A stretch of DNA of 64,000 nt. Origin: Chthoniobacteraceae bacterium. Lineage in GTDB: Bacteria > Verrucomicrobiota > Verrucomicrobiia > Chthoniobacterales > Chthoniobacteraceae. A model generated the notes under the pieces. That model was not told the origin of the DNA and did not search any database. It worked only from the letters and a program-made list of their open reading frames with translations. Position 1 is the stretch's first letter; each line of letters opens with the position of its first letter. The stretch covers positions 310,001 to 374,000 of the forward strand of contig JAQGOL010000029.1 of NCBI GenBank assembly GCA_028293625.1, in the 5' to 3' direction. Positions 1-64,000 of this stretch are shown in pieces. A program made the translations under genes and the position numbers.

Positions 1-1650
1 GAAACGTCTCCCCGGATTTTTTTTACGGCAGGCAATTGGATTTACGCTTTGAATCCAAAAAAGGGCGAGCCCATTGAATCGTTTGGCATGGGTGGCCGTG
101 TCGAATTGCCGACCGGCGGCACGGTGGCGGGAGCGGTTTGGAAAACGACGCTCGTGGTGCCCGGATTCAACGGCGACGTTTTCGCTTTCAACGTGGGGAC
201 AGGTAAACTGCAGTGGCGCTTTCGCACCATTCCTCAGGGAGCCGAATTTGGCGCCGAGACATGGCAACGCCCCGGCCAGGGAGCCAATTGCTGGGGCGGC
301 ATGGCACTGGATGAAAGTCGCGGAATTGCCTATGTCTCCACCGGATCGCCCAAGCCGAACTTCGACGGAAGCGGGCACCCCGGTGAAAACCTTTTCGCCA
401 ACTGTTTGATCGCGCTCAACGTCGCCACCGGCGAACGGCTTTGGCATTTCCAGGAAATCCGGCACGATATATGGGATCTCGATGTTCCCGCGCCGCCCAA
501 CCTGGTGAGCGTGATGCACGAGGGTCGCCGGGTCGATGCCGTTGCCCAGGTGACAAAAATCGGCAATACGCTCCTGCTTGACCGGGTCACAGGCAAACCG
601 CTCTTTCCGTTCCGATTGCACCGTGCGCCGGTTTCCAGGCTCACCGGGGAAATTACCTGGCCCTATCAGCCCGACGTTCAATTGCCAGAGCCGTTTGCCC
701 GCCAGGTTTTCTCGCGTGCCGATATCACCGATCGCACCCCGGAGGCGCGCGCATTTATCGAACAACTCCTTTCGCGTGCAAACATGGGGTGGTTTGAACC
801 GTTTGAAGAGTCAAAACCAACCGCGTTCTATGGACTGCACGGAGGTGCGGAATGGACCGGTTCGGCCTTTGATCCCGCCTCGGGCCGGCTTTATGTCACC
901 GCCAACGAGCTGCCATGGATCATCACCGTGTTTCGCGATGATGATGCGCCCGCGGCGCGGCCTGCCACCGCCGGCGAACAACTCTACCAGCAAACGTGTG
1001 CCGCGTGTCACGGAGCGGACCTGGTTGGCGTTGGAGTGGCGCCGCCTTTGCGGGGATTGCGTCATCGCATGAACGACGAGCAGGTCCGTGAGATTTGGAA
1101 AAAAGGCCGCAATCTGATGCCGCCCGCCCCTCCAATGAGCGAGGATCAGCAAAAGGCGTTGCTCGACTTCCTTTTTGTCCGCGATCGCGTCCAGCCGCCG
1201 ACTGATTTGAATGCGCCGCCCCGCTATTCATTCGGCGGTTATCGCAAGGTGCTCGATCACGAGGAATATCCTGGAAGCAAGCCGCCCTGGGGCACGCTCA
1301 ACTGCCTTGATCTCAACAGCGGAAAGCTTCTTTGGAAAGTGCCCCTGGGCGAATATCAGGCACTGACCCGGGCAGGCGTTGCCAAAACTGGCACCGAGAA
1401 CTTTGGCGGCGCGATGGTGACTGCCGGCGGACTCGTTTTTTGTTCCGGGACACGTGACAATAAGATTCGAGCTTTCGACAGCGCCACCGGAGCCGAACTT
1501 TGGTCGGCTCCTCTGCCGCTTCACGGGACCACCGCGGCGGCCACTTATGAAGTGGATGGCCGCCAGTTCGTGGTCATCCCGGCCACGGGTGGTGGAAAAT
1601 TGGGCGGCCCGACGGGCGATGCTTACGTGGCCTTTGCGCTGCCGAAATAA
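1..1650 (+). CDS. PQQ-dependent dehydrogenase with fused cytochrome c domain (5' partial)
   Basis: The frame is open from base 1, so the N-terminus lies outside the window; an internal TTG at 49 is not the true start. The product is a quinoprotein alcohol/glucose-dehydrogenase-type beta-propeller. PQQ-binding blade repeats are recognisable (ALNPKKGEPI, GKLQWRF, ALNVATGERLWHF, DLNSGKLLWKV, AFDSATGAELW). The conserved HDIWDLDVPAPP segment typical of membrane or soluble PQQ dehydrogenases is present. A class I cytochrome c domain with a CAACH haem motif (about bases 996-1010) is inserted between blades, as in many PVC and acidobacterial homologues, so electrons from substrate oxidation would pass from PQQ to haem in the periplasm. 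The substrate cannot be told from sequence. The gene ends with a normal stop and is followed by short unrelated genes. Confidence 0.9.
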   Translation, partial: ETSPRIFFTAGNWIYALNPKKGEPIESFGMGGRVELPTGGTVAGAVWKTTLVVPGFNGDVFAFNVGTGKLQWRFRTIPQGAEFGAETWQRPGQGANCWGGMALDESRGIAYVSTGSPKPNFDGSGHPGENLFANCLIALNVATGERLWHFQEIRHDIWDLDVPAPPNLVSVMHEGRRVDAVAQVTKIGNTLLLDRVTGKPLFPFRLHRAPVSRLTGEITWPYQPDVQLPEPFARQVFSRADITDRTPEARAFIEQLLSRANMGWFEPFEESKPTAFYGLHGGAEWTGSAFDPASGRLYVTANELPWIITVFRDDDAPAARPATAGEQLYQQTCAACHGADLVGVGVAPPLRGLRHRMNDEQVREIWKKGRNLMPPAPPMSEDQQKALLDFLFVRDRVQPPTDLNAPPRYSFGGYRKVLDHEEYPGSKPPWGTLNCLDLNSGKLLWKVPLGEYQALTRAGVAKTGTENFGGAMVTAGGLVFCSGTRDNKIRAFDSATGAELWSAPLPLHGTTAAATYEVDGRQFVVIPATGGGKLGGPTGDAYVAFALPK

Positions 1651-1718
1651 ACGCCACGCCCCGCAGCTCAATCCGGTTCGCAACCAACCATCTCCATTCG
1701 CCAGCTCGAATTGATTAT

Positions 1719-1964
1719 ATGAGCTTTCAAAATGAAACCCCCGCCCAAGCAGGCACGCCTGAAAACAAGGACCTGAAGGTCTCCCTCGTGGCAGGCCGCT
1801 GGATTGTCGAAGACGAAAACGGTGCCAGCATTGCCGACGCGGAGAATCAGGCCGCCGCGGTCGATTTAGCCCGGCAGGCAGGCGCCGACACCGGGGCCAG
1901 CCAGATTGCGGTGCATGCTGCGGATGGCTCGCTGGAAGCGACTTTCCCAATCGTACGCGGTTGA
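1719..1964 (+). CDS. Small DUF2188-like protein
   Basis: The 81-residue product starts with ATG and has an acidic, Gln/Thr-rich N-terminus. A compact region follows with the pattern GRWIVEDENGASIADAENQ, then a helix (AAAVDLARQAG) and a final strand with HAADGSLEATF. This strand-helix-strand layout resembles DUF2188 proteins, which are short, soluble and of unknown function. The match is by pattern only and could be coincidental. It lies 21 bases before the DUF4336 gene on the same strand and could be cotranscribed with it. Confidence 0.6.
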   Translation: MSFQNETPAQAGTPENKDLKVSLVAGRWIVEDENGASIADAENQAAAVDLARQAGADTGASQIAVHAADGSLEATFPIVRG

Positions 1965-1985
1965 CGATTGCGCTATCCAGAGACG

Positions 1986-2657
1986 ATGAAAGCGATCGCC
2001 GAAAACATTTGGCTGCTGCGTTTTCCGCTCCGTCTGCTCGGCGCGGACGTGGGCCGGGCAGTGACGGTGATTCGTTTGCGCACAGGCGAGCTCTTTATCC
2101 ATTCCTCCGCGCCTTTCACCTCAGCCGATGTCTCCGCCATTCGCGCTCTTGGAACCCCGCGTTGGCTCGTTGAGGCCGCCCTTTATCATGATACTTATGC
2201 CGCGGCGGGGCACGCCGCATTCCCTGACCTGCTTTATCTTGCACCGCCCGGGTTTGCCGAGATTGCGCATGTTCCCAGCCAGTCGTTGGAAAACCCGCCC
2301 GCAGCCTGGATCGGAGAGCTGGAAGTGCTGCGGCTTGAAGGGATGCCGAAAGCCGAGGAACACGTTTTTTTCCATCGTCCATCGCGCACTTTAATCGTAG
2401 GCGATTTGCTGTTTAATATTGCCCCGGATGCCTCGGGATGGACCCGTCTCCTGCTGCGGGTTGGCGCCGGACTGAAGCGGTTTCCCGGAATGAGCCGCGT
2501 CTTCCGGCGGATGATCAAGGATCGCGACGCTTTTTCCCGGTCCACGCGTGCGATGATGAAATGGGATTTCAAACGAATCATCGTGGCTCATGGCGAAATG
2601 ATCGAGAGCGGCGGGAAGAAGAACATGGCGGATGCGCTGCATGCCGCAGGGTTCTGA
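1986..2657 (+). CDS. DUF4336 (metallo-beta-lactamase-like) protein
   Basis: The product is about 223 residues. I chose the ATG at 1986 (MKAIAENIWLL) over an in-frame TTG at 1968 because family members begin with this strand (NIW followed by hydrophobics). The order of elements fits DUF4336, a degenerate metallo-beta-lactamase fold: a strand giving an 'E-L-F-I-H-S' segment, a partner region (PRWLVEAALYHDTY), an HVFFHRPSRTLIVGDLLFN segment like the D-x-L-F strand of MBL enzymes, and a late FKRIIVAHGEMI strand. The HxHxDH zinc motif is absent. The family has no established function. Confidence 0.75.
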   Translation: MKAIAENIWLLRFPLRLLGADVGRAVTVIRLRTGELFIHSSAPFTSADVSAIRALGTPRWLVEAALYHDTYAAAGHAAFPDLLYLAPPGFAEIAHVPSQSLENPPAAWIGELEVLRLEGMPKAEEHVFFHRPSRTLIVGDLLFNIAPDASGWTRLLLRVGAGLKRFPGMSRVFRRMIKDRDAFSRSTRAMMKWDFKRIIVAHGEMIESGGKKNMADALHAAGF

Positions 2658-2777
2658 TTTTGCCTGCCCAATGCCGTTGAGTGGAACGGCCGAACCGAAT
2701 GGAACAGGCGATTTTTTATTAGAGACTCACAATCACGCGGGTTGCTTGCGGCGGCTCGCGGCAAGCAGATCCCGCTT

Positions 2778-3242
2778 ATGAAAAGTTCATTCCTCATTGT
2801 GGCCGATCGGGGAAACGTCAAGGCATACCGGCTTGAACACATCGTCGAGGGGCGGCCTCCCCGTGTGAAGCTTGTTCAAGGCTTTTCATTGGTCGATCCT
2901 CATCAGCGCCTGGGGGAGACGATGACTGATCAAGCCGGCTCGTTCCAAATGTCTGAAGGTGGCGGAAGGCATCCCAATTCGGCGGGCGAGCGCCATCTCG
3001 ATATTGAACGCGACCGGCGCACGATCCGGCAACTGGCGACCCATATTACCGAAATCTTGCGCCAGGAACAGCCGGGCTACTGGGCTTTTGCCGCTCCCGC
3101 TGAAATTCAACACGCGATCTTTGAAGAACTCCGGCCCGAAGTCCGGGAGCTGGCTGAGGAAACGATTCACGCGGATCTGGTGAACACTCCGGCTACTGAA
3201 CTCCTCTCGCATTTTTCAGCGATAGACCGCGTTTCGGTTTAA
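2778..3242 (+). CDS. Host attachment family protein (PF10116-like)
   Basis: The product is about 154 residues. The ATG at 2778 is chosen because the family starts with a strand like SFLIVADRGNVKAYRL; an upstream in-frame TTG at 2742 would add a segment not seen in the family. Recognisable elements are the ADRG motif, the central SFQMSEGGGRHPNSAGERH segment, an RTIRQLATHITEIL helix, a YWAFAAPAEI strand and a C-terminal DLVNTPATELLSHF segment. The fold resembles eRF1 domain 2/3-like proteins. The name comes from an Agrobacterium attachment mutant; the molecular role is unknown and distribution in non-pathogens argues against a strict host role. A small GC-rich hairpin (2744-2766) lies just upstream of the start codon. 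Confidence 0.75.
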   Translation: MKSSFLIVADRGNVKAYRLEHIVEGRPPRVKLVQGFSLVDPHQRLGETMTDQAGSFQMSEGGGRHPNSAGERHLDIERDRRTIRQLATHITEILRQEQPGYWAFAAPAEIQHAIFEELRPEVRELAEETIHADLVNTPATELLSHFSAIDRVSV

Positions 3243-3300
3243 GTGGCAAAGGGCTTTTGCGGATTTTCCGTTTGGCAAACGGATTATCCAGAAAAACAGC

Positions 3301-4332
3301 TTACGCACGGACCGCCCACCGTAACTTTGCGCTGCTGGAGCGCGGGTTTGCGCGCAATTCCTCCGCTGAAACTCGGACGACATCCGGCGCGATACTCGAG
3401 TAAAAACCCGCGTTCAGACCCGCTTTCAACGCGTGTTTTACCCGGCGATCCTCTCCGGAATGGAACGTAAGGATCGCCACCCGCCCTCCGGCGGCGAGGC
3501 ACTCCGGAAGTTGCCGGAGAAAAATATTAAGCGCGTTAAACTCCTCGTTGACGGCGATTCGCAAAGCCTGAAAAACCCGTCGCACGGTGTCATCGCTGCC
3601 GGGACAGATCTCACGCACAAAACGCGCCAGTCCAGTCGTTGTCCCGGTTAATGCGTTCCGATTGCGCGCTTCAACCACCGCCAGCGCAATCCGTTCCGCA
3701 TACGGCTCATCGGAATTCTCCTTGAGCAACGCGGTAAGCTCTTTTGCACTGATCTTGGCCAGGAGCGCACTGGCGGGCTGTCCCCGCTGTGGATTCATCC
3801 GCAGATCGAGTGGGCCTTCGAATTTAAAGGTAAAACCCCGGGCCGGATTATCGATCTGCATGGAGGAGACGCCCAAATCGGCGAGGATCGCGTCGACGCC
3901 GCCGGGCGCTTCAGTGGCCAGCAATTGCGGCAGGCCGGCAAAATTCATTCGGCGAAGTAGAAGCGAGTCTGTGCCCTCAAGACCGAGGGTTGCACGAAGG
4001 CGTGCCTCGGTTTTAGGCAGTTCGATCGGATCGGCGTCCAGTCCAATGAGCCGGCCGCCGGGCTGGATGGCGCGCGCCATTTCAGCGGCGTGCCCGCCAT
4101 AACCAACGGTGCAATCGACCACGGTCTGGCCCGGCTTGAGTGCGAGCACGTCGAGAATCTCTCGCACCATGATGGGCCGATGCATTCCAGCCGGAGTTTT
4201 TCCGCTGGCGAGCACCTTCTCAACATCCTCCCCGTAGCGTTCCGGCTGCTGCTCCTTGTATTTTTGATGAAATAACCGCGGGTTCTTGCCGCTGTAACGG
4301 ACTCGGCGTTTGGGTCGTTCTTCCTCGCTCAT
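3301..4332 (-). CDS. rsmH: 16S rRNA (cytosine(1402)-N4)-methyltransferase RsmH
   Basis: This 343-residue protein methylates N4 of C1402 in the 16S rRNA P-site region using S-adenosylmethionine. Family hallmarks are visible: HRPIMVREILDVL near residue 50, the SAM-binding segment VVDCTVGYGGHA, GLDADP, the block ILADLGVSSMQIDNPARGF, LDLRMNP, and the C-terminal IAVNEEFNAL and ILTFHSGEDRRVK. Length is slightly above the usual 310 because of a basic N-terminal extension. Its start overlaps the stop of the upstream SGNH hydrolase by four bases (ATGA), so the two are probably translationally coupled. It is not next to ftsL, ftsI or mur genes, so it sits outside the usual division cluster. Confidence 0.95.
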   Translation of the reverse strand: MSEEERPKRRVRYSGKNPRLFHQKYKEQQPERYGEDVEKVLASGKTPAGMHRPIMVREILDVLALKPGQTVVDCTVGYGGHAAEMARAIQPGGRLIGLDADPIELPKTEARLRATLGLEGTDSLLLRRMNFAGLPQLLATEAPGGVDAILADLGVSSMQIDNPARGFTFKFEGPLDLRMNPQRGQPASALLAKISAKELTALLKENSDEPYAERIALAVVEARNRNALTGTTTGLARFVREICPGSDDTVRRVFQALRIAVNEEFNALNIFLRQLPECLAAGGRVAILTFHSGEDRRVKHALKAGLNAGFYSSIAPDVVRVSAEELRANPRSSSAKLRWAVRA

Positions 4333-5264
4333 GAATGGGTGATTGCAGCGCTCAGCTGACGGATTTTAAGTTCAAGACGGGCGGCTTTTTCTTTTGCTTC
4401 ATTCAATGGAAGCCCGGTTTTCATTTCCGGCCGTCTGTGTCCCGTTTCTCTCAACCACGCGTCGCAAAGAATCCGGCCGCGCGCATGGATAACATTGAGC
4501 AATTTTGCATACCGCCGATCATGCAACAAATCGTCGGGCGCGGCTCCATTATTAAATGCGCGCCAAAGTTCCCGGCCCAACACCCGGTGTCCAGTTGAAT
4601 CGGGATGCACGCCGTCGCGCGCAAAGCGAAAGCGCGGATTGGCTGCGCGCTTTAAAGTCAGCTCCCGGTTCATGGCGCCGTGAAAATCGATTACGTGCCA
4701 GCCCTGGCTCCGCTGAGCCAGAAGCCATTTTGAATATGCGCCGAGAGTCTGGTCGTAGTTGAATTTGCCAGCCTGCAGAAACGGCCCGGGATCAAAAGCG
4801 GGTGGAGTGAGATGGACGATCACGGCACCGGCGCGAACGACTTTTTTTCGCAAAAGAGCGATACCTTCCCTGAACCTCGCGAACCGCTCTTTATCCAGAG
4901 GCTGGTAAAGGCCGTCATTCATCCCGTAACAGGCAAACACAAGATCTGGTCGGGTTTTTAATAAAATCCGGTCGAGCCGTTCATGCAGAGCGGGCCGGGG
5001 AAACTTGCCTCCGCCGTGCCGCGGCTCCGATAATCCCGCCACGGTCTCGCTGGGCAATCCGACATTGATGACTTCAAACCGTTTTTCGGGGAATCGGGTA
5101 AAAAGAAACGCCTCAAAATCATCCACGTACTCTCCCGAATAGGTGATGCTGTCGCCCAGGAAGAGGATCCGATGAAATGCCGGGAGCGGCTTCATCGCGG
5201 CCTCCGCGCCTGCCGTGATGCAAAGAAGGAGCAGGCAGAGCAATTGGCAGAGAAGAAAAGGCAT
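4329..5264 (-). CDS. Secreted SGNH/GDSL-type hydrolase
   Basis: The product is about 311 residues. The ATG at 5264 is preferred because it begins directly with a signal peptide (MPFLLCQLLCLLLLCITAGAEA); a start at 5297 would place charged residues first. All SGNH blocks are present: block I FLGDSITYSG (nucleophile Ser), block II NVGLPSETV (Gly), block III CYGMNDG (Asn), block V DGVHPDSTGH (Asp and His). Such enzymes are esterases or carbohydrate deacetylases acting outside the cytoplasm; the substrate is not evident. The gene overlaps rsmH by four bases and is divergent from the methyltransferase gene. Confidence 0.88.
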   Translation of the reverse strand: MPFLLCQLLCLLLLCITAGAEAAMKPLPAFHRILFLGDSITYSGEYVDDFEAFLFTRFPEKRFEVINVGLPSETVAGLSEPRHGGGKFPRPALHERLDRILLKTRPDLVFACYGMNDGLYQPLDKERFARFREGIALLRKKVVRAGAVIVHLTPPAFDPGPFLQAGKFNYDQTLGAYSKWLLAQRSQGWHVIDFHGAMNRELTLKRAANPRFRFARDGVHPDSTGHRVLGRELWRAFNNGAAPDDLLHDRRYAKLLNVIHARGRILCDAWLRETGHRRPEMKTGLPLNEAKEKAARLELKIRQLSAAITHS

Positions 5265-5372
5265 GATTCGGCCGCCGATTGATAAACCGCCCCTCAATCC
5301 TCAGGCAATGAGAATGCCCCGAACATGAAGCATGGCTTTCAATCGGGCGTGGGATTTTGGAGGCTTGCTTCC

Positions 5373-6050
5373 ATGCAGAGTGTTCCCCTGGTTGATTATT
5401 ACTCGCGCCGCGCTGCCGAATACGAACGCATCTACGAGAAGCCTGAACGTCAGGAGGCATTGGCAGAGCTCGGAGTGCGGCTGCGCGGCTGGCTTGTTGA
5501 CCAACGCGTGCTCGAATTGGCATGCGGCACCGGTTACTGGACGGCGATCATCGCCGATTCCGCGCAATCGGTGATGGCTATCGATGCCAGCGACGCTGTG
5601 CTTCGAATTGCGCGAGCCAAAGCCATTACGCCCGATAAAGTCGAGTTCGCGCTCGGCGATGCGTGGAATCCGCCAAAGGTCGAAGGAGGTTTTACGGCAT
5701 GTCTCGCCGCATTTTTCGTCTCACATATAGAGAAGCACCGGTTGCCCGCATTTCTCGCAGCCATTCACACCGCGCTTGCGTCTGGTGCACGCGTGGTGTT
5801 GGCCGATAACCGTTTTGTGCCTGGCAACAGCACGCCCATTTCACGAACCGACGCCGCGGGCAATAGTTACCAGCTTCGTCATCTTGATGACGGACGTACG
5901 TTTGAGGTTCTGAAAAATTTCCCGAAACCCGCCGAGCTATCGGCCTTGGTTCAGCCTTATGCAGATTCCATCAGTATGGAAGAATCAGAGTATTTTTGGT
6001 GTCTGAACTACAAGCTGCGCGATTCGGCCATTCCTCAATCAAACAAGTAA
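5373..6050 (+). CDS. Class I SAM-dependent methyltransferase
   Basis: The preferred ATG at 5373 (MQSVPLVDYYSRRAAEYE) is preceded at nine bases by a good ribosome binding site (GGAGG, 5359-5363); an upstream ATG at 5325 lacks one. The product is about 225 residues. It has the DYYSRRAAEYERIY opening common in this family, motif I VLELACGTGYWT, an acidic strand MAIDAS, and a DNRFVPGNSTPISRTD segment late in the Rossmann fold. The substrate (small molecule, lipid quinone or other) cannot be predicted. It reads divergently from the SGNH hydrolase-rsmH pair. Confidence 0.85.
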   Translation: MQSVPLVDYYSRRAAEYERIYEKPERQEALAELGVRLRGWLVDQRVLELACGTGYWTAIIADSAQSVMAIDASDAVLRIARAKAITPDKVEFALGDAWNPPKVEGGFTACLAAFFVSHIEKHRLPAFLAAIHTALASGARVVLADNRFVPGNSTPISRTDAAGNSYQLRHLDDGRTFEVLKNFPKPAELSALVQPYADSISMEESEYFWCLNYKLRDSAIPQSNK

Positions 6051-6132
6051 ATTGTCGTCCGCTACGGCATTAATGGCGATTCGGGAATCAAGCTCGAACA
6101 TGGCTGGGTATTTCGAAAGGCGGCATTGGCTG

Positions 6133-6603
6133 TCATTTGAACTGCCCGATATTCTGCACTTTGAGTTCTGCAATAAAGTCCTCTTCTGTTATAATCTCCA
6201 CAGCCGTATTGGCACGGGCAATGATGCGATGGTGCATCATCTGCCTGGCGCCGATCTGGGTTGAAGGTGAGGCGGCAATGATTGTGGTATCAGAAGGCAA
6301 AAGCTTCAGGTTTCCAAAGTAAAGCCAGTCGTATGGCCGTTTGGAGACCACATCGCAATATAGCGAGGCTGTGAATTGTTCATTACTTATGTAATTAGGC
6401 ATCAGCTCCCGCAGCGATCCCGGAGGTTTATCCATGTCGATAGAGTAGATTTTCAGGGCTGTAGCAACCGATTTGAGGCGGCTCATGTTCTCGCTGAGTT
6501 CAGCGGTCGCTGTAGTCGCCGCGTATCGGGGAAGAAAAAGAAAGAGGGCGGCAGCCGCGGCGACTGGCGCGCACAGGAAGATGATCAACGTTCTCCGAAT
6601 CAT
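6133..6603 (-). CDS. Membrane-anchored hypothetical protein, pilin-like soluble part
   Basis: The ATG at 6603 gives 156 residues; a TTG at 6639 is also in frame but less likely. The N-terminus is MIRR followed by a hydrophobic segment (about residues 5-24) that would be a single membrane helix or uncleaved signal. The soluble part has a helix NMSRLKSVATALKIYSID, then DKPPGSLRELMPNYI. This resembles the pseudopilin pattern of a long N-terminal helix followed by a 'Y..D...P..L..L..Y' stretch, but the G/E prepilin cleavage motif is missing. I do not recognise a family. It is followed 40 bases upstream on the same strand by another small membrane protein gene. Confidence 0.6.
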   Translation of the reverse strand: MIRRTLIIFLCAPVAAAAALFLFLPRYAATTATAELSENMSRLKSVATALKIYSIDMDKPPGSLRELMPNYISNEQFTASLYCDVVSKRPYDWLYFGNLKLLPSDTTIIAASPSTQIGARQMMHHRIIARANTAVEIITEEDFIAELKVQNIGQFK

Positions 6604-6642
6604 GCGCTTCGGGAGATTTAACGTCAGCGAGAGCGCCAAGAT

Positions 6643-6909
6643 TTAGCGGGCATCAGGCGTGAATGGATCAAGTTGCCGGGAGCGATTGGCCAGATGCCAG
6701 AATATCACTCCTCCTCCGGCGCAGACCGTGACCCGAATCCATTCGTAAGCCATGAGGGCGCGGAATGCCTCCGGATCTTTGGCTTTCACGGCCGTAGCCT
6801 GAATCCCTTTTGCGCCCACAGCTTCGGCGATGCCGCGGTTCTGGTCGCGAACTGAGGAAGCAGCCAAAAGCGCTGCCAGCACGAGAAGAACGACGGCAAG
6901 AACACGCAT
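6643..6909 (-). CDS. Small two-helix membrane protein of unknown function
   Basis: The ATG at 6909 gives 88 residues; the longer frame to 7044 adds a segment with no coding character. The N-terminal segment MRVLAVVLLVLAALLAASS is a membrane helix or signal sequence. A second hydrophobic stretch (WIRVTVCAGGGVIFWHLA) precedes a short polar tail. No family is recognised. It reads in the same direction as the pilin-like gene, which begins 39 bases downstream of its stop, and lies 73 bases after the halogenase-like gene. Confidence 0.5.
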   Translation of the reverse strand: MRVLAVVLLVLAALLAASSVRDQNRGIAEAVGAKGIQATAVKAKDPEAFRALMAYEWIRVTVCAGGGVIFWHLANRSRQLDPFTPDAR

Positions 6910-6982
6910 AAACCCGATGTAAGCTGCCGAATCAAGCTGCTGGCAAGCTAACAACCCGATGTTGTTCGTATGAGCGGCAGTT

Positions 6983-8488
6983 TCAACGGGCGGCCGGAGC
7001 GGCCTCGGCGTTCCATTGCCAGCCCGGATGCCGGACATAGGCAAGCGATTCCTTCACATCCAATCCTTTGCGGGCTTCAGCCACAAACTCGCTCCTGTGC
7101 CGATTCCAGATAGCCTGTTCAGCCGAGGTCGGCGTATGGCGCACATTGTAAGGCACGCGATTTCCCACCAGCATGACCAGGTAACCTTCCAGCCCGAAAT
7201 CGTTTTCAGTGCGGGGAAGTCGGTAGCGGCAGAAGCCGGTCGGCCCGTTCTCTTTGTAGAACTCCAGGAGCGGCGCGATGGCGGACACGTCGGTATCGGC
7301 ATTGCAATGGCGCCAGAAGGGAGTCTCAAGCGCCGTATTCACCTTGTAATGAAGGGCAAGGAAATCGCGAATGTCGTTCCATGTGGCGGCCGTCAGATCG
7401 TTGTAAAGGGTGCGCATCGTTGGAGGCGGCTCCAGCTTGCTGTGAATCAGGAAGTCGACCAGTGTCTGCATATTCGAACAGACGATCATCAGCGATGTGG
7501 CTTCAAGCGGTTCGACAAAGCCACTCGCGTTTCCGACTCCAACGACATTTTCCACCCATTGCCGCCGGTAACAGCCAGAGCGGAATTTAACCACGCGCGG
7601 CGATTTTGGCGCCTTCGGGTTTTTGCGCAGGAACTCTTCCGCGGCGGCATCATCTGAGATCCCCTGGGAAGAGTAGACATAACCGCGGTTGACGTGGTGT
7701 TCGTGCTCGATCTGCCACGCCCAGCCGGAGTCCATCGTCTCGGCGGTTGTATAAGGGAGAATCGGTTCATCGGTGCGTTCCCAGCCACCGACCACCGCGC
7801 GATCACAGAAAAGGGAGCGGTCAAAACCGATAAACGGTTCTTCAAGCGCTTTGCCGAGGAGCTCGCTGCGGAAGCCGCTTGAATCGATGAAAAAATCGGC
7901 CTCGATGCGGCGGCCATCATCGAGCATCACCGCGGAGATCCCGTTCGGACCGCGTTCGGCACCGCTGACTTTGCCGTCGGTAAATTCAACGCCCACCTCA
8001 CGAGCGACGATTTCGAGCACGTCCACGAATTTCTTGTTCTCAATATGGAACGCATGCCACGGCTGGATATCCGGGCAGCCATTGGCTTGGCGTGGAAAAG
8101 CCTTGCCGTTGGCCATGAGCGCCGCGGGAAGGCTCGCGCAACTAAAATCGTCGTCGCAATAAAAGCCCGTGGGCTTTGGCAGGTCATTCCAATGGGTGTC
8201 GAGCTGCTGGTTGAACGTGTAGTCGAAACGTCCGCGCGGTCCCCAAAGAAATTTGATCCCGAGTTTCCATGTTGGTTCGGCCAGTTCGTAAAACCGTTTC
8301 CGGCTGATCCCGAGGTAGTCAAAAAGGTGCTTTGGGAAGTTCGGCGTGGTTCCTTCGCCAACTCCGATGACTCCCAGGTCCGGGCTGCGCACCACATGGA
8401 CGCTGAGCTGCGGGATTTTTCTTTTAAGGGAAATGGCGGCGATCAAACCAGCGCTGCCGGAGCCGAGGACTAAGATTTTTTTGATCAT
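6983..8488 (-). CDS. Flavin-dependent tryptophan halogenase family protein (variant)
   Basis: The 501-residue product belongs to the Trp halogenase family (PF04820). Visible are the FAD-binding GSGSAG (residues 9-14), the second conserved GVIGVGEGTTPNF block, and IDSSGFRSELLG. The lysine that positions hypohalous acid in PrnA/RebH aligns with Lys75 in PTWKLGIKF, and the active-site Glu aligns with Glu329 in FVEPLEAT, where the following Ser is Ala. The diagnostic WxWxIP motif is changed to WAWQIE (residues 256-261). It might halogenate an aromatic substrate with FADH2 supplied by a separate reductase, or may have another flavin chemistry. No flavin reductase gene is adjacent. It lies downstream of a PEP-CTERM protein gene, separated by a terminator-like hairpin. 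A paralogue is at 47520-49016. Confidence 0.88.
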   Translation of the reverse strand: MIKKILVLGSGSAGLIAAISLKRKIPQLSVHVVRSPDLGVIGVGEGTTPNFPKHLFDYLGISRKRFYELAEPTWKLGIKFLWGPRGRFDYTFNQQLDTHWNDLPKPTGFYCDDDFSCASLPAALMANGKAFPRQANGCPDIQPWHAFHIENKKFVDVLEIVAREVGVEFTDGKVSGAERGPNGISAVMLDDGRRIEADFFIDSSGFRSELLGKALEEPFIGFDRSLFCDRAVVGGWERTDEPILPYTTAETMDSGWAWQIEHEHHVNRGYVYSSQGISDDAAAEEFLRKNPKAPKSPRVVKFRSGCYRRQWVENVVGVGNASGFVEPLEATSLMIVCSNMQTLVDFLIHSKLEPPPTMRTLYNDLTAATWNDIRDFLALHYKVNTALETPFWRHCNADTDVSAIAPLLEFYKENGPTGFCRYRLPRTENDFGLEGYLVMLVGNRVPYNVRHTPTSAEQAIWNRHRSEFVAEARKGLDVKESLAYVRHPGWQWNAEAAPAAR

Positions 8489-8502
8489 GGGGTGGGAAAA
8501 TA

Positions 8503-8528
8503 CGCCGCCTTACGCGGGTAAGACGGCG
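8503..8528 (-). terminator. Probable rho-independent terminator after the PEP-CTERM gene
   Basis: On the minus strand an 11-base-pair stem with one mismatch (arms 8518-8528 and 8503-8513, loop of four) is followed by TATTTT. It lies 32 bases past the stop of the PEP-CTERM gene and just before the halogenase start, so it would end or attenuate transcription between the two. Confidence 0.6.
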
Positions 8529-8559
8529 CATCTAAAACAAGCCGGAGAACGAGGCAACT

Positions 8560-10479
8560 TTATTTGCGGCGCCGGCGGCCGGCGAGGCCAAGCGCGCCCA
8601 ACGTTAGCAAACCGAAAGTCGCCGGCTCGGGCACAACGCTGTACTTCAGGTTCACGGTCCCGCCGTTTTCTTCAATCCAGTAAACGCTTTGACTATCCGC
8701 GTTATAGGCGCCGTTTTCGCCCGCTGTTTCTGAGATCAAGGATGCACCGCCGCTATTAAAACCGAGGACCGTGGTGGTTGTCTCCTCGAACATTCCAACA
8801 ATCGCGTCGACGGTACCAAGTGTGAAAGTGCCGGTATTCGGACCGGTTGTGGCAAGGGCGGGAACAGTGAGCCCGGTCAGGTCCAATGTTACGCCGGCAC
8901 TGATATTAAAAGTGCCGTTGATATCGAAGGTTTTATTGTCGTCGAGTTTAAGTCCCGCGGCGGGATTGCCGATGAGCAGGCTGCCGTTGACCGTAATGAC
9001 GCCGGCGCCGGAGCGGGTCAATTTACCGCCCGTGAAGTCGAAGGTGCCGTTGCTGGTATCGATTGCGCCATCGACTGAAAGGGTGCCTCCGGAAAAGTTG
9101 TAGACGCCGGCTCCGTTGGCCTGCACATCGAGGTTGCCGGAAATTGAAACCGTGCCGCCGGTTTGTGTCACGACGCCGTTCCCGTTCTCGGCAATATCGA
9201 GCTCCGCAACTCTGAACTGGCCGGTGCCACTTACGTTTAAGGCACCCTGGCCGCCCCCGGCCCAGCCTACCCGTGCCGAATCGAAACTGGCGGTGCCGTC
9301 TGAGATATTCCACGTGCCGCGTCCTCCGGCATTTTCACCCAGAAGCAGGTTGCCATTGCCGACCGTGCTGACGGTTCCGCCGGTTTGATTGGTTGTCCCT
9401 ACACCGCCAAGGCTTCCAAGGATAAAATGGCTTCCGTTGCCACCTGCCTTGGTAAAGGTGCCGCCGCTGATGTCGATCGCGCCTGTGCCTCCCTCACGCC
9501 CAACCGCGATCCAGTTTGTTGCCGTTACTGTGCCTGCGCTCAGGTTCATGGAACCATTGCTTTGGCCACTCTCGCCAACCCAGAGTTCCCCGAGCTGCAG
9601 CAGGGAAGCGCTGTTGTTTACAATCACCGTGCCATTGCTGCCCGCACGGTCGGCAATCGAAAAAAGATCATTGGGATTTTTGTAGGTCCCACCCGAGAGC
9701 ACCATTTTACCGGTGGAACCAATCGCGCCGACATACGTTCGTCCGGCGTTTGTCAGGGTGCCACCGCTCATGTTAAGTGTCCCGTTGGCGCCCGGGGTCG
9801 ATTCTTCCTTGCCGAAAAAGTTCCAGCCGCCGGTGGTGATGGTGCCTGCGTCCACGTTCATCACGCCCGTGCCGCCAGCCGATCCCACCGTCAGATCATT
9901 TCCAATCTGGAGCGTGCCCGAGGTGTTCACATTGAACGTGCCGACGCCCCCTGGTCCAAAATTCGCCCCTCCCACATAAACACGGCCGGCGGTGGTTGAG
10001 CCGCCACCCACCGTGAGGTTTCCGGAGCTCAAACCGAATCCGGTCAAAGTGCCACCCGTCGTCGATGTATCGGCGAGGTTATATGTGCCTGTGCCGCCAT
10101 CGCGCCCAACCAAAAACCAGTTGTTGAGCCCGGTGGAAACCGATCCCGCGTTTTGATCGACTCGTCCGGAGTTGCCGGCGCCCGTTCCAACCAGGATGTC
10201 ACGAGGACTGACTGAAAGATTATCTGAGATGCTTGGAAAATTGTTCAGCTGGTTAATCACCGCATCGTCATAGGAATCGGCCGGAGCAGGCTGGTTGTTA
10301 ACAGCGGCCGGCACGCGTCCCAGATTCCAGTTTCCCGCGGTATTCCAGTCGCCGCTGATTGCTGCTCCGGTCCAGAAATTCTCAGTCGCCATCAGAGGCG
10401 TACAAAGTACAAAAAACGAAGCGATACTGCTGGCTAAGGCGTGTTTAGAAGAACGATTGAATGCGGCAATTGGAGACAT
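8560..10479 (-). CDS. PEP-CTERM protein with autotransporter-type beta repeats
   Basis: The 639-residue product has an N-terminal signal peptide (about residues 12-31, ending near MATENFW). The passenger is a long array of short Gly/Thr/Asn-rich repeats of the type 'GTLNMSGGTLTNAGRTYVGA' that predict a right-handed beta-helix like autotransporter passengers. The C-terminus carries a PEP-CTERM sorting signal: the PEP tripeptide in VVPEPATFG, a hydrophobic helix and a terminal RRRRK cluster. Such proteins are exported and processed by an exosortase (not in this window), often in organisms that make extracellular polysaccharide matrices. The role is probably structural or adhesive. It is followed by the halogenase-like gene in the same direction. 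Confidence 0.9.
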   Translation of the reverse strand: MSPIAAFNRSSKHALASSIASFFVLCTPLMATENFWTGAAISGDWNTAGNWNLGRVPAAVNNQPAPADSYDDAVINQLNNFPSISDNLSVSPRDILVGTGAGNSGRVDQNAGSVSTGLNNWFLVGRDGGTGTYNLADTSTTGGTLTGFGLSSGNLTVGGGSTTAGRVYVGGANFGPGGVGTFNVNTSGTLQIGNDLTVGSAGGTGVMNVDAGTITTGGWNFFGKEESTPGANGTLNMSGGTLTNAGRTYVGAIGSTGKMVLSGGTYKNPNDLFSIADRAGSNGTVIVNNSASLLQLGELWVGESGQSNGSMNLSAGTVTATNWIAVGREGGTGAIDISGGTFTKAGGNGSHFILGSLGGVGTTNQTGGTVSTVGNGNLLLGENAGGRGTWNISDGTASFDSARVGWAGGGQGALNVSGTGQFRVAELDIAENGNGVVTQTGGTVSISGNLDVQANGAGVYNFSGGTLSVDGAIDTSNGTFDFTGGKLTRSGAGVITVNGSLLIGNPAAGLKLDDNKTFDINGTFNISAGVTLDLTGLTVPALATTGPNTGTFTLGTVDAIVGMFEETTTTVLGFNSGGASLISETAGENGAYNADSQSVYWIEENGGTVNLKYSVVPEPATFGLLTLGALGLAGRRRRK

Positions 10480-10508
10480 GAGGGAGCTTGGCGGGGTGGT
10501 GGACTTTT

Positions 10509-10530
10509 ATCCGATGGGGGCTAATCGGAT
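10509..10530. repeat. Perfect inverted repeat upstream of the PEP-CTERM gene
   Basis: Two 7-base arms (ATCCGAT and ATCGGAT) flank an 8-base loop, 30-51 bases upstream of the PEP-CTERM start codon on the minus strand. No T-run follows on either strand, so a terminator is unlikely. It may be a leader hairpin or a regulator site, or be chance. Confidence 0.35.
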
Positions 10531-10687
10531 GACTAAGATCCGCAGCTTCCCGAATTATCGGCATTCTGAAGACCTTGCTTCCACTCCAAACTTAGGAATT
10601 GGCGAGTTGCCTTGCTTATTTTGACTCAATGTCGGCGCTGCCTGTTAGGCGCATTTTTTTATTAAATGAACGCACCGGAAACAGCGT

Positions 10688-13246
10688 CTATACCAGATTT
10701 GCAAGCTTTTGTAATCGCAGTGCCGGCTCCTTGGTTTCACGCGATTGCGCCAGGTTGACTTCAAACTCGGCAACCCAGTCATTCGCTTCCTCAGGGTCCA
10801 CCAGCATCTGCTGAATCTTCCAGCTTTTGTTATCCTCGGACTTGATAACATAGGTATGACGCAAGTTCCGCGCTCCCGGATCCAGGCAGATCCGCTCATG
10901 CTCCACATGGTAGGCATCGACTGCCTGGCGCAGCCGTTCCACTGTCCATGGTTCACCGTCCGGCTGGTCGCGCGACGATAATGTCGTGAGCGCCAGTTCA
11001 TAGTCGCCGCTTGCCAATGCGCGCAGGAACGTGAAGATCCGATTGCGGATGGCCGCCGTGAACGATTTCGCATCGCGGGTAATATCCTGAAGCGCTTCCT
11101 CCGCCCCGGGTGGACGCACCTCCGCGCCCTCTTCCTTGGGCTGATAGTTCGGATCCCGCATCTTTTCCCATTCATCGAGCAGGCTCGAATCGACCTGCCT
11201 GATCATGCCGCTCAGGTAGAGTTCCATGTCGCGCACCGCGTCGTTTTTGGCCGAGTCGGGGACGGTTTGCGTCAGCACTTTATGCACGCTGGAAAGATGC
11301 CGCAGCAGCAGCCCTTCGGCCCGTTGCAGCCCGTAGCCTTTGATATAGTCGGCAAACGAACGAAACTCTTCAAACATCTCACGGGCGATTGATTTAGGCC
11401 GGATATTCTCCTGTCCCACCCACGGATGCCGGTCGGCGAACGCATTGAAGGTCGAGTAGACAAACTCGCGATTTGGTTTTGGATACTCGAGTTTTTCCAG
11501 CTGTTCCATCCGTTCGTTATATTCGACGCCGTTCATCTTCATCTCGGCCATCGCCTGGTCTTTTACTTTATCAAGCTGACAGCGCAGAATCAGATCGGGG
11601 TCTTCGAGGATCGATTCCACCAAAGTGAGCAGCACCAGCGCGTAATCGGGCGCTTCCGGATCCATCAACGGAATCGTGTCGTGAACATAGAGCGACAACG
11701 TCTGGTTCATTGAAAAGTCGTCCTGCAACTCGACGTTGACCCGCAGATAAGCGCCCTCGGCTGTTTCCGGAATAATCTCGATGATTTTGCGGTCGACCAA
11801 TGCCCGAAAAAGCTGCCAGGCGCGTTTGATCAGCGCTTTTTTTACCTTGGGCGATTCATGACAGCGGCTGATCAGATGCCGCATCGCATCGCATCCGTTA
11901 TCCTTTCTGCTTAACACATTCAGCAGCATCCCGTGTGTGACCTGAAACTGCGCGGCGAGCCGTTCAGGTTGAGCGCCAATCAACCGCGTAAAGGTCTGTT
12001 TATCCCAGTTCACAAATCCGCGCTCCGGCGGTTTGCGTTTCACAAATTTCTTGCCGCCGCCCGCCTGCTTTTGCTCCAGCAACAGGTTTTCAATCGTATG
12101 CTCGGGCGCCTGGATCACCACCCAGCCGCAATCGTCGTACCCTTTGCGTCCGGCCCGGCCGCCGATCTGGTGGAAGTCGCGCGCGGCCAGGATCCCGGTT
12201 TTTTGGCCATCGTATTTGCAAAGTTTGGTAAAAAGGACGGTGCGGATCGGGACATTGATCCCGACACCGAGTGTATCGGTACCGCAGATAATTTTGAGCA
12301 GCCCCTTTTGCGCGAGTTGTTCAACGAGCACCCGGTATTTGGGAAGTAAGCCGGCATGATGCAGCCCGATCCCATGACGGAGCCACTTTTTGATTTCGGG
12401 TCCGAACGGGCTGCTGAATTTGAAGCCTTCAAGCTCGGTTGCGATCGCGGCTTTTTCCTCCTTGGTGCAGACGTTGATGCTCGTGAAGTCCTGCGCGCTC
12501 TCCGCCGCTTCCCGCTGGGTGAAATGGACGACGTAAACGGGGCATTTATTCGCCGCAACCAACTCCTCAAGCGCCTTGGCGAGCGGTTTCTCCGAATATG
12601 AATATTCCAACGGGACGGGGCGCAGCCTGGAGGAAATGGTTGTGGTTTCCCGTTTGTTTAGCCTGGTAAGTTCCTCCTCAAAAAATTGGGTGTCCCCAAG
12701 CGTGGCCGACATCAGCAGGAACCGGGTTTGGGGCAGGGTCAAAAGCGGGATCTGCCACGCCACGCCGCGCTCCCGATCGGCGTAATAATGGAATTCATCC
12801 ATGATGACATCCTGCACATTGGCGAGGGCGCCTTCCCGGAGCGCCATATTGGCCAGGATCTCCGCGGTGCAGCAGAGGATCGGCGCATTCTGGTTGACCG
12901 AAGCGTCGCCGGTACTGAGACCGACATTTTTCGCCCCGAATTCGCGGCAGAGCGCCAGCCATTTTTCATTAACCAACGCCTTGATCGGGCAGGTGTAAAT
13001 CGAGCGTTTGCCCTGCGCCATCGATTTGAAATGCAACGCGGCCGCCACCAGCGATTTGCCCGAGCCGGTCGGCGTGTTGAGGATGACGTTTTTTTCCTCA
13101 AACAATTCGAGGATCGCGTTCTCCTGCGCGGGATAAAGCTCAAGGCGCCGGCTCTGGACATAATCAAGAAAACGGCCCAGGAGCGAGTCGTTGTCCGTCT
13201 CGCCGGGAATCAGGTCGGAGAGGGACAAAGGGGACGGGTGTTGCAT
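10688..13246 (-). CDS. Ski2-like DEAD/DEAH-box helicase with DUF3516 C-terminus
   Basis: The 852-residue protein is a superfamily 2 helicase. Motifs in order: Walker [10 protein letters not shown] (residues 57-65), [11 protein letters not shown] (Ia), DEFH (150-153), MSATLGD (III), and [13 protein letters not shown] (VI). The C-terminal half lacks the usual DSHCT domain and matches DUF3516, found with bacterial Ski2/Mtr4-like RNA helicases. A role in RNA processing or decay is likely but not demonstrated for this group. It is transcribed toward the PEP-CTERM gene with a 208-base gap and away from the hydroxyproline operon, which ends 46 bases upstream on the same strand. Confidence 0.88.
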
Positions 13247-13292
13247 CCCGTTACTTTCTCCGGTGCGCGGCCGCTGACAGCAAATGAATTAA

Positions 13293-14531
13293 TCAGGCGT
13301 ATCGGTCCGGGCTGAGGAGATCGAGGGGAAACCGGGGCGGTTCGTTGTCAACGAGCTGGCCGGTCAGTTCGCCCGTCACCGGCGCCAGGCTGACGCCCAT
13401 CATAGAATGCCCCGTCGCGACGATGAGGTTTGAAGCCGCCTTTGTCCGGCCGATATAGGGAAGCCCGTCGGGCGAGCACGGCCGCAGTCCGCGCCACGGT
13501 GCCAATCCATCAAAATGCTCGCGGCGGAACGCGGGATAATAATTCGGGATGGCTTTCAAAATCCCTTCAACACGGCGCGGGTTGATCGTTTGGTTCAATC
13601 CGGCGATCTCCATCGTTCCGCCAAATCGAAGCGCTCCGTTCATCGGGGTAATCGCGACGCGGGCTTCGGCGAAGATGGCGCAAATCCGCGGCAGTTGAAC
13701 CGGGGCGGGGAGCGTAACGCTATATCCTTTGCCCGCCTGCATCGGGATCCGCAGGCCGAGTTCGCGGGTCGTTTCCTGCGACCAGGAACCACCGGCAAGA
13801 ATGAATTCGTCGCCTTCAACCTCGCCGTGCGTGGTTTTGAGTGCCGCTATCCGGCCGCCCTCGCGCTTCCAGCCGGTCACTTCCGTTTCAAAAAGGAATT
13901 CGCCCCCGGCGGCGCGGATCCGTTTTTCAAGAGCAGCCATGTAACGCTCGGGTTGAAGGTGGCAATCTTTTGGAAAATAGATGCTCCCGGCGATCTCCAT
14001 CGTCACATCCGGATCGAGGCGTCCGGTTGCCTTGGCATCAAGCACCTCGGCCGGTACCCCCAGCGCGTTGGCTTTTGCCGCCATTTGAGCCTCCTCCTCG
14101 AGCGCATGCTCGGTTTTACAAAGCATCAGGAGTCCCTTTTTCACCAGGCCGAACTCTTCGACTTCGCTCGAATAATGTTCCCGGCTGGCGAGATTCAGAT
14201 CGCGCAGCAGCGGCGCCGCGCGGAGGACGTGGCCCGGCGTGCTGGCCCTCCAGAATCGAGCGGCCCACAGGAGCAAATCCCAATTCAGCCGCGGCTTGAT
14301 GTAAAAGGGCGACTCCGGGTTCCACATCCATTTGAGTCCCAATGCGACCATCCCGGGCGCCGCAAGCGGAACAAAATGGCTCGGCACGATCATCCCGGCA
14401 TTTCCAAAAGAACAGCCATTGCGCCGGGCAGGCTCGCGCTCAATCACGGTCACACGATGGCCGCGTCGCACGCATTCGGCGGCCGCGCTCAGCCCGATAA
14501 TCCCGGCACCCAGGATGACCACCTGTTTCAT
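13293..14531 (-). CDS. FAD-dependent oxidoreductase, probable cis-4-hydroxy-D-proline oxidase/dehydrogenase
   Basis: The ATG at 14531 (MKQVVILGAGIIGLSAA) gives 412 residues; it overlaps the stop of the upstream epimerase by four bases (ATGA). The DAO fold is clear: GxGxxG at the N-terminus, an acidic strand end VTVIERE, a central LAGGSWSQETTRELG segment binding FAD, and a C-terminal GLRPCSPDGLPYIGR...GHSMMGVSLAPVTG. It resembles DadA-type D-amino-acid dehydrogenases. Placed after a hydroxyproline epimerase and a DHDPS-family enzyme, it most likely oxidises cis-4-hydroxy-D-proline to 1-pyrroline-4-hydroxy-2-carboxylate. By itself the sequence cannot exclude a general D-amino acid dehydrogenase. 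Confidence 0.85.
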   Translation of the reverse strand: MKQVVILGAGIIGLSAAAECVRRGHRVTVIEREPARRNGCSFGNAGMIVPSHFVPLAAPGMVALGLKWMWNPESPFYIKPRLNWDLLLWAARFWRASTPGHVLRAAPLLRDLNLASREHYSSEVEEFGLVKKGLLMLCKTEHALEEEAQMAAKANALGVPAEVLDAKATGRLDPDVTMEIAGSIYFPKDCHLQPERYMAALEKRIRAAGGEFLFETEVTGWKREGGRIAALKTTHGEVEGDEFILAGGSWSQETTRELGLRIPMQAGKGYSVTLPAPVQLPRICAIFAEARVAITPMNGALRFGGTMEIAGLNQTINPRRVEGILKAIPNYYPAFRREHFDGLAPWRGLRPCSPDGLPYIGRTKAASNLIVATGHSMMGVSLAPVTGELTGQLVDNEPPRFPLDLLSPDRYA

Positions 14532-15466
14532 CGAATCCCCCAGCAAAACGGATCGGTTTCGTTGAGGATCAATGTCGAATCGGCCGTGACAAAAGCCGTT
14601 CCATGAATTGAAGGCTCAATGATTCCTTTTGCACGGTCGATCCACCGGTAGCTGCCGCGGAAAGTGCTTCCAAGAATGCTTTCCTGAATCCATTGCCCGC
14701 CCTCGGCCAGCGTCCCGTCGGCTGCCAGGCACGCGAGTTTTGCGCTCGTGCCGGTCCCGCATGGGGAACGGTCATACGCTTTCCCCGGACAGAGGACAAA
14801 GTTGCGCGAATGGCCGCCGGCTTCGCCTTTTGCGAAAAGCTCAACATGATCGACCTCGGGAAACCCCTGCGCATTGAGAGCCTGCCGGATGCGCCAGCTC
14901 AAATCGGTCAGCTGTTCAACGTTTTTCAAAGCGAGCGTTTTTCCATGTTCTTTAACGAGAAAGAACCAGTTGCCGCCCCATGCGACATCGCCGGTGATAG
15001 AACCGATTCCCGGGACGTTGAGGGTAATGTTCGCCGCCTTGCGATAACTCGGCACGTTGACGATCGAGACCGCATTGCCGCCGTGCCAGATCGCGTGAAC
15101 CTTTCCCACCGGCGTCTCAAAACGGATGGTGCCCGGTTTCTTGATCCGGCCAAGATGCGCCATCGTAATAACAACCCCAATCAGACCGTGCCCGCACATT
15201 CCCAGGTAACCGACATTGTTGAAAAAGAGGATACCGGCATCGGACTCGGACGATTCGCTCAATAGGGCGCCAACGAGCACGTCGTGCCCGCGCGGCTCAT
15301 TGACGATCGCTGAACGGAAAGCGTCGTAACGGTCTTCGAAGAGGGCCAGTTGCTCGGCCATCGTCCCGCCGCCCAGCTCCGGTCCGCCTGCGATCACCAC
15401 CCGTGTCGGCTCGCCGCCGGTGTGGGAGTCGATCACTCGAATTTGTCTCGAGGCCGTTCCGTTCAT
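14528..15466 (-). CDS. 4-hydroxyproline 2-epimerase (proline racemase family)
   Basis: The 312-residue protein belongs to the proline racemase family. Both catalytic cysteines are present, Cys91 in GMCGHGLIG and Cys236 in DRSPCGTGTSAK. Cys/Cys pairs mark racemases and epimerases; the trans-3-hydroxyproline dehydratases have Thr in place of the second or first base. The N-terminal DSHTGGEPTRVV signature is also typical. It would convert trans-4-hydroxy-L-proline to cis-4-hydroxy-D-proline, the substrate of the next enzyme. Start and stop both overlap neighbours by ATGA, meaning tight translational coupling in an operon with the aminopeptidase and the FAD oxidoreductase. Confidence 0.9.
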   Translation of the reverse strand: MNGTASRQIRVIDSHTGGEPTRVVIAGGPELGGGTMAEQLALFEDRYDAFRSAIVNEPRGHDVLVGALLSESSESDAGILFFNNVGYLGMCGHGLIGVVITMAHLGRIKKPGTIRFETPVGKVHAIWHGGNAVSIVNVPSYRKAANITLNVPGIGSITGDVAWGGNWFFLVKEHGKTLALKNVEQLTDLSWRIRQALNAQGFPEVDHVELFAKGEAGGHSRNFVLCPGKAYDRSPCGTGTSAKLACLAADGTLAEGGQWIQESILGSTFRGSYRWIDRAKGIIEPSIHGTAFVTADSTLILNETDPFCWGIR

Positions 15467-16770
15467 CGGCGGCGGGCGGCTTTGGAGTTATTCATGAGTT
15501 CTTCGATCTCCGCCGCCTCGATGGGAATGTCGTTCATCAGATTGATGGCGCCCTTTTCGGTCACCAGGAGCGTGTTTTCCAGACGGACAGCAAGCCCTTC
15601 TTTTGCGATATAAATTCCCGGCTCGCAGGTGACCACCGCCCCGGCCTGCATCGGCTCGTTCAGAGGCGCCACGTCATGGACATCGAGTCCGATCGGATGG
15701 CCTATTCCGTGCATGTAATACTTTTTCAAAGCTGATTTTTCCGGGCCTTGTTTTCGCACTTCGGACGCTTTGAGCAGCTTGACGTCGACCAGCGCCTTTT
15801 CCATCACCTCCTCGGAGATCCTGCGCCAGTCGCTTGCGAGCAATCCCGGTTTCAGCGCATCGGCGCACGCTTTATAGGCGCCCAGGACGGCGTCATAAAT
15901 CTGCCTCTGGCGTTTGGTAAACCGCCCATTGATCGGCAATGTGCGCGTCAGGTCTGAGTTATAATTTCCATAAGCCGCCCCGACATCCAGCAGCAGCAGG
16001 TCGCCATCCCGGCAAGGCGCGCTGTTCTGATTGTAGTGGAGGCCGCACGCGTTCGCTCCCCCGGCGATGATCGGCGAATAGGCAAACTTCCCGTTCTGCC
16101 GGATAAACTCATGGGCGAACTCGGCTTCGACATGGGTTTCGCTCACGCCCGGCTTTACAAAACGCGCCACCCGCACCAATCCGTCCCGGGTAATCTCGCA
16201 CGCCTTTCGGATCAGGCCGATTTCCGCTTCAGACTTCACCGCACGGAGCCGGTGAATGAGCCGGGCCAGTCGATGATATTGATGAAGCGGATAGCGTTGC
16301 CGGCATTCTTTTACAAAACGGGCCTCGCGTGTTTCAACCACCACAACGGCCCGTGCGTGCTCGTTTGAGTTGAGGTAAACCGACTCGCATTCGCACATCA
16401 GCGCGCGAAATATACCGTCAAACGCGCTCAACCATTCCACGCGCTTGATTCCGGAAATGGCGATCGCTTCCTCCTTGGAAAGTTTTTTCCCTTCCCAGAT
16501 TTCAAGATGCGCAATCGGTTCACGCAAAAAAAGGATCTCCCGGTTGCGCTCATCGTGCGCGTCGGGAAAGAAAACCAGCACCGATTCCTCCTGCTCGATT
16601 CCGGTAAAATAAAAGAGATCGGAGTTGGGCTGGAGAATCAACGATCCATCGGCGTTGGTCGGCAATAAATCGTTGTTGTTAACGACGGCAACCGAGCCGG
16701 GAAGCATCAACTCGCGGAGGCGGCGGCGGTTCTCAACAAAGAGCAGGGGATCAATAGAAGCGTGGCGCAT
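15463..16770 (-). CDS. pepP: Xaa-Pro aminopeptidase (M24B family)
   Basis: The 435-residue protein has the aminopeptidase P N-terminal domain (RRRLRELMLPGSVAVV...NSDLFYFTGIEQEESVLV) and a pita-bread metallopeptidase domain. Metal ligands of the dinuclear site are visible: Asp in LLLDVGAAYGNYNSD (two Asp), His in HGIGHPIGLDVHD, Glu in TCEPGIYI and Glu in VRLENTLLV. It cleaves N-terminal residues that precede proline. Family members are usually housekeeping, but here the gene overlaps the hydroxyproline epimerase by four bases, which suggests a function in releasing (hydroxy)proline from peptides. It is cytoplasmic; no signal peptide is seen. Confidence 0.92.
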   Translation of the reverse strand: MRHASIDPLLFVENRRRLRELMLPGSVAVVNNNDLLPTNADGSLILQPNSDLFYFTGIEQEESVLVFFPDAHDERNREILFLREPIAHLEIWEGKKLSKEEAIAISGIKRVEWLSAFDGIFRALMCECESVYLNSNEHARAVVVVETREARFVKECRQRYPLHQYHRLARLIHRLRAVKSEAEIGLIRKACEITRDGLVRVARFVKPGVSETHVEAEFAHEFIRQNGKFAYSPIIAGGANACGLHYNQNSAPCRDGDLLLLDVGAAYGNYNSDLTRTLPINGRFTKRQRQIYDAVLGAYKACADALKPGLLASDWRRISEEVMEKALVDVKLLKASEVRKQGPEKSALKKYYMHGIGHPIGLDVHDVAPLNEPMQAGAVVTCEPGIYIAKEGLAVRLENTLLVTEKGAINLMNDIPIEAAEIEELMNNSKAARRR

Positions 16771-16784
16771 AAAATTCGGAGGCT

Positions 16785-17720
16785 CTATGCGGCTTTCTTT
16801 GGCAATGCAGGCCTGGTTTCAATTCCGGCATGGATGATTTTTAAGATCGCGTCGCGCTCATGCCCTGAGAGCGGGAGTCTCGGCGCTCGGGTCCATTCCT
16901 GGCCAAGCCCGCATTCCTGCACGCAAAGCTTGATATACTGGACAAATTTCACGTGCGTGTCCAAGTGCAGGAGCGGCGTAAACCAGCGGTAAAGCTCGAC
17001 CGCTTTGGCCCATTCGCCTCCTTTCATCAGTTCCCAGAGATGCTGATTTTCATGAGGAAACGCAATGCCGGTTCCCGCCACCCAGCCGTCAATCCCGAGC
17101 ACAGCCGATTCGAGCGCCAGATCGTCAACGCCTGTAAAAATGGCGTATCGGCCGCCGAGCAGGTTATGCAAATCGGTGATGCGCCGCGTGTTGCCGCTGC
17201 TTTCCTTGAGCGCCACGAAATTTTTGGTATCGGCCAATTGCGCAAACATCTCGGGAGTGATGTCGTTCCCGTAGGCAATCGGGTTGTTGTAAATCATGAT
17301 TGGCAAACCGGTGGCGGCTGCAACCGTGCGAAAGTGGGCAAGAGTCTCCTCGGGATCGGGTGATTTGTAATTCATTGCCGGCATGAGCATGAATCCGTCG
17401 GCGCCCGCCGCCTCGCCATCGCGCACGTAACGAACCGCCTCGGCCGTGCTGGTTTCCGCAACGCCGCTAAGGACCGGGATACGCCCGGCAACCACCTTGA
17501 TCATTTCATTAAAGACCAGGCGCTTTTCCTCGCCGCTCATCGCCTGGTTTTCACCCAGGGAGCCGAGATAAACAATCCCGCTCACGCCGCTCGCAATCAG
17601 CGCCTCCGAGTGCCGGGCGGTGCTTTCAATATCAAGCGAGCCGTCCCGGTGCATTTGAGTGGTGATAGCCGGGAACACGCCTTCCCAAAAAGGAGTCGAA
17701 GAGTTTTTTTGCGTCTGCAT
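16785..17720 (-). CDS. DHDPS-family lyase/deaminase, probable 1-pyrroline-4-hydroxy-2-carboxylate deaminase
   Basis: The ATG at 17720 gives 311 residues; an in-frame TTG at 17738 is less likely. The protein is a class I aldolase of the DapA/NanA superfamily: WEGVFPAITTQM at the start, the GSLGEN loop (in place of GTTGE), Tyr in IMIYNNP and the Schiff-base Lys in FVALKESSGN. In bacterial hydroxyproline clusters this family member deaminates 1-pyrroline-4-hydroxy-2-carboxylate to 2,5-dioxopentanoate. It is the first gene of the operon, 14 bases upstream of the aminopeptidase. The next step enzyme, 2,5-dioxovalerate dehydrogenase, is not in the window. Alternative members are dihydrodipicolinate synthases, but the context argues against this. 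Confidence 0.85.
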   Translation of the reverse strand: MQTQKNSSTPFWEGVFPAITTQMHRDGSLDIESTARHSEALIASGVSGIVYLGSLGENQAMSGEEKRLVFNEMIKVVAGRIPVLSGVAETSTAEAVRYVRDGEAAGADGFMLMPAMNYKSPDPEETLAHFRTVAAATGLPIMIYNNPIAYGNDITPEMFAQLADTKNFVALKESSGNTRRITDLHNLLGGRYAIFTGVDDLALESAVLGIDGWVAGTGIAFPHENQHLWELMKGGEWAKAVELYRWFTPLLHLDTHVKFVQYIKLCVQECGLGQEWTRAPRLPLSGHERDAILKIIHAGIETRPALPKKAA

Positions 17721-17836
17721 TTGGGCAAGGCTATCCAAAGATTTTTCGGATTTCCTGCTCTATTTCGAGAAATGACAGAGGCCTTTGCGCCTTTGTTTTA
17801 ACCGCAAGCCCACCGGGCCACGAATCCTTTAAAAAA

Positions 17837-18388
17837 ATGAAAACCGTCCGCTTCTCCCAAGTCACGGCCCAATGCGGGGCACCCGAGCCATATACGCTTT
17901 GGAATAAGCCGGAGAGCGACAAGCGGTTTCAGAAGGCGCTTAAAGAGCATCGTGTCATGACCATTCACCAGGAAACCGTTGGCTCGAAAAAGGACTACGG
18001 CGAGGTCGGGTTCACCAAGGATAAGCAGGGTAATCTGCTCCTGTTTGGGAAGTCGCTCAGAGCGTTTGAAGGGCGCCGCATCATTGGCGTAAAATATGAA
18101 CTCTTAACGTCCGCACCGGCGACAGCGTCCGTCCCGGTTCTTCCGACGCCCCCCAAAAAACGGTCTCCCAAACCTTTCCGGCATCCATTTCCAAAATACG
18201 AGCCGGTCGACGTGTCGCATGTAGACCAGATCAAGCCGGCCGAAGCGCTTCCGAAAAAGGATGTCACAAGTGATTTAACCCGCCTGACGCGCCTGGTCCG
18301 CCGTGCAATGAAAGAGCTGAAGGAGGGAAAATCGGTGGCTGCGTATCAGACACTCGAAAACGCGCTTGGTGTCAAACGCCAGCCATAG
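17837..18388 (+). CDS. Conserved-looking hypothetical protein
   Basis: The 183-residue product starts at an ATG after a poly-A stretch. The N-terminal 90 residues form a compact domain (MKTVRFSQVTAQCGAPEPYTLW, KEHRVMTIHQETVGSKKDYGEVGF, RRIIGVKYELL). A Pro/Lys-rich linker follows (about residues 93-115) and then a basic helical tail (LTRLTRLVRRAMKELKEGKSVAAYQTLENAL). No enzyme motif or membrane segment is visible. The basic tail suggests nucleic acid or protein binding, which is a guess. It is divergent from the hydroxyproline operon. Confidence 0.6.
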   Translation: MKTVRFSQVTAQCGAPEPYTLWNKPESDKRFQKALKEHRVMTIHQETVGSKKDYGEVGFTKDKQGNLLLFGKSLRAFEGRRIIGVKYELLTSAPATASVPVLPTPPKKRSPKPFRHPFPKYEPVDVSHVDQIKPAEALPKKDVTSDLTRLTRLVRRAMKELKEGKSVAAYQTLENALGVKRQP

Positions 18389-18435
18389 CGCGTGCCAGAG
18401 AAATCAGAACAAGAATATCAATTAACTAATATGAA

Positions 18436-18933
18436 TTAGCCGCAACTCTGCGCGCTCCGGGACGTTTTTGTCTGCGTTTCCAACCGGGAGCTGTAATCCG
18501 CGGAAATGCTGCGGCCGCAAAGCGAGCCGGCGCCATGGGCAGGAAGCACGCGGACAGCAGCGGGTAGTGTGAAGAGTTTGTCGAAGAGCGACTTGTAAAG
18601 CGCGATGGCAAGCACCTCGGGTTTCTCCTCGCCATCGCGCAGATTAATGCGGCCGATATCCCCGACAAAAAGGGTGTCGCCGGTAAAAACGGCACTTGGA
18701 TGCGCTTGCTCGCGTAACAACCAGCTCACACTGTCCAGAGAATGCCCCGGCGTTTCCAGAACGAGGACTTCCAATGGGCCAACGCGGATAACGATTCTCA
18801 GTCCGGCAGCGTGCGCTGCTTCAAGCTAATCATCGACGTCCCGTTTCGGATCGACGACGGTAGCTTCGCCGCCATCACCGAAGAGGTACGATGCATGCGT
18901 GAGCCCTTCGACGTAGCAGCGTTTTTCAAACAT
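18436..18933 (-). pseudogene. Decayed MBL-fold hydrolase (persulfide dioxygenase/rhodanese-MBL type)
   Basis: From the ATG at 18933 the frame gives a typical start for this family ([18 protein letters not shown]...DPKRDVDD), then an in-frame TAG at codon 36 (18826-18828) where homologues have a Tyr. Reading through, LEAAHAAGLRIV is joined directly to GPLEVLVLETPGHSLDSVSW, so about 50 residues that should hold the HxHxDH zinc motif are deleted. Later blocks (FTGDTLFVGDIGR, LPAHGAGSLCG) survive, but the C-terminal part is gone. Nonsense mutation, loss of the metal site and truncation together make it non-functional. It lies 12 bases after the remnant at 18945-19383, as in an old operon. Confidence 0.85.
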
Positions 18934-18944
18934 GGCGTTGCGGT

Positions 18945-19383
18945 TCAGATTTCGTAAGCGAAGGCGGGGTCCGGTTCGAGCTCGTCGGCCGACGCGGGCA
19001 AAGAGGAGGCGGCAAAGTCTGCCAGGATTGTTTGCGCGAGGACTTCTGCCTGTACACGCAACTCCGGTACGGCGGTGGTTTCCAGCAAACGGCCTTTGAG
19101 GGCGCTCCCCAGTGTAAAGATCTGCTCAGTCACGCCGCAGCCGTTATTGAGGATGCCGCTTGGAGAAACTTCGAGCCCGAGCCGGAGCAAATCGGCCAGG
19201 ATGAGTTTGCGCGCCCGCAATCGCTCAATGAGGGGATCCGTAAGCTTGTGATAGTTGCACTCCGGACCCGTGCAGTTGATTACGTAACGGTAGCAGCGGG
19301 TCTCTGTTTTGCTCTGCCCTGTCGGCCGGAAGCTTGCCTCCAGTGCGTCGTCCGCCATGGGAAGGATGGAGGCAAGGAATATA
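18945..19383 (-). pseudogene. 3' remnant of a YdhS-like FAD/NAD(P)-binding protein
   Basis: About 145 codons are legible up to a TGA at 18945. They match only the C-terminal part of the uncharacterised NAD(P)/FAD-binding family: a polar strand region (ASFRPTGQSKTETRCYRYV), the INCTGPECNYHKL block, LILADLLRLGLEVSP, and the [25 protein letters not shown] block. The N-terminal Rossmann domain (GGGxSG) and some 300 residues are missing upstream; no in-frame continuation is recognisable beyond about 19383. The edge of similarity is approximate. With the adjacent broken MBL gene it marks a decayed two-gene unit. Confidence 0.75.
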
Positions 19384-20002
19384 CATAAGTTGATTGTTTG
19401 ATCTTTTGTGGCCCCAAAATCGCGGCCCGCTGATTCCCCTCAATCGCTTCGCGCCTGACGGCGGCTGAAAACCTCGTCCCGCGTCGCATCCGTAGACCTG
19501 AAAATCGTGCGTCGTTCTGCGGGAGGAGCAGGGGAGCTGAGTTGCACGATATATCCACCGGAGAGGTTGTCCCCCGCGGCAGCGACCACGCGGATGAGGG
19601 ACTTTGGTGCGGTCGTGAAAAGGAGCCGGCTGGAGCTCCGCGCTGAAATCGGTCACGCGGCCGCCGGACTCGAAACGTGGCGGCGCAACACCGGCCCGAG
19701 CTCGCTTGGTTCATGAAGCGGCTCCAGCTGGCCATCTCCATTCATTTTTCCATCTTCTCCTTTTCAGCGAGCTCAAACCGGCCGTTTTTTGGATGCCGCG
19801 CGAGGACGATGAAAGGTATCTGCGAATGAATCGGCCAGCTATGCGGCTGGCGACAAGCGCAAAGCTTGCTTGAATCACGAAAATGCAATGCCATGCATGC
19901 CACTCATTATCCCCTCTGCAGGAGCTATAATCACCATCGGCGGTTTTATTTTAGGAAATGCCGCCTGTCGATGTTCAGCTCCACGCAACCAGATCCAATC
20001 GT
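19384..20002. other. Intergenic stretch with no recognisable gene
   Basis: This stretch of about 620 bases between the YdhS-like remnant and ku holds only short frames on both strands with no recognisable family. The part near 19500-19750 keeps a GC-rich coding-like composition and may be further eroded sequence of the same decayed locus. The part from about 19860 is less GC-rich and contains the likely ku promoter. Confidence 0.5.
19926..19931 (+). promoter_or_regulatory. Possible -10 element for the NHEJ operon
   Basis: A perfect TATAAT occurs 72 bases upstream of the ku start in a relatively AT-rich patch. The sequence 17 bases further upstream (CTCATT) is a poor -35, so the assignment is tentative. 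Confidence 0.3.
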
Positions 20003-20839
20003 ATGAGGGCGATCTGGAAAGGCTCAATCAGCTTTGGGCTGGTCAATATCCCGATCGCTCTTTATCCCGCAACCCGAAGCGAGGAACTTAAATTCCGGCT
20101 TTTGCGCGAAAGCGATCATAGTCCTGTCAACTATAAGCGGGTAGCTGAGGTGGACGGGAAAGAGGTTCCGTGGAACCAGATAGTTAAAGGTTACGAGCAC
20201 GAGAAGGGCAAGTTTGTCATTTTGAAGGATGAAGACTTTCAGCGGGTTGACATTGAAGCTACTCAAACCGTCGACATCATCCATTTCGTCAAGCTTGAGG
20301 AAGTCAATCCCATCTACTTCTTCAAGCCTTACTATATGGAACCTCAAAAGGGAGGGGACAAAGCTTATGTCCTTTTACGCGAGGCATTGCGGACAAGTAA
20401 TCAGATCGCCATCGCAAAGGTCGTTATCAAGACAAGGCAGCACCTCGCAGCCGTCAAGCCCCAGGAAAAAGGGCTTATGCTTGAACTCATGCATTTTTCA
20501 ACTGAACTCATTGACGTCGATGAGTTCAAGATGCCGGAAACCAAGGAGGTTGCAAAACAGGAACTCCAAATGGCAAAGGCGCTTGTCGCTTCCATGTCGG
20601 CGGAATGGGATCCGGCTGAATATGTTGATGAATACCGAGATGCGCTTGAAAAGGTGGTTGAGGAAAAAATCAAGAGAGGTGACAAGGCGCCGGCTAAAAG
20701 TGTGCGCCTCAGAAGACCAACACGGGTTGTCGATCTTGTAGCGGTCTTGCAGAAAAGCCTTGAGCAAAGCGCCGGCGCCGGCGCCGCGCGGAAAACCAAA
20801 CCCAAAACGGCGTCCTCCAAAAAAGGTGGAAAGTCTTAA
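20003..20839 (+). CDS. ku: Non-homologous end-joining protein Ku
   Basis: The ATG at 20003 gives 278 residues beginning MRAIWKGSISFGLVNIPI, the standard bacterial Ku start; a longer frame from 19958 adds an unrelated segment. Ku forms a homodimeric ring that binds double-strand DNA ends and recruits LigD. Visible family segments are YKRVAEVDGKEVPW, IVKGYEHEKGKFVIL, FVKLEEVNPIYFFKPYYMEP and the QELQMAKALV helix. The C-terminus is a Lys/Ala-rich tail (KTKPKTASSKKGGKS), a feature known to aid DNA threading and ligase stimulation. The stop is three bases before the ligD start, so the genes are coexpressed. Confidence 0.96.
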   Translation: MRAIWKGSISFGLVNIPIALYPATRSEELKFRLLRESDHSPVNYKRVAEVDGKEVPWNQIVKGYEHEKGKFVILKDEDFQRVDIEATQTVDIIHFVKLEEVNPIYFFKPYYMEPQKGGDKAYVLLREALRTSNQIAIAKVVIKTRQHLAAVKPQEKGLMLELMHFSTELIDVDEFKMPETKEVAKQELQMAKALVASMSAEWDPAEYVDEYRDALEKVVEEKIKRGDKAPAKSVRLRRPTRVVDLVAVLQKSLEQSAGAGAARKTKPKTASSKKGGKS

Positions 20840-20842
20840 TGT

Positions 20843-22414
20843 ATGTCGTTGCAAGACTACGTCAGGAAAAGGGACTTTCAGCGTACGGCCGAGCCGGAAG
20901 GAAAAGAAAAGAAGGCGCCGCGTTCCGGAAGCTTATTTGTTATCCAGAAACACGAGGCATCAAGTCTGCATTACGATTTTCGCCTTGAGCTTGACGGCAC
21001 GCTGAAATCGTGGGCGGTCCCGAAAGGGGTCCCATTCAAAAAAGGGGATAAACGGCTGGCTGTGGAGGTTGAAGATCATCCCGTGGCATATGCGGGCTTC
21101 GAGGGAATTATACCGGAGGGCGAGTATGGTGGCGGGACAGTGATGGTTTGGGATACCGGCACTTATGAAGCGCTTGCCGAGGATCCTTTAAAAGAGCTTG
21201 AAAAGGGAAAACTGCATTTTGCCTTGAAAGGTGAAAAGCTAAGCGGCGAGTGGACTCTGGTTAAGACACGGCGAGGGAACCAATGGCTTTTAATCAAGAG
21301 CGGCGAAGATATGAAGCCGGTCTCAAAAAAGCGCGATAACGAATCTGCTCTTACAGGCCGCACGATGGCAGGCATCGCCACGGAACGCGGCGCCGTGCAG
21401 GAGCCAAAACCGGCGAAGCCGCGTGCCCCATCGAAGCCGAAGTTTGTTGAGCCGATGAAGGCGACGCTTGTTAATGAAGTTCCATCGCACGGTGAATGGA
21501 TTTACGAAATCAAGCTCGATGGGTACCGAGCGCTTGCGCTTAAAGTTGGGCGCGACGTTCATCTAATGTCCCGGAATGCAAAAGACTTTGCGCGGCGGTT
21601 TCCCGATATGGTTGAGGCGATTGCCGGGTTGCCGGTAAATAGCGCGATCTTTGATGGGGAGATCGTCGCCATGGATGCAAAAGGGCGGCCCTCTTTCCAG
21701 CTTCTTCAAGCTTCCCAAACCAGCAGCGAACAGCCACCCATGGCCTTTTATCTGTTCGATCTTCTCAGCTGCAATGGAATCGATCTGACTGGAAAACCGC
21801 TCCATCAAAGGCGTTCCCAGTTGGAGTCGATCGTTAAGGATGCTCCCGAACCGATCCGATTTTCCGCCAGTCTCAAAGGCCAGCCTGAACGGTTGCTTGA
21901 GGAAGTGCGCAAGCACGGCCTGGAGGGGCTTATTGGCAAACAACTCGAGTCCGTTTATGAAATCGGCCGTCGCAGCAAGTCGTGGATCAAGTTGAAGTGC
22001 GTTCACGAGCAGGAATTTGTGATCGGCGGATACACTCCGCCGGATGGTGCTCGCAAACATTTTGGCGCGTTGCTGGTTGGGGTATTTGAGAAAAAGAAGC
22101 TCCGGTTCGTCGGCAAGGTAGGCACCGGATTTAATGCGGACCTGCTCGGGGCGCTTCATCGCGATTTCAAGCAGATCGAACAGGAGAACTGCCCATTCAG
22201 CGATCTTCCCGAAAAAAAGCAGGGCCGTTGGGCTCAGAATATCACGCCTGCTGAAATGAAACTATGCCACTGGGTGAAGCCTGAATTGGTTTGTCAGATC
22301 CGGTTCACCGAGTGGACCAATGACGGCAAGCTGCGGCATCCTGTCTTCCTCGGATTGCGGGAAGATAAAGAAGCGAGCGAAGTCGTGCGGGAACTTCCAG
22401 CGAAGCTTCATTAA
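20843..22414 (+). CDS. ligD: NHEJ ATP-dependent DNA ligase LigD, phosphoesterase and ligase domains
   Basis: The 523-residue protein has two domains. The N-terminal 3'-phosphoesterase domain (about residues 30-155) shows SLHYDFRLELDG with His43 and Asp45/51, and VEDHPVAYAGFEGIIPEGEYGGG with His79. The ligase domain (about 200-520) has the adenylation motif EIKLDGYRA with nucleophile Lys224, FDGEIVAMD (motif III), LEGLIGKQ (IV) and SWIKLKC (V). It trims 3' ends and seals double-strand breaks with Ku. The polymerase domain of classic LigD is not in this protein but is encoded as a separate gene 41 bases downstream, so LigD here is split. Confidence 0.95.
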   Translation: MSLQDYVRKRDFQRTAEPEGKEKKAPRSGSLFVIQKHEASSLHYDFRLELDGTLKSWAVPKGVPFKKGDKRLAVEVEDHPVAYAGFEGIIPEGEYGGGTVMVWDTGTYEALAEDPLKELEKGKLHFALKGEKLSGEWTLVKTRRGNQWLLIKSGEDMKPVSKKRDNESALTGRTMAGIATERGAVQEPKPAKPRAPSKPKFVEPMKATLVNEVPSHGEWIYEIKLDGYRALALKVGRDVHLMSRNAKDFARRFPDMVEAIAGLPVNSAIFDGEIVAMDAKGRPSFQLLQASQTSSEQPPMAFYLFDLLSCNGIDLTGKPLHQRRSQLESIVKDAPEPIRFSASLKGQPERLLEEVRKHGLEGLIGKQLESVYEIGRRSKSWIKLKCVHEQEFVIGGYTPPDGARKHFGALLVGVFEKKKLRFVGKVGTGFNADLLGALHRDFKQIEQENCPFSDLPEKKQGRWAQNITPAEMKLCHWVKPELVCQIRFTEWTNDGKLRHPVFLGLREDKEASEVVRELPAKLH

Positions 22415-22455
22415 ACTCCCGACACTTATTCAGGCTGGATTATAAAGCGCCTTGT

Positions 22456-23373
22456 ATGAGCAAAAAAACCGAGCTTCAAGTCGGCGGGAAAACGCTGCTG
22501 GTCTCAAATCTCGAGAAGATACTCTATCCGGAGGCAGGCTTCACGAAGGCTGACGTCATCGACTATTATATCCGGATTGCTCCAGTGCTGCTTCCGTATC
22601 TGAAAAACCGGCCAATCATGCTTAAGCGCTACCCGGATGGCGTGGACGGCTTTTTCTTTTATGAAAAACAATGCCCGTCGCATCGGCCTGAATGGGTGAA
22701 GACCGCGACCGTGCCGAGCAAAGAGAGTGAGGGAATCAGTTACTGCGTCATGAACGATCTGCCCGCGCTGGTTTGGGCTGCCAACCTCGCGGACATCGAA
22801 TTGCATACTTTCCTTCACCGCGCCCCCGCAATCAGCCGGCCCAACGCACTCGCTTTTGACCTCGATCCCGGAGCGCCCGCCAACATCCTTCACTGCTGCG
22901 AAGTGGCGCTTCAATTAAAGGCATTTTTTGACGGGTTCGATATGCAAAGCTTCGCGAAAACCTCCGGCTCCAAAGGGCTGCAGGTCTATGTGCCGCTCAA
23001 TGGCACCGTGACTTATACACGGACCAAGGAATTCGCGCGGCTCCTGGCGGAAAACCTCGAGAAGCAAAACCCCACCTTGGTCGTTTCCCAGATGCAAAGG
23101 GCCCGGCGGAAAGGGAAAGTGCTCATCGATTGGAGCCAAAATGATGAGCATAAGACAACCATCAATGTTTATTCGCTCCGGGCCAAGTCGTCGCCAACAG
23201 TCTCCACGCCTGTCGCGTGGAAGGAAGTGGAGCAGGCGCTGAAAAATCAAAAAGCTGACAGCCTCTCTTTCACAAGCGCGGACGTGCTGCGGCGCGTGAA
23301 AACCAAAGGCGATCTTTTCGAACCGGTATTTCGCCTTAAACAACGGCTGCCGCCGCTTTCCGCCATCAAATAA
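22456..23373 (+). CDS. Stand-alone LigD polymerase (archaeo-eukaryotic primase fold)
   Basis: The 305-residue protein corresponds to the LigD Pol domain, which adds ribo- or deoxynucleotides at breaks during NHEJ. Signatures: LEKILYPEAGFTKADVIDYY at the N-terminus, RPIMLKRYPDG, LADIELHTFLHR, the catalytic Asp pair in LAFDLDPG, the phosphate-binding KTSGSKGLQVYVPL (Gln where many homologues have His) and VLIDWSQN with the third metal-binding Asp. The full set of metal-ligand Asp residues suggests activity. It is the third gene of the ku-ligD operon. The expected nuclease is absent from the operon. Confidence 0.93.
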   Translation: MSKKTELQVGGKTLLVSNLEKILYPEAGFTKADVIDYYIRIAPVLLPYLKNRPIMLKRYPDGVDGFFFYEKQCPSHRPEWVKTATVPSKESEGISYCVMNDLPALVWAANLADIELHTFLHRAPAISRPNALAFDLDPGAPANILHCCEVALQLKAFFDGFDMQSFAKTSGSKGLQVYVPLNGTVTYTRTKEFARLLAENLEKQNPTLVVSQMQRARRKGKVLIDWSQNDEHKTTINVYSLRAKSSPTVSTPVAWKEVEQALKNQKADSLSFTSADVLRRVKTKGDLFEPVFRLKQRLPPLSAIK

Positions 23374-23491
23374 GGTTTTCTGATCCGGCAACGGTCCGCG
23401 GCTGAGCGGCCGGAAAAAATGGGCGCTGAATTTCGGCTTCCTGCAAAAGAGGATTGACGAAGGCGGTGAATACTCACTTACTTCGACTTCC

Positions 23492-24175
23492 ATGGCCGAC
23501 ATTCGCCTTAATACCGAACAGCGACACAAGGCGATTGTGCAGGCTGCTACGCCGCTTTTCGCACGCAAAGGGTTCGCCGGCACGACCACCAAAGATATCG
23601 CCGCAGCGGCCGGCGTCTCCGAGGCGCTTCTCTACAAACATTTTCCGAGCAAGCAGGCCATCTATAAGGAGATCCTTCAGAGCTGCTGCAAAACCGGCGA
23701 CCCAATTCTGGCCCGGGTGCATGAGCTGGAAGCTTCAACGTCGACGCTGGTGCATGTGATTTATATCCTGATGCATCGCCTGGTTCTTGGAGGTGGCGCC
23801 ACGCATCCCGACTGGGAAACAAGGCACCGCCTGATGTTGAACTCACTCCTTGAGGACGGCGAGTTCGCGATGCTCGTTTTTGACCGGGTGATGGAGTTAA
23901 CTTATCCCACCTTTCAAGCCAGCATGAAGGCGGCCGAGGAGGCGGGCGACTTTGTCGATGGTCCCGGCGCGCCGATCAACCGGTTTTGGTTTGTCCATCA
24001 TCTCGGGGCGATCCTGGCATACGTGCGTTTGCCCAAAAAACCGCTCCCTCATGAAGGGGCGATCCAGGAAGTGGTTGCGCAGGCGTGCTGGTTTGTGCTT
24101 CGCGGGATCGGGTTGCGGGATGAAGCGATCAAGGCGCATTTTAATCCCAAAGCGCTGGCGCTCCTTCAGCTCTAG
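23492..24175 (+). CDS. TetR/AcrR family transcriptional regulator
   Basis: The 227-residue protein has the TetR N-terminal DNA-binding domain: AIVQAATPLFARKGFAGTTTKDIAAAAGVSEALLYKHFPSKQAIYKEIL, with helix-turn-helix at about residues 30-52. The C-terminal ligand-binding part is divergent, as usual. It stands 74 bases upstream of the TolC-adaptor-pump operon in the same direction, and a palindromic site in that gap fits a TetR operator. It probably represses the efflux genes and responds to a pump substrate. Confidence 0.9.
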   Translation: MADIRLNTEQRHKAIVQAATPLFARKGFAGTTTKDIAAAAGVSEALLYKHFPSKQAIYKEILQSCCKTGDPILARVHELEASTSTLVHVIYILMHRLVLGGGATHPDWETRHRLMLNSLLEDGEFAMLVFDRVMELTYPTFQASMKAAEEAGDFVDGPGAPINRFWFVHHLGAILAYVRLPKKPLPHEGAIQEVVAQACWFVLRGIGLRDEAIKAHFNPKALALLQL

Positions 24176-24199
24176 CCTTTTTTATTTCTCCTGTAAGTT

Positions 24200-24213
24200 A
24201 GTAAGCGTTCACT
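24200..24213. promoter_or_regulatory. Candidate TetR operator
   Basis: AGTAAGCGTTCACT matches its own reverse complement at 10 of 14 positions and lies between the TetR gene and tolC, 37 bases before the tolC start. A similar half-site (AGTAAGTG on the minus strand) is found just upstream of the TetR start, near 23473-23480. Both fit autoregulation and repression of the pump operon, but neither has been tested. Confidence 0.45.
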
Positions 24214-24249
24214 TGTGCGGTTTTTGCTTCTTTTTCACCACCCCTGCTT

Positions 24250-25761
24250 ATGAAGTTTTTTCTCCGAACCCGTTCCGGTTTCCCTGCCGTCTGCGCCCTG
24301 GCGGCGGCGGCCCTGTTTTGTTCCAGCGCATCGGGGGCGGGGGTTGTCCCGGTGAAAAAAGCGATTCCCGCCGTAAAGACACTCACCCTGGATGAAGCGG
24401 TGCAGGTTGCGCTGCGGCAGAATCCTGATATCCGCCGTGCCAAGCAGGAAATTGAACGGACGCGCGGCGTGGTGATCGAAGTGCGCGCGCAGGCGCTGCC
24501 GCTGGTGGCGGCAACAAGCAGTTACACCCAGCAGGATCGCAATCTCCTTGAAAGCGGCGGCCAATCGAGCTCAATCAGCGGCGTAACGGGGGAGAGCTCA
24601 GGAACCGCGCAATCCTCCAACGCCGCATCGTCGAGCGGGGGATCGAGCGCGGGGTCGCATGACAAAAGCTGGCGGGTGGCGATTGAAGCAAAACAGGTGC
24701 TTTATGCGGGTGGCCAGGTACGGGCGGCATTGAACATTGCAAAACTGACCCAGGAAAGCAGCTTTTACACGCTTCGGGACACGGTGGATCGCGTGATCAC
24801 GCAGGTGCGCCAGCAGTTTTATGCGGTCCTGCTGAATCGTTCGCTCATCGTGGTGCAGGAGGAATCGATCAAATTGCTGGAGAGCCAGCTGGCCGATCAA
24901 CGCAGCCGGTTTGACGCCGGCACGGTGCCCCGTTTCAATGTGCTCCGGGCCGAGGTGGAACTCGCCAACGTCGTTCCGGAGCTGATCCGGGCACGCAACA
25001 ACCTCCTGATCGCGCAGTTGCAATTGGCGAAGACGCTCGCCCTGGAACCCGCGGGCACGCCCGATGCCGCGCCGGTCAACGCGCGCGGCGAGCTTCTCGG
25101 CAACGGAGCGCCACTGCCTCTTGGACAAGCGCTTGCCCATGCAAAAGCGCAGCGAGCCTCCCTCAAAGTGCAGCGTCAGAACCTGCTGCTTGAAGCCGAG
25201 CAGATCAAAGTCGCCCTTGCCGGTTACAAGCCGCGGGTGACTGCCAACGCCGGCTACGAATTGCAGAATTCACGTCTTTCCCAGGACCTTGATGATACGG
25301 TGAACGGCTGGTTTTTTGGGTTCCAGGGAACCTGGAACATTTTCGATGGTCTGGAAACGCACGGCAAAGTCATCCAGGCCAGGGCGCGGTTGGAATCGGC
25401 ACGGGTTAATTATCTCGACAGCGTTCAGCAGGTGGAGCTTGAAGTGCAGCAGGCTTTTGCAAAAGTTAATGAGGCGCGCCAACTGATTGCCAGTCAGGGT
25501 AAAACTATCGAGCAAGCCCAGGAAGCGCTCCGATTGGCACGCGAACGGCTCGATGCAGGCGCCGGCACGCAGCTCGAGGTACTCGACGCGCGCACAGCCT
25601 TGACTCGTTCCCAAGTAACTGAGCTACAAGCTCGCTACGACTACAATTTTGCAAAAGCTGAATATGACCGCGCGGCAGCGTCCGATACCCAGTATCAGGA
25701 GACATTCGATGACCCCTTGACACGCAAGGGGAAGCCAAACGCGTTCAAATCGGTGCGCTGA
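24250..25761 (+). CDS. TolC family outer membrane efflux protein
   Basis: The 503-residue protein starts with a signal peptide (about residues 1-28, ending at SASGAG). Two repeated TolC/OEP helical hairpins are visible: LTLDEAVQVALRQNPDIRRAKQEIERTRG with RFDAGTVPRFNVLRAEVELANV in the first half, and LGQALAHAKAQRASLKVQRQNL with ARERLDAGAGTQLEVLDARTALTRSQ in the second. It forms the trimeric outer-membrane channel for the RND pump encoded downstream. A Ser/Gly-rich stretch of about 40 residues (near residues 98-138) in the first half is longer than usual and may be an extracellular loop. The adaptor gene follows after 16 bases. Confidence 0.93.
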   Translation: MKFFLRTRSGFPAVCALAAAALFCSSASGAGVVPVKKAIPAVKTLTLDEAVQVALRQNPDIRRAKQEIERTRGVVIEVRAQALPLVAATSSYTQQDRNLLESGGQSSSISGVTGESSGTAQSSNAASSSGGSSAGSHDKSWRVAIEAKQVLYAGGQVRAALNIAKLTQESSFYTLRDTVDRVITQVRQQFYAVLLNRSLIVVQEESIKLLESQLADQRSRFDAGTVPRFNVLRAEVELANVVPELIRARNNLLIAQLQLAKTLALEPAGTPDAAPVNARGELLGNGAPLPLGQALAHAKAQRASLKVQRQNLLLEAEQIKVALAGYKPRVTANAGYELQNSRLSQDLDDTVNGWFFGFQGTWNIFDGLETHGKVIQARARLESARVNYLDSVQQVELEVQQAFAKVNEARQLIASQGKTIEQAQEALRLARERLDAGAGTQLEVLDARTALTRSQVTELQARYDYNFAKAEYDRAAASDTQYQETFDDPLTRKGKPNAFKSVR

Positions 25762-25777
25762 TACTGAAATAATACCT

Positions 25778-26902
25778 ATGCTTAAACGAATGTTGGTAAT
25801 GCTGGGCCTCGCGATAATCGTGATCGCGGGAATCGCCTTTCTCAAATTCCGCCAGATCCAGGCGGGAATCGCCAAAGGTGCGGCATTTGCGCAGATGCCG
25901 CCCGCCGCCGTGACGACCACGGTGGTTAAGACGCAGACATGGCAGCCGGTGCTCAGCGCGATCGGTTCGCTAAAGGCTGTCAATGGCGTCACTATCAGCA
26001 CCGACATGGCTGGTATCGTGTCACAAATCGGCTTTGAATCCGGCGCTGCGGTTAAAAAAGGCCAGCTCCTTTTGACCATGGATACACAACAGGAGGAAGC
26101 CCAGCTGCACTCGGCGGAAGCCAAACGCGACCTGGCAAAACTGACCCTTGAGCGGAACCGGGAACTGGTGGCAAAAAAGGCGGTTTCCTCCTCCGAGTTT
26201 GACAACGCGCAAGGTCAGTTTCGCGATGCCGACGCCGCAGTGGAACAAGCCAAGGCGGTGATTGCACGCAAACGGATCGTGGCGCCCTTTGACGGGGTGC
26301 TTGGGATCCGGATGGTGAATGCCGGGCAATACTTAAACACCGGGATGGGAATTGTTCCGCTGCAATCGCTCGATCCGATCTATGTGGAATTCGCGTTGCC
26401 CCAACAGCAGCTCGCGACGGTGGAAGTGGGCAAAAAATTGCGCCTGACGACCACGGGAGTTGTGGGGGAGACCTTTGAAGCCGAGATCAGTGCGATCGAT
26501 TCGCAAGTTGACGAGAGCACGCGCAATATCATGGTCCAGGGCACCGCGCACAATCCGGAGCGCAAGCTGCGTCCCGGCATGTTTGTAAACGTGGAGGTGC
26601 TCCTGCCCGAGAAAGGCGATGTGGTCGCGATCCCTTCTTCCTCGATCAGCTTCGCGCCGTATGGTGACTCTGTTTACGTTCTTAAGAGCCGCGCGGACGG
26701 CAAGCCGGGACAGGAAGTTCAGCAGCAGTTTGTCAAGCTGGGGCCGACTCGCGGCGATCAGGTATCGATTCTTTCCGGACTCAAGGAAGGGGATGAGATT
26801 GTTACCTCGGGCGTGTTCAAACTTCACAGCGGATCAGCGGTGAGGGTCGATAACAGCGTCCAGCCGAGCAACGAGCTGAACCCCAAACCGGCCGATACTT
26901 AG
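25778..26902 (+). CDS. RND efflux periplasmic adaptor (membrane fusion protein)
   Basis: The 374-residue protein has an N-terminal membrane anchor (MLKRMLVMLGLAIIVIAGIAFL), then barrel-sandwich halves (GIVSQIGFESGAAVKKGQLLLTMDTQ and RKRIVAPFDGVLGIRMVNAGQYL) around an alpha-hairpin (AEAKRDLAKLTLERNRELVAKKAVSSSEFDNAQGQF). A beta-barrel and membrane-proximal domain follow (RPGMFVNVEVLLP, VSILSGLKEGDEIVTSGVFKL). It links the inner-membrane RND pump to the TolC channel. It is flanked at 16 and 15 bases by those genes, so the three form one operon. Confidence 0.94.
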   Translation: MLKRMLVMLGLAIIVIAGIAFLKFRQIQAGIAKGAAFAQMPPAAVTTTVVKTQTWQPVLSAIGSLKAVNGVTISTDMAGIVSQIGFESGAAVKKGQLLLTMDTQQEEAQLHSAEAKRDLAKLTLERNRELVAKKAVSSSEFDNAQGQFRDADAAVEQAKAVIARKRIVAPFDGVLGIRMVNAGQYLNTGMGIVPLQSLDPIYVEFALPQQQLATVEVGKKLRLTTTGVVGETFEAEISAIDSQVDESTRNIMVQGTAHNPERKLRPGMFVNVEVLLPEKGDVVAIPSSSISFAPYGDSVYVLKSRADGKPGQEVQQQFVKLGPTRGDQVSILSGLKEGDEIVTSGVFKLHSGSAVRVDNSVQPSNELNPKPADT

Positions 26903-26917
26903 GATTACAAAGCAGCG

Positions 26918-29900
26918 ATGAAATTTACCGATCTATTTATCCGCCGGCCGGTTGTGGCGACGGTTGTCAATCTGATCATCCTGCTTGCGGGATTTCAGGC
27001 TTACCGGACGCTCAACGTCCGGCAGTATCCCCGCAGTGATATCGCGGTCGTCAGCGTCAAGACGCGCTATATCGGCGCCAATGCCGATCTGGTGCGCGGC
27101 TATATCACCACACCGCTTGAGCGTGTCATTGCAAGCGCGGACGGGATTGACTACATTGAGTCTCAGAGCGCGCAGGGCCTTAGCATCATTACGGTGCATC
27201 TGAAGCTCAACTACGATAACAACGCCGCGCTCACCCAGATCCAGAGTAAGACTGCCCAGGTTCGAAACGATCTGCCGCCCGAAGCCGAGTCGCCGATTAT
27301 TGAGATTCAGACGAGCGACAACCAGTTCGCCTCCGCCTATATTAGTTTTTACTCGGATGACCTCGACCCTAACCAGGTTACCGATTATCTAACCCGAGTA
27401 GTCCAGCCCAAGCTCACGGCCGTGAGCGGGGTCCAGCGTGCCGATATTCTCGGAGCACGCACTTTTGCAATGCGGATCTGGCTTAAGCCTGACCGCATGG
27501 CTGCATTGAACATTGCGCCACAGGAAGTCCGCAAGGCGCTTGCCGCCAATAACTATCTTTCCGCACTCGGCACCACCAAAGGTTCAATGATTTCAATGAA
27601 CCTTGTTGCCAATACCGATTTGCGCAATTCGGACGAGTTCCGGCAATTGGTGATCCGACAGCAAAAGGGAACCATCGTGCGGCTGGGCGACATCGCCGAC
27701 GTGGTGCTCGGAGCCGAGGATTACGATACCGATGTCCGGTTTACCGGGCAAAAAGCGACATTCATGGGGATCTGGGTATTGCCGACGGCCAATTCGCTCG
27801 ATGTGATCAAGGCGATCCGGGACGAGATCCCGGAGATTGAAAAGCAATTGCCTGCGGGAATGAAAGTGCGGGTCGCCTATGATTCCACGAAGTATATCAA
27901 CGACGCATTGCACGAGGTGGTTCATACATTGGTTGAGACTCTGTTGATTGTAGTCGTCGTCATCTTTCTTTTCCTTGGTTCCGTGCGCTCGATCATTATC
28001 CCGGTGGTCGCCATTCCGATCTCCCTGGTCGGCGCGCTCTTTCTGATGATGCTCTTTGGGTTTACCCTCAATCTGCTTACCTTGCTGGCCATCGTTCTCT
28101 CAGTCGGTCTGGTGGTCGATGATGCCATTGTGGTGGTGGAAAACGTTGAGCGCCATTTGCAGGAAGGACTTTCGCCATTTGATGCCGCGATGAAGGGCGC
28201 CCGTGAGTTGTTCGGGCCGATTATCGCAATGACAATCACACTGGCGGCCGTTTATGCGCCAATTGGTATCCAGGGCGGGCTGACAGGCACCCTTTTCCGC
28301 GAGTTCGCCTTTACCCTGGCCGGCGCGGTGGTGGTCTCGGGCGTGGTGGCCCTTACATTGTCGCCGATGATGTCTTCGCAGCTGTTGCGGGCCGGCGACT
28401 CGCATCACGGTTTCGCGGGCTGGATCAACAACCGCTTTGATGCGCTGCGCAACGGTTATGTGCGGATGCTGGGAAATACTCTGAAGTGGCGGCCCGTGAC
28501 GCTGACCCTTGCGGTCATTGTCATTCTGTTAATGGCGCCTTTCTATATGATGTCGCAAAGCGAGCTGGCGCCAAAAGAGGACCAGGGAGTGGTGCTTGGC
28601 ATCGTGCAGGCGGCACCCAACTCAACCATTGATCAAACCAGCCGTTATACGGAGAAGGTGAACGACGTCTTCCAATCGATCCCCGAGACGACGACCACCT
28701 TCCAGATTACACAGCCTTTTGGCGGTTTCTCGGGCATGGTGACGAAGCCGTGGAGTGAGCGCAAACGATCGACCGAACAGATCGTGGGCGAGGTGTTCGG
28801 CAAAGTCACGGGTGTTCCCGGGGTGCAGGTTATTGCAACCACTCCGGCCCCATTGCCCGGCGGTGGCCAGTTCCCGGTGGAGTTTGTGATCGCTTCCACG
28901 GCTGAGCCGAGGGAGGTTCTTGAGTTTGCCGACAAGCTGGTATTGGCGGCGCGCAAGAGCGGCATCTTTATGTTTGCCGATAGCGATCTGAAGTATGACC
29001 AGCCTCAGACCGAGGTGGTGTTTGATCGCGACAAAGTAGCCTCGCTTGGATTGAACCTGCAGCAGGTCGGTGCGGACATGGGCACCATGGTTGGCGGCAA
29101 CTATGTCAATCGCTTTAGTATCCAGGGCCGCAGTTACAAGGTGATCCCGCAATTAAAACGGGTGCAACGACTCAATCCCGAGCAGCTGAAGGACGTTTAT
29201 GTAAGCGGCCCGGGTGGAAAACTCGTGCAGCTCTCCACGTTTGCTTCTCTTAGGCAAACCACCGAGCCGCGTACCTTAAACCGCTTCCAGCAGTTGAACT
29301 CGGCCAAGATCCAGGGCGCCATTCCTCCCCATATTACGTTGGATAAAGCGCTCAAGGTGCTTGAAGAAGAAGCCGCCAAGATTCTGCCGCGCGGCTTCAG
29401 GGTCGATTACGCCGGGGAAGCCCGCCAATTGCGCGTGGAAGGGAATCACATGAGCACGACGCTGATGCTCTCTTTTATCCTGATCTTTCTCGTTCTGGCC
29501 GCCCAGTTCGAGAGCTTCCGCGATCCGTTCGTGATTCTATTGGGCTCGGTGCCGCTCGCATTGTCGGGCGCGCTGCTCTTTAGTTTCCTTGGCTATACCT
29601 CCCTGAATATCTACAGCCAGGTCGGGCTGATTACGCTCGTTGGATTGGTTTCAAAGAACGGCATTCTGATTGTGGAGTTTGCCAACAAACTCCAGGAGTC
29701 GGGAATGGATAAGCTGGAGGCGGTCGTTGAAGCTGCCGGCACGCGGCTCCGCCCGATCCTTATGACTTCGGTGGCGACCGTGGCCGGACATTTTCCGCTC
29801 GTTCTTGCAAGCGGCCCGGGCGCCGGATCGCGTAACAGCATCGGTATTGTGCTGGTCTCCGGCATGATTATCGGCACTTCCTTTACTCTCTTTGTGCTCC

Positions 29901-30004
29901 CTTCAATCTATATGCTTATTGCGCGGGACCACCGTTCGGCGGCTCGCAACCTTGAGCTTAAGGAAACGCATGCCCCGGCTGAAATGGAGCCGGCAGAAGT
30001 CTAA
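26918..30004 (+). CDS. RND family multidrug efflux pump, inner membrane component
   Basis: The 1028-residue protein is a full-length HAE1-type RND transporter. The first membrane helix is followed by QYPRSDIAVVSV; the proton-relay Asp pair lies in GLVVDDAIVVVENV (about residues 401-402). The internal duplication is evident, with a second helix group (LMLSFILIFLVLAAQFESFRDPFVI; GLVSKNGILIVEFANKLQ). It would use the proton gradient to expel drugs, dyes or metabolites through TolC. Substrate range is not predictable. The DUF5069 gene starts five bases after its stop. Confidence 0.95.
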   Translation: MKFTDLFIRRPVVATVVNLIILLAGFQAYRTLNVRQYPRSDIAVVSVKTRYIGANADLVRGYITTPLERVIASADGIDYIESQSAQGLSIITVHLKLNYDNNAALTQIQSKTAQVRNDLPPEAESPIIEIQTSDNQFASAYISFYSDDLDPNQVTDYLTRVVQPKLTAVSGVQRADILGARTFAMRIWLKPDRMAALNIAPQEVRKALAANNYLSALGTTKGSMISMNLVANTDLRNSDEFRQLVIRQQKGTIVRLGDIADVVLGAEDYDTDVRFTGQKATFMGIWVLPTANSLDVIKAIRDEIPEIEKQLPAGMKVRVAYDSTKYINDALHEVVHTLVETLLIVVVVIFLFLGSVRSIIIPVVAIPISLVGALFLMMLFGFTLNLLTLLAIVLSVGLVVDDAIVVVENVERHLQEGLSPFDAAMKGARELFGPIIAMTITLAAVYAPIGIQGGLTGTLFREFAFTLAGAVVVSGVVALTLSPMMSSQLLRAGDSHHGFAGWINNRFDALRNGYVRMLGNTLKWRPVTLTLAVIVILLMAPFYMMSQSELAPKEDQGVVLGIVQAAPNSTIDQTSRYTEKVNDVFQSIPETTTTFQITQPFGGFSGMVTKPWSERKRSTEQIVGEVFGKVTGVPGVQVIATTPAPLPGGGQFPVEFVIASTAEPREVLEFADKLVLAARKSGIFMFADSDLKYDQPQTEVVFDRDKVASLGLNLQQVGADMGTMVGGNYVNRFSIQGRSYKVIPQLKRVQRLNPEQLKDVYVSGPGGKLVQLSTFASLRQTTEPRTLNRFQQLNSAKIQGAIPPHITLDKALKVLEEEAAKILPRGFRVDYAGEARQLRVEGNHMSTTLMLSFILIFLVLAAQFESFRDPFVILLGSVPLALSGALLFSFLGYTSLNIYSQVGLITLVGLVSKNGILIVEFANKLQESGMDKLEAVVEAAGTRLRPILMTSVATVAGHFPLVLASGPGAGSRNSIGIVLVSGMIIGTSFTLFVLPSIYMLIARDHRSAARNLELKETHAPAEMEPAEV

Positions 30005-30009
30005 TAATA

Positions 30010-30462
30010 ATGAGCGCCGTAATCATAACTCCCATTCTGCCGCGCAATCTAACAAGGCAATCCCCGCACAGCCCCCGCGAGCGGCTCGGCGGATTTGTCA
30101 TCGCCGCGCGCGCGGTCGACAAATGCCGGGCCAGCCTCGATGGGACCGTGGGTGACTACCAGTTTGACGGCCCCCTGGATAAGATGTTGTTCGAGTTTAA
30201 AGAGATCTCGGCCGAGCAGTTCAAGTCCGCGGTGCAATCGTTGTCGACCTACGAGGAGGTAGGTCGTTGGCTGCAGGCAAGTGGGCAGTTAAAGACACTA
30301 AAAGAAATCAAGACATGGTCGGATTCCATCGAGGCGCTGCGCCCGGCGCACGATCCCGAGCACGCCTTGGAGTTCAGCGAGGAATGCCGCCGCATCGGTC
30401 TCAATCCTCTGAAGAGCTCGCTCTTTGATTTGCTTGAAGCCGACGATCGCGCCGCTTCGTGA
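30010..30462 (+). CDS. DUF5069 domain protein
   Basis: The 150-residue protein begins MSAVIITPILPRNLTRQSPHSPRERLGGFVIAARAVDKCRAS, which carries the DUF5069 signature (SPRxRLGGFV, DKCRA). The domain continues with DGPLDKMLFEFKEI and a small helical region. Family members are small, soluble and of unknown function, common in Verrucomicrobiota and Acidobacteriota. It starts five bases after the RND pump gene, so it is cotranscribed, though a functional link to efflux is not shown. Confidence 0.85.
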   Translation: MSAVIITPILPRNLTRQSPHSPRERLGGFVIAARAVDKCRASLDGTVGDYQFDGPLDKMLFEFKEISAEQFKSAVQSLSTYEEVGRWLQASGQLKTLKEIKTWSDSIEALRPAHDPEHALEFSEECRRIGLNPLKSSLFDLLEADDRAAS

Positions 30463-30578
30463 AAGCTGACGGCGGAGGGGAAGCCGCTGGCGCTAACGCC
30501 GATTGATCCGTTGAAATTACGCGATGGAAAAACTTCTCATCGCGAGGCGGATCGGGCAATTAAGGGATCCCCATCGTC

Positions 30579-33500
30579 ATGTCTCGATTCCTCCTCCCCC
30601 CACTGTTTCCACGCGTTATAGGTTGCGCGCTGGTTCTCACTTCAGCGCTCTTTGCCCAGGACGATCCGAACCGTCCCGTTGCCCACACCGCGGCCCTGAG
30701 CGCCTCGGCAACTGCGGCTCAAATGAAAATGCAGGACGGGTTCCGCGTGGAGGTCATCGCGGGCGAACCCGATGTGCTCCAACCGATCGCTTATACCATT
30801 GATGACCGCGGCCGGCTTTGGGTCGTTGAAAATACGAACTATCCAAACTGTCCCGGCGTCCCCAAGGACAAGGTGCTCGTCTTTGAAGATGCCGATCACG
30901 ATGGGACTTTTGAAAAGCGCACGGTTTTTTGGGACAAGGCGACCTTCACCAGCGGTATAGCCGTCGGCTTTGGCGGCGTATGGCTTGGCTCGCCTCCCAA
31001 CCTTCTTTTTATCCCGGTAAAAGAGGGTGAAACCGCGCCGGCCGGCGAGCCGGAGGTGATGCTCGACGGGTGGGGGAATGGCGACACGCACGAGACGCTC
31101 AACGACTTTATCTGGGGGCCCGATGGCTGGTTGTACGGCACCGAAGGGATTTTTACGCAGTCGAACATTGGCAAACCCGGGACACCGGCCAGCCAGCGTG
31201 TTCCATTTAACGCGGGAGTCTGGCGCTTTCATCCGACCAGGAAAGTATTTGAAAGCTGGTGTGAAGGAATCAGCAACCAGTGGGGTATCGATTGGAACGA
31301 TCACGGCGAGGCGTTTCTGGCTGCCTGCGTCATTCCCCACATGTGGCATGGAATGGAAGGCGCCCATTACCAGCGGCAGTCGGGTGCCCATGTGAATCCG
31401 CACCTTTACGAAGATATCAAGACGATCGCCTGGGGCCGGTATGAAAAGGCGGCCTACTGCGGCGCGATGGTTTATCTCGGAGGCGTGTTTCCCGCGCAAT
31501 GGCGTGACCAGTTTTTCTTTCATGACATCCACATGAACAAAATGCGGTGTGAAACGATGCTGCCCGATGGGTCCGGGTTTCGCAGTGAGCGCAAGGCGGA
31601 TTTTCTTGTGAGCCCCGATGCCTGGTTCCGCGGGCTCTCCCCGCAATACGGTCCCGATGGCGGAGTCTTTATCAATGATTGGTATGACCGCGTGCCGTGC
31701 CATCAGCAGGCTGCTTTTACCGATCGAACCAATGGCCGCATCTACAAAGTTGTCACCGATGCGGTCAAGCCGGTTGGCGTTGACCTTTCAAAATCCAGCG
31801 ATGCCGAGCTTGTCACTCTTCAGCTCAATCCAAATGATTGGTATGTGCGTCATGCCCGCCGGCTCCTTCAGGAGCGGGGTGCAAAACCCGAGACCACCGG
31901 CGCTCTCGAGAAAATTCTTTTTGAAAACCCCGATGATACCCGGCAGTTGCGGGCGCTCTGGGCTTTGCACAGCCAGAATGCGTTGAGCGAAGCGACCGCG
32001 ATGAAAGCGCTCTCGGCGGCTTCCCCCCATGTGCGTGGCTGGACGGCGACGCTGCTTTGTGAAAACGGCGCTCCTTCACCCGCTCTCGTCGCGCGTCTTG
32101 CCGAACTGAGCGCCAATGACGTTTCCCCATTGGTCCGCCGGCGTCTGGCCTCGGCCGCGCAACGCATCGCTGTAGATCAACGCTGGCCGCTGCTCGATGC
32201 GCTCGCGCGCCATTCCGAGGATGCCAGTGATCGAAACCTGCCCCTGATGGATTGGTATGCGGTGGAAGGTGCTGTTGCCGCCGACCCGGTCCGCGGCGTT
32301 TCCTTATTAAGAACCGCGGCCATCCCCAAGCTGCACGAGTTCATCGCCCGCCGCGTGACGGCGCTCTCAGTGGAAGAGCCGTTCAAGGCCGAGGTCGCCA
32401 TGGAAGCGCTCTCCGGCGCGCTCGCCGATGCCGCCGCCCCGGTGCGGCGTGATATGCTGCGCGGAATGCTGGCGGCGATGAAAGGGCATCCGCATCTTCC
32501 CGCCCCGCGGGGTTGGGATGCTGCTTATTCAAAGCTTTCCGCCGATACCGATCCTGCGGTGCGCGAACAAAGCCGTGCCATTGCTCTGGTGTTTGGAAGT
32601 GCCGCGGCGCTCCAGGAACTGCGGACGGTGCTGGTCAATGGCAACGCGCCTGTGGCAAGCCGCCGGGCCGCCCTGGAGTCGCTGGCGGCTGAACGCGACC
32701 GCAGCTCGCTGAAACCACTGCAGGCGCTTTCCAGCGAGGCTGGCCCGCTGCGCGCATCCGCCCTGCGCGCACTCGCGGTGTACGACGAACCCGGCATCGC
32801 CCCGCATCTCATCAATCTTTACGATCGCTTAAGCGCCGAGGAAAAACGCGAGGCGCTCAACACGCTTGTCGCACGGGTCCAATGGACACGGGAATTGTTC
32901 GCCGCTATGGATGCGGGCCGTCTCCCGCGCAAGGATCTGAGCGCGCCGCTTGCCCGGCTCGTGCAAGGCTACAAGGTTGATGAGTTTAATATCTGGCTCG
33001 AGAAAAACTGGGGCGCCCTCAAGACCAGCTCCGCAGACAAACTCAAGGAGATCGAGCATTTCAAAAAGTTCCTGGGCACCGATGCGATCCTTCATGCTGA
33101 TGTGAAAAAAGGGGGCGAAATCTTTCAGCGCACCTGCGCGGTTTGCCATACGCTCTTTGGCAAAGGCGGCAAGATCGGGCCGGAATTGCCGGGCTCCTTT
33201 ACCGACCTCGAATATCTGCTTCCCAACCTGCTCGATCCCAGCGCGGTCATCGGCAAGGACTATCAGCAAACCTTTATCACCACCAGGGACGGCCAGTTGC
33301 ATGCCGGAATTGTTTCGGGTGAGGACACAGGTTCGGTGACGCTCAAGACGCTGGCCGACCCGGTCACGATCGCGCGTTCGGAAATTGTCTCTCGCGAGGT
33401 AAGCCCGATGTCGATGATGCCCGAAGGTTTGCTCAACGCCCTTAGTGAACCCGAGGTGCGCGATCTCCTCCTTTATCTACGCCAGCAAAAAGAACCGTGA
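30579..33500 (+). CDS. PVC-type haem-binding membrane-bound dehydrogenase-like protein with C-terminal cytochrome c
   Basis: The 973-residue product has a signal peptide (about residues 1-25). The first 400 residues form a sorbosone/glucose-dehydrogenase-like beta-propeller of the 'putative membrane-bound dehydrogenase' family (GFRVEVIAGEPDVLQPIAYTID; DDRGRLWVVEN; GPDGWLYGTEG; YGPDGGVFINDWYD). Helical HEAT-like repeats follow (about 430-800). The C-terminus is a cytochrome c of PVC type with CAVCH near residue 855 and distal MMPEGLLNALSEPEVRDLLLYL. Such proteins are very abundant in Planctomycetes and Verrucomicrobia and are thought to oxidise sugars or polysaccharide products in the periplasm. 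Substrate is unknown. A strong terminator follows. Confidence 0.92.
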   Translation: MSRFLLPPLFPRVIGCALVLTSALFAQDDPNRPVAHTAALSASATAAQMKMQDGFRVEVIAGEPDVLQPIAYTIDDRGRLWVVENTNYPNCPGVPKDKVLVFEDADHDGTFEKRTVFWDKATFTSGIAVGFGGVWLGSPPNLLFIPVKEGETAPAGEPEVMLDGWGNGDTHETLNDFIWGPDGWLYGTEGIFTQSNIGKPGTPASQRVPFNAGVWRFHPTRKVFESWCEGISNQWGIDWNDHGEAFLAACVIPHMWHGMEGAHYQRQSGAHVNPHLYEDIKTIAWGRYEKAAYCGAMVYLGGVFPAQWRDQFFFHDIHMNKMRCETMLPDGSGFRSERKADFLVSPDAWFRGLSPQYGPDGGVFINDWYDRVPCHQQAAFTDRTNGRIYKVVTDAVKPVGVDLSKSSDAELVTLQLNPNDWYVRHARRLLQERGAKPETTGALEKILFENPDDTRQLRALWALHSQNALSEATAMKALSAASPHVRGWTATLLCENGAPSPALVARLAELSANDVSPLVRRRLASAAQRIAVDQRWPLLDALARHSEDASDRNLPLMDWYAVEGAVAADPVRGVSLLRTAAIPKLHEFIARRVTALSVEEPFKAEVAMEALSGALADAAAPVRRDMLRGMLAAMKGHPHLPAPRGWDAAYSKLSADTDPAVREQSRAIALVFGSAAALQELRTVLVNGNAPVASRRAALESLAAERDRSSLKPLQALSSEAGPLRASALRALAVYDEPGIAPHLINLYDRLSAEEKREALNTLVARVQWTRELFAAMDAGRLPRKDLSAPLARLVQGYKVDEFNIWLEKNWGALKTSSADKLKEIEHFKKFLGTDAILHADVKKGGEIFQRTCAVCHTLFGKGGKIGPELPGSFTDLEYLLPNLLDPSAVIGKDYQQTFITTRDGQLHAGIVSGEDTGSVTLKTLADPVTIARSEIVSREVSPMSMMPEGLLNALSEPEVRDLLLYLRQQKEP

Positions 33501-33554
33501 CGCCGTGAATGTCGCCGTCGTCAGCACCAAACGCTGCGATCGCGAGTTCCTTGA

Positions 33555-33586
33555 AAAAGCGGCCGCATCGTCTTGCGGTCGCTTTT
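33555..33586. terminator. Bidirectional intrinsic terminator between convergent genes
   Basis: A 13-base-pair stem (arms 33555-33567 and 33574-33586, one G-U pair in the plus transcript, loop of six) begins with AAAA and ends with TTTT. It would therefore work on both strands. It lies between the convergent ends of the haem-binding dehydrogenase gene and the Sel1 kinase gene. Confidence 0.8.
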
Positions 33587-33712
33587 GGTGCCGGAGCAGT
33601 GCGACGTGATCAGGCGGCATTGTCCGTTGATGCCGGAGAACCATCTGTCGAGTATGAAGAGTTTGGCACCGCGCCAGCGGGTCGTGCAATTACCTTAACC
33701 AAGCGTGCCGGA

Positions 33713-35761
33713 TTACTTTGCCCGCTGCCTGAGTTCGCGCGCTTTAGCCAGATCTTTAGGCAGGCCGCCGCGGCCGCTTTCATAAAAGCGAGCCAGGGCG
33801 CGCATCGCCAGGCGGTTGCCGTGTTGGGCCGCTTGCAAATAAAGCTCCACGGCCTTGCGTTCATCCTCGGGAACGCCCTGGCCGGTCTCGTGAATCGCCG
33901 CGAGATGATAGAGCGCAACATCGCTGCCTTGGACAGCAGCTTGTTCCAAAAGGCGCACCGCTTTCACCGGATTTTTAGCTGTGCCACGGCCGCTTGCATA
34001 GAGCAGGCCAAGATCGAGTTGCGCATCGGCGTCGCCTTGCGCGGCCGCCTTCTCGTAGAGTTCCACGGCTTTCGCCGGGTTTTTAGCAATCCCGCGCCCG
34101 GTGGCATACATCACGCCTAAGTCGTATTGGGCGGGAGCATTCCCTTTCGCCGCGTCGTGCAGCACAAGAAACATCGCCTGCTGATACAGTTCCTTGGCTT
34201 TCTTAAGATCCCGGTTTACGCCATCGCCATTTTCATAAATCTGCCCCAGATAGCTCAATGCCCGCGCGTTTCCCTGCGCGGCGGCTTCCTGGTAAAGCTC
34301 CATTGCTTTTTTCTTATCGCGCGCGATCCCGGACCCTTCCGAATACATTTTCCCGAGTTGAAAGATGGCCCACGCGTCGTTCCATTCCGCGGCATCGCTG
34401 TATAGCTTTAATGCCGTTGCATAGTCTTTTCTTATATAGCTCTCGTTGGCCTGCTTAATGGATGCCGCTCGCTGCTGCTGCGAAGGCCCCGGAGGGGATA
34501 CTGGTGCCACGGGAGGTGTCGGAACCGGCGCTGGTTCAGCAACTGCCACCGGCTCGCTTTGCTCCACGGGACGAGGAGGGGTGGTTGGAACCGGCGGCGT
34601 GACTGGAGTCGGCGGGCTGGGCGGGCGCGATTCGGCCGGCAACCCGGCGGTATCGGATCGATGGAGAGGCTTTTTAATCGGCTGCCTATGTGTGGCAATG
34701 GCAATCAGCACGCCGATTACCAGCAGGGAAGCGAGCGCACCGAACCATATTCTCGAGGAGCGCTGCTTTGGCGATGCCTCCGGTTTTGAGCCTTCTCCAA
34801 AAAGATCGTCTTTTCCCGGGCCGGCCGCCGAATCGCCCGGCTCGATAAGCCGCGCGGCGATCGCGTCAGGACCCGATGGCCGCTCGCCTGGTTCCTTGGC
34901 CAGGCAGTCGGCAACCAGTTTTTCCCATTCAACCGCGATCGCCGGCCGGCCGATGCTCCTGAGTTCTTCACGCCGGCCCGCAAGCGATGGCTGCGATTCG
35001 TAGGCGATCTGAAAGATCACCTCATCAACGGAGCCTTGGTGAAAAGGCGGCGTGCCCGTGAGCAGCTCGTAAAAAATGGCGCCCACCGCATAGATGTCAT
35101 CCGCCGGCTCGGCCGGCTGTTGCGTCAACCGTTGCGGACTCAAATAGGCAAGCGCGGAGCGTGGCTGGTTCGGTTCGGTCCCTTTAACTGCGTCACCAAA
35201 ACCGGCATCGGCAAGCTTTAGATGCCCGTGTTCGCCGATCATGATATTGCCCGGCTTAAGGTGACCATGGGCACTTCCCACCTCGTGATGCAAATAGCCA
35301 AGGGCATCGCAAACCTGCTTGAGCCATGGAAGCAACTCCGCGGGTTCAAAGCTGCGATCCGGCTGCTCGGCTTGAATATCGGCCACCGACGGCCCGTCGA
35401 TCCATTCCATGCTGATCGCCGCGAGATGTTCCCCGCGGCTTTCATGGAAATCATAAATGGCGACGATGCCAGGATGATTTAATCCGCGATGACGGCGAAC
35501 GTTTCGCTGTAAGAGGGCCAGCGCTTCGGCGTCAAAACCCTTGAGAAATTTGAGCGCAACCCGCTTGTTACGTTCTTTTTCATCCCGGGCAAGCCATACA
35601 ATGCCCATGGCGCCTTCGCCCAGTTCACGCTCCAAATGAAAGCGTTTAAAAACAAGTTGTCCGGGATCGATTTTCCGTAAGACTTGTGTTAATGCGGTTT
35701 TATCAGATGGCGCCGGCCTCACCTGCGGTGGTAAAAATGGGTCAGCTGTAGGCTCGCTCAT
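33713..35761 (-). CDS. Sel1-repeat Ser/Thr kinase-like protein, probable pseudokinase
   Basis: The 682-residue protein has a kinase domain (about residues 40-310), a membrane helix (about 342-360, WFGALASLLVIGVLIAIA), a Pro-rich linker, and about six Sel1 repeats (about 440-680; pattern A..YLG.IYENGDGV.RDLKKA.ELYQ.A). The glycine loop GEGAMGIVW (48-56) and the ATP-anchoring Lys71 in VALKFL are intact. The catalytic HRD motif reads HGH (165-167), so the catalytic Asp is His, although Lys169, Asn172 and Asp185 of a DAG motif remain. ATP binding is likely but phosphotransfer doubtful. The Sel1 repeats would lie in the periplasm and bind proteins. Confidence 0.9.
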   Translation of the reverse strand: MSEPTADPFLPPQVRPAPSDKTALTQVLRKIDPGQLVFKRFHLERELGEGAMGIVWLARDEKERNKRVALKFLKGFDAEALALLQRNVRRHRGLNHPGIVAIYDFHESRGEHLAAISMEWIDGPSVADIQAEQPDRSFEPAELLPWLKQVCDALGYLHHEVGSAHGHLKPGNIMIGEHGHLKLADAGFGDAVKGTEPNQPRSALAYLSPQRLTQQPAEPADDIYAVGAIFYELLTGTPPFHQGSVDEVIFQIAYESQPSLAGRREELRSIGRPAIAVEWEKLVADCLAKEPGERPSGPDAIAARLIEPGDSAAGPGKDDLFGEGSKPEASPKQRSSRIWFGALASLLVIGVLIAIATHRQPIKKPLHRSDTAGLPAESRPPSPPTPVTPPVPTTPPRPVEQSEPVAVAEPAPVPTPPVAPVSPPGPSQQQRAASIKQANESYIRKDYATALKLYSDAAEWNDAWAIFQLGKMYSEGSGIARDKKKAMELYQEAAAQGNARALSYLGQIYENGDGVNRDLKKAKELYQQAMFLVLHDAAKGNAPAQYDLGVMYATGRGIAKNPAKAVELYEKAAAQGDADAQLDLGLLYASGRGTAKNPVKAVRLLEQAAVQGSDVALYHLAAIHETGQGVPEDERKAVELYLQAAQHGNRLAMRALARFYESGRGGLPKDLAKARELRQRAK

Positions 35762-35964
35762 GCATCCGCCCGCACGGTATGCCTTCAGCTAACGCCAACG
35801 GCAAGAGCGGAAGCGTTGCCGCCGTGAAATGGCTCCCTTTATGGTTCCCGGCATTTCCTTCGCTCTCAGATTTTGACGCTAAGGGAATGAGCGTTTTGGG
35901 CTTAAAGAGTGAAATCCCGCGGCCCCATGGGCGCGCGATCTCATCCCCTTAACCCAATTACCTT

Positions 35965-36918
35965 GTGATCTCCCGTCTCCTTTACACTCTGCCATTGGCT
36001 TTTTTCTGCGCCCTGACGGCGCGTGCCGCTGACCCGCAAACCTTTCTCACGCCTGCGGAGGCCGGCCCTGATTATGCCGTGCAAGGCGATTACCAAGGGG
36101 ATAAATGCGGCGCCCAGGTCATCGCGCTTGGCAATAACAAGTTCCGTGTCGTCGGCTGGAGCAACGGATTGCCCGGCGTCGCCGCGGATGCCGAAAAGAC
36201 CGTTGAAGTTGAGGGAACCCGCGAGGGTGACAAGATCCCGTTTAAGATCAAAGGATGGCATGGCGAACTTCTGCCGGGTGGCCAGCTTGTTGGAAGCAGC
36301 GATGAAGGCGAGACCTTCAAGCTAACCCGCATTGTCCGCGAGTCGCCCACCGCCGGCGCAAAGCCTCCCGCCGGTGCCATCGTTCTTTTCGACGGCACCA
36401 ATGCCGATGCATTCGATCACGGAAAGTTGGACGATCGTAACCTTCTCTGGAGCGGTCCCAAGACCAAGCAAAAGTTCCAGGATTTCACCCTGCACGTGGA
36501 ATTCATCCTGCCGTTCAAGCCTTTGGCGCGCGGCCAGGAGCGCGGCAACAGCGGCGTCTATCTTCAGGACCGGTATGAAGTCCAGGTGCTCGATTCCTAT
36601 GGCCTCAAAGGTGAGTTCAACGAGTGCGGCGGCATCTATCGCCAGACCGCGCCGAAGATCAATATGTGTCTGCCCGCGCTTCAATGGCAGACCTACGACA
36701 TCGACTTTACGGCCGCCAAGTTCGATTCAGCCGGCAAGAAGACCAAAAACGCTGTCGCCACCATTAAGCACAACGGCGTAACCATTCACGAAAACCAGGA
36801 GATTACGGGATCGACCGGCGGCGGACAGCCCGAGTCGCCCGAGCCCGGTGCAATCCAATTGCAAGGCCACGGCAACCCCGTCTTTTACCGTAACATCTGG
36901 ATCGTGGAGAAAAAGTAG
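35965..36918 (+). CDS. Secreted DUF1080 (3-keto-disaccharide hydrolase-like) protein
   Basis: The 317-residue product starts with GTG and has a signal peptide (about residues 1-22, ending TARA-AD). Residues 25-130 form a beta-rich N-terminal module; the C-terminal 190 residues are a DUF1080 jelly-roll (IVLFDGTNADAF; FTLHVEFILPF; GNSGVYLQDRYEVQVLDSYG; GAIQLQGHGNPVFYRNIWI). DUF1080 proteins are abundant in PVC and Bacteroidota genomes; some act as 3-keto-glycoside hydrolases/lyases. The GNSGVYLQ...YEVQVLDSYG segment is the most conserved. It is convergent with recD2, which ends two bases away. Confidence 0.9.
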   Translation: MISRLLYTLPLAFFCALTARAADPQTFLTPAEAGPDYAVQGDYQGDKCGAQVIALGNNKFRVVGWSNGLPGVAADAEKTVEVEGTREGDKIPFKIKGWHGELLPGGQLVGSSDEGETFKLTRIVRESPTAGAKPPAGAIVLFDGTNADAFDHGKLDDRNLLWSGPKTKQKFQDFTLHVEFILPFKPLARGQERGNSGVYLQDRYEVQVLDSYGLKGEFNECGGIYRQTAPKINMCLPALQWQTYDIDFTAAKFDSAGKKTKNAVATIKHNGVTIHENQEITGSTGGGQPESPEPGAIQLQGHGNPVFYRNIWIVEKK

Positions 36919-36919
36919 C

Positions 36920-39154
36920 TCATTCGGGGTCCGCGCCTGGCCGGTTGCGCAGCCGTTCGAGCAGGCCGGAAAATCGCTCGCTTGTCGGATTGTTACGAAC
37001 CGCCATTTCAAGCGCTTTTTTCTGGCCGACTATCAGCACCATCATTCTGCCGCGTGTCATCGCGGTGTAGATGAGGTTGCGCTGAAGGAGCAGGAAATGC
37101 TGGGTCGCCACCGGCACGATCACGACCGGGAACTCCGAGCCCTGCGACTTATGGATACTAATCGCGTAGGCAAGTGATACCTCGTCGAGTTCCCCGAAGT
37201 CGTAAATCACCGCCCGCGTGTCGAACTCGATGGTTACTTCGCGTTCTTCGATATTGACCGACTTGATCCGGCCGATATCGCCATTAAAAACTTCCTTGTC
37301 GTAGTTGTTCTGGGTCTGGATCACCTTGTCGCGCGGCCGAAATTGCCACCCGAATTTTTCAACGTAATCCTCGTGATTACGGAGCGGGTTCAATGCTTCC
37401 TGCAGGATCCGGTTCATCTCGCGCACACCAAGCGAGCCGCGATTCATTGGGCAGAGCACTTGCACGTCCACGATCGGATCGCATCGCAGTTTTTCAGGGA
37501 CCCGCTCACGGATAAGCTTCAGGATAGTAGCTTGAATCGCTTCAGGTTCATCCCGCTCAAAGAAGTAAAAATCCGAGTCGCTCGATTTATCGGAGGTCTC
37601 TGGCATGCTGCCCTCGTTGACCTTATGCGCGTTGACAATGATCCGGCTGGTGGCGGCTTGCCTGAATACTTCGGTCAACTGCACGGTTGGCACCCGTTTG
37701 GACTCAATTAAATCGGAAAGCACCATTCCGGGACCTACCGAGGGAAGTTGATCCCTGTCGCCTACAAAAATGAGATGTGCCGAGGAAGGAACAGCCCTGA
37801 GCAGCTTGTGCATGAGCGGCACATCAACCATCGACATCTCATCCACCACGAGCAGGTCGCAATCGAGCGGCCGCTCCGGGGTCCGGGTAAAGCCGCCCGA
37901 GCCGGGCTGGAACTCGAGCAACCGATGAATGGTGCGCGCTTCAAGTCCCGTGCTTTCGTTCAAGCGCTTGGCCGCGCGTCCCGTCGGGGCGCAAAGCAGG
38001 GGACGCACCTTCTTGGCTTGCAGGATCAGCAACAAAGAATTGAGCAGCGTTGTTTTGCCAACGCCGGGTCCACCGGTGATCACCACGACACGGTGCTTGA
38101 GCGCCATGGTAATCGCGGCACGCTGGCTTGGAGCGAGTTCCTTACCGGTCTTCGCTTCGCACCATTCAATCGCTTTCCCAAGGTCCATGGCAGGATAAAG
38201 GGAGTGTTCACTACTTAACTCGCTGATCTTTGCCGCGATCTCCTCCTCGGCGCGCTGAAGTCCGGGCAGATAGACAAGCTGATGCGCACCGATTGATTCT
38301 TCGGCAAGCTCGCCCTTGACCAGAAGCCCGGCGAGCGCTTCCTCAACAATCACGCCATCAATTTCCAGCAACGCGGCGGCCTTCATCATCAGCATCTCTT
38401 TTGGCAGCGCGCAATGCCCGGCGTTGGTCGCTTCCAAAAGCGTGTGCGAAAGCCCTGCGCGCGCCCGAAGGATCGACTCTTTTGAGATACCGACCTTTTC
38501 CGCGATCCGATCGGCCGTCTTAAATCCGATCCCACTAATGTCTTTGGCTAGCGAGTATGGATCCGCCCGGACGGTCTCTATGGCGGCGTCCCCGTAGGTC
38601 TTGTAGATCCGCACCGCGCGGCTGGTGCTGACGCCATTCGAATGAAGAAATACCATGATTTCGCGAATGGCTTTCTGTTCGCTCCACGCGAGCTTGATTC
38701 GTTGCCGGCGCCCGCGGCCGATGCCGTCGATGTCTTCCAGCCGGGCCGATTCGCTTTCAATAATTCCGAAGACCGATTCGCCGAACTTATCGACAAGTTT
38801 TTTTGCATAGACCGGCCCGATCCCTTTGATCATGCCGCTCCCGAGATATTTCTCGATCCCTTCTTTGGAAGTAGGCGCCGTGCAGTAAATCGTCTCGGCC
38901 TTGAGCTGCAGCCCATGATCACGGTCGCGCACCCAGCGTCCCTTCGCGGTGATCCATTCCCCGGCGCTTACCGATGCAAGCGAGCCGACCACCGTAACCA
39001 GATCGCGGTGTCCCTTCGATTTAACCCGGAGCACGGCAAACCCGGTCTCCTCGTTGTGAAAGGTGACGCGTTCAATCAGGCCGGCAACGCCGTCCTCGGG
39101 CTCGTGAGACTTTTGCACCGCATCCACCCTTCCGAATCCGGCGTCAATTTGCAA
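36920..39154 (-). CDS. recD2: ATP-dependent RecD2-type DNA helicase
   Basis: The 744-residue protein is a stand-alone superfamily 1B 5'-3' helicase. An N-terminal OB-like region (residues 20-90) is followed by helix-hairpin-helix segments (IKGIGPVYAKKL, LEDIDGIGRGRRQRI, DISGIGFKTADRIAEKVG). The motor core has Walker A GGPGVGKTT (361-369), Walker B LLVVDEMSMVD, and the SH3-like and motif VI region (SLAYAISIHKSQGSEFPVVIVPV; LIYTAMTRGR). RecD2 acts in DNA repair without RecBC partners; no recB or recC is adjacent. Its start is about 260 bases from the divergent lactate permease gene. Confidence 0.95.
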   Translation of the reverse strand: MQIDAGFGRVDAVQKSHEPEDGVAGLIERVTFHNEETGFAVLRVKSKGHRDLVTVVGSLASVSAGEWITAKGRWVRDRDHGLQLKAETIYCTAPTSKEGIEKYLGSGMIKGIGPVYAKKLVDKFGESVFGIIESESARLEDIDGIGRGRRQRIKLAWSEQKAIREIMVFLHSNGVSTSRAVRIYKTYGDAAIETVRADPYSLAKDISGIGFKTADRIAEKVGISKESILRARAGLSHTLLEATNAGHCALPKEMLMMKAAALLEIDGVIVEEALAGLLVKGELAEESIGAHQLVYLPGLQRAEEEIAAKISELSSEHSLYPAMDLGKAIEWCEAKTGKELAPSQRAAITMALKHRVVVITGGPGVGKTTLLNSLLLILQAKKVRPLLCAPTGRAAKRLNESTGLEARTIHRLLEFQPGSGGFTRTPERPLDCDLLVVDEMSMVDVPLMHKLLRAVPSSAHLIFVGDRDQLPSVGPGMVLSDLIESKRVPTVQLTEVFRQAATSRIIVNAHKVNEGSMPETSDKSSDSDFYFFERDEPEAIQATILKLIRERVPEKLRCDPIVDVQVLCPMNRGSLGVREMNRILQEALNPLRNHEDYVEKFGWQFRPRDKVIQTQNNYDKEVFNGDIGRIKSVNIEEREVTIEFDTRAVIYDFGELDEVSLAYAISIHKSQGSEFPVVIVPVATQHFLLLQRNLIYTAMTRGRMMVLIVGQKKALEMAVRNNPTSERFSGLLERLRNRPGADPE

Positions 39155-39414
39155 CCGGCGTCATCAATTTCGGAACCGGGGATAGGATGCGCGTGCCAGG
39201 TTTACTCGCCGGCTTTGGGTGGGAGTCGTCGATTTTCCATTGCGGTGAGCTCCACGGCTGGACACCGAAGGTCTGGCTCTGTTTCTCTAAAAACTCCCCT
39301 ATGAACCAAGCCTCCCCGTTTTCGATTCGTCCATTGACCGCCGTGGCGCTGCATTTTGAACTCGAAAAGGAAACGCGGTAGACCCCGCTGAGTGCCAACC
39401 ATTCCTCCACCCTG

Positions 39415-41085
39415 ATGACTCCCTGGACTCAGAACTACGATCCTCTTGGAAATGTTTTCCTTTCCACGCTGATTGCCGCCGTGCCGGTGATTGTGCTGCT
39501 CGGTTCGATTGCCGTCCTGCGACTTAGAATCCATCTCGCCGCATTTGTCGGCCTGATCGTGGCACTGGTGATCGCGATCACAATTTATGGAATGCCGATC
39601 GATGCCGCAGCGGCAACGACTCTCTATGGCGCGGCGTTTGGGCTTTTTCCTATTGGTTGGATTGTGCTCAATGTGATCTTTCTTTACCAGCTCACCGTCA
39701 AGCGCGGCCTATTCGATGTGCTTCGGGATAGTCTTGCTACTGTTGCGCCCGATCCTCGCATCCAGGTGATCCTCATCGCGTTTTCTTTCGGTGCGTTCAT
39801 TGAGGGAATGGCAGGGTTTGGGACGCCGGTGGCCATTACTGCGGCAATCCTGATCCAACTTGGATTCAAGCCGCTTCATGCCTCCGGCCTGGCGCTCATT
39901 TCCAATACCGCACCGGTGGCGTTTGGGTCACTTGGAATCCCAATTACGACACTCGAGCAAGTCACCGGGCTGGATGTGAGACTGGTCTCAGCCATGGTCG
40001 GACGCCAGTTGCCGTTTTTCTCTTTCTGCATCCCATTCTGGGTGGTCGCCACATTTGCCGGTTGGCGCGGAATGCTAGGAATCTGGCCAGCCGCGCTGAC
40101 GGCGGGATTCGCTTTTGCCGTGCCGCAATTCCTTGTATCCAACTACCATGGCCCGTGGCTGGTGGATATCGTTTCAGGCACCTGTTCGATTGCGGCAACG
40201 GTGACATTACTGCGGTTTTGGAAGCCCGCGACCCGATGGAGTTTTGATGGGGAAGGCAACATCGGTCCCCGCCCTGCGGCCCCCAAGCCAATGATTACAG
40301 AGCTGCCGGCCGGGGAAAGGCCAACAGTGCTTCAAGCCTGGATGCCATGGGCAATTCTTACCCTTTTTATTCTATGTTGGGGAACGCCACAGTTTAAAGC
40401 GCGCCTCGATCAACTTGGTTCACCCAAGGTTGCCGTGCCTCACCTGCATCAGCTCGTCCAACGCATGCCGCCGGTCGCCCCTGAAAACGCCGCCCCGGAA
40501 AGTGCGGAGTTCAAACTCAATGTCATTTCAGCCACCGGCACCGGAATTTTGTGCGCGTCGATAGTCGCCGGCATCGCAATGGGTTTTGGCCCGGGCGCAT
40601 TGTTGCGCACCTATCTGGCAACTATCTGGAGGGTCCGTTTTTCGCTCCTCACCATCGCGGCAATGCTTGCGCTCGGCAATGTTACCAAATACTCAGGCAC
40701 CGATGCCACGCTTGGACTGGCACTGGCGCGCACGGGGTTTTTATATCCCTTTTTTGGCACATTACTCGGCTGGCTGGGAGTCGCATTAACTGGTTCGGAT
40801 ACCGCATCCAACGTGCTTTTTGGCAGTCTTCAGCAGATTACCGCGCAGCAACTCGGTATCAGCCCGATCCTGATGGGAGCTGCCAATAGCTCGGGAGGCG
40901 TGATGGGCAAGATGGTCGATGCCCAGAGTATTGTAGTGGCAAGCACAGCCACCAATTGGTATGGGCATGAAGGCGCAATTCTACGCTATGTCTTTTTCCA
41001 TAGTCTGGCGCTGGCAATCCTCATGGGCGTCCTTGTCTATCTTCAGGCTTATGTTGCACCTTTTAGCAGCATGGTGGTGAAGTAA
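39415..41085 (+). CDS. lldP: L-lactate permease family transporter
   Basis: The 556-residue polytopic protein (about 12-14 membrane helices) matches the LctP family: N-terminal WTQNYDPLGNVFLSTLIAAVPVIVLL, the conserved GAFIEGMAGFGTPVAITAAILI, and LTGSDTASNVLFGSLQ and GAANSSGGVMGKMVDAQSIVVA near the C-terminus. It would import lactate (or glycolate) with protons. No lactate dehydrogenase gene (lldD or lutABC) is beside it. The aminotransferase gene starts 23 bases downstream and may be cotranscribed. Confidence 0.93.
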   Translation: MTPWTQNYDPLGNVFLSTLIAAVPVIVLLGSIAVLRLRIHLAAFVGLIVALVIAITIYGMPIDAAAATTLYGAAFGLFPIGWIVLNVIFLYQLTVKRGLFDVLRDSLATVAPDPRIQVILIAFSFGAFIEGMAGFGTPVAITAAILIQLGFKPLHASGLALISNTAPVAFGSLGIPITTLEQVTGLDVRLVSAMVGRQLPFFSFCIPFWVVATFAGWRGMLGIWPAALTAGFAFAVPQFLVSNYHGPWLVDIVSGTCSIAATVTLLRFWKPATRWSFDGEGNIGPRPAAPKPMITELPAGERPTVLQAWMPWAILTLFILCWGTPQFKARLDQLGSPKVAVPHLHQLVQRMPPVAPENAAPESAEFKLNVISATGTGILCASIVAGIAMGFGPGALLRTYLATIWRVRFSLLTIAAMLALGNVTKYSGTDATLGLALARTGFLYPFFGTLLGWLGVALTGSDTASNVLFGSLQQITAQQLGISPILMGAANSSGGVMGKMVDAQSIVVASTATNWYGHEGAILRYVFFHSLALAILMGVLVYLQAYVAPFSSMVVK

Positions 41086-41108
41086 ATAATTTGGTGCTCC
41101 CTTTTACC

Positions 41109-42320
41109 ATGCCAGCCGATAAACCTGCTTGTGATCCCGCACTTTGGTTGCTGGATGAAACCATTACTTATCTGAACCACGGCTCGTTTGGCGCATGTCC
41201 GCGGGCCGTGCTCGATTTTCAGGCCGCAATTCGCGAACGCATTGAGCGGCAGCCGATGCAGTTTTTTGTCCGCGATCTTGAGCCGTTGCTGGATGATGCG
41301 CGCCATGAACTGGCCCGGTTTCTCTCTGCGACACCGGAAAATCTTGTGTTTGTTCCCAATGCAACTGCCGGCGTCAACACGGTGCTGCGCTCCCTGGAGT
41401 TTGAACGCGAGGACGAGCTTCTTGTAACAAACTACGAATACAACGCCTCCCGCAACGCCCTCGATTTTGTCGCGGCACGAGCCGGCGCGCGCGTCGTGGT
41501 CGCCAAGATCCCTTTTCCCCTTCAATCACCCGATCAGATTGTCGAGGCCGTGATGGGAGCTGTTACGGAAAAAACGCGGCTCGCCCTCTTTGATCATGTC
41601 ACAAGCCAGACCGGCGTCATTTTTCCAGTCAAACGCCTTGTTGATCTGCTTTCCGAGCACGGAATCGATGCGTTAATAGACGGCGCCCATGCTCCGGGCA
41701 TGCTGCCGCTTAGCCTCGACGCGCTCGGCGCCGCTTATTATACCGGGAATTGTCACAAATGGCTGTGCGGACCGAAAACCGCCGCGTTTCTTTACATCAG
41801 GCCCGACCTTCAGCCCGCGGTCCGGCCGCTCATCATCAGCCATGGCGCGAACTCGCCTCGCAGCGACCGCTCGAAGTTGCAGATCGAATTTGGCTGGACC
41901 GGCACGGGCGATCCATCTGCCTGCCTGAGCGTGCCGGAAGCAATCCGGTCCATTGCGGGTTTGGTGCCCGGAGGCTGGCCCGCCGTGATGCGGCACAATC
42001 ATGAGCTGGCACTGGCCGGCCGTGAGCTCCTTTGCAAAACGCTCGGAATCGGGCGGCCGTGTCCTGATGAGATGATTGGTTCCCTTGCTTCCATTCCACT
42101 TCCAGCCACGTTGGCGACCGCTGAATACAAGGCTCCGCTCTATCTTGATCCACTCCAGGACGCGCTTTTGGAGAAACATCAGATCGAGGTCCCGGTCATC
42201 CGGTGGGCTTCTTCCTGGCGATTGCTACGCATTTCCGCCCAGCTTTACAACAGCATGCCTCAATATATACGGCTCGCATCAGTGTTGTCTGAAGAGCTGT
42301 TTTCCCAAAACGCCAAGTAG
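41109..42320 (+). CDS. Class V aminotransferase (isopenicillin N epimerase-like)
   Basis: I chose the ATG at 41109 (MPADKPACDPALWLLD); a TTG at 41091 is in frame but unneeded. The 403-residue product is a fold-type I PLP enzyme: YLNHGSFGACPRAVLDFQ near the start, NATAGVNTVLRS binding phosphate, LIDGAHAPGMLPL with the Asp that pairs with the PLP ring, and the Schiff-base Lys in TGNCHKWLCGPKTAAFL. Relatives are isopenicillin-N epimerase and cysteine desulfurase-like or ergothioneine-like lyases (EgtE). Its substrate is not predictable. It follows the lactate permease after 23 bases. Confidence 0.88.
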   Translation: MPADKPACDPALWLLDETITYLNHGSFGACPRAVLDFQAAIRERIERQPMQFFVRDLEPLLDDARHELARFLSATPENLVFVPNATAGVNTVLRSLEFEREDELLVTNYEYNASRNALDFVAARAGARVVVAKIPFPLQSPDQIVEAVMGAVTEKTRLALFDHVTSQTGVIFPVKRLVDLLSEHGIDALIDGAHAPGMLPLSLDALGAAYYTGNCHKWLCGPKTAAFLYIRPDLQPAVRPLIISHGANSPRSDRSKLQIEFGWTGTGDPSACLSVPEAIRSIAGLVPGGWPAVMRHNHELALAGRELLCKTLGIGRPCPDEMIGSLASIPLPATLATAEYKAPLYLDPLQDALLEKHQIEVPVIRWASSWRLLRISAQLYNSMPQYIRLASVLSEELFSQNAK

Positions 42321-42325
42321 CCGGT

Positions 42326-43069
42326 CTAATTTTCGAAATACTTCATTAACTCCAAGGCGTCGGCGACCGCTGCGCCTTCAGCGGTGTTGTCGAAAACAGA
42401 CCATACGGTCCGGCCCTCGGCACGATCGGCCTCGATGCGCCGGCCTATGGATGAAATAAATTCCTTCGAATAAGCCGAGTAATAAATCCGAGGCGAACCA
42501 TGAAGTCTGTAATAACTGAGGCCACGCCAGCCGCCGGGATGGGCGGCGGCTTCAACCGGCGCCGGATCGGCCGCAACGCGACTAATCTGCAAGTCCAACA
42601 GAAACGCGTCAGTTTCCAGGGTAAACCAGCTCGCATGACGCGGCTCACATACCACTGGGACCGATGTGAGGGCAGCCAGCGATCTGAAAAAGCTTTCAGT
42701 GTGTGCCGCTTCAAATCGTAAACTTGGCGGGAGTTGGACAAGCAGGCAGCCTAACTTTTCGCCCAGCCCGGTTGCTTCGGAAATAAACGTTTCGAGCAGT
42801 TCATTGGCATTTTTAAGACGCTCGATGTGGGTGATCGTTTTCGGCACTTTGACCGCAAACCGGAAATCGTCGGGAACCGACTCGCTCCAACGGGCGTAGG
42901 TTTTCCTCTGGTGCGGACGATAGAAGCTCGAATTAATTTCAACGGCTGTAAACCGTGCTCCGTAGCGTTCCAGATGAGTGCCTGATTCAGGAAAGGCATG
43001 CTGATGCTGGCTCGGCAGGCTCCAGCCGGCGCAACCGATAAATAGGCGGGGATCGGGCGTTGTTTTCAC
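42326..43069 (-). CDS. DUF72 domain protein
   Basis: The 247-residue protein has the DUF72 TIM-barrel signature: LFIGCAGWSLPS at the start, FTAVEINSSFYRPHQRKTYARW, DFRFAVKVPKTITH, LLVQLPPSLRF, VCEPRHASWF, and YYRLHGSPRIYYSAYS. DUF72 proteins (YecE-like) are widespread and of unresolved function. It converges with the aminotransferase, with five bases between the stops, and is divergent from the ArsR gene. Confidence 0.92.
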   Translation of the reverse strand: MKTTPDPRLFIGCAGWSLPSQHQHAFPESGTHLERYGARFTAVEINSSFYRPHQRKTYARWSESVPDDFRFAVKVPKTITHIERLKNANELLETFISEATGLGEKLGCLLVQLPPSLRFEAAHTESFFRSLAALTSVPVVCEPRHASWFTLETDAFLLDLQISRVAADPAPVEAAAHPGGWRGLSYYRLHGSPRIYYSAYSKEFISSIGRRIEADRAEGRTVWSVFDNTAEGAAVADALELMKYFEN

Positions 43070-43174
43070 TCGGCAAAGAAACTACGCGCGCCTCTTCAAG
43101 TGGCAAAAATTAATGCGCTCCGCTTCCGCTCATTTTTTCGTCGAGCTAACCTTTGAGATGAGGCAAATTCGGGA

Positions 43175-43480
43175 ATGGCCACCGCCGATTGCAGCGACAT
43201 CCTTAAAGCCCTCGCCGATCGGACCCGGCAACGTCTGGTCAAGGCGTTGCTTCCTCACGATCTTGGCGTAAACGAACTTTCCGAGCGCCTCGGCATCTCC
43301 CAATATAATACCTCCAAGCATCTGCGTGTATTAAAACTTGCGGGTATTGTCGATCTGCGGGCAATCGGGCAGCGCCGCGAGTATTTTATTGCAACAACGT
43401 TCAGGCGGCGCCTCGAGCGTGAGGGGACGACGCTCGACTTCGGCTGCTGCACGTTTCGGATGGATCAGCTGCCGGACTGA
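43175..43480 (+). CDS. ArsR/SmtB family transcriptional regulator
   Basis: The 101-residue protein has an ArsR winged helix: ILKALADRTRQRLVKALL, the recognition region VNELSERLGISQYNTSKHLRVLKLAGIV, and a beta-wing RAIGQRREYFIA. A vicinal CC pair occurs in the C-terminal tail (DFGCCTFRMDQLPD), and another Cys lies near the start (ATADCSD); the canonical ELCVC metal site of ArsR is absent, so metal or thiol sensing is only possible, not shown. The next gene on the strand, 98 bases on, encodes a PstB-like ATPase that also carries CC pairs. Confidence 0.88.
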   Translation: MATADCSDILKALADRTRQRLVKALLPHDLGVNELSERLGISQYNTSKHLRVLKLAGIVDLRAIGQRREYFIATTFRRRLEREGTTLDFGCCTFRMDQLPD

Positions 43481-43578
43481 CAAAGCGTTTGCGTCATTGG
43501 CGGGGAGTGTGTATGCCATGCCGCGCATATTTAAAACGTACCGCTGCCCTGGGCGGAATTGATTGAAAAGAGTTACCC

Positions 43579-44379
43579 ATGGTTGAAACCTGTTGCCTGC
43601 CCGAAACGAGGATCCTTGAAACGCCGCTTTGCGTCCGTCAGTTGCGGGTCAAAGCCGGTGCCCGTGTCCTTTTGCAAAACATCACCTTCGATGTTCAACG
43701 CGGCCAGGTGCTCGGATTGATCGGCCCGTCCGGGGCCGGAAAAAGCACTCTGCTGCGGAGCTTGAACCGGCTCAACGACCTGGTTCCGGGGCTGAAGGTG
43801 GAAGGCGATGTCCTTTTCCACGGTGCGTCCATTTATGCTCCGGGCGTGGATGTAAATGCGTTGCGCGCTCGAATCGGGATGCTCTTTCAACAACCGGTGA
43901 TCTTCCCGGCGAGCATCGCCGAGAACGTGTTGTTTGGTGCAAAACGGCTCCGAACCATCGATAAATCCGAACGGCTTGTTGTAATTGAAAGCGCATTGCG
44001 CGAGGCCGCGCTTTGGGAGGAAGTAAAGGATCGACTTAAAGCTTCCGCCCTTACTTTATCGGTCGGCCAGCAACAGCGTCTTTGCCTTGCTCGGGCGCTC
44101 GCTGTGGAGCCTGAGATTATTCTGATGGACGAGCCGACCAGCGCGCTTGATCCACGTTCAACGCAGGCGATCGAAGAGCTCATTGTTCGATTGAAACAAC
44201 GCCATACCATCGTGATGGTTACCCACAATATAGCCCAGGCACGCCGTGTGACTGATTGGCTTGCGTGTGTCTGCACTCGCGATGGGGCAGGGGAGATTGT
44301 TGAAAGTGCTTGTTGTGATGCCATGCTCGACAACCCGCGCTGCCGCGAGGTGATTGAATATCTGAGTGCCCAAGGTTAA
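43579..44379 (+). CDS. Orphan phosphate-type (PstB-like) ABC transporter ATPase
   Basis: The 266-residue ATPase has Walker A GPSGAGKST (about 49-57), Q-loop FQQPVIFPASI, signature LSVGQQQRLCLARAL, Walker B IILMDEPTSALDP and H-loop MVTHNIAQARRVTDW. The segment LRSLNRLNDLVPGLKVEGDVLFHGASIYAPGVDVNALRARIGMLFQ is that of PstB. It is somewhat diverged, with CC at residues 5-6 and another CC near the C-terminus. No pstS, pstC, pstA or phoU gene is in the window, so its membrane partners must be encoded elsewhere, or it has another role. The upstream ArsR gene suggests regulated expression. Confidence 0.88.
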   Translation: MVETCCLPETRILETPLCVRQLRVKAGARVLLQNITFDVQRGQVLGLIGPSGAGKSTLLRSLNRLNDLVPGLKVEGDVLFHGASIYAPGVDVNALRARIGMLFQQPVIFPASIAENVLFGAKRLRTIDKSERLVVIESALREAALWEEVKDRLKASALTLSVGQQQRLCLARALAVEPEIILMDEPTSALDPRSTQAIEELIVRLKQRHTIVMVTHNIAQARRVTDWLACVCTRDGAGEIVESACCDAMLDNPRCREVIEYLSAQG

Positions 44380-44387
44380 CCGGCTTT

Positions 44388-46781
44388 CTACAGATTTTCC
44401 ACGATCGGCGTTTGCGCGGGGATCTCGTTTGGCGCGCGAGCGGCAATCTCATCGTTGATCTCTTCCGCGACGACTGTCAGGTGGCGTTTTTCGCGTTCAC
44501 TCAATTCTCTTGGTTTGGTATCGAGAATACAGACCGAGCCGATAGGCAGCCCATTTGGGCCATGCAATGGGATGCCGGCATAGAAACGGAGACTTTGCTC
44601 CTTCACGAACGGATTGTTGGCAAATCGTTTATCCTTGGCGAGATCCTCAACTACCAGGGCGTCGTTGCTGAATACGACATGACCGCAAATCGACTGCGCA
44701 CGCGAGGTGCCGCGTTCTTTTGCCAACTCTCCGGAAAGGCCCACCTGGCTTTTGAAAAACTGCCGATCTTTATCTACAAAGCTGACCATGGCGATCGGCA
44801 CATCAAAAGCGCGCGCCATCTTTTTTGTAATCCGGTCGAAAACGGGCTCGGGTTCTGAATCAACGAGATGAAGTTTGGAAAGTTCCTCAAGCCGCTGCTC
44901 TTCATTGGCGGGAATTGCCGGGGCGGCCATCAGTTCAGTTAAGGGAATCGAAAATTTGCCGAGCTCGATAACAGCTTCGGCCAGCGTCGTAACCATGCCG
45001 TCGGCACCGGAAGCGCGGAGTCTGGTGGAAGCATCAACCAGCTCCTCTGTCGCGGCCCATAGGCCGACGAGGATTTTGAGCTGCGGAAAGCGGGCGCGAA
45101 GTTTGGAGACCAGATAACGAGCATGGATGACGGTGGACGGGGCGACCACTGAGAGGCAAACGGCATCCGCCTTTGACTCGGCCACCAGTTCGAGAAGTTC
45201 GCCCGTCATTAGTTTTGCACTGGCAGTTTCAACCTGGAACCCGCTTCGTGCCAGCAATTGGGCCAGCATAAGGCCTGTGAGCTCATCGCGCTCTTCCCTT
45301 ACTGGCAGACACAGGACACGGCAATTTGCTGCTGCGGCAGGAACAGGAGTAACCGATTTATCAGGCGCAGCCGGATCAGCCTGTTTATCCTCAGCGACCG
45401 GTTCAACAATTGGCCGTTGACCAAAATCTTCGATGAGATCGTGGATATCGCGAAGAATTGTATTGCGCTGTTCCGCGTCGAGGGACTCGGCTCGATAATC
45501 CATTTCGGTGGCGATAAGGGCCGGAATTACCGCCGTATCATAGACAACCTCCAAGGAGTTTGCCTTTAAGTAAGCCTCCGAAAACTGGCTCACTTCGTTC
45601 GGATCAAGCGCAATGAGGCGATGATAGAACTCCTCGTGCGGAGCCAGGGCTCGCTCATCGCTAAGAAGCACTCCAAGGAACGCGAGTTTTGGCACGTGCA
45701 GCCCCATAACCACCAGACAGACAGTGAGAGGGGTCGAAAGCACCAGCCCAACAGGGCCCCACAACCAGGTCCAGAAGACGGCCGCAATAATGAGGGCAAC
45801 AGATGAGACGCCCGTTGTCGTGCCGTAAAGCCACGGTTCCACGGCATTGGAATTGACGAGTTCCAGGAAAACAAAAAGGCCGAATGTTAAAATCGGCATC
45901 GACCAGGAGGTGGAGATGGCAAGCGATAGGACAAGCGGGAAAGCCGCCCCGATCCAAGGACCAACATACGGGATAAAGCGAAGCACCGCCGCCAGCATTC
46001 CCCATAGCAGGACATTGGGGAGACCTAAGAAATAGAGTCCCAGCGCAACAAGCCCACCATAGCTTGCGTTGACAATAAGCTGCATTAACAAGTAGCGGGC
46101 AACCCTCCTGCCTGCATCGTCCATGGCATGCGTCGTGGCGCTGATCCGGCCCTGGCCGATAAGACGAATGATACGGCTGCGCAAATCTTCACGCTTAAGC
46201 AGCATGAAGATCAATAATAACAAAACCAGCGCCATCATACCCAACGGTGCAATAAGCGGCTCCACCAATGTTTTGATCAACACGAGCGGACCCGAAGAGG
46301 CAGCCTCCACCACCCGCACTGAAACCGCCGGCGGCGCAGGCAAACCGCTTTGGCCCGCTTGAGCCGCCGGGTCGCTGTTCTCAGGAATCGCCTTCTTAAG
46401 CCGTTCAATGGTGTTGGAGAGCCGTTTGAGCGTGCTTCCCTCGGGCATTTGCACCGAGCGCAATTTATTCTCAATGTTGACCTGGTAGTCCGGCAGCTTG
46501 CCGGCCAGATCGAGCACCTGGCGTGTGATTAGCCAGCCTGTGCCGCCCAAAGTCACCAGGACGAGGGCTACGACGATGAGCACGGCCCCGATCCGGCCTG
46601 CCCAGCGTTCAATGCGTGTAACCAGCGGGGCCAGCAGAAACGTGAGCAAGGTCGCCAGCGCCATCGGGATGAGCACTTCACGGCCAAAATAAAGAAACGC
46701 GATGACAAACGCGATTAAAAGGATGGTCCAGATTCCGGCAAGAGAATTGGACGCGATGTTTTTGTTGGTGGATGCGGGCAT
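44388..46781 (-). CDS. AI-2E family transporter fused to B12-binding-like and GAF domains
   Basis: The 797-residue protein starts with an AI-2E/PerM permease domain (about residues 15-370) with multiple membrane helices and the family segment GMLAAVLRFIPYVGPWIGAAFPL. A helical linker follows (375-455), then a Rossmann-like domain (about 487-605; CRVLCLPVREERDELTGLMLAQLL, ADAVCLSVVAPS, LVGLWA) like B12-binding sensor folds, but the DxHxxG cobalamin-ligand motif is missing. The C-terminus (about 640-780) is a GAF domain (FDVPIAMVSFVDKDRQFFKS; SICGHVVFSNDALVVEDLAKDKRF). This suggests a permease with its own cytoplasmic sensor. Similar AI-2E proteins lack such tails. Confidence 0.85.
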   Translation of the reverse strand: MPASTNKNIASNSLAGIWTILLIAFVIAFLYFGREVLIPMALATLLTFLLAPLVTRIERWAGRIGAVLIVVALVLVTLGGTGWLITRQVLDLAGKLPDYQVNIENKLRSVQMPEGSTLKRLSNTIERLKKAIPENSDPAAQAGQSGLPAPPAVSVRVVEAASSGPLVLIKTLVEPLIAPLGMMALVLLLLIFMLLKREDLRSRIIRLIGQGRISATTHAMDDAGRRVARYLLMQLIVNASYGGLVALGLYFLGLPNVLLWGMLAAVLRFIPYVGPWIGAAFPLVLSLAISTSWSMPILTFGLFVFLELVNSNAVEPWLYGTTTGVSSVALIIAAVFWTWLWGPVGLVLSTPLTVCLVVMGLHVPKLAFLGVLLSDERALAPHEEFYHRLIALDPNEVSQFSEAYLKANSLEVVYDTAVIPALIATEMDYRAESLDAEQRNTILRDIHDLIEDFGQRPIVEPVAEDKQADPAAPDKSVTPVPAAAANCRVLCLPVREERDELTGLMLAQLLARSGFQVETASAKLMTGELLELVAESKADAVCLSVVAPSTVIHARYLVSKLRARFPQLKILVGLWAATEELVDASTRLRASGADGMVTTLAEAVIELGKFSIPLTELMAAPAIPANEEQRLEELSKLHLVDSEPEPVFDRITKKMARAFDVPIAMVSFVDKDRQFFKSQVGLSGELAKERGTSRAQSICGHVVFSNDALVVEDLAKDKRFANNPFVKEQSLRFYAGIPLHGPNGLPIGSVCILDTKPRELSEREKRHLTVVAEEINDEIAARAPNEIPAQTPIVENL

Positions 46782-46948
46782 TTTTGGGCAGGGGGAGTAG
46801 AGGCTGAATCGGGAGCGCGCAATGGCTTGGTGGGATGCAAATCAATGTCAGTGACGCAAGTCGCCCTGGAAATACCCCCGCTTTTCTGTCGGGCAACGTA
46901 GTAAGGCGAATCGGTCTCCTCCCTCGGAAACAAGCCACTCTTTATTCA

Positions 46949-47497
46949 ATGTATAAAAATCGTCTTCTGATCTTCACCATGGCCGGCGCCCTTGGCATTG
47001 CGGCATGTGAACGCAAAGCCCCGGTCGTCATTATTCAGGGAAATCCTGCGGAGGATCTGGCCGGAGTCGATTCGGACGCGAAAACCAGGACTCGTGAAAC
47101 AAATAAATTGGGCCAGGCAATTGATGAATATGCCGCGCATCCAAATCCGGAGGCGGGCGCCGAGGTGAAAAAGCGGTTTGCCAGTTTGGATGGCGAGGTG
47201 GCTGAACTTGAGTTGTTTGTGGCGAAAAGCAAGGGCGTTGAGCGCGAAGAAGCCAACGCCAAGTTGCGTAACCTGCAAGCCTACCGCGCTTCGGAAGCTG
47301 CGCGGTTTGGCAAACTGCCCGCAAACTCCACGGAGCTCCCCGGCGTGCGGGTTGATTCACGGACCGGAGCTGAAAAAGCGGAACAGAAAGCGCGCGACAT
47401 TGGCGACACGATTGAGGCCGGGGCGAAACGGGCGGGAGACTCCATTAAAGAGGCCGCGGAACGGACCAAAGACGCGGTAAAGGACGCTGTCCAATAG
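46949..47497 (+). CDS. Small lipoprotein with amphipathic helical C-terminus
   Basis: The ATG at 46949 is chosen because it begins a lipoprotein signal (MYKNRLLIFTMAGALGIAAC, with IAAC as lipobox and Cys at residue 20). The 182-residue product continues with a helical, Lys/Glu-rich region and ends in repeats of the type AGAKRAGDSIKEAAERTKDAVKDAV, which predict an amphipathic coil. It would be anchored in a membrane by its lipid and might bind the envelope or LEA-like partners. No family is recognised. It is divergent from the AI-2E fusion gene. Confidence 0.7.
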   Translation: MYKNRLLIFTMAGALGIAACERKAPVVIIQGNPAEDLAGVDSDAKTRTRETNKLGQAIDEYAAHPNPEAGAEVKKRFASLDGEVAELELFVAKSKGVEREEANAKLRNLQAYRASEAARFGKLPANSTELPGVRVDSRTGAEKAEQKARDIGDTIEAGAKRAGDSIKEAAERTKDAVKDAVQ

Positions 47498-47519
47498 GCT
47501 GAATTTGTCGCGAAGCGGC

Positions 47520-49016
47520 TTACTTGTAAAAATCCGGGTTCCATTTCCAGTGCGGACCACGAACAAGTACGAGGCTTTCCTCGACGCTGAAACCGCGTTT
47601 GGCCTCATTAGTATTGGTACTGCGCAAGGCGGTGAGAATGCGCGACTCTTCGTCATTGGAAGCCCGGACCCGTTTATGAGGAACTCTTTGCCCGAGTAAC
47701 AACGCGTAGAAACCTTCAAGCTGGAAAATACTGGTTTCAGGTGTGAGCAGCTCGCCTGCAAATGCGGTGCTCGGTCCGTTTTCCTGGTAAAAATTAACGA
47801 TCCGTTCCGCGCCGTGCAGGGCGGTTTTTTCCCGGCAGAACTTCCAAAACGGCGTGTCGAGCCGTGAATTAAACCGGTAGTGAACGGCAAGGAAATCGCG
47901 GATCTCCTCCCACATTTTGGTGACGGTGCAATTATAAACATCGCGCAATGTCGGTTGCGGATCGCATTCACAGTCCGCCAGCGCGATGGCAAGAGCACGG
48001 GCGGAATTGCAAATGACAAAAAGCGCGGTGGCTTCAAGCGGCTCGACAAACCCGGCGCTGTTGCCCAATGCGACGACGTTCTTCACCCAGGTCCTCCTGT
48101 AGCGCCCGGTGCGAAAGTTCACGATTCGCGTCTGTTTAACCTTCCGGTTTTTATTGCGAAATTCCGCCTCGGCGTCGGTATCGGACAAAAAGGCGGAGCT
48201 GAAGACGTATCCTCGATTAATGTGCTGCTCGTGTTCAATTTGCCATGCCCAACCCGCTTTCATGGTTTCGGCAATCGTATATGGAAGGACCGGTTCGCCC
48301 GTCCGTTCCCACCCGCCCGCAATGGCGCGATCGCAGAAAAGGGAATCGTCGAAGCTTTTAAAGGGCTCTTCAAGCGCGCCTCCAAGCAGTTCGGAGCGGA
48401 ACCCGGATGAATCAATAAAGAGATCCGCGGTCAATTTCTCCCCGGAATCGAGCTCGAGCGAGGAGACTCCCTCCGGACCTCGTTCAACGTGCCGGACTTT
48501 ACCCTCGGTGAACCGGATCCCGAGGATCGTCGCATAGTGTTCCAATGCCGCGACGAAATGCGCATTTTCGAAGTGATAAGCGATGTTGCGGCGAATGAGC
48601 GGCGCCCCGTTGGGCAATCGCAGGAACGCTTTTTTCTCGTGCATGAGCGCCGAGTTGGCATCGAGCGAATCGCAATTCTCCCACGCATGGAAACCGAGGT
48701 GTTGCGCGAGCCCCGGCGTGGTACCGATAAAAGTCTTCGTGAAAGTGTAGTCAAACGACGGCCGCGAGCCCCACTCAAAGTGGACTCCGAGTTTCCAGGT
48801 CGGCCGGGCGCGTTGATGAAAGTCAGCCGGATCAATTCCAAGGTATCCGTGCAAATGGTTGGGGAGATCGCCCGTGCTCCCTTCCCCAACCCCGATAATT
48901 CCGATTTCCTTGCTGTAAACAACGCGGATCCCAAGTCGCGGGAGGCGGGCCTTCAAGGTGAGTGCGGCGAGCAACCCGGCGCTGCCTCCCCCAAGAATGA
49001 CGATGTTTTGAATCAT
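47520..49016 (-). CDS. Flavin-dependent tryptophan halogenase family protein, second paralogue
   Basis: The ATG at 49016 (MIQNIVILGGGSAGLLAA) gives 498 residues; an in-frame start at 49052 adds an unrelated segment. It aligns with the paralogue at 6983-8488 without gaps through the first 300 residues. FAD-binding GGGSAG (9-14), Lys75 in PTWKLGVHF and Glu328 in FVEPLEAT are conserved; the Ser after this Glu is again Ala, and WxWxIP is again WAWQIE (256-261). No flavin reductase is adjacent. It is divergent, with 172 bases between, from the giant LTD-CotH gene. Halogenase, oxygenase or other flavin chemistry is possible. Confidence 0.88.
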   Translation of the reverse strand: MIQNIVILGGGSAGLLAALTLKARLPRLGIRVVYSKEIGIIGVGEGSTGDLPNHLHGYLGIDPADFHQRARPTWKLGVHFEWGSRPSFDYTFTKTFIGTTPGLAQHLGFHAWENCDSLDANSALMHEKKAFLRLPNGAPLIRRNIAYHFENAHFVAALEHYATILGIRFTEGKVRHVERGPEGVSSLELDSGEKLTADLFIDSSGFRSELLGGALEEPFKSFDDSLFCDRAIAGGWERTGEPVLPYTIAETMKAGWAWQIEHEQHINRGYVFSSAFLSDTDAEAEFRNKNRKVKQTRIVNFRTGRYRRTWVKNVVALGNSAGFVEPLEATALFVICNSARALAIALADCECDPQPTLRDVYNCTVTKMWEEIRDFLAVHYRFNSRLDTPFWKFCREKTALHGAERIVNFYQENGPSTAFAGELLTPETSIFQLEGFYALLLGQRVPHKRVRASNDEESRILTALRSTNTNEAKRGFSVEESLVLVRGPHWKWNPDFYK

Positions 49017-49188
49017 GCAGCCAGTGAAATACCGTTGTACGACGATCGGCAAGCCTTGCTCTATACGCCGGGACGGAGCGTTGGAAAAATCGGACGCTGT
49101 GCGGCGTCCTGCGTTTTCGAGTTGTAAAAAGAGAGCGCATTTCGCTGATAAATGATTTGCGAAACGCCGGGCACAACGCTACCGAGCA

Positions 49189-52100
49189 GTGGTGGGCTCC
49201 CTCCGTCTCCTCCCCCTGTTCGTGCTCCTCTCTCTCTGCGTCCTTCAGACGCGGCTGGAAGCGCAATTTGTCATCTCGGAATTTGTGGCCAGCAACGTCG
49301 AGGGAATTGTCGATGAAGACGGCAATCACGAAGACTGGATTGAAATCTATAATTCGGGTTTGTCGGCTGCCAGCCTTCGCGACTGGTATCTTACCGACAA
49401 ATCAAGCCAGCTGCGCAAATGGGCGTTTCCGGACAAGATCCTTCAACCCGGCCAGTATCTTGTCGTTTTTGCTTCCAATAAAGACAGGCGCAATCCGGCG
49501 GCTAATCTGCATACAAATTTCGGCCTTGATGCCGGGGGTGAATATCTCGCGCTTACCAAAGGAGAAACCAATGGCGGAACCACGGTGGTGCAGTCGTGGA
49601 ACGAGTATCTGCCTCAGGCCGCCGATGTTTCGTTTGGACTCGTGCAGACCGGTGGTTCTGCCAATCTCATCTCGGCTGGATCGGCGGTAAAATGGCTGGT
49701 GCCAAATTCAACAACCGGACCCGCCATCGACACGACGTGGCGCGGAGCCAACGAACCGTTCACTGAAACCGGTTGGAGTACGGGCGTGGCCGCGCTCGGG
49801 CTGGCGGGTCCACCTCCGGTTGTCGGCGCGGAAAGTCTCCAGCATCGTTACAACTCCACCACCAACTCTCTTGGGTATGATAGTTCCGGCGCCGGACGCA
49901 ACGCGACCTCCAGCGGCGCCGCTTTTTTACTCTCCGATACCGACTCAAGCGTGGCCCCGCTCAAACGTGCCGGCGTGATGCAGTTTATAGGCGCTGAAAA
50001 CGATCAGGTAAGTATCCCCGCCAATTCAGCCTACAATGCGGCATCGGCCACGGTTTGTTTCTGGTTGCGAGCCAATTTGCCGGCCGGTGCCGGCAACGCG
50101 GGCGCGATGCTTTGGGATCGACGCCCTGATTATGCCACGGCCGGCCTTGTGATTATTCAGCAGGACGACGGAAAGATCGGGCTTCAATCCAATAACGCGT
50201 ATTCAAGTTTATCCGGCGCCGTCAACGTGAGCGACAACGCATGGCATCACGTCGCGGTGACCATTAATCAAGGCGCAGGAGAACCTGTCGCGGTTTATGT
50301 CGATGGCGAACTCGATAGCTCAATCAATAATACGGCGGCCTGGAGCTGGACCACGGCGCAGGCTATCGAGCTTGGACGCTCCCACGATGCTTTTTGGCGG
50401 CGCTACACCGGGCTTCTTGACGATGTGCGCTTTTACAGCCGGCTCCTAACTCCCTCGGAAATTCAGCAGATTGCCCAAGGCGCTGATTCGCTCATGGGCA
50501 CGTCCCTTTTCAGCACAACCGGAGTGGATGCGGCCGATATCTCCACACAACTCGCCGGCATGGCTTCGGTTAACTCGTCGGCCTATGTGCGGATTCCTTT
50601 TACCGCGTCCGCGCCGGCCACGCTCGGCGGGGTGCGGCTTACAGTGCGTTTTTGCGATGGGGTTAAAGCGTGGATTAACGGCACGGAGGTCGCTTCCTTC
50701 AATGCCCCCGCGATTCCGCTTTGGGACAGTATCGCCACCGGAGCGCACGATCCGGGTCGCAGTCGGCTTCAGACGGTCACCATTCCCGCGAGCGGACTCA
50801 AGGCCGGGGCCAACGTCCTGGCGCTTCAGATTTTAAACAATTCGGCCAGCGATCCCAACGTTTTACTCCGGCCTGTTTTGGATGCATTGCCGCTTGGAAG
50901 TGGCACAAGCAGCTACCTTGTTGCTCCGACGCCGGGCAGCGCAAATAGCGCTGGGCTTGCGGCGCTTGGACCGCATATCTCACGCACCACAAGCAATCCG
51001 GCACGGCCTGTTGGCGGCGCCGGCAGCGCGCCGCTCCTGATCACAACGCGGGTGCAAGCGCGCCTTGGCCCGGTTGCTTCGGTGCAACTGGCGTATCGGG
51101 TCATGTGGGGAGCCGAGCTGCTTGTAACCATGCAACAAGGCGCCAACGGCGATTTTAGTGCTCAGATTCCGACCTCCAATCTGAAATCGGGCGACATGCT
51201 CCGGTGGCGGATCATCGCAAAAGATACAGCCAATACACAATCGACCGACCCGCTTTTTCTTAACCTTGATGGGGTGGCAGGAGCCGACACCGACCAATAC
51301 TTCGGCACGGTCGCTCAGGAAGGCGGCTATAACACGCAGCTACCGGTCCTCTATTGGTTTGTCCAGAACCCCAACGGCATCAGCCCGGGAACGCAATGCA
51401 GCATCTTCTACCGCGACAGGTTCTATGATTATGTCGGTGTTAGTATTCATGGCCAATCGACACAGTCTTTCCCCAAAAAGAGCTTGAACCTTTCCTTTAA
51501 CAAAGGAAACAGGTTTGCCTGGGCTCCGGGTGAAGCCGAGATCCGGAGCGTCAACCTTCTTTCCGACTACGCGGATAAATCCAAGGTCCGCAATACAATG
51601 GCCTATGAGACATGGCATAGCATGCAGCATCCGGCTTCGCATTTCTCCAATCTACTGCATGTCCGGCAAGCGACAGGCACCGCGCCGGCCGCCGCTTTTT
51701 ATGGCCTTTACGACATGGTCGAAGACGGGAATGAAGAGTTCCTGGCCCGGTGCGGTCTGGACGAGAACGGCGCGCTTTATAAGATGTATAACTCGCTGGA
51801 GTCGACCAGCGGCGCCGAGAAGAAAACGCGCGAGTTTGAAAACGTCTCGGATCTTCAGGCGCTGATTGACGGCGTCAATCCCGGCACAAAGTCGATCGCC
51901 CAACGGCGGCAATATGCATACGACAATGTCGATATCCCGGCGTTGATCAATTTCGCGGCCGTCAACACCATGATCCTCAATACCGATTGGGGACATAAAA
52001 ACTACTATGTCTACCGCGACACGTTAGGCACCAAGGAATGGATGCCGATTCCCTGGGATCAGGATCTCAGCTTCGGGCATTGTTACACCGGCGCGCAAGG

Positions 52101-53928
52101 CTACTTTGATGACGATATCCGCAGCCAGGGCGGACTGGTGGTTGGCGGCACGGGAAACTACCTTGTCAGCCTTGTCTATGCGGCTCCCGAACTTAACCAG
52201 ATGTTCGTGAGGCGGATTCGCACCCTGATGGATCAATACCTCGGCTCGGCTGCCGCGACAACCGGGCCGTTTGAAACGCGCATTTCCCAGCTTGTTGATC
52301 AACTCGATCCTCCCGGCGCCACTTATCTTACCGACGCCGATCGCGAACTTCAAAAATGGGGCTACTGGATCGATGGCAGCGGCTCCCAGCTATTTAGCGG
52401 GACACTCGATGCGGCCGTTCACGATCATGGTGTTCGCAAGCAAGCGCTTCGCATCCTGAGTGCCAACCCCACACCGCCCAACCCCTCCTCAACCGCAAAT
52501 CCGGAACTCGGCAACACGACAGCCTCCTTTTTACGGGGACGCAGGACTTTCCTATATACAGCGAACCCAAACAGCAATGGACTTGGGGTTCCTCCATTGC
52601 AGCCTTCCATTCCCGTGCTTACTATCGAGCAGATCGATTTTAATCCCGCCTCTGGCAATCAGGACGAGGAATTTTTTGTCATAAAAAATTCCAGTGGCAC
52701 CTCGGTCGATCTTTCCGGCTGGCAGATCACGGGAGCGGTGAACTTTACCTTTCACGGGGGAACAATCATCCCGGCTTATACCAATGGCACGGATAACATC
52801 GGGCTTCTTTACGTTGCGAAATCGCCCGCCGCTTTCCGGGTCCGCGCCCAAGGCGCAACCGGCGGACAATACCGTTTGGTTGTCGGCCCGTATTCCGGCT
52901 CGCTTTCCGCCCGGGGCGAGACCCTGGCATTGCGCAACCCAGGCGGCGTTCTCTTAAAAAGCCAATCGTGGGCGCCTGCCTCTACCGCAGCGCAAAATCA
53001 ACTTCGCGTCTCAGAGCTCAACTATTCGCCGGCACCGCCGACTACCGGGGAGATGGCGGCAATTCCCGGGGTCAGCGCCTCGGACTTCGAGTTTCTTGAG
53101 CTGACAAATATCGGGACGACAGCTTTGAATCTGAGCGGGGTGAAGTTCGTTAAAGGAATCGAGTTCGCTTTCCCGCTTGGCACGACATTGGCCGCGGGAG
53201 GCCGCGTGATCCTGGTTAGCAATCGGGCGGCGTTTCTTGCCCGTTACGGTGCCGGAGTGCCAGTTGGCGGGCAATATATCGGCAATCTTAACGATGGCGG
53301 CGACACGCTCCAGCTTCTCGACTCGCAAGGTGAAGAGGTGCTTGAATTCCATTATGAACCTTCCTGGTTTCCGGAAAGCAACGGGCTTGGCCGCACCCTG
53401 GTAACCCGCAGCGCGGCGCCCAACTGGAGCGATTACGGCTCCGCTTCAGCCCCACTGCCAGCGGTCTGGGCGCTGAGCGCGGCCCCCGGTGGCACGCCCG
53501 CGATGCCCGACACCGATTTCAGCTCCGGTTACAATGGCTGGCGTTTTGACTATTGGACCCTGGAGGAACTCAGCACCTCGGGCGCCCTGGTCAATCCCGC
53601 TGACGACGCCGACGGCGATGGAATGAGCAATTTTGCCGAATATTGCTTCGGACAGAATCCGAGGGTGAAAGACGCCGCATTGCCGCCGAGGGCAACGGTT
53701 GTCACGGTTGAAGGTGTCGACTATCCGGGCATTCTGTTTACGCGACGGCATCTCGCTCTGGATATCGTCTGGAACGTGGAGGAGTCGGATAATCTGATTG
53801 ACTGGAAAATAACAGGTGTCTTTGATTCAAATAACACGTTTTCAAACGGAGTTGAGCAGGCTATTTATCGCTCCAAAACCGCCGCAAACCAAGCTCCCCG
53901 CTTTCTTCGCGCCAGCGCGACAAAATAG
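49189..53928 (+). CDS. Giant secreted LTD-LamG-CotH kinase protein
   Basis: The 1579-residue product starts at GTG 49189 with a signal peptide (MVGSLRLLPLFVLLSLCVLQTRLEA). Domains in order: lamin-tail domain (about residues 27-125; FVISEFVASNVEGIVDEDG, DWIEIYNSG), LamG/concanavalin-like domain (about 220-430; SVSDNAWHHVAVTI-type, VYVDGELD), a beta region, a CotH domain (about 715-1010; PKKSLNLSFNKGNRF, NTDWGHKNYYVYRD, WDQD at 956-959 with metal-binding Asp957 and Asp959), then two further LTD domains (about 1140-1400) and a TSP3-like DDADGDGMSNFAEY. CotH domains are atypical protein kinases in spore coats. There is no PEP-CTERM anchor. It probably acts in or beyond the periplasm on a surface protein. 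Confidence 0.88.
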   Translation: MVGSLRLLPLFVLLSLCVLQTRLEAQFVISEFVASNVEGIVDEDGNHEDWIEIYNSGLSAASLRDWYLTDKSSQLRKWAFPDKILQPGQYLVVFASNKDRRNPAANLHTNFGLDAGGEYLALTKGETNGGTTVVQSWNEYLPQAADVSFGLVQTGGSANLISAGSAVKWLVPNSTTGPAIDTTWRGANEPFTETGWSTGVAALGLAGPPPVVGAESLQHRYNSTTNSLGYDSSGAGRNATSSGAAFLLSDTDSSVAPLKRAGVMQFIGAENDQVSIPANSAYNAASATVCFWLRANLPAGAGNAGAMLWDRRPDYATAGLVIIQQDDGKIGLQSNNAYSSLSGAVNVSDNAWHHVAVTINQGAGEPVAVYVDGELDSSINNTAAWSWTTAQAIELGRSHDAFWRRYTGLLDDVRFYSRLLTPSEIQQIAQGADSLMGTSLFSTTGVDAADISTQLAGMASVNSSAYVRIPFTASAPATLGGVRLTVRFCDGVKAWINGTEVASFNAPAIPLWDSIATGAHDPGRSRLQTVTIPASGLKAGANVLALQILNNSASDPNVLLRPVLDALPLGSGTSSYLVAPTPGSANSAGLAALGPHISRTTSNPARPVGGAGSAPLLITTRVQARLGPVASVQLAYRVMWGAELLVTMQQGANGDFSAQIPTSNLKSGDMLRWRIIAKDTANTQSTDPLFLNLDGVAGADTDQYFGTVAQEGGYNTQLPVLYWFVQNPNGISPGTQCSIFYRDRFYDYVGVSIHGQSTQSFPKKSLNLSFNKGNRFAWAPGEAEIRSVNLLSDYADKSKVRNTMAYETWHSMQHPASHFSNLLHVRQATGTAPAAAFYGLYDMVEDGNEEFLARCGLDENGALYKMYNSLESTSGAEKKTREFENVSDLQALIDGVNPGTKSIAQRRQYAYDNVDIPALINFAAVNTMILNTDWGHKNYYVYRDTLGTKEWMPIPWDQDLSFGHCYTGAQGYFDDDIRSQGGLVVGGTGNYLVSLVYAAPELNQMFVRRIRTLMDQYLGSAAATTGPFETRISQLVDQLDPPGATYLTDADRELQKWGYWIDGSGSQLFSGTLDAAVHDHGVRKQALRILSANPTPPNPSSTANPELGNTTASFLRGRRTFLYTANPNSNGLGVPPLQPSIPVLTIEQIDFNPASGNQDEEFFVIKNSSGTSVDLSGWQITGAVNFTFHGGTIIPAYTNGTDNIGLLYVAKSPAAFRVRAQGATGGQYRLVVGPYSGSLSARGETLALRNPGGVLLKSQSWAPASTAAQNQLRVSELNYSPAPPTTGEMAAIPGVSASDFEFLELTNIGTTALNLSGVKFVKGIEFAFPLGTTLAAGGRVILVSNRAAFLARYGAGVPVGGQYIGNLNDGGDTLQLLDSQGEEVLEFHYEPSWFPESNGLGRTLVTRSAAPNWSDYGSASAPLPAVWALSAAPGGTPAMPDTDFSSGYNGWRFDYWTLEELSTSGALVNPADDADGDGMSNFAEYCFGQNPRVKDAALPPRATVVTVEGVDYPGILFTRRHLALDIVWNVEESDNLIDWKITGVFDSNNTFSNGVEQAIYRSKTAANQAPRFLRASATK

Positions 53929-54026
53929 GCCTTGCCGCCTAAGAAGTTTTCCTCAGATCGCTTTCCAATACCACCCCGGGGATTCAAATCCCTTGGCACT
54001 TAACACTCCACAGACCCCCCAAAATT

Positions 54027-57000
54027 GTGAAAAAACCACGTATTCTCTCCGCCGGCATCGCCGTGATTCTCGCCCTGCCCAGCATCGTTTCCGCAGCAGA
54101 CCGCACCTGGGTAGGGCTTGGTACTCCGGGCCTCTGGACAGACCCGCTCAATTGGGATTCGGGAGTGCCAGTGGCCGGAGACAATATTTTCGTTCGGCCG
54201 ACCGGGAATGTGTCGGCGCCAGCATTTGATGGCGGCAACGTATTTGTGGCGACGGGAACCCCGGACGTTTTGACGAGCGGTTTTACGTTTGGCAGTGGAA
54301 CGACAAATATCGGATTTCTGGCGGTGGGCGAAGCGCACAATGGGCCCAATCCGACAACAAACCGGTTTGGCCGCGCATTTATCAATGCCGGGACGACGCT
54401 TAATGTCGGGCAGTTTTTTGTCGGGGATTGGGATGGCGGCACGGGCCAGGTGCTCCAGGGTGGCGGGGATGTGAATGTGAGCGGTCAATTCCGGGTGGGC
54501 CACTGGCCGCAGGCCGATGTCGGCGCCGGCACCGCGAGCAGCTATACACTGAACGCGGGAACCGTGACAGTCAGTGGCGATCCGACAAATCCTTTTGATG
54601 AAGGACAAGGCGGCAATGTATTTCTTGGGATCGACAGCACCGGTGTATTGACCATCAACGGTGGAACGTTCACCAGCAAGGGGATCACGCTTGATAACCG
54701 CGGGGCCACGGCGGGAAAAGACACGCTGGCCATCAATGGAGGCACGGTCAATGTCGGTGCAAACGGCATCGTCAGCGAAAAGAATGCGCTTGATACATCC
54801 ACGTATGAAGTGCGCCTTTCGGGCGGCGTTCTTCGCGCCACCGCAGGGTTTACCTCCAATCTTGAAATGAACGTCGTTGGTGGTGGTACGGGCATCAAGA
54901 TTGATACCAACGGCAATACCGTCGCACTTACAAACAACCTGGTAGGCGAGGGCGGTATCACCAAAGTAAGCGCGGGTTCACTTCAGCTCAGCGGGCGGAA
55001 CAGCTTTGCGGGGGGACTCACCATCAATGGCGGCACGGTGGAACTGAGCAATGGCAGCACAGTGGGCACGGGGGCGACTCTTATCGCTTCAGGCGCCAAA
55101 CTTTCTTCCAATAGCACGACTGTGGTGGTGCTTGCCAACGCGGTCAGCGGGACCGGCGCGGTCGCCGTCGATGCCGGAATCCTGCGGCTGGGCAATGTGA
55201 GCGGTTCTCTTGCCACCACCGTGGCGTCCGGAGCAACCCTCGGGGTTGCCGGCACGCTGGGGGCAGTGAGCGCTTCGTCGGGAAGCACTCTGGAAGTCGG
55301 AGTGGGCGGTATTGGAAACTTCACAGCCAGCACCCTGACCCTCGGCGCGGGCGCCGGGGATACGCAGACGCTTAAATTTACCGTTGGCACCACGACTCCG
55401 CAGCTCGTGGTCACCGGCAACAATGGACTGGTCGCCAATGGCTCCACCACGATTCAGATCAACGCGGCTGGTTTGACCGCCGGCACTTATACTTTGATTG
55501 ATTACGCCGGGACGATTGGCGGCGCCGGTTTTGGAAGCTTTAATCTGGTCGGTTTGCCGGCCCGCGCGACGGGCGGTTTGATAAACAGCGGTACCGACAC
55601 GGCTATCAAGTTGAGTATCACCGCCATCGATTTCCCAAAATGGACGGGGGCAATTGATGCCAATTGGAACGGCACGACTCAAAATTGGAAACTGGTGAAT
55701 GCAGGCGGTTCAACCAATTATCAGAATCAGGATGCGGTCCTCTTCGATGACACCGCCATTGGAAGCACAACGATCAATCTTGCGGCTGCATTTACTCCCG
55801 CTGCGGTCTCTTTTAATAACAGCACAAAGACGTACACCCTTGGCGGCTCCGGAGAGATCGCGGGAGCGACAGGCTTGTTAAAACAGGGGACGGGCCGCGT
55901 CATCCTCAGCACGGTAAATAGTTATACCGGCCCAACCGATATCCGGGCGGGAACGCTTCAGGTCGGCGATGGAATCAGCGGCTCAATCAATGCGGTTTCA
56001 CCGGTCACGGTTGGCGCGGCCGGCACGCTCGAATTAAATCTAAGCGGGGCTTATGCTTCGCCGACCAGCGGCACCGGGACCGTGCGAACCATCGGCGCAA
56101 ACAGTTTTGAGGTGGCAGCCAGTGTTTTCGCCGGGACGCCAAAGCTCGTCATTGCCGGTGATTCCTCACAGGTGATCGGAGTGAATAACCAGCCTGCTTA
56201 CGATGGGGATATCACCATCTCGTCGGGCACCTTCAAGGCGCTTGGGGTGCAGTCGCTTGGTTCCCTTACCGGGACCACCACGATTACCAATGGCGGTACG
56301 CTAGATGTGAACAACGTCGACCTCGGTGCGGAGCAGGTGTTTGTCGCTGGAACCGGCGTGGGCGATAACGGCGCGATCGTGAACTATGGCGGAGGCACGA
56401 TTTTAAACCTTCATAAAGTGACCCTGACCGCCGACGCGACTTTTGGCGGCTCCGGCCGCTGGGATATCCGCACCTCGGGCACGCCGGGCGAGTTCCTCGA
56501 CCTTGCCGGTCATAAGCTGACGAAGGTGGGTGGGAATCAGGTCAGCGCGGTCGAAGTGCTTATCACACCGGGGGATATCGACATTAACGGCGGCATCTTC
56601 AGCATCGAGGGGCAAACGACTGCCCAGGGCGCGGGAACCATCACCCTCAATGCAGGCGGCACGCTTGGCCTTTATGTGAATGGCGCGGATAAAGTAACCC
56701 GGCAGATCGTTGCCAATGGCGGCGGCATTCTTGAGCTTGGAAGCGGACAGAGTGGGACGATTAATTCGCCGATCTCCATGCGGGCGGATCTCCCTTACGC
56801 GGTAAATGGGGGTAATACAGTGGTAAATCAGGTCGGAAATATCACTGAATCCGGTGGTTCGTTTATCTTAAATAAAAATGGAGACGGCAGGCTCGTACTC
56901 CTTGGCAACAACAGCTGGACAGGCGGTTTTAACGTCAACGCCGGCACGCTTCAGGTCGGCACCAATGGCGTCGATGGAACTCTCGGCACGGGTCCGGCGA

Positions 57001-58928
57001 CCATCCTCGGCACGCTCACCGTCTCCAAGAGCAATACGACCACCATTAATGGCGACATCAATCCAAACGGCCCGGAAGGCCAGATCCAGATTACCGGCGG
57101 CGGCGCTGTGACATTGACCGATGGGACCGACGTCAACGTAAGAGTGCTGAGCTTTGGGTTAAATGGCGTGAACGATACAGTGGGCGGCACCTTGAACGTC
57201 GTTCCGGGATCGTCGCTTGTCGTCAACGACACTATTGCCATCGGGAACTCTGCCGGAAGCGGATCGCTCACCCAAGGCGTCATCAACCAGACCGGTGGCA
57301 CCGTGGAGATCAACGCTCCAAATACCGATGGCCGCAATTTTGTTTTGGGACATTGGGGCAATACCCAGGGCATCTATAATCTTTCCGCCGGAACGCTAAC
57401 CTCGCCGAACATTTCCATGTCGGTCTCCTGGGACGGAGAGGGCTCCTTCAACCAAACCGGCGGAACGGCCAATGTAAGGGGATTGCGTTTTGGCCATAAT
57501 GGCGGACGCACCGGTGTTTATAACCTTACCGGCGGCACGCTTGCACTCGGCGTCGACGGGATCTGGGCGGAAAACGCCGGGACACCGAACGACATCAATC
57601 TGGGAGGCGGCATCGTAAAAGCCGCAACCGATGCGCCAATATCGCTTCCGGTGGAACTGACCGGCACCAATGGCGATGTGACTTTTGATACCAACGGAAA
57701 TACGCTCACCTTGACCGGCGCAATCTCCGGCAGCGGCGGACTGACGAAAGCCGGCGCCGGTCGCCTGGTTATCGATGCGGCCAATTCAGCAGCGGGGATC
57801 TTTGTTGTGAATGCCGGCACACTCTCCGTCCGTGGCGAACAGACCCAAAACCGCATCGCGGCGAATGGCATTGTTCAGGTCAACTCCGGAGGCGCGTTTG
57901 AGTTCGGCTCGACCAACCCGGCGGCATTCAGCGTCAACTATATCGTGAACGCTGGGGGGACAATCACCAATGCAGCCGGTGTAAACCATGCGCACCTCGG
58001 CTCTGTGAATCTCAATGGCGGAACCTGGACAACAGACGCCGCTTCCGGGGAATATAACGGCGAAAATTACTTCCTCCACACCGGGGTTTCGGTCACGGGA
58101 ACCGTGCCGTCGCTGATCACGCAGGAAGGTGGAACGGCGGCCAACCGCGGCATTGGCTGGAGTGGAAACGTGACCTTCGATGTGGCTGACGTGACCGCGA
58201 GCAGCGCGGCCGACCTGACCGTCTCCACCGAGCTTGAGGATAGCGACATGGCGGCGGCGGCATTGATTAAATCAGGGCAGGGGACCATGGATGTGGCTTT
58301 TGCGAACTCCTACACGGGTGGAACCACAATCAATGCCGGCACATTGCGTGTTAATAATCTTACCGGCTCGGGAACGGGCACGGGCAATGTCTCCGTAGCG
58401 GCCGGAGCGCGTCTTGGCGGGTCCGGAATCGTTGGAGCGGGCGGGGCTGTGAGCGTCTCAATCAGTGGCAAGCTGGCACCGGGCAACTCGGGCTTGGTTT
58501 CGGCCGGCAAGCTGACATTTGACCTTGGCACCGGCGCGCTCGATGTCGAGGGGGCCGTCACTGCGCCGGCCAGCGCTTCTCTGGAGTTTAACCTCGGCTC
58601 CGTGAACGACAGCGTTCTGCTTACCACCGGCACGCTTCACATCGGCACCGGCGTGCTAAACTTCGACGATTTCCTGTTTACCAGAGACGCTGGGTTTACC
58701 GGAGGCGATATTGTTCTCTTCGACAGCAATAATCCTATTGATGGAACATTGGGCACGGCGCTTTCGGGCTCCCTGGGCGGAGGTGCTTTTGGAACGATCC
58801 AGTTTGGCGACAACAATCATGACCTTGTCCTTCACGTGATCCCCGAACCCGGCAGCGCACTCCTTCTAGCGGCTGGCGCCGGTATTTTGGGCGCCTTCCG
58901 CCGTCGCCGCCGCGCTCAAACCATCTGA
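54027..58928 (+). CDS. Giant PEP-CTERM protein with autotransporter-type beta-repeats
   Basis: The 1633-residue product starts with GTG (MKKPRILSAGIAVILALPSIVSAADRTW), a clear signal peptide. The body is a long array of Gly/Thr/Asn-rich strands with autotransporter-associated beta-strand repeats such as GGTVELSNGS, SAGSLQLSGRNSF, LLKQGTGRVILSTVNSYTGPTDIRAGTLQVGDG and LTKAGAGRLVIDAANS, which predict an extended beta-helix. The C-terminus has the PEP-CTERM signal: VIPEPGS, a hydrophobic helix LLLAAGAGILGAF and RRRRR. It would be secreted and sorted by an exosortase to the cell surface or matrix. It follows the CotH protein gene after 98 bases, on the same strand. Confidence 0.92.
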   Translation: MKKPRILSAGIAVILALPSIVSAADRTWVGLGTPGLWTDPLNWDSGVPVAGDNIFVRPTGNVSAPAFDGGNVFVATGTPDVLTSGFTFGSGTTNIGFLAVGEAHNGPNPTTNRFGRAFINAGTTLNVGQFFVGDWDGGTGQVLQGGGDVNVSGQFRVGHWPQADVGAGTASSYTLNAGTVTVSGDPTNPFDEGQGGNVFLGIDSTGVLTINGGTFTSKGITLDNRGATAGKDTLAINGGTVNVGANGIVSEKNALDTSTYEVRLSGGVLRATAGFTSNLEMNVVGGGTGIKIDTNGNTVALTNNLVGEGGITKVSAGSLQLSGRNSFAGGLTINGGTVELSNGSTVGTGATLIASGAKLSSNSTTVVVLANAVSGTGAVAVDAGILRLGNVSGSLATTVASGATLGVAGTLGAVSASSGSTLEVGVGGIGNFTASTLTLGAGAGDTQTLKFTVGTTTPQLVVTGNNGLVANGSTTIQINAAGLTAGTYTLIDYAGTIGGAGFGSFNLVGLPARATGGLINSGTDTAIKLSITAIDFPKWTGAIDANWNGTTQNWKLVNAGGSTNYQNQDAVLFDDTAIGSTTINLAAAFTPAAVSFNNSTKTYTLGGSGEIAGATGLLKQGTGRVILSTVNSYTGPTDIRAGTLQVGDGISGSINAVSPVTVGAAGTLELNLSGAYASPTSGTGTVRTIGANSFEVAASVFAGTPKLVIAGDSSQVIGVNNQPAYDGDITISSGTFKALGVQSLGSLTGTTTITNGGTLDVNNVDLGAEQVFVAGTGVGDNGAIVNYGGGTILNLHKVTLTADATFGGSGRWDIRTSGTPGEFLDLAGHKLTKVGGNQVSAVEVLITPGDIDINGGIFSIEGQTTAQGAGTITLNAGGTLGLYVNGADKVTRQIVANGGGILELGSGQSGTINSPISMRADLPYAVNGGNTVVNQVGNITESGGSFILNKNGDGRLVLLGNNSWTGGFNVNAGTLQVGTNGVDGTLGTGPATILGTLTVSKSNTTTINGDINPNGPEGQIQITGGGAVTLTDGTDVNVRVLSFGLNGVNDTVGGTLNVVPGSSLVVNDTIAIGNSAGSGSLTQGVINQTGGTVEINAPNTDGRNFVLGHWGNTQGIYNLSAGTLTSPNISMSVSWDGEGSFNQTGGTANVRGLRFGHNGGRTGVYNLTGGTLALGVDGIWAENAGTPNDINLGGGIVKAATDAPISLPVELTGTNGDVTFDTNGNTLTLTGAISGSGGLTKAGAGRLVIDAANSAAGIFVVNAGTLSVRGEQTQNRIAANGIVQVNSGGAFEFGSTNPAAFSVNYIVNAGGTITNAAGVNHAHLGSVNLNGGTWTTDAASGEYNGENYFLHTGVSVTGTVPSLITQEGGTAANRGIGWSGNVTFDVADVTASSAADLTVSTELEDSDMAAAALIKSGQGTMDVAFANSYTGGTTINAGTLRVNNLTGSGTGTGNVSVAAGARLGGSGIVGAGGAVSVSISGKLAPGNSGLVSAGKLTFDLGTGALDVEGAVTAPASASLEFNLGSVNDSVLLTTGTLHIGTGVLNFDDFLFTRDAGFTGGDIVLFDSNNPIDGTLGTALSGSLGGGAFGTIQFGDNNHDLVLHVIPEPGSALLLAAGAGILGAFRRRRRAQTI

Positions 58929-58934
58929 TCCGCC

Positions 58935-59012
58935 GGGCTGCGGTTTGCAGCCCCGCGTTGGGTTCTCTTAAAGAGCTGAAACCCGTGCCCGCGCAGGCGG
59001 GACGGGCTTTTT
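58935..59012 (+). terminator. Tandem hairpins ending the giant PEP-CTERM gene
   Basis: A first hairpin (58935-58941 with 58947-58953, loop GGTTT) lies a few bases after the stop at 58928 but has no T-run. A second one (58982-58992 with about 58998-59007, one bulge) is followed by TTTTTAT and fits a rho-independent terminator for the plus strand. It lies between convergent genes and may also serve the cytochrome gene, whose stop is at 59026. Confidence 0.65.
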
Positions 59013-59025
59013 ATAAGCCCAACCC

Positions 59026-61566
59026 TCACGGTTTCGGCGTGGGCTTGACGTTGGGAACTCCAAGGAGTTCTTCCGAGGTCCATGCCTTCGTCCGAGCCTG
59101 GTTGTCCGCCCGGATTCCGGCGACCGTCTCCGTCCTGATTGGCGAGGCGCCGTGGTCCCATTGCCGCCGGATGTAGGTGAGCACGCCGGCAATCTGCTCG
59201 TCGTTCAACGCGGCGCCCAATGGCGGCATCTCAAGGCTCCATGTTTGAGTGCCAACCTTGATGGGGCCGGTTAATCCGTGAATGAGAATGCGGGGAAGCA
59301 CATCAGGTTTTCCGAGGACCCATTCGCTATCAACCAGAGCGGGCGCCAATCCTTCCATGCCCGCGCCGGTCGGCTGATGGCAGGCGGTGCAAAGCGTGTC
59401 GTAAACGCCTTTGCCGATTTCAAAAAGATTCTGCTCTTCTTTGGTCAGTGGCTTGATAACCGGCGGCGGAGGCACCCCGGGTTTGTTCGGCCAGGCTACG
59501 CGTCCGTCGAGTGCCGCAACCAGCGGTTTGCCCTTTGTATCAGCCGATGCCGCCAGGGATGTCAGCTCCGAGGAGGCGGCATCGAGGTAAAGCAACTTCG
59601 CTTTCGGCGCGCTCTTAATGACACTGCTTTTGCCGGATGCGCCTGTCAGCAGCGCGATCTGGACCGGCGAATTGGCCGGTTGCGCGTTAATGAGTTCAAG
59701 CAGCTTTTTTACCCGCTCGGTTCTGCGCTCGTTCATGACCGCCAAAGAGAGCGCTTCCAAAATTCCATCGGGCGCCGGCGCACCGGCGACGAGTGCCTGC
59801 AAAGTCTCCAGCTCGCGGCCGCGCAGCCCTGAAAGGATCGCATCCCGCACGAGCGGCTCCCCGCCGGAAAGCCGGGCAAGGGCAATCACCGCTTCGTGGC
59901 CTTCAGGAAATGCGCTTAAATGGAAGCCGAGTGCGATCCGAACGTCGACGCTCGGATCGTCGACAAGCTTCGCTACTTCCGGGGTTTGCAAGCGGCCGGC
60001 CAGGCGGATGGCCGTGGCGCGAACCTTCGCATCCGGATTTTTGAAGGCGGCGCTGAGCACTTCCGGGGTGAGCGCTTCCATCCCTTCAAGCGTCCAGAGG
60101 ACGTGGATCACAGCCAGTGGCGTTGGACTTTCCTGGGCCAGTTTGTTGAGGGCGGCCACGACAGCCAGCTCTTTGCGTTCCACCAGGAGGCGTTGGGCGG
60201 TGTCGCGCGTCCATCCATTGGCATCGCCGAGCATCGCCACCAGCTTGTCGCTTTCCGTAGGTAGTTTTATCACATGCGGTTTTGCGCCATCGGGCACAAT
60301 CCTCCAGATGCGGCCCTGGGCAAAAGGGGTCTCCAGTTTGCGATCCTTGATATTCGCGATGAGATAATGAGTCAGGAAGCCTTTGTGCTGGATCACACCG
60401 CGATACATGTCGGCCACATACAACGCGCCATCGGGGCCCGAGTAAGCGTTCACCGGGCGGAAACGTTCATCGGTGGAAGTCCAGAATTCCGATTGCTGGT
60501 AAACGTTGGCGGCGTTCAGAACGGCATCCTGCTCATCAATGCGCACGCGCTTCACGAGATTGCCGGACGGCTCGGGAATGAACGCGTTGCCGGCAAACTC
60601 CGGAGCGAAAAGAGATCCGCGATAAATTCCCGCGCCGCAGGTGGCTGTGCAGGAGGCAAGCGTCCCGTCGTCGCGCAATTGTTTTGGCTCATAACCGCGA
60701 TTGACACCAGGGGTCGGATGCGAAGGCCAGCAGCTCTGATCTTTAAGCAGCTGCACGCCGAGGCCCGCGTCGGCCGGGTAGTTCGGGTTGCGTTTCGCCA
60801 GCGATTCCGGCACCAGGTTCGCACGCAGGAAATCCGAATTGAAATTATAGAATGGACGGCCGAAATCGTCCTGGGTCATTCCCCATTGGCCGCGCGAGGA
60901 GGTGTTTTCGGAGATAAACTTCCCATTCCGCAGCCGGTATCGCTTTGCGTGATTGGCCGAGTAAATCCAGTTATCAAGCATCCATGTCGGCGAGTTGGAC
61001 ATGTGCTCGGGCTGGCCGGTACGGGTTCCGTAAGCGTCATCGGCGGATTCCTTAAGATCCGCGACACCGTCGCCGTCGGTGTCTTTCATAAACCAGAGAG
61101 CGGGCGGTTCACCCACAAGCAGGCCGCCATTGACGCACATGATTGCTCTGGGAAGAAAAAGGTTATCGGCGAAGACCGTGCGTTTATCCGGCCTGCCGTC
61201 GCCGTCCGTGTCTTCGAGCATCACGATGCGTCCAAGCGGCTGATCTTCCCCGGCGCCCTCTACGTCATGCATGTAACTGCGCATCTCGCATACAAACATC
61301 CGGCCCTTTTCATCCCATGCGATTGAAATTGGCGTGTCAACCATCGGCTCCGCGGCAACCAGCTCCGCATGGAAACCGGGCGCGATCTTAAAAGTCGCCA
61401 GTTCTTCCTCCGGAGTCAGTACGGCGGGTGGCGGTAGCTTAAAGCGAAGCTCAAAGGCTTCCGGGCCGGCATTTTTGTCGTTAAGCGCCCATAGGGGAGC
61501 AAACGGAAGGGACGCAAGCAGCAGAATCGAGGAGGCAAGCGGCGGACGAAGAGGGGAGCGGATCAT
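59026..61566 (-). CDS. PVC-type haem-binding dehydrogenase-like protein with C-terminal cytochrome c
   Basis: The ATG at 61566 (MIRSPLRPPLASSILLLAS) begins a signal peptide; a frame from 61608 adds a non-signal segment. The product is about 846 residues. A beta-propeller of the membrane-bound dehydrogenase family (FKIAPGFHAELVAAEPMVDTPISIAWDEKGRMFVCEMRSY; DDFGRPFYNFNSDFL; GPDGALYVADMYRGVIQHKGF) spans residues 45-445. HEAT-like helical repeats follow to about 680. A cytochrome c domain (CTACH, PTGAGMEGLAPALVDSEWVLG, MPPLGAALNDEQIAGVLTYIRRQW) ends the protein. Its type differs from the paralogue at 30579-33500 in the C-terminal haem domain. Substrate unknown. Confidence 0.9.
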   Translation of the reverse strand: MIRSPLRPPLASSILLLASLPFAPLWALNDKNAGPEAFELRFKLPPPAVLTPEEELATFKIAPGFHAELVAAEPMVDTPISIAWDEKGRMFVCEMRSYMHDVEGAGEDQPLGRIVMLEDTDGDGRPDKRTVFADNLFLPRAIMCVNGGLLVGEPPALWFMKDTDGDGVADLKESADDAYGTRTGQPEHMSNSPTWMLDNWIYSANHAKRYRLRNGKFISENTSSRGQWGMTQDDFGRPFYNFNSDFLRANLVPESLAKRNPNYPADAGLGVQLLKDQSCWPSHPTPGVNRGYEPKQLRDDGTLASCTATCGAGIYRGSLFAPEFAGNAFIPEPSGNLVKRVRIDEQDAVLNAANVYQQSEFWTSTDERFRPVNAYSGPDGALYVADMYRGVIQHKGFLTHYLIANIKDRKLETPFAQGRIWRIVPDGAKPHVIKLPTESDKLVAMLGDANGWTRDTAQRLLVERKELAVVAALNKLAQESPTPLAVIHVLWTLEGMEALTPEVLSAAFKNPDAKVRATAIRLAGRLQTPEVAKLVDDPSVDVRIALGFHLSAFPEGHEAVIALARLSGGEPLVRDAILSGLRGRELETLQALVAGAPAPDGILEALSLAVMNERRTERVKKLLELINAQPANSPVQIALLTGASGKSSVIKSAPKAKLLYLDAASSELTSLAASADTKGKPLVAALDGRVAWPNKPGVPPPPVIKPLTKEEQNLFEIGKGVYDTLCTACHQPTGAGMEGLAPALVDSEWVLGKPDVLPRILIHGLTGPIKVGTQTWSLEMPPLGAALNDEQIAGVLTYIRRQWDHGASPIRTETVAGIRADNQARTKAWTSEELLGVPNVKPTPKP

Positions 61567-62010
61567 GGAAGTGGGAGGAGAGGCCGGCAGTTCCGTGAGG
61601 CAACTCACAGACGTGCCGATGCTGTTATTTTGTGAATTCCCCGGGCCGCGTCAATGCTTGGCTGGCCGGTTGGCAATGCACGTCATTCACCGGAACAAAG
61701 CGCGGGAACCGGGGATTGCGCACGGGAAGGAAAGCATTTGATAAAGTTGTTTGACACGAAAGCGGTGCTGTCGTTTAGGTAAAAGCGTCTGTTTCCGATT
61801 CGTCCCCCGAACTGGCATTCCCCTTCAAAAAACCGACAGGCTACTCCGACCGGAGCCGCTTCGTTATCCAATTTTCCCCCTTCTGTCCGCGAGCCCCCAG
61901 CTAAACAACGTCAGTTTCAACCGGCAGCGGCGACGGTCCACTCTGCCGGCTTGCTCTCTAACTTATTATCACGCGAATGATGAGCTCATTCTGTGCGTGA
62001 AAATTTTATT
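61567..62010. other. Intergenic region between divergent genes
   Basis: This region of about 440 bases holds no recognisable gene. It must carry promoters for the divergent cytochrome and LTD-CotH genes. The best signal is the plus-strand TTGACA listed separately. No further repeat or RNA structure stands out. Confidence 0.6.
61751..61779 (+). promoter_or_regulatory. Possible sigma-70 type promoter for the LTD-CotH gene
   Basis: A perfect TTGACA (61751-61756) is followed after 17 bases by TTTAGG (61774-61779), which matches the -10 consensus at three of six positions. It would start a leader of about 220 bases before the ATG at 62011. The weak -10 makes the call tentative. Confidence 0.3.
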
Positions 62011-64000
62011 ATGAAGGTCTATCGCCTGATTTGCGTTCTTTTGTTTTTGGCCGGAGTGCTTCCGTCACCGGTTGACGCGCAAATCCTCATCAACGAGATC
62101 CAGTATCATCCTGTGGAGCAATCGGTCTTTGACGGCAGTGTGGGACGCACTTTTGACGCCGCTGGCAACACCATTTACAGCGATACCCTGGCGGCGGCTG
62201 ACTACAGCGAAGACATTCACGAGTTTATTGAGCTCTTTAATGCCGGCACCGAGAATGTCGACCTGGGCGGATGGCGCTTCTCGCAGGGAGTCACCTATTC
62301 TTTCCCCGCCGGGACAATCATTGCGCCCGGCGGGTACAAGGTGATAGCGAGAAATCCGGCCCGGATTCAAACCGTCTACGGGATTACGGGGGTTCTCGGA
62401 CCGTTCGTTGGCAAATTAAGCAACGATGGCGATACGATCACTTTAATGAATGCGGCCAATGGAATCGCCGACTCGGTGACTTATTCGGCTCACTTTCCAT
62501 GGGCGCAGTCGGCCGATGCCCTTGCGGTCTCCAAGGACTGGCTCGGCTTTGATCCGGTTGCAAACCAATACAAAGGCCGCTCCCTGCAGCGGGTTAGCCT
62601 GGCGAGTTCGCCCAATGACCCCGCCAATTGGGTGGCATCGCCGCTCAATCCCGGTCCCAGCCCTGGCGCGGCAAATCCCCAGAGCCGTCCCGTGCCCAAG
62701 CCTGTGGTGGTGGCCTTTTCAGTGGCGCAAAGCGTGGGCGGTTCTCCAACCATTCGCGCCAACAACGCAGTAACGGTCAGTGCGACCTTCGGCTCCACGG
62801 CTTCTTTGTCGGCGGTTCAGGTCGAGTATTTCGTTGACGATATCAATTCCTATACCGAAGCGCGCAATACCGTGAATCTGGTCGAGGCGCCCGCCGGCAG
62901 CGGACAGTATACGGGAACGATTCCAGGTCTCGGCAACCGTGCCATTGTGCGCTACCGCTTCAAAGCAAATCGCGGCACGGGAACTGAAGTGGTTTCTCCC
63001 CGCGCCGATGATCCTCAGATTGTGCCGGTGAGTGCGACCACAAAGGAAGGATGGCATTCTTACTTTGTATCGCCCGCTCGAACTTCGACCAGGCCGATCT
63101 ACGATTGCTTTGTATCGACAAGCAGCATCACTGTTCTTAATACGAACATCAACCAAAGTCCCTCCCGGCGGATCACTCCGGAAGGGAATCCGCGTGAAAT
63201 TCCGTATGTCTTGCCAACAGCGCCGCAATGGAACGGGGTGCAGCCGGGTATCGTGGTATATAACGGAGTTGTTTACGATATCATGTTCCGGTTCCATGGC
63301 AGCCGCTATCGCCGAAGTGAGGCGCGTCAGAGCTACAAATGGCAGTTCCCTCGATCGAACCTTTTTCAGGGAACAATTCAGGAGGTGTTTGAAACGGACA
63401 AAGCCCGCGACACCGGAAACCATCCCAATACGGAATGGGCGCATGCGATTTATCGCGCGGCGGGGATCCCGACATCCTACACGCAGCATGTCGACCTCTA
63501 TTTTAACAACAACATCAACCCGATCGAACAATTGGAGCAGAGTGTCTGCGACGATCGCCTGTTGGAGCGTTACTACAACGAGCTTTATAAGCGTGACCGC
63601 TCGCAGCCCGAGCTATTGCCGGGCGACGTCTACAAATGCAAGAGCACCGATGAAGGCTCCACGGGCCCTTATGTGACTTATACCGGCCAGAAGCTCACCA
63701 CTAATCGCGCTTCCACCACCGGCAATATCTGGACTCCGCTGCATCAATATCGTTGGAACCTGACGATGCAGAACAACGAATGGAAAGGGTGGAAGCCGTT
63801 GAAGGATATGGTGGATGCGATGTGGACGGTGAAGAGCACCAATAACATAAATTCAATCCGCGCATGGCTGGCAGCCAATTGGGATGTGGATAGAACACTG
63901 ACTGAGATTGCCATCCGCAACTGGAGTTGCTGTTGGGATGATTCTTTCCACAACTATTATCTCTATCGCGAGGCAAATGGGAAATGGACGATGCTGCCGT
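62011..64000 (+). CDS. Secreted LTD-CotH kinase protein (3' partial)
   Basis: An ATG at 62011 opens a frame that stays open for 663 codons to the window edge. The N-terminus is a signal peptide (MKVYRLICVLLFLAGVLPSPVDA). A lamin-tail domain follows (about residues 25-190; ILINEIQYHP, EFIELFNAGTENVDLGGWRF, FVGKLSNDGDTITLMNA), then a linker and a CotH region (YDIMFRFHGSRYRRSEARQSYKW, VFETDKARDTGNHPNTEWAHAIYRAAGIP, and NWSCCWDDSFHNYYLYREANGKW). The window ends just before the expected metal-binding WDxD motif. It is a second, distinct CotH protein: its CotH core differs from that at 49189-53928 (SRYRRSEARQSYKW against PKKSLNLSF). Confidence 0.85.
   Translation, partial: MKVYRLICVLLFLAGVLPSPVDAQILINEIQYHPVEQSVFDGSVGRTFDAAGNTIYSDTLAAADYSEDIHEFIELFNAGTENVDLGGWRFSQGVTYSFPAGTIIAPGGYKVIARNPARIQTVYGITGVLGPFVGKLSNDGDTITLMNAANGIADSVTYSAHFPWAQSADALAVSKDWLGFDPVANQYKGRSLQRVSLASSPNDPANWVASPLNPGPSPGAANPQSRPVPKPVVVAFSVAQSVGGSPTIRANNAVTVSATFGSTASLSAVQVEYFVDDINSYTEARNTVNLVEAPAGSGQYTGTIPGLGNRAIVRYRFKANRGTGTEVVSPRADDPQIVPVSATTKEGWHSYFVSPARTSTRPIYDCFVSTSSITVLNTNINQSPSRRITPEGNPREIPYVLPTAPQWNGVQPGIVVYNGVVYDIMFRFHGSRYRRSEARQSYKWQFPRSNLFQGTIQEVFETDKARDTGNHPNTEWAHAIYRAAGIPTSYTQHVDLYFNNNINPIEQLEQSVCDDRLLERYYNELYKRDRSQPELLPGDVYKCKSTDEGSTGPYVTYTGQKLTTNRASTTGNIWTPLHQYRWNLTMQNNEWKGWKPLKDMVDAMWTVKSTNNINSIRAWLAANWDVDRTLTEIAIRNWSCCWDDSFHNYYLYREANGKWTMLP

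Follow-up and report, generated by a model that had tools for sequence, protein, structure and literature searches.

A MibH-related clade of putative halogenases with an altered WxWxIP motif often adjoins genes of exported-type proteins in Verrucomicrobiota

The window, i.e. the whole 64,000-nucleotide stretch of Chthoniobacteraceae DNA analyzed here, contains two halogenase-like genes of one clade, both located next to genes of exported-type proteins (Table 1). The open reading frame of the gene studied here starts with an ATG at position 8488 and ends with a stop at 6983. It lies on the minus strand, which a preliminary description of this DNA had left unnamed while giving the reading frame correctly. 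Residues 4–444 of the product match the PF04820 family with 331 bits, compared to a cut-off of 21. No signal peptide is visible on the protein, since a Rossmann strand begins at residue 4.

Directly upstream, on the same strand, lies the gene of a repeat protein, hereafter referred to as the partner. The two genes are separated by a 71-nt gap, in which no terminator-like site was found on the minus strand. The N-terminus of the partner is hydrophobic. Its AlphaFold model (mean pLDDT 78.1, with both ends poorly predicted) contains strands throughout the repeat region. No solved structure matched the model significantly, the best match being antigen 43 with an E-value of 0.009, and the term "solenoid" used below therefore rests on the repeats and predicted strands, from which the partner is read as a probable beta-solenoid. 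An exported-type protein at 62011–63999, with an LTD/CotH-like start as judged by eye, is cut by the end of the window. No tRNA or tmRNA genes and no Rfam matches at gathering score were found in window positions 1–64000.

Table 1. Position and basis of the features identified in the window
Feature	Position	Strand	Details and basis
PF04820 halogenase-like gene, WxWxIE clade	6983..8488	-	501 aa; ORF, Pfam, AlphaFold model
GSGSAG FAD-binding motif	8447..8464	-	residues 9-14; sequence
Catalytic Lys75, in PTWKLGIKF	8264..8266	-	by alignment
WAWQIE, replacing WxWxIP	7706..7723	-	residues 256-261; alignment
FVEPLEATS, with catalytic Glu329	7493..7519	-	residues 324-332; by alignment
Partner gene, exported-type repeat protein with PEP-CTERM tail	8560..10479	-	639 aa; gene table, PF07589
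PEP-CTERM sorting signal of partner (PF07589)	8569..8634	-	genome-wide PEP-CTERM scan
WFLVGRDGGTG repeat of partner	10088..10119	-	Trp121, candidate target
WIAVGREGGTG repeat of partner	9482..9513	-	Trp323, candidate target
Second halogenase, same clade, WAWQIE	47520..49016	-	50% identical
Exported-type protein, LTD + CotH + LamG domains	49189..53928	+	1579 aa; Pfam; divergent from halogenase 47520..49016
PATR/PEP-CTERM protein, beside the 1579-aa protein	54027..58928	+	1633 aa; gene table, Pfam

The halogenase sequence was aligned with six solved references (RebH, PyrH, BrvH, Xcc4156, 9luq and MibH), all of which contain WxWxIP and EPxES in this one alignment. As the preliminary description had stated, the GSGSAG sequence, conforming to the GxGxxG FAD motif, is present, and Lys75 and Glu329 align with their counterparts in the reference halogenases. 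Its reading of the altered motifs was also confirmed: the full WxWxIP is absent, WxWxI being present with Pro replaced by Glu (WAWQIE), and the residue that follows Glu329 is Ala. The full Fx.Px.Sx.G motif is absent as well; its Phe and Pro are retained, Ser is replaced by Ala and the closing Gly by Ser. The last replacement is not mentioned in the preliminary description. The same is true of the exported-protein neighbor, which we consider to be the more telling feature.

No flavin reductase gene of the PF01613 family, the only family searched, adjoins the halogenase, in agreement with the preliminary description. Two such genes are located elsewhere in the genome, on contigs C39 and C30 (the window is part of contig C38). 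The absence of an adjacent reductase is therefore uninformative and was rejected as a meaningful sign.

To describe the clade we used 70 distinct proteins, obtained from 75 after five truncated duplicate rows were removed. Position 261 is occupied by Glu in 67 and by Asp in 3 of them, and W256, W258, I260, H262 and E263 are each found in 70 of 70, making WxWxI[E/D]HE a clade-wide motif. Arg268, Gly269 and Tyr270 are also invariant. Glu329 is present in all 70 proteins and Lys75 in all 68 readable rows, the other two being cut at that site. The position after Glu329 is Ala in 66 members and Ser in 4, while the closing Gly of the published Fx.Px.Sx.G motif is replaced throughout, by Ala (63), Ser (6) or Asn (1). 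The Pro of WxWxIP is retained in the proteobacterial rows and in rows of a second Verrucomicrobial type (type 2) aligned alongside, and judging from this alignment the Pro-to-Glu change is a marker of the clade. It may, but need not, by itself stand for new chemistry, a possibility raised in the preliminary description. The Ser-to-Ala change after Glu329 is not peculiar to the clade: Ala also follows the catalytic Glu in type-2 rows and in one Qipengyuania row, all of them with the Pro.

The dN/dS ratios in seven halogenase pairs were 0.05–0.12 (the two widest pairs are at dS 1.7, near saturation), indicating purifying selection. Since Glu or Asp is present in 70 of 70 members and dN/dS is low, the possibility that WAWQIE is a sequencing oddity or a result of one-gene decay was rejected. 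A flavoenzyme that no longer halogenates, considered in the preliminary description, does not appear to be indicated either, given the retained Lys, Glu, both Trp and Ile and the same dN/dS values. In a 2023 review, a shielding role, thought to prevent monooxygenation, is assigned to WxWxIP as a whole, and the function of certain residues inside it is said to remain unclear (PMC10696468). A 2026 preprint already writes the motif as WxWxI(P) and gives the same presumed role (PMC12871659).

Phylogenetic analysis of PF04820 was carried out with a mixture-model tree of 38 rows and a FastTree of 98 rows, which agree with each other; four rows that are cut short were excluded from both. A single clade, with support of 100/100, comprises the WxWxI[E/D] proteins. 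MibH, the sole peptide halogenase in the tree, is placed outside this clade as its sister (100/98). The next branch consists of type-2 Verrucomicrobial proteins with WxW.[IV]P (99/96), with RebH, PyrH and BrvH-like proteins further outside. The window halogenase is, according to this topology, sister to MibH and not a member of a MibH clade, nor is it placed inside any characterized clade that shares the WAWQIE motif. The "uncharacterized halogenase clade" of the preliminary description is thereby supported.

Comparison with solved relatives points in the same direction. In a profile search MibH was the top solved relative, with 418 bits compared to 299 for the next one. The AlphaFold2 model of the window halogenase, built from 37 family members, has a mean pLDDT of 91.8; its best Foldseek match is MibH (5uao) with a TM-score of 0.88. 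MibH was also at the top of structural alignments (Z 44.4, 485 residues, 2.5 Å), nearly tied with Xcc4156, PyrH and AbeH at Z 43. Taken by their sequences, the WxWxI[E/D] proteins are a putative flavin-dependent halogenase-like clade distinct from the characterized ones.

A contig scan confirmed 109 relatives, of which the best 80 loci were taken. Among these best 80, 56 loci (L036-L091) are at least 45% identical; they are mostly from Verrucomicrobiota and include two from Planctomycetota and one from Frankia. The remaining 24 are proteobacterial and more distant. In a phylum-wide draw, with at most five best candidates per genome scored, the clade was found in 8 of 288 genomes at E <= 1e-120, a patchy distribution. 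Among 97 close relatives of the window's genome, 14 contain a match to the halogenase query at E <= 0.001, one of them weak. The genome itself carries six full-length Glu-clade members, a more distant seventh gene and one PF04820 fragment. One 23-kb contig of a relative (contig C73 of G021; L123, L124) carries nine PF04820 genes of two types on one strand.

Next to the PF04820 genes, exported-protein genes are found more often than expected by chance. The genome has 47 PEP-CTERM matches, and 5 of its 7 full-length PF04820 genes directly adjoin a PEP-CTERM gene: those on C38 (6983..8488), C41 (beside a 2992-aa ORF), C27 (one each side), C42 and C31. With 5500 genes assumed for the genome, the chance of such adjacency is about 3e-8. 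Of the other two genes, one adjoins a CotH/LTD/LamG protein and one, on C26, has no such neighbor.

To extend the count to the clade, a partner was defined as an adjacent protein of at least 200 aa, low in charge and rich in G/S/T/N, with simple ORF calling. By this rule 36 of 70 clade members have an exported-type partner, compared to 5 of 205 genes at a greater distance within these loci. Collapsing the members at 90% identity leaves 62, of which 30 have a partner. Among deduplicated members with both neighbors called, a partner is present in 29 of 55 and no exported-type neighbor in 26, while 14 of 143 control genes have one (p 5e-10); the control genes, at least 300 aa each, came from 400 kb at spaced places of a single genome, that of the window, with rough gene calls. 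In the 33 deduplicated adjacencies, the partner is upstream 20 times on the same strand and 6 times on the opposite one, and downstream 4 times on the same and 3 times on the opposite strand. Pfam analysis of nine neighbor proteins revealed PEP-CTERM, LamG, LTD, CotH, PATR and TSP3 domains; two solenoids had no match.

Similarity to seed sequences allowed partner labels to be given to 31 of 66 tree rows (21 solenoid, 8 LamG and 2 CotH/LTD), leaving 35 with none. Partner type follows the halogenase tree: 3 label changes were counted on 26 labeled rows, after removal of five near-identical loci, whereas 500 shuffles averaged 8.2 changes and never gave fewer than 5. Joint inheritance would produce such tracking whether or not the two proteins are biochemically linked. 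In the literature as covered by titles and abstract openings, with subscription papers largely outside, neither the clade nor its pairing with exported proteins was found.

Other contexts of PF04820 genes were also inspected. Among the best 80 of 109 relatives there is one actinobacterial Glu-clade member, that of Frankia torreyi CpI1. This gene (locus L091, 100-12509), which encodes WAWQIE, adjoins the gene of an acyl-carrier (PP-binding) protein, and the locus also contains a desaturase, an acyl-CoA dehydrogenase, an aminotransferase and a radical SAM gene, so that it looks like a biosynthetic cluster. As the Frankia member lacks an exported partner, the WAWQIE motif is not tied to such partners, and since its neighborhood is different, substrates of several kinds may be used within the clade. 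Conversely, a type-2 gene encoding WMWQIP in the window's own genome (L165; contig C31, 1193-10062) is divergent from, and 254 nt away from, the gene of a 2358-aa PATR-like PEP-CTERM protein; pairing with exported proteins is therefore not tied to the Glu. On the basis of these two loci, a link between the Glu motif as such and exported partners was rejected. In proteobacterial homologues (L092-L114, WxWxIP), 9 of 9 scanned large neighbors, picked by size and position, are TonB receptors.

A short motif, W-x-x-[VIL]-G-R, was first seen within the solenoid repeat of linked partners. Without filtering, 16 of 19 linked solenoid-type partners contain it, and it is absent from all 9 LamG, 2 CotH/LTD and 9 unsorted partners. 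Two of the three solenoid-type partners without it are cut fragments; the third (L060) is not. Trp323 of the window partner is invariant in nine aligned partners. The overall Trp content of partners, 0.5–2.8%, is not striking, and no clear Trp context shared by solenoid and LamG partners emerged from a search.

We compared the occurrence of the motif in halogenase-bearing and halogenase-free genomes. In the first set, ORFs had to carry four or more G[TS]G repeats; 11 of 39 partner-like proteins passed this filter, and the window's own partner, which carries two W repeats, was dropped. The motif was found in all 11 linked solenoid ORFs and, within halogenase-bearing genomes, in all 11 unlinked ones, but in 0 of 8 ORFs from halogenase-free genomes. 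The 11 unlinked rows trace back to 10 loci in six genomes, every one a member of family f1, and at one locus (L190) two rows may be a single broken gene; the 8 halogenase-free ORFs belong to five genomes in three lineages, three of these genomes sharing one genus. Four further halogenase-free loci and one locus of the window's own genome (L188) yielded no ORF passing the filter. With a single family supplying every halogenase-bearing genome and five genomes supplying the halogenase-free ORFs, the contrast may be a matter of relatedness. The repeat without the W is plentiful in halogenase-free G062, G089 and G094 (9, 3 and 3 matches).

In the second set, from the phylum-wide draw, the motif was present in 7 of 10 proteins from halogenase-bearing genomes and 2 of 10 from halogenase-free ones (p 0.07), halogenase absence being defined at E <= 1e-120 with the best five candidates per genome scored. 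Here 25 of 30 loci were read: 14 loci of halogenase genomes gave 10 proteins by eye (two of G306 may be one gene), and 11 halogenase-free loci, one without a matching ORF, gave 10 proteins, many of the proteins being partial. Some of the genomes treated as lacking a halogenase in one or the other set (G089, G068, G159 and G226) contain PF04820 matches of 53–72 bits, far below the scores of the WxWxI[E/D] clade. When whole genomes were searched with a DNA pattern for the W repeat, 5 of the 14 with a halogenase and 6 of the 83 without one contained it (p 0.009). Of seven pattern matches in the halogenase-free genomes, two are in short repeat-less ORFs and one in a 39-residue frame; the other four failed the ORF filter. 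The apparent link between the motif and halogenase presence, sharp in the first set and weak in the second, is a lead.

In two-component halogenases, FADH2 and O2 form a C4a-hydroperoxide, halide attack on which yields HOX; this moves to a Lys and a Glu, and the aromatic ring is halogenated. By alignment, the residues named for this chemistry are present in the window halogenase. Our preferred interpretation, a tentative one, is that the gene encodes an active halogenase of the MibH-sister clade which modifies aromatic residues of the partner protein. The enzyme would be a cytoplasmic two-component flavin-dependent halogenase with FADH2 supplied by a general flavin reductase. HOX made from halide and O2 would be steered past Lys75 and Glu329 to an aromatic side chain of the partner, most likely tryptophan, which would be halogenated before export. 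Different halogenase sub-clades would act on different partner types (solenoid repeat, LamG or CotH), with the W-x-x-[VIL]-G-R Trp as the candidate site in solenoids. The Pro-to-Glu change would then be part of the clade's substrate-side or flavin-side surface and not a loss of halogenation.

That the enzyme acts on the exported protein, and does not just adjoin it, we infer with the backing of its kinship with MibH and of a precedent: ChlH, which shares 58% identity with MibH, is reported to chlorinate a Trp located inside a protein of 1054 aa (PMC12518702). A real difficulty is that Sec export leaves a cytoplasmic enzyme little time. The broader version of this interpretation, a dedicated cell-surface protein-halogenation system in which every MibH-sister halogenase has an exported partner of the solenoid, LamG or CotH kind and halogenates specific tryptophans of it (those of W-x-x-[VIL]-G-R in the solenoids), we consider improbable as a whole.

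A working halogenase may instead act on a small or carrier-bound aromatic molecule, the pairing reflecting shared regulation or mobile surface loci; the molecule might decorate the surface protein or be carried by it. We regard this as somewhat less likely than the preferred interpretation. BrvH and Xcc4156 are active on free indole or on indole derivatives, and what they act on in nature is given as unknown (PMC5945002, PMC7336383). The PP-binding carrier protein beside the Frankia member would fit such a substrate, the TonB receptors beside proteobacterial homologues (9 of 9 picked neighbors) can be read as a sign of small-molecule uptake, and many copies occur in some relatives, as on the 23-kb contig with its nine PF04820 genes. 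However, no biosynthetic enzyme set is apparent by eye in the gene table around either window copy, and MibH, the nearest solved relative, acts on a peptide. The agreement of partner type with sub-clade also speaks against a small substrate, though joint inheritance alone would give the same.

It is less probable still that the fold was retained by an enzyme that now oxygenates or oxidizes its substrate, possibly a protein side chain. A charged residue at the Pro of the shield motif would be compatible with this, as WxWxIP is thought to prevent monooxygenation (PMC10696468, PMC12871659), and the Ser and Gly of Fx.Px.Sx.G are replaced too; BrvH and Xcc4156, however, still halogenate without the closing Gly, as reported in PMC7336383. 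A weak match to QhpG (39 bits compared to the NCBIfam cut-off of 240) and a distant match to a solved peptidyl-Trp dihydroxylase, 7ctq, point to oxygenation, while the retention of both Trp, Ile, Lys and Glu across the clade argues against it. The HOX-handling Lys is not needed by a hydroxylase. That the protein is an inactive or scaffold paralogue retained for another role appears very improbable: we know of no reported activity for any WxWxI[E/D] clade member, but the catalytic residues are conserved across 70 members, with dN/dS of 0.05–0.12.

The authors of the work on BrvH and Xcc4156 considered peptides as substrates (PMC5945002, PMC7336383). For the clade described here, the gene neighborhood names a concrete candidate substrate, the partner encoded 71 nt away, and a candidate residue, making the substrate question testable in cultured relatives by mass spectrometry. 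Four loci from named Roseibacillus and Luteolibacter strains (L056, L058, L060 and L077) have a partner-like protein beside the halogenase, and the one at L058 carries the W motif. In addition, the clade provides a natural set of WxWxI[E/D] enzymes for asking about the role of the last residue of WxWxIP. Should the halogenation of partner proteins be true, halogenation would be a post-translational modification that reaches large surface proteins in addition to small peptides and metabolites. The orphan halogenases of Pseudomonadota that are linked to TonB receptors might then be other examples.

Among known systems, MibH, the tryptophan 5-halogenase of the NAI-107 lanthipeptide (PDB 5uao), shares with the window halogenase the fold over 485 residues, the Lys and Glu, and a near-identical PTWKLGI[KR]F stretch. 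It differs in having WCWTIP and EPLESSG, and the identity in structural alignments is 34–36%. No lanthipeptide, lasso-peptide or other RiPP genes were noticed near the window halogenase upon inspection of the gene table by eye. BrvH, Xcc4156 and the Pseudoalteromonas L11 halogenase (9luq) belong to PF04820, as does the window clade, and those of their relatives that were scanned likewise adjoin genes for large outer-membrane proteins. In contrast to the window clade, they retain WxWxIP and form a separate clade, and the neighbors of the scanned relatives are TonB receptors, not PEP-CTERM, LamG or CotH proteins. QhpG, a peptidyl-Trp dihydroxylase, is a flavin enzyme that works on peptide Trp, with weak partial similarity to the window halogenase. 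The free-tryptophan halogenases RebH, PrnA and PyrH have the same fold and are more distant (25–29% identity in structural alignment); RebH and PyrH also share the Lys, the Glu and both Trp of WxW, and differ from the window halogenase at the Pro, Ser and Gly motif positions.
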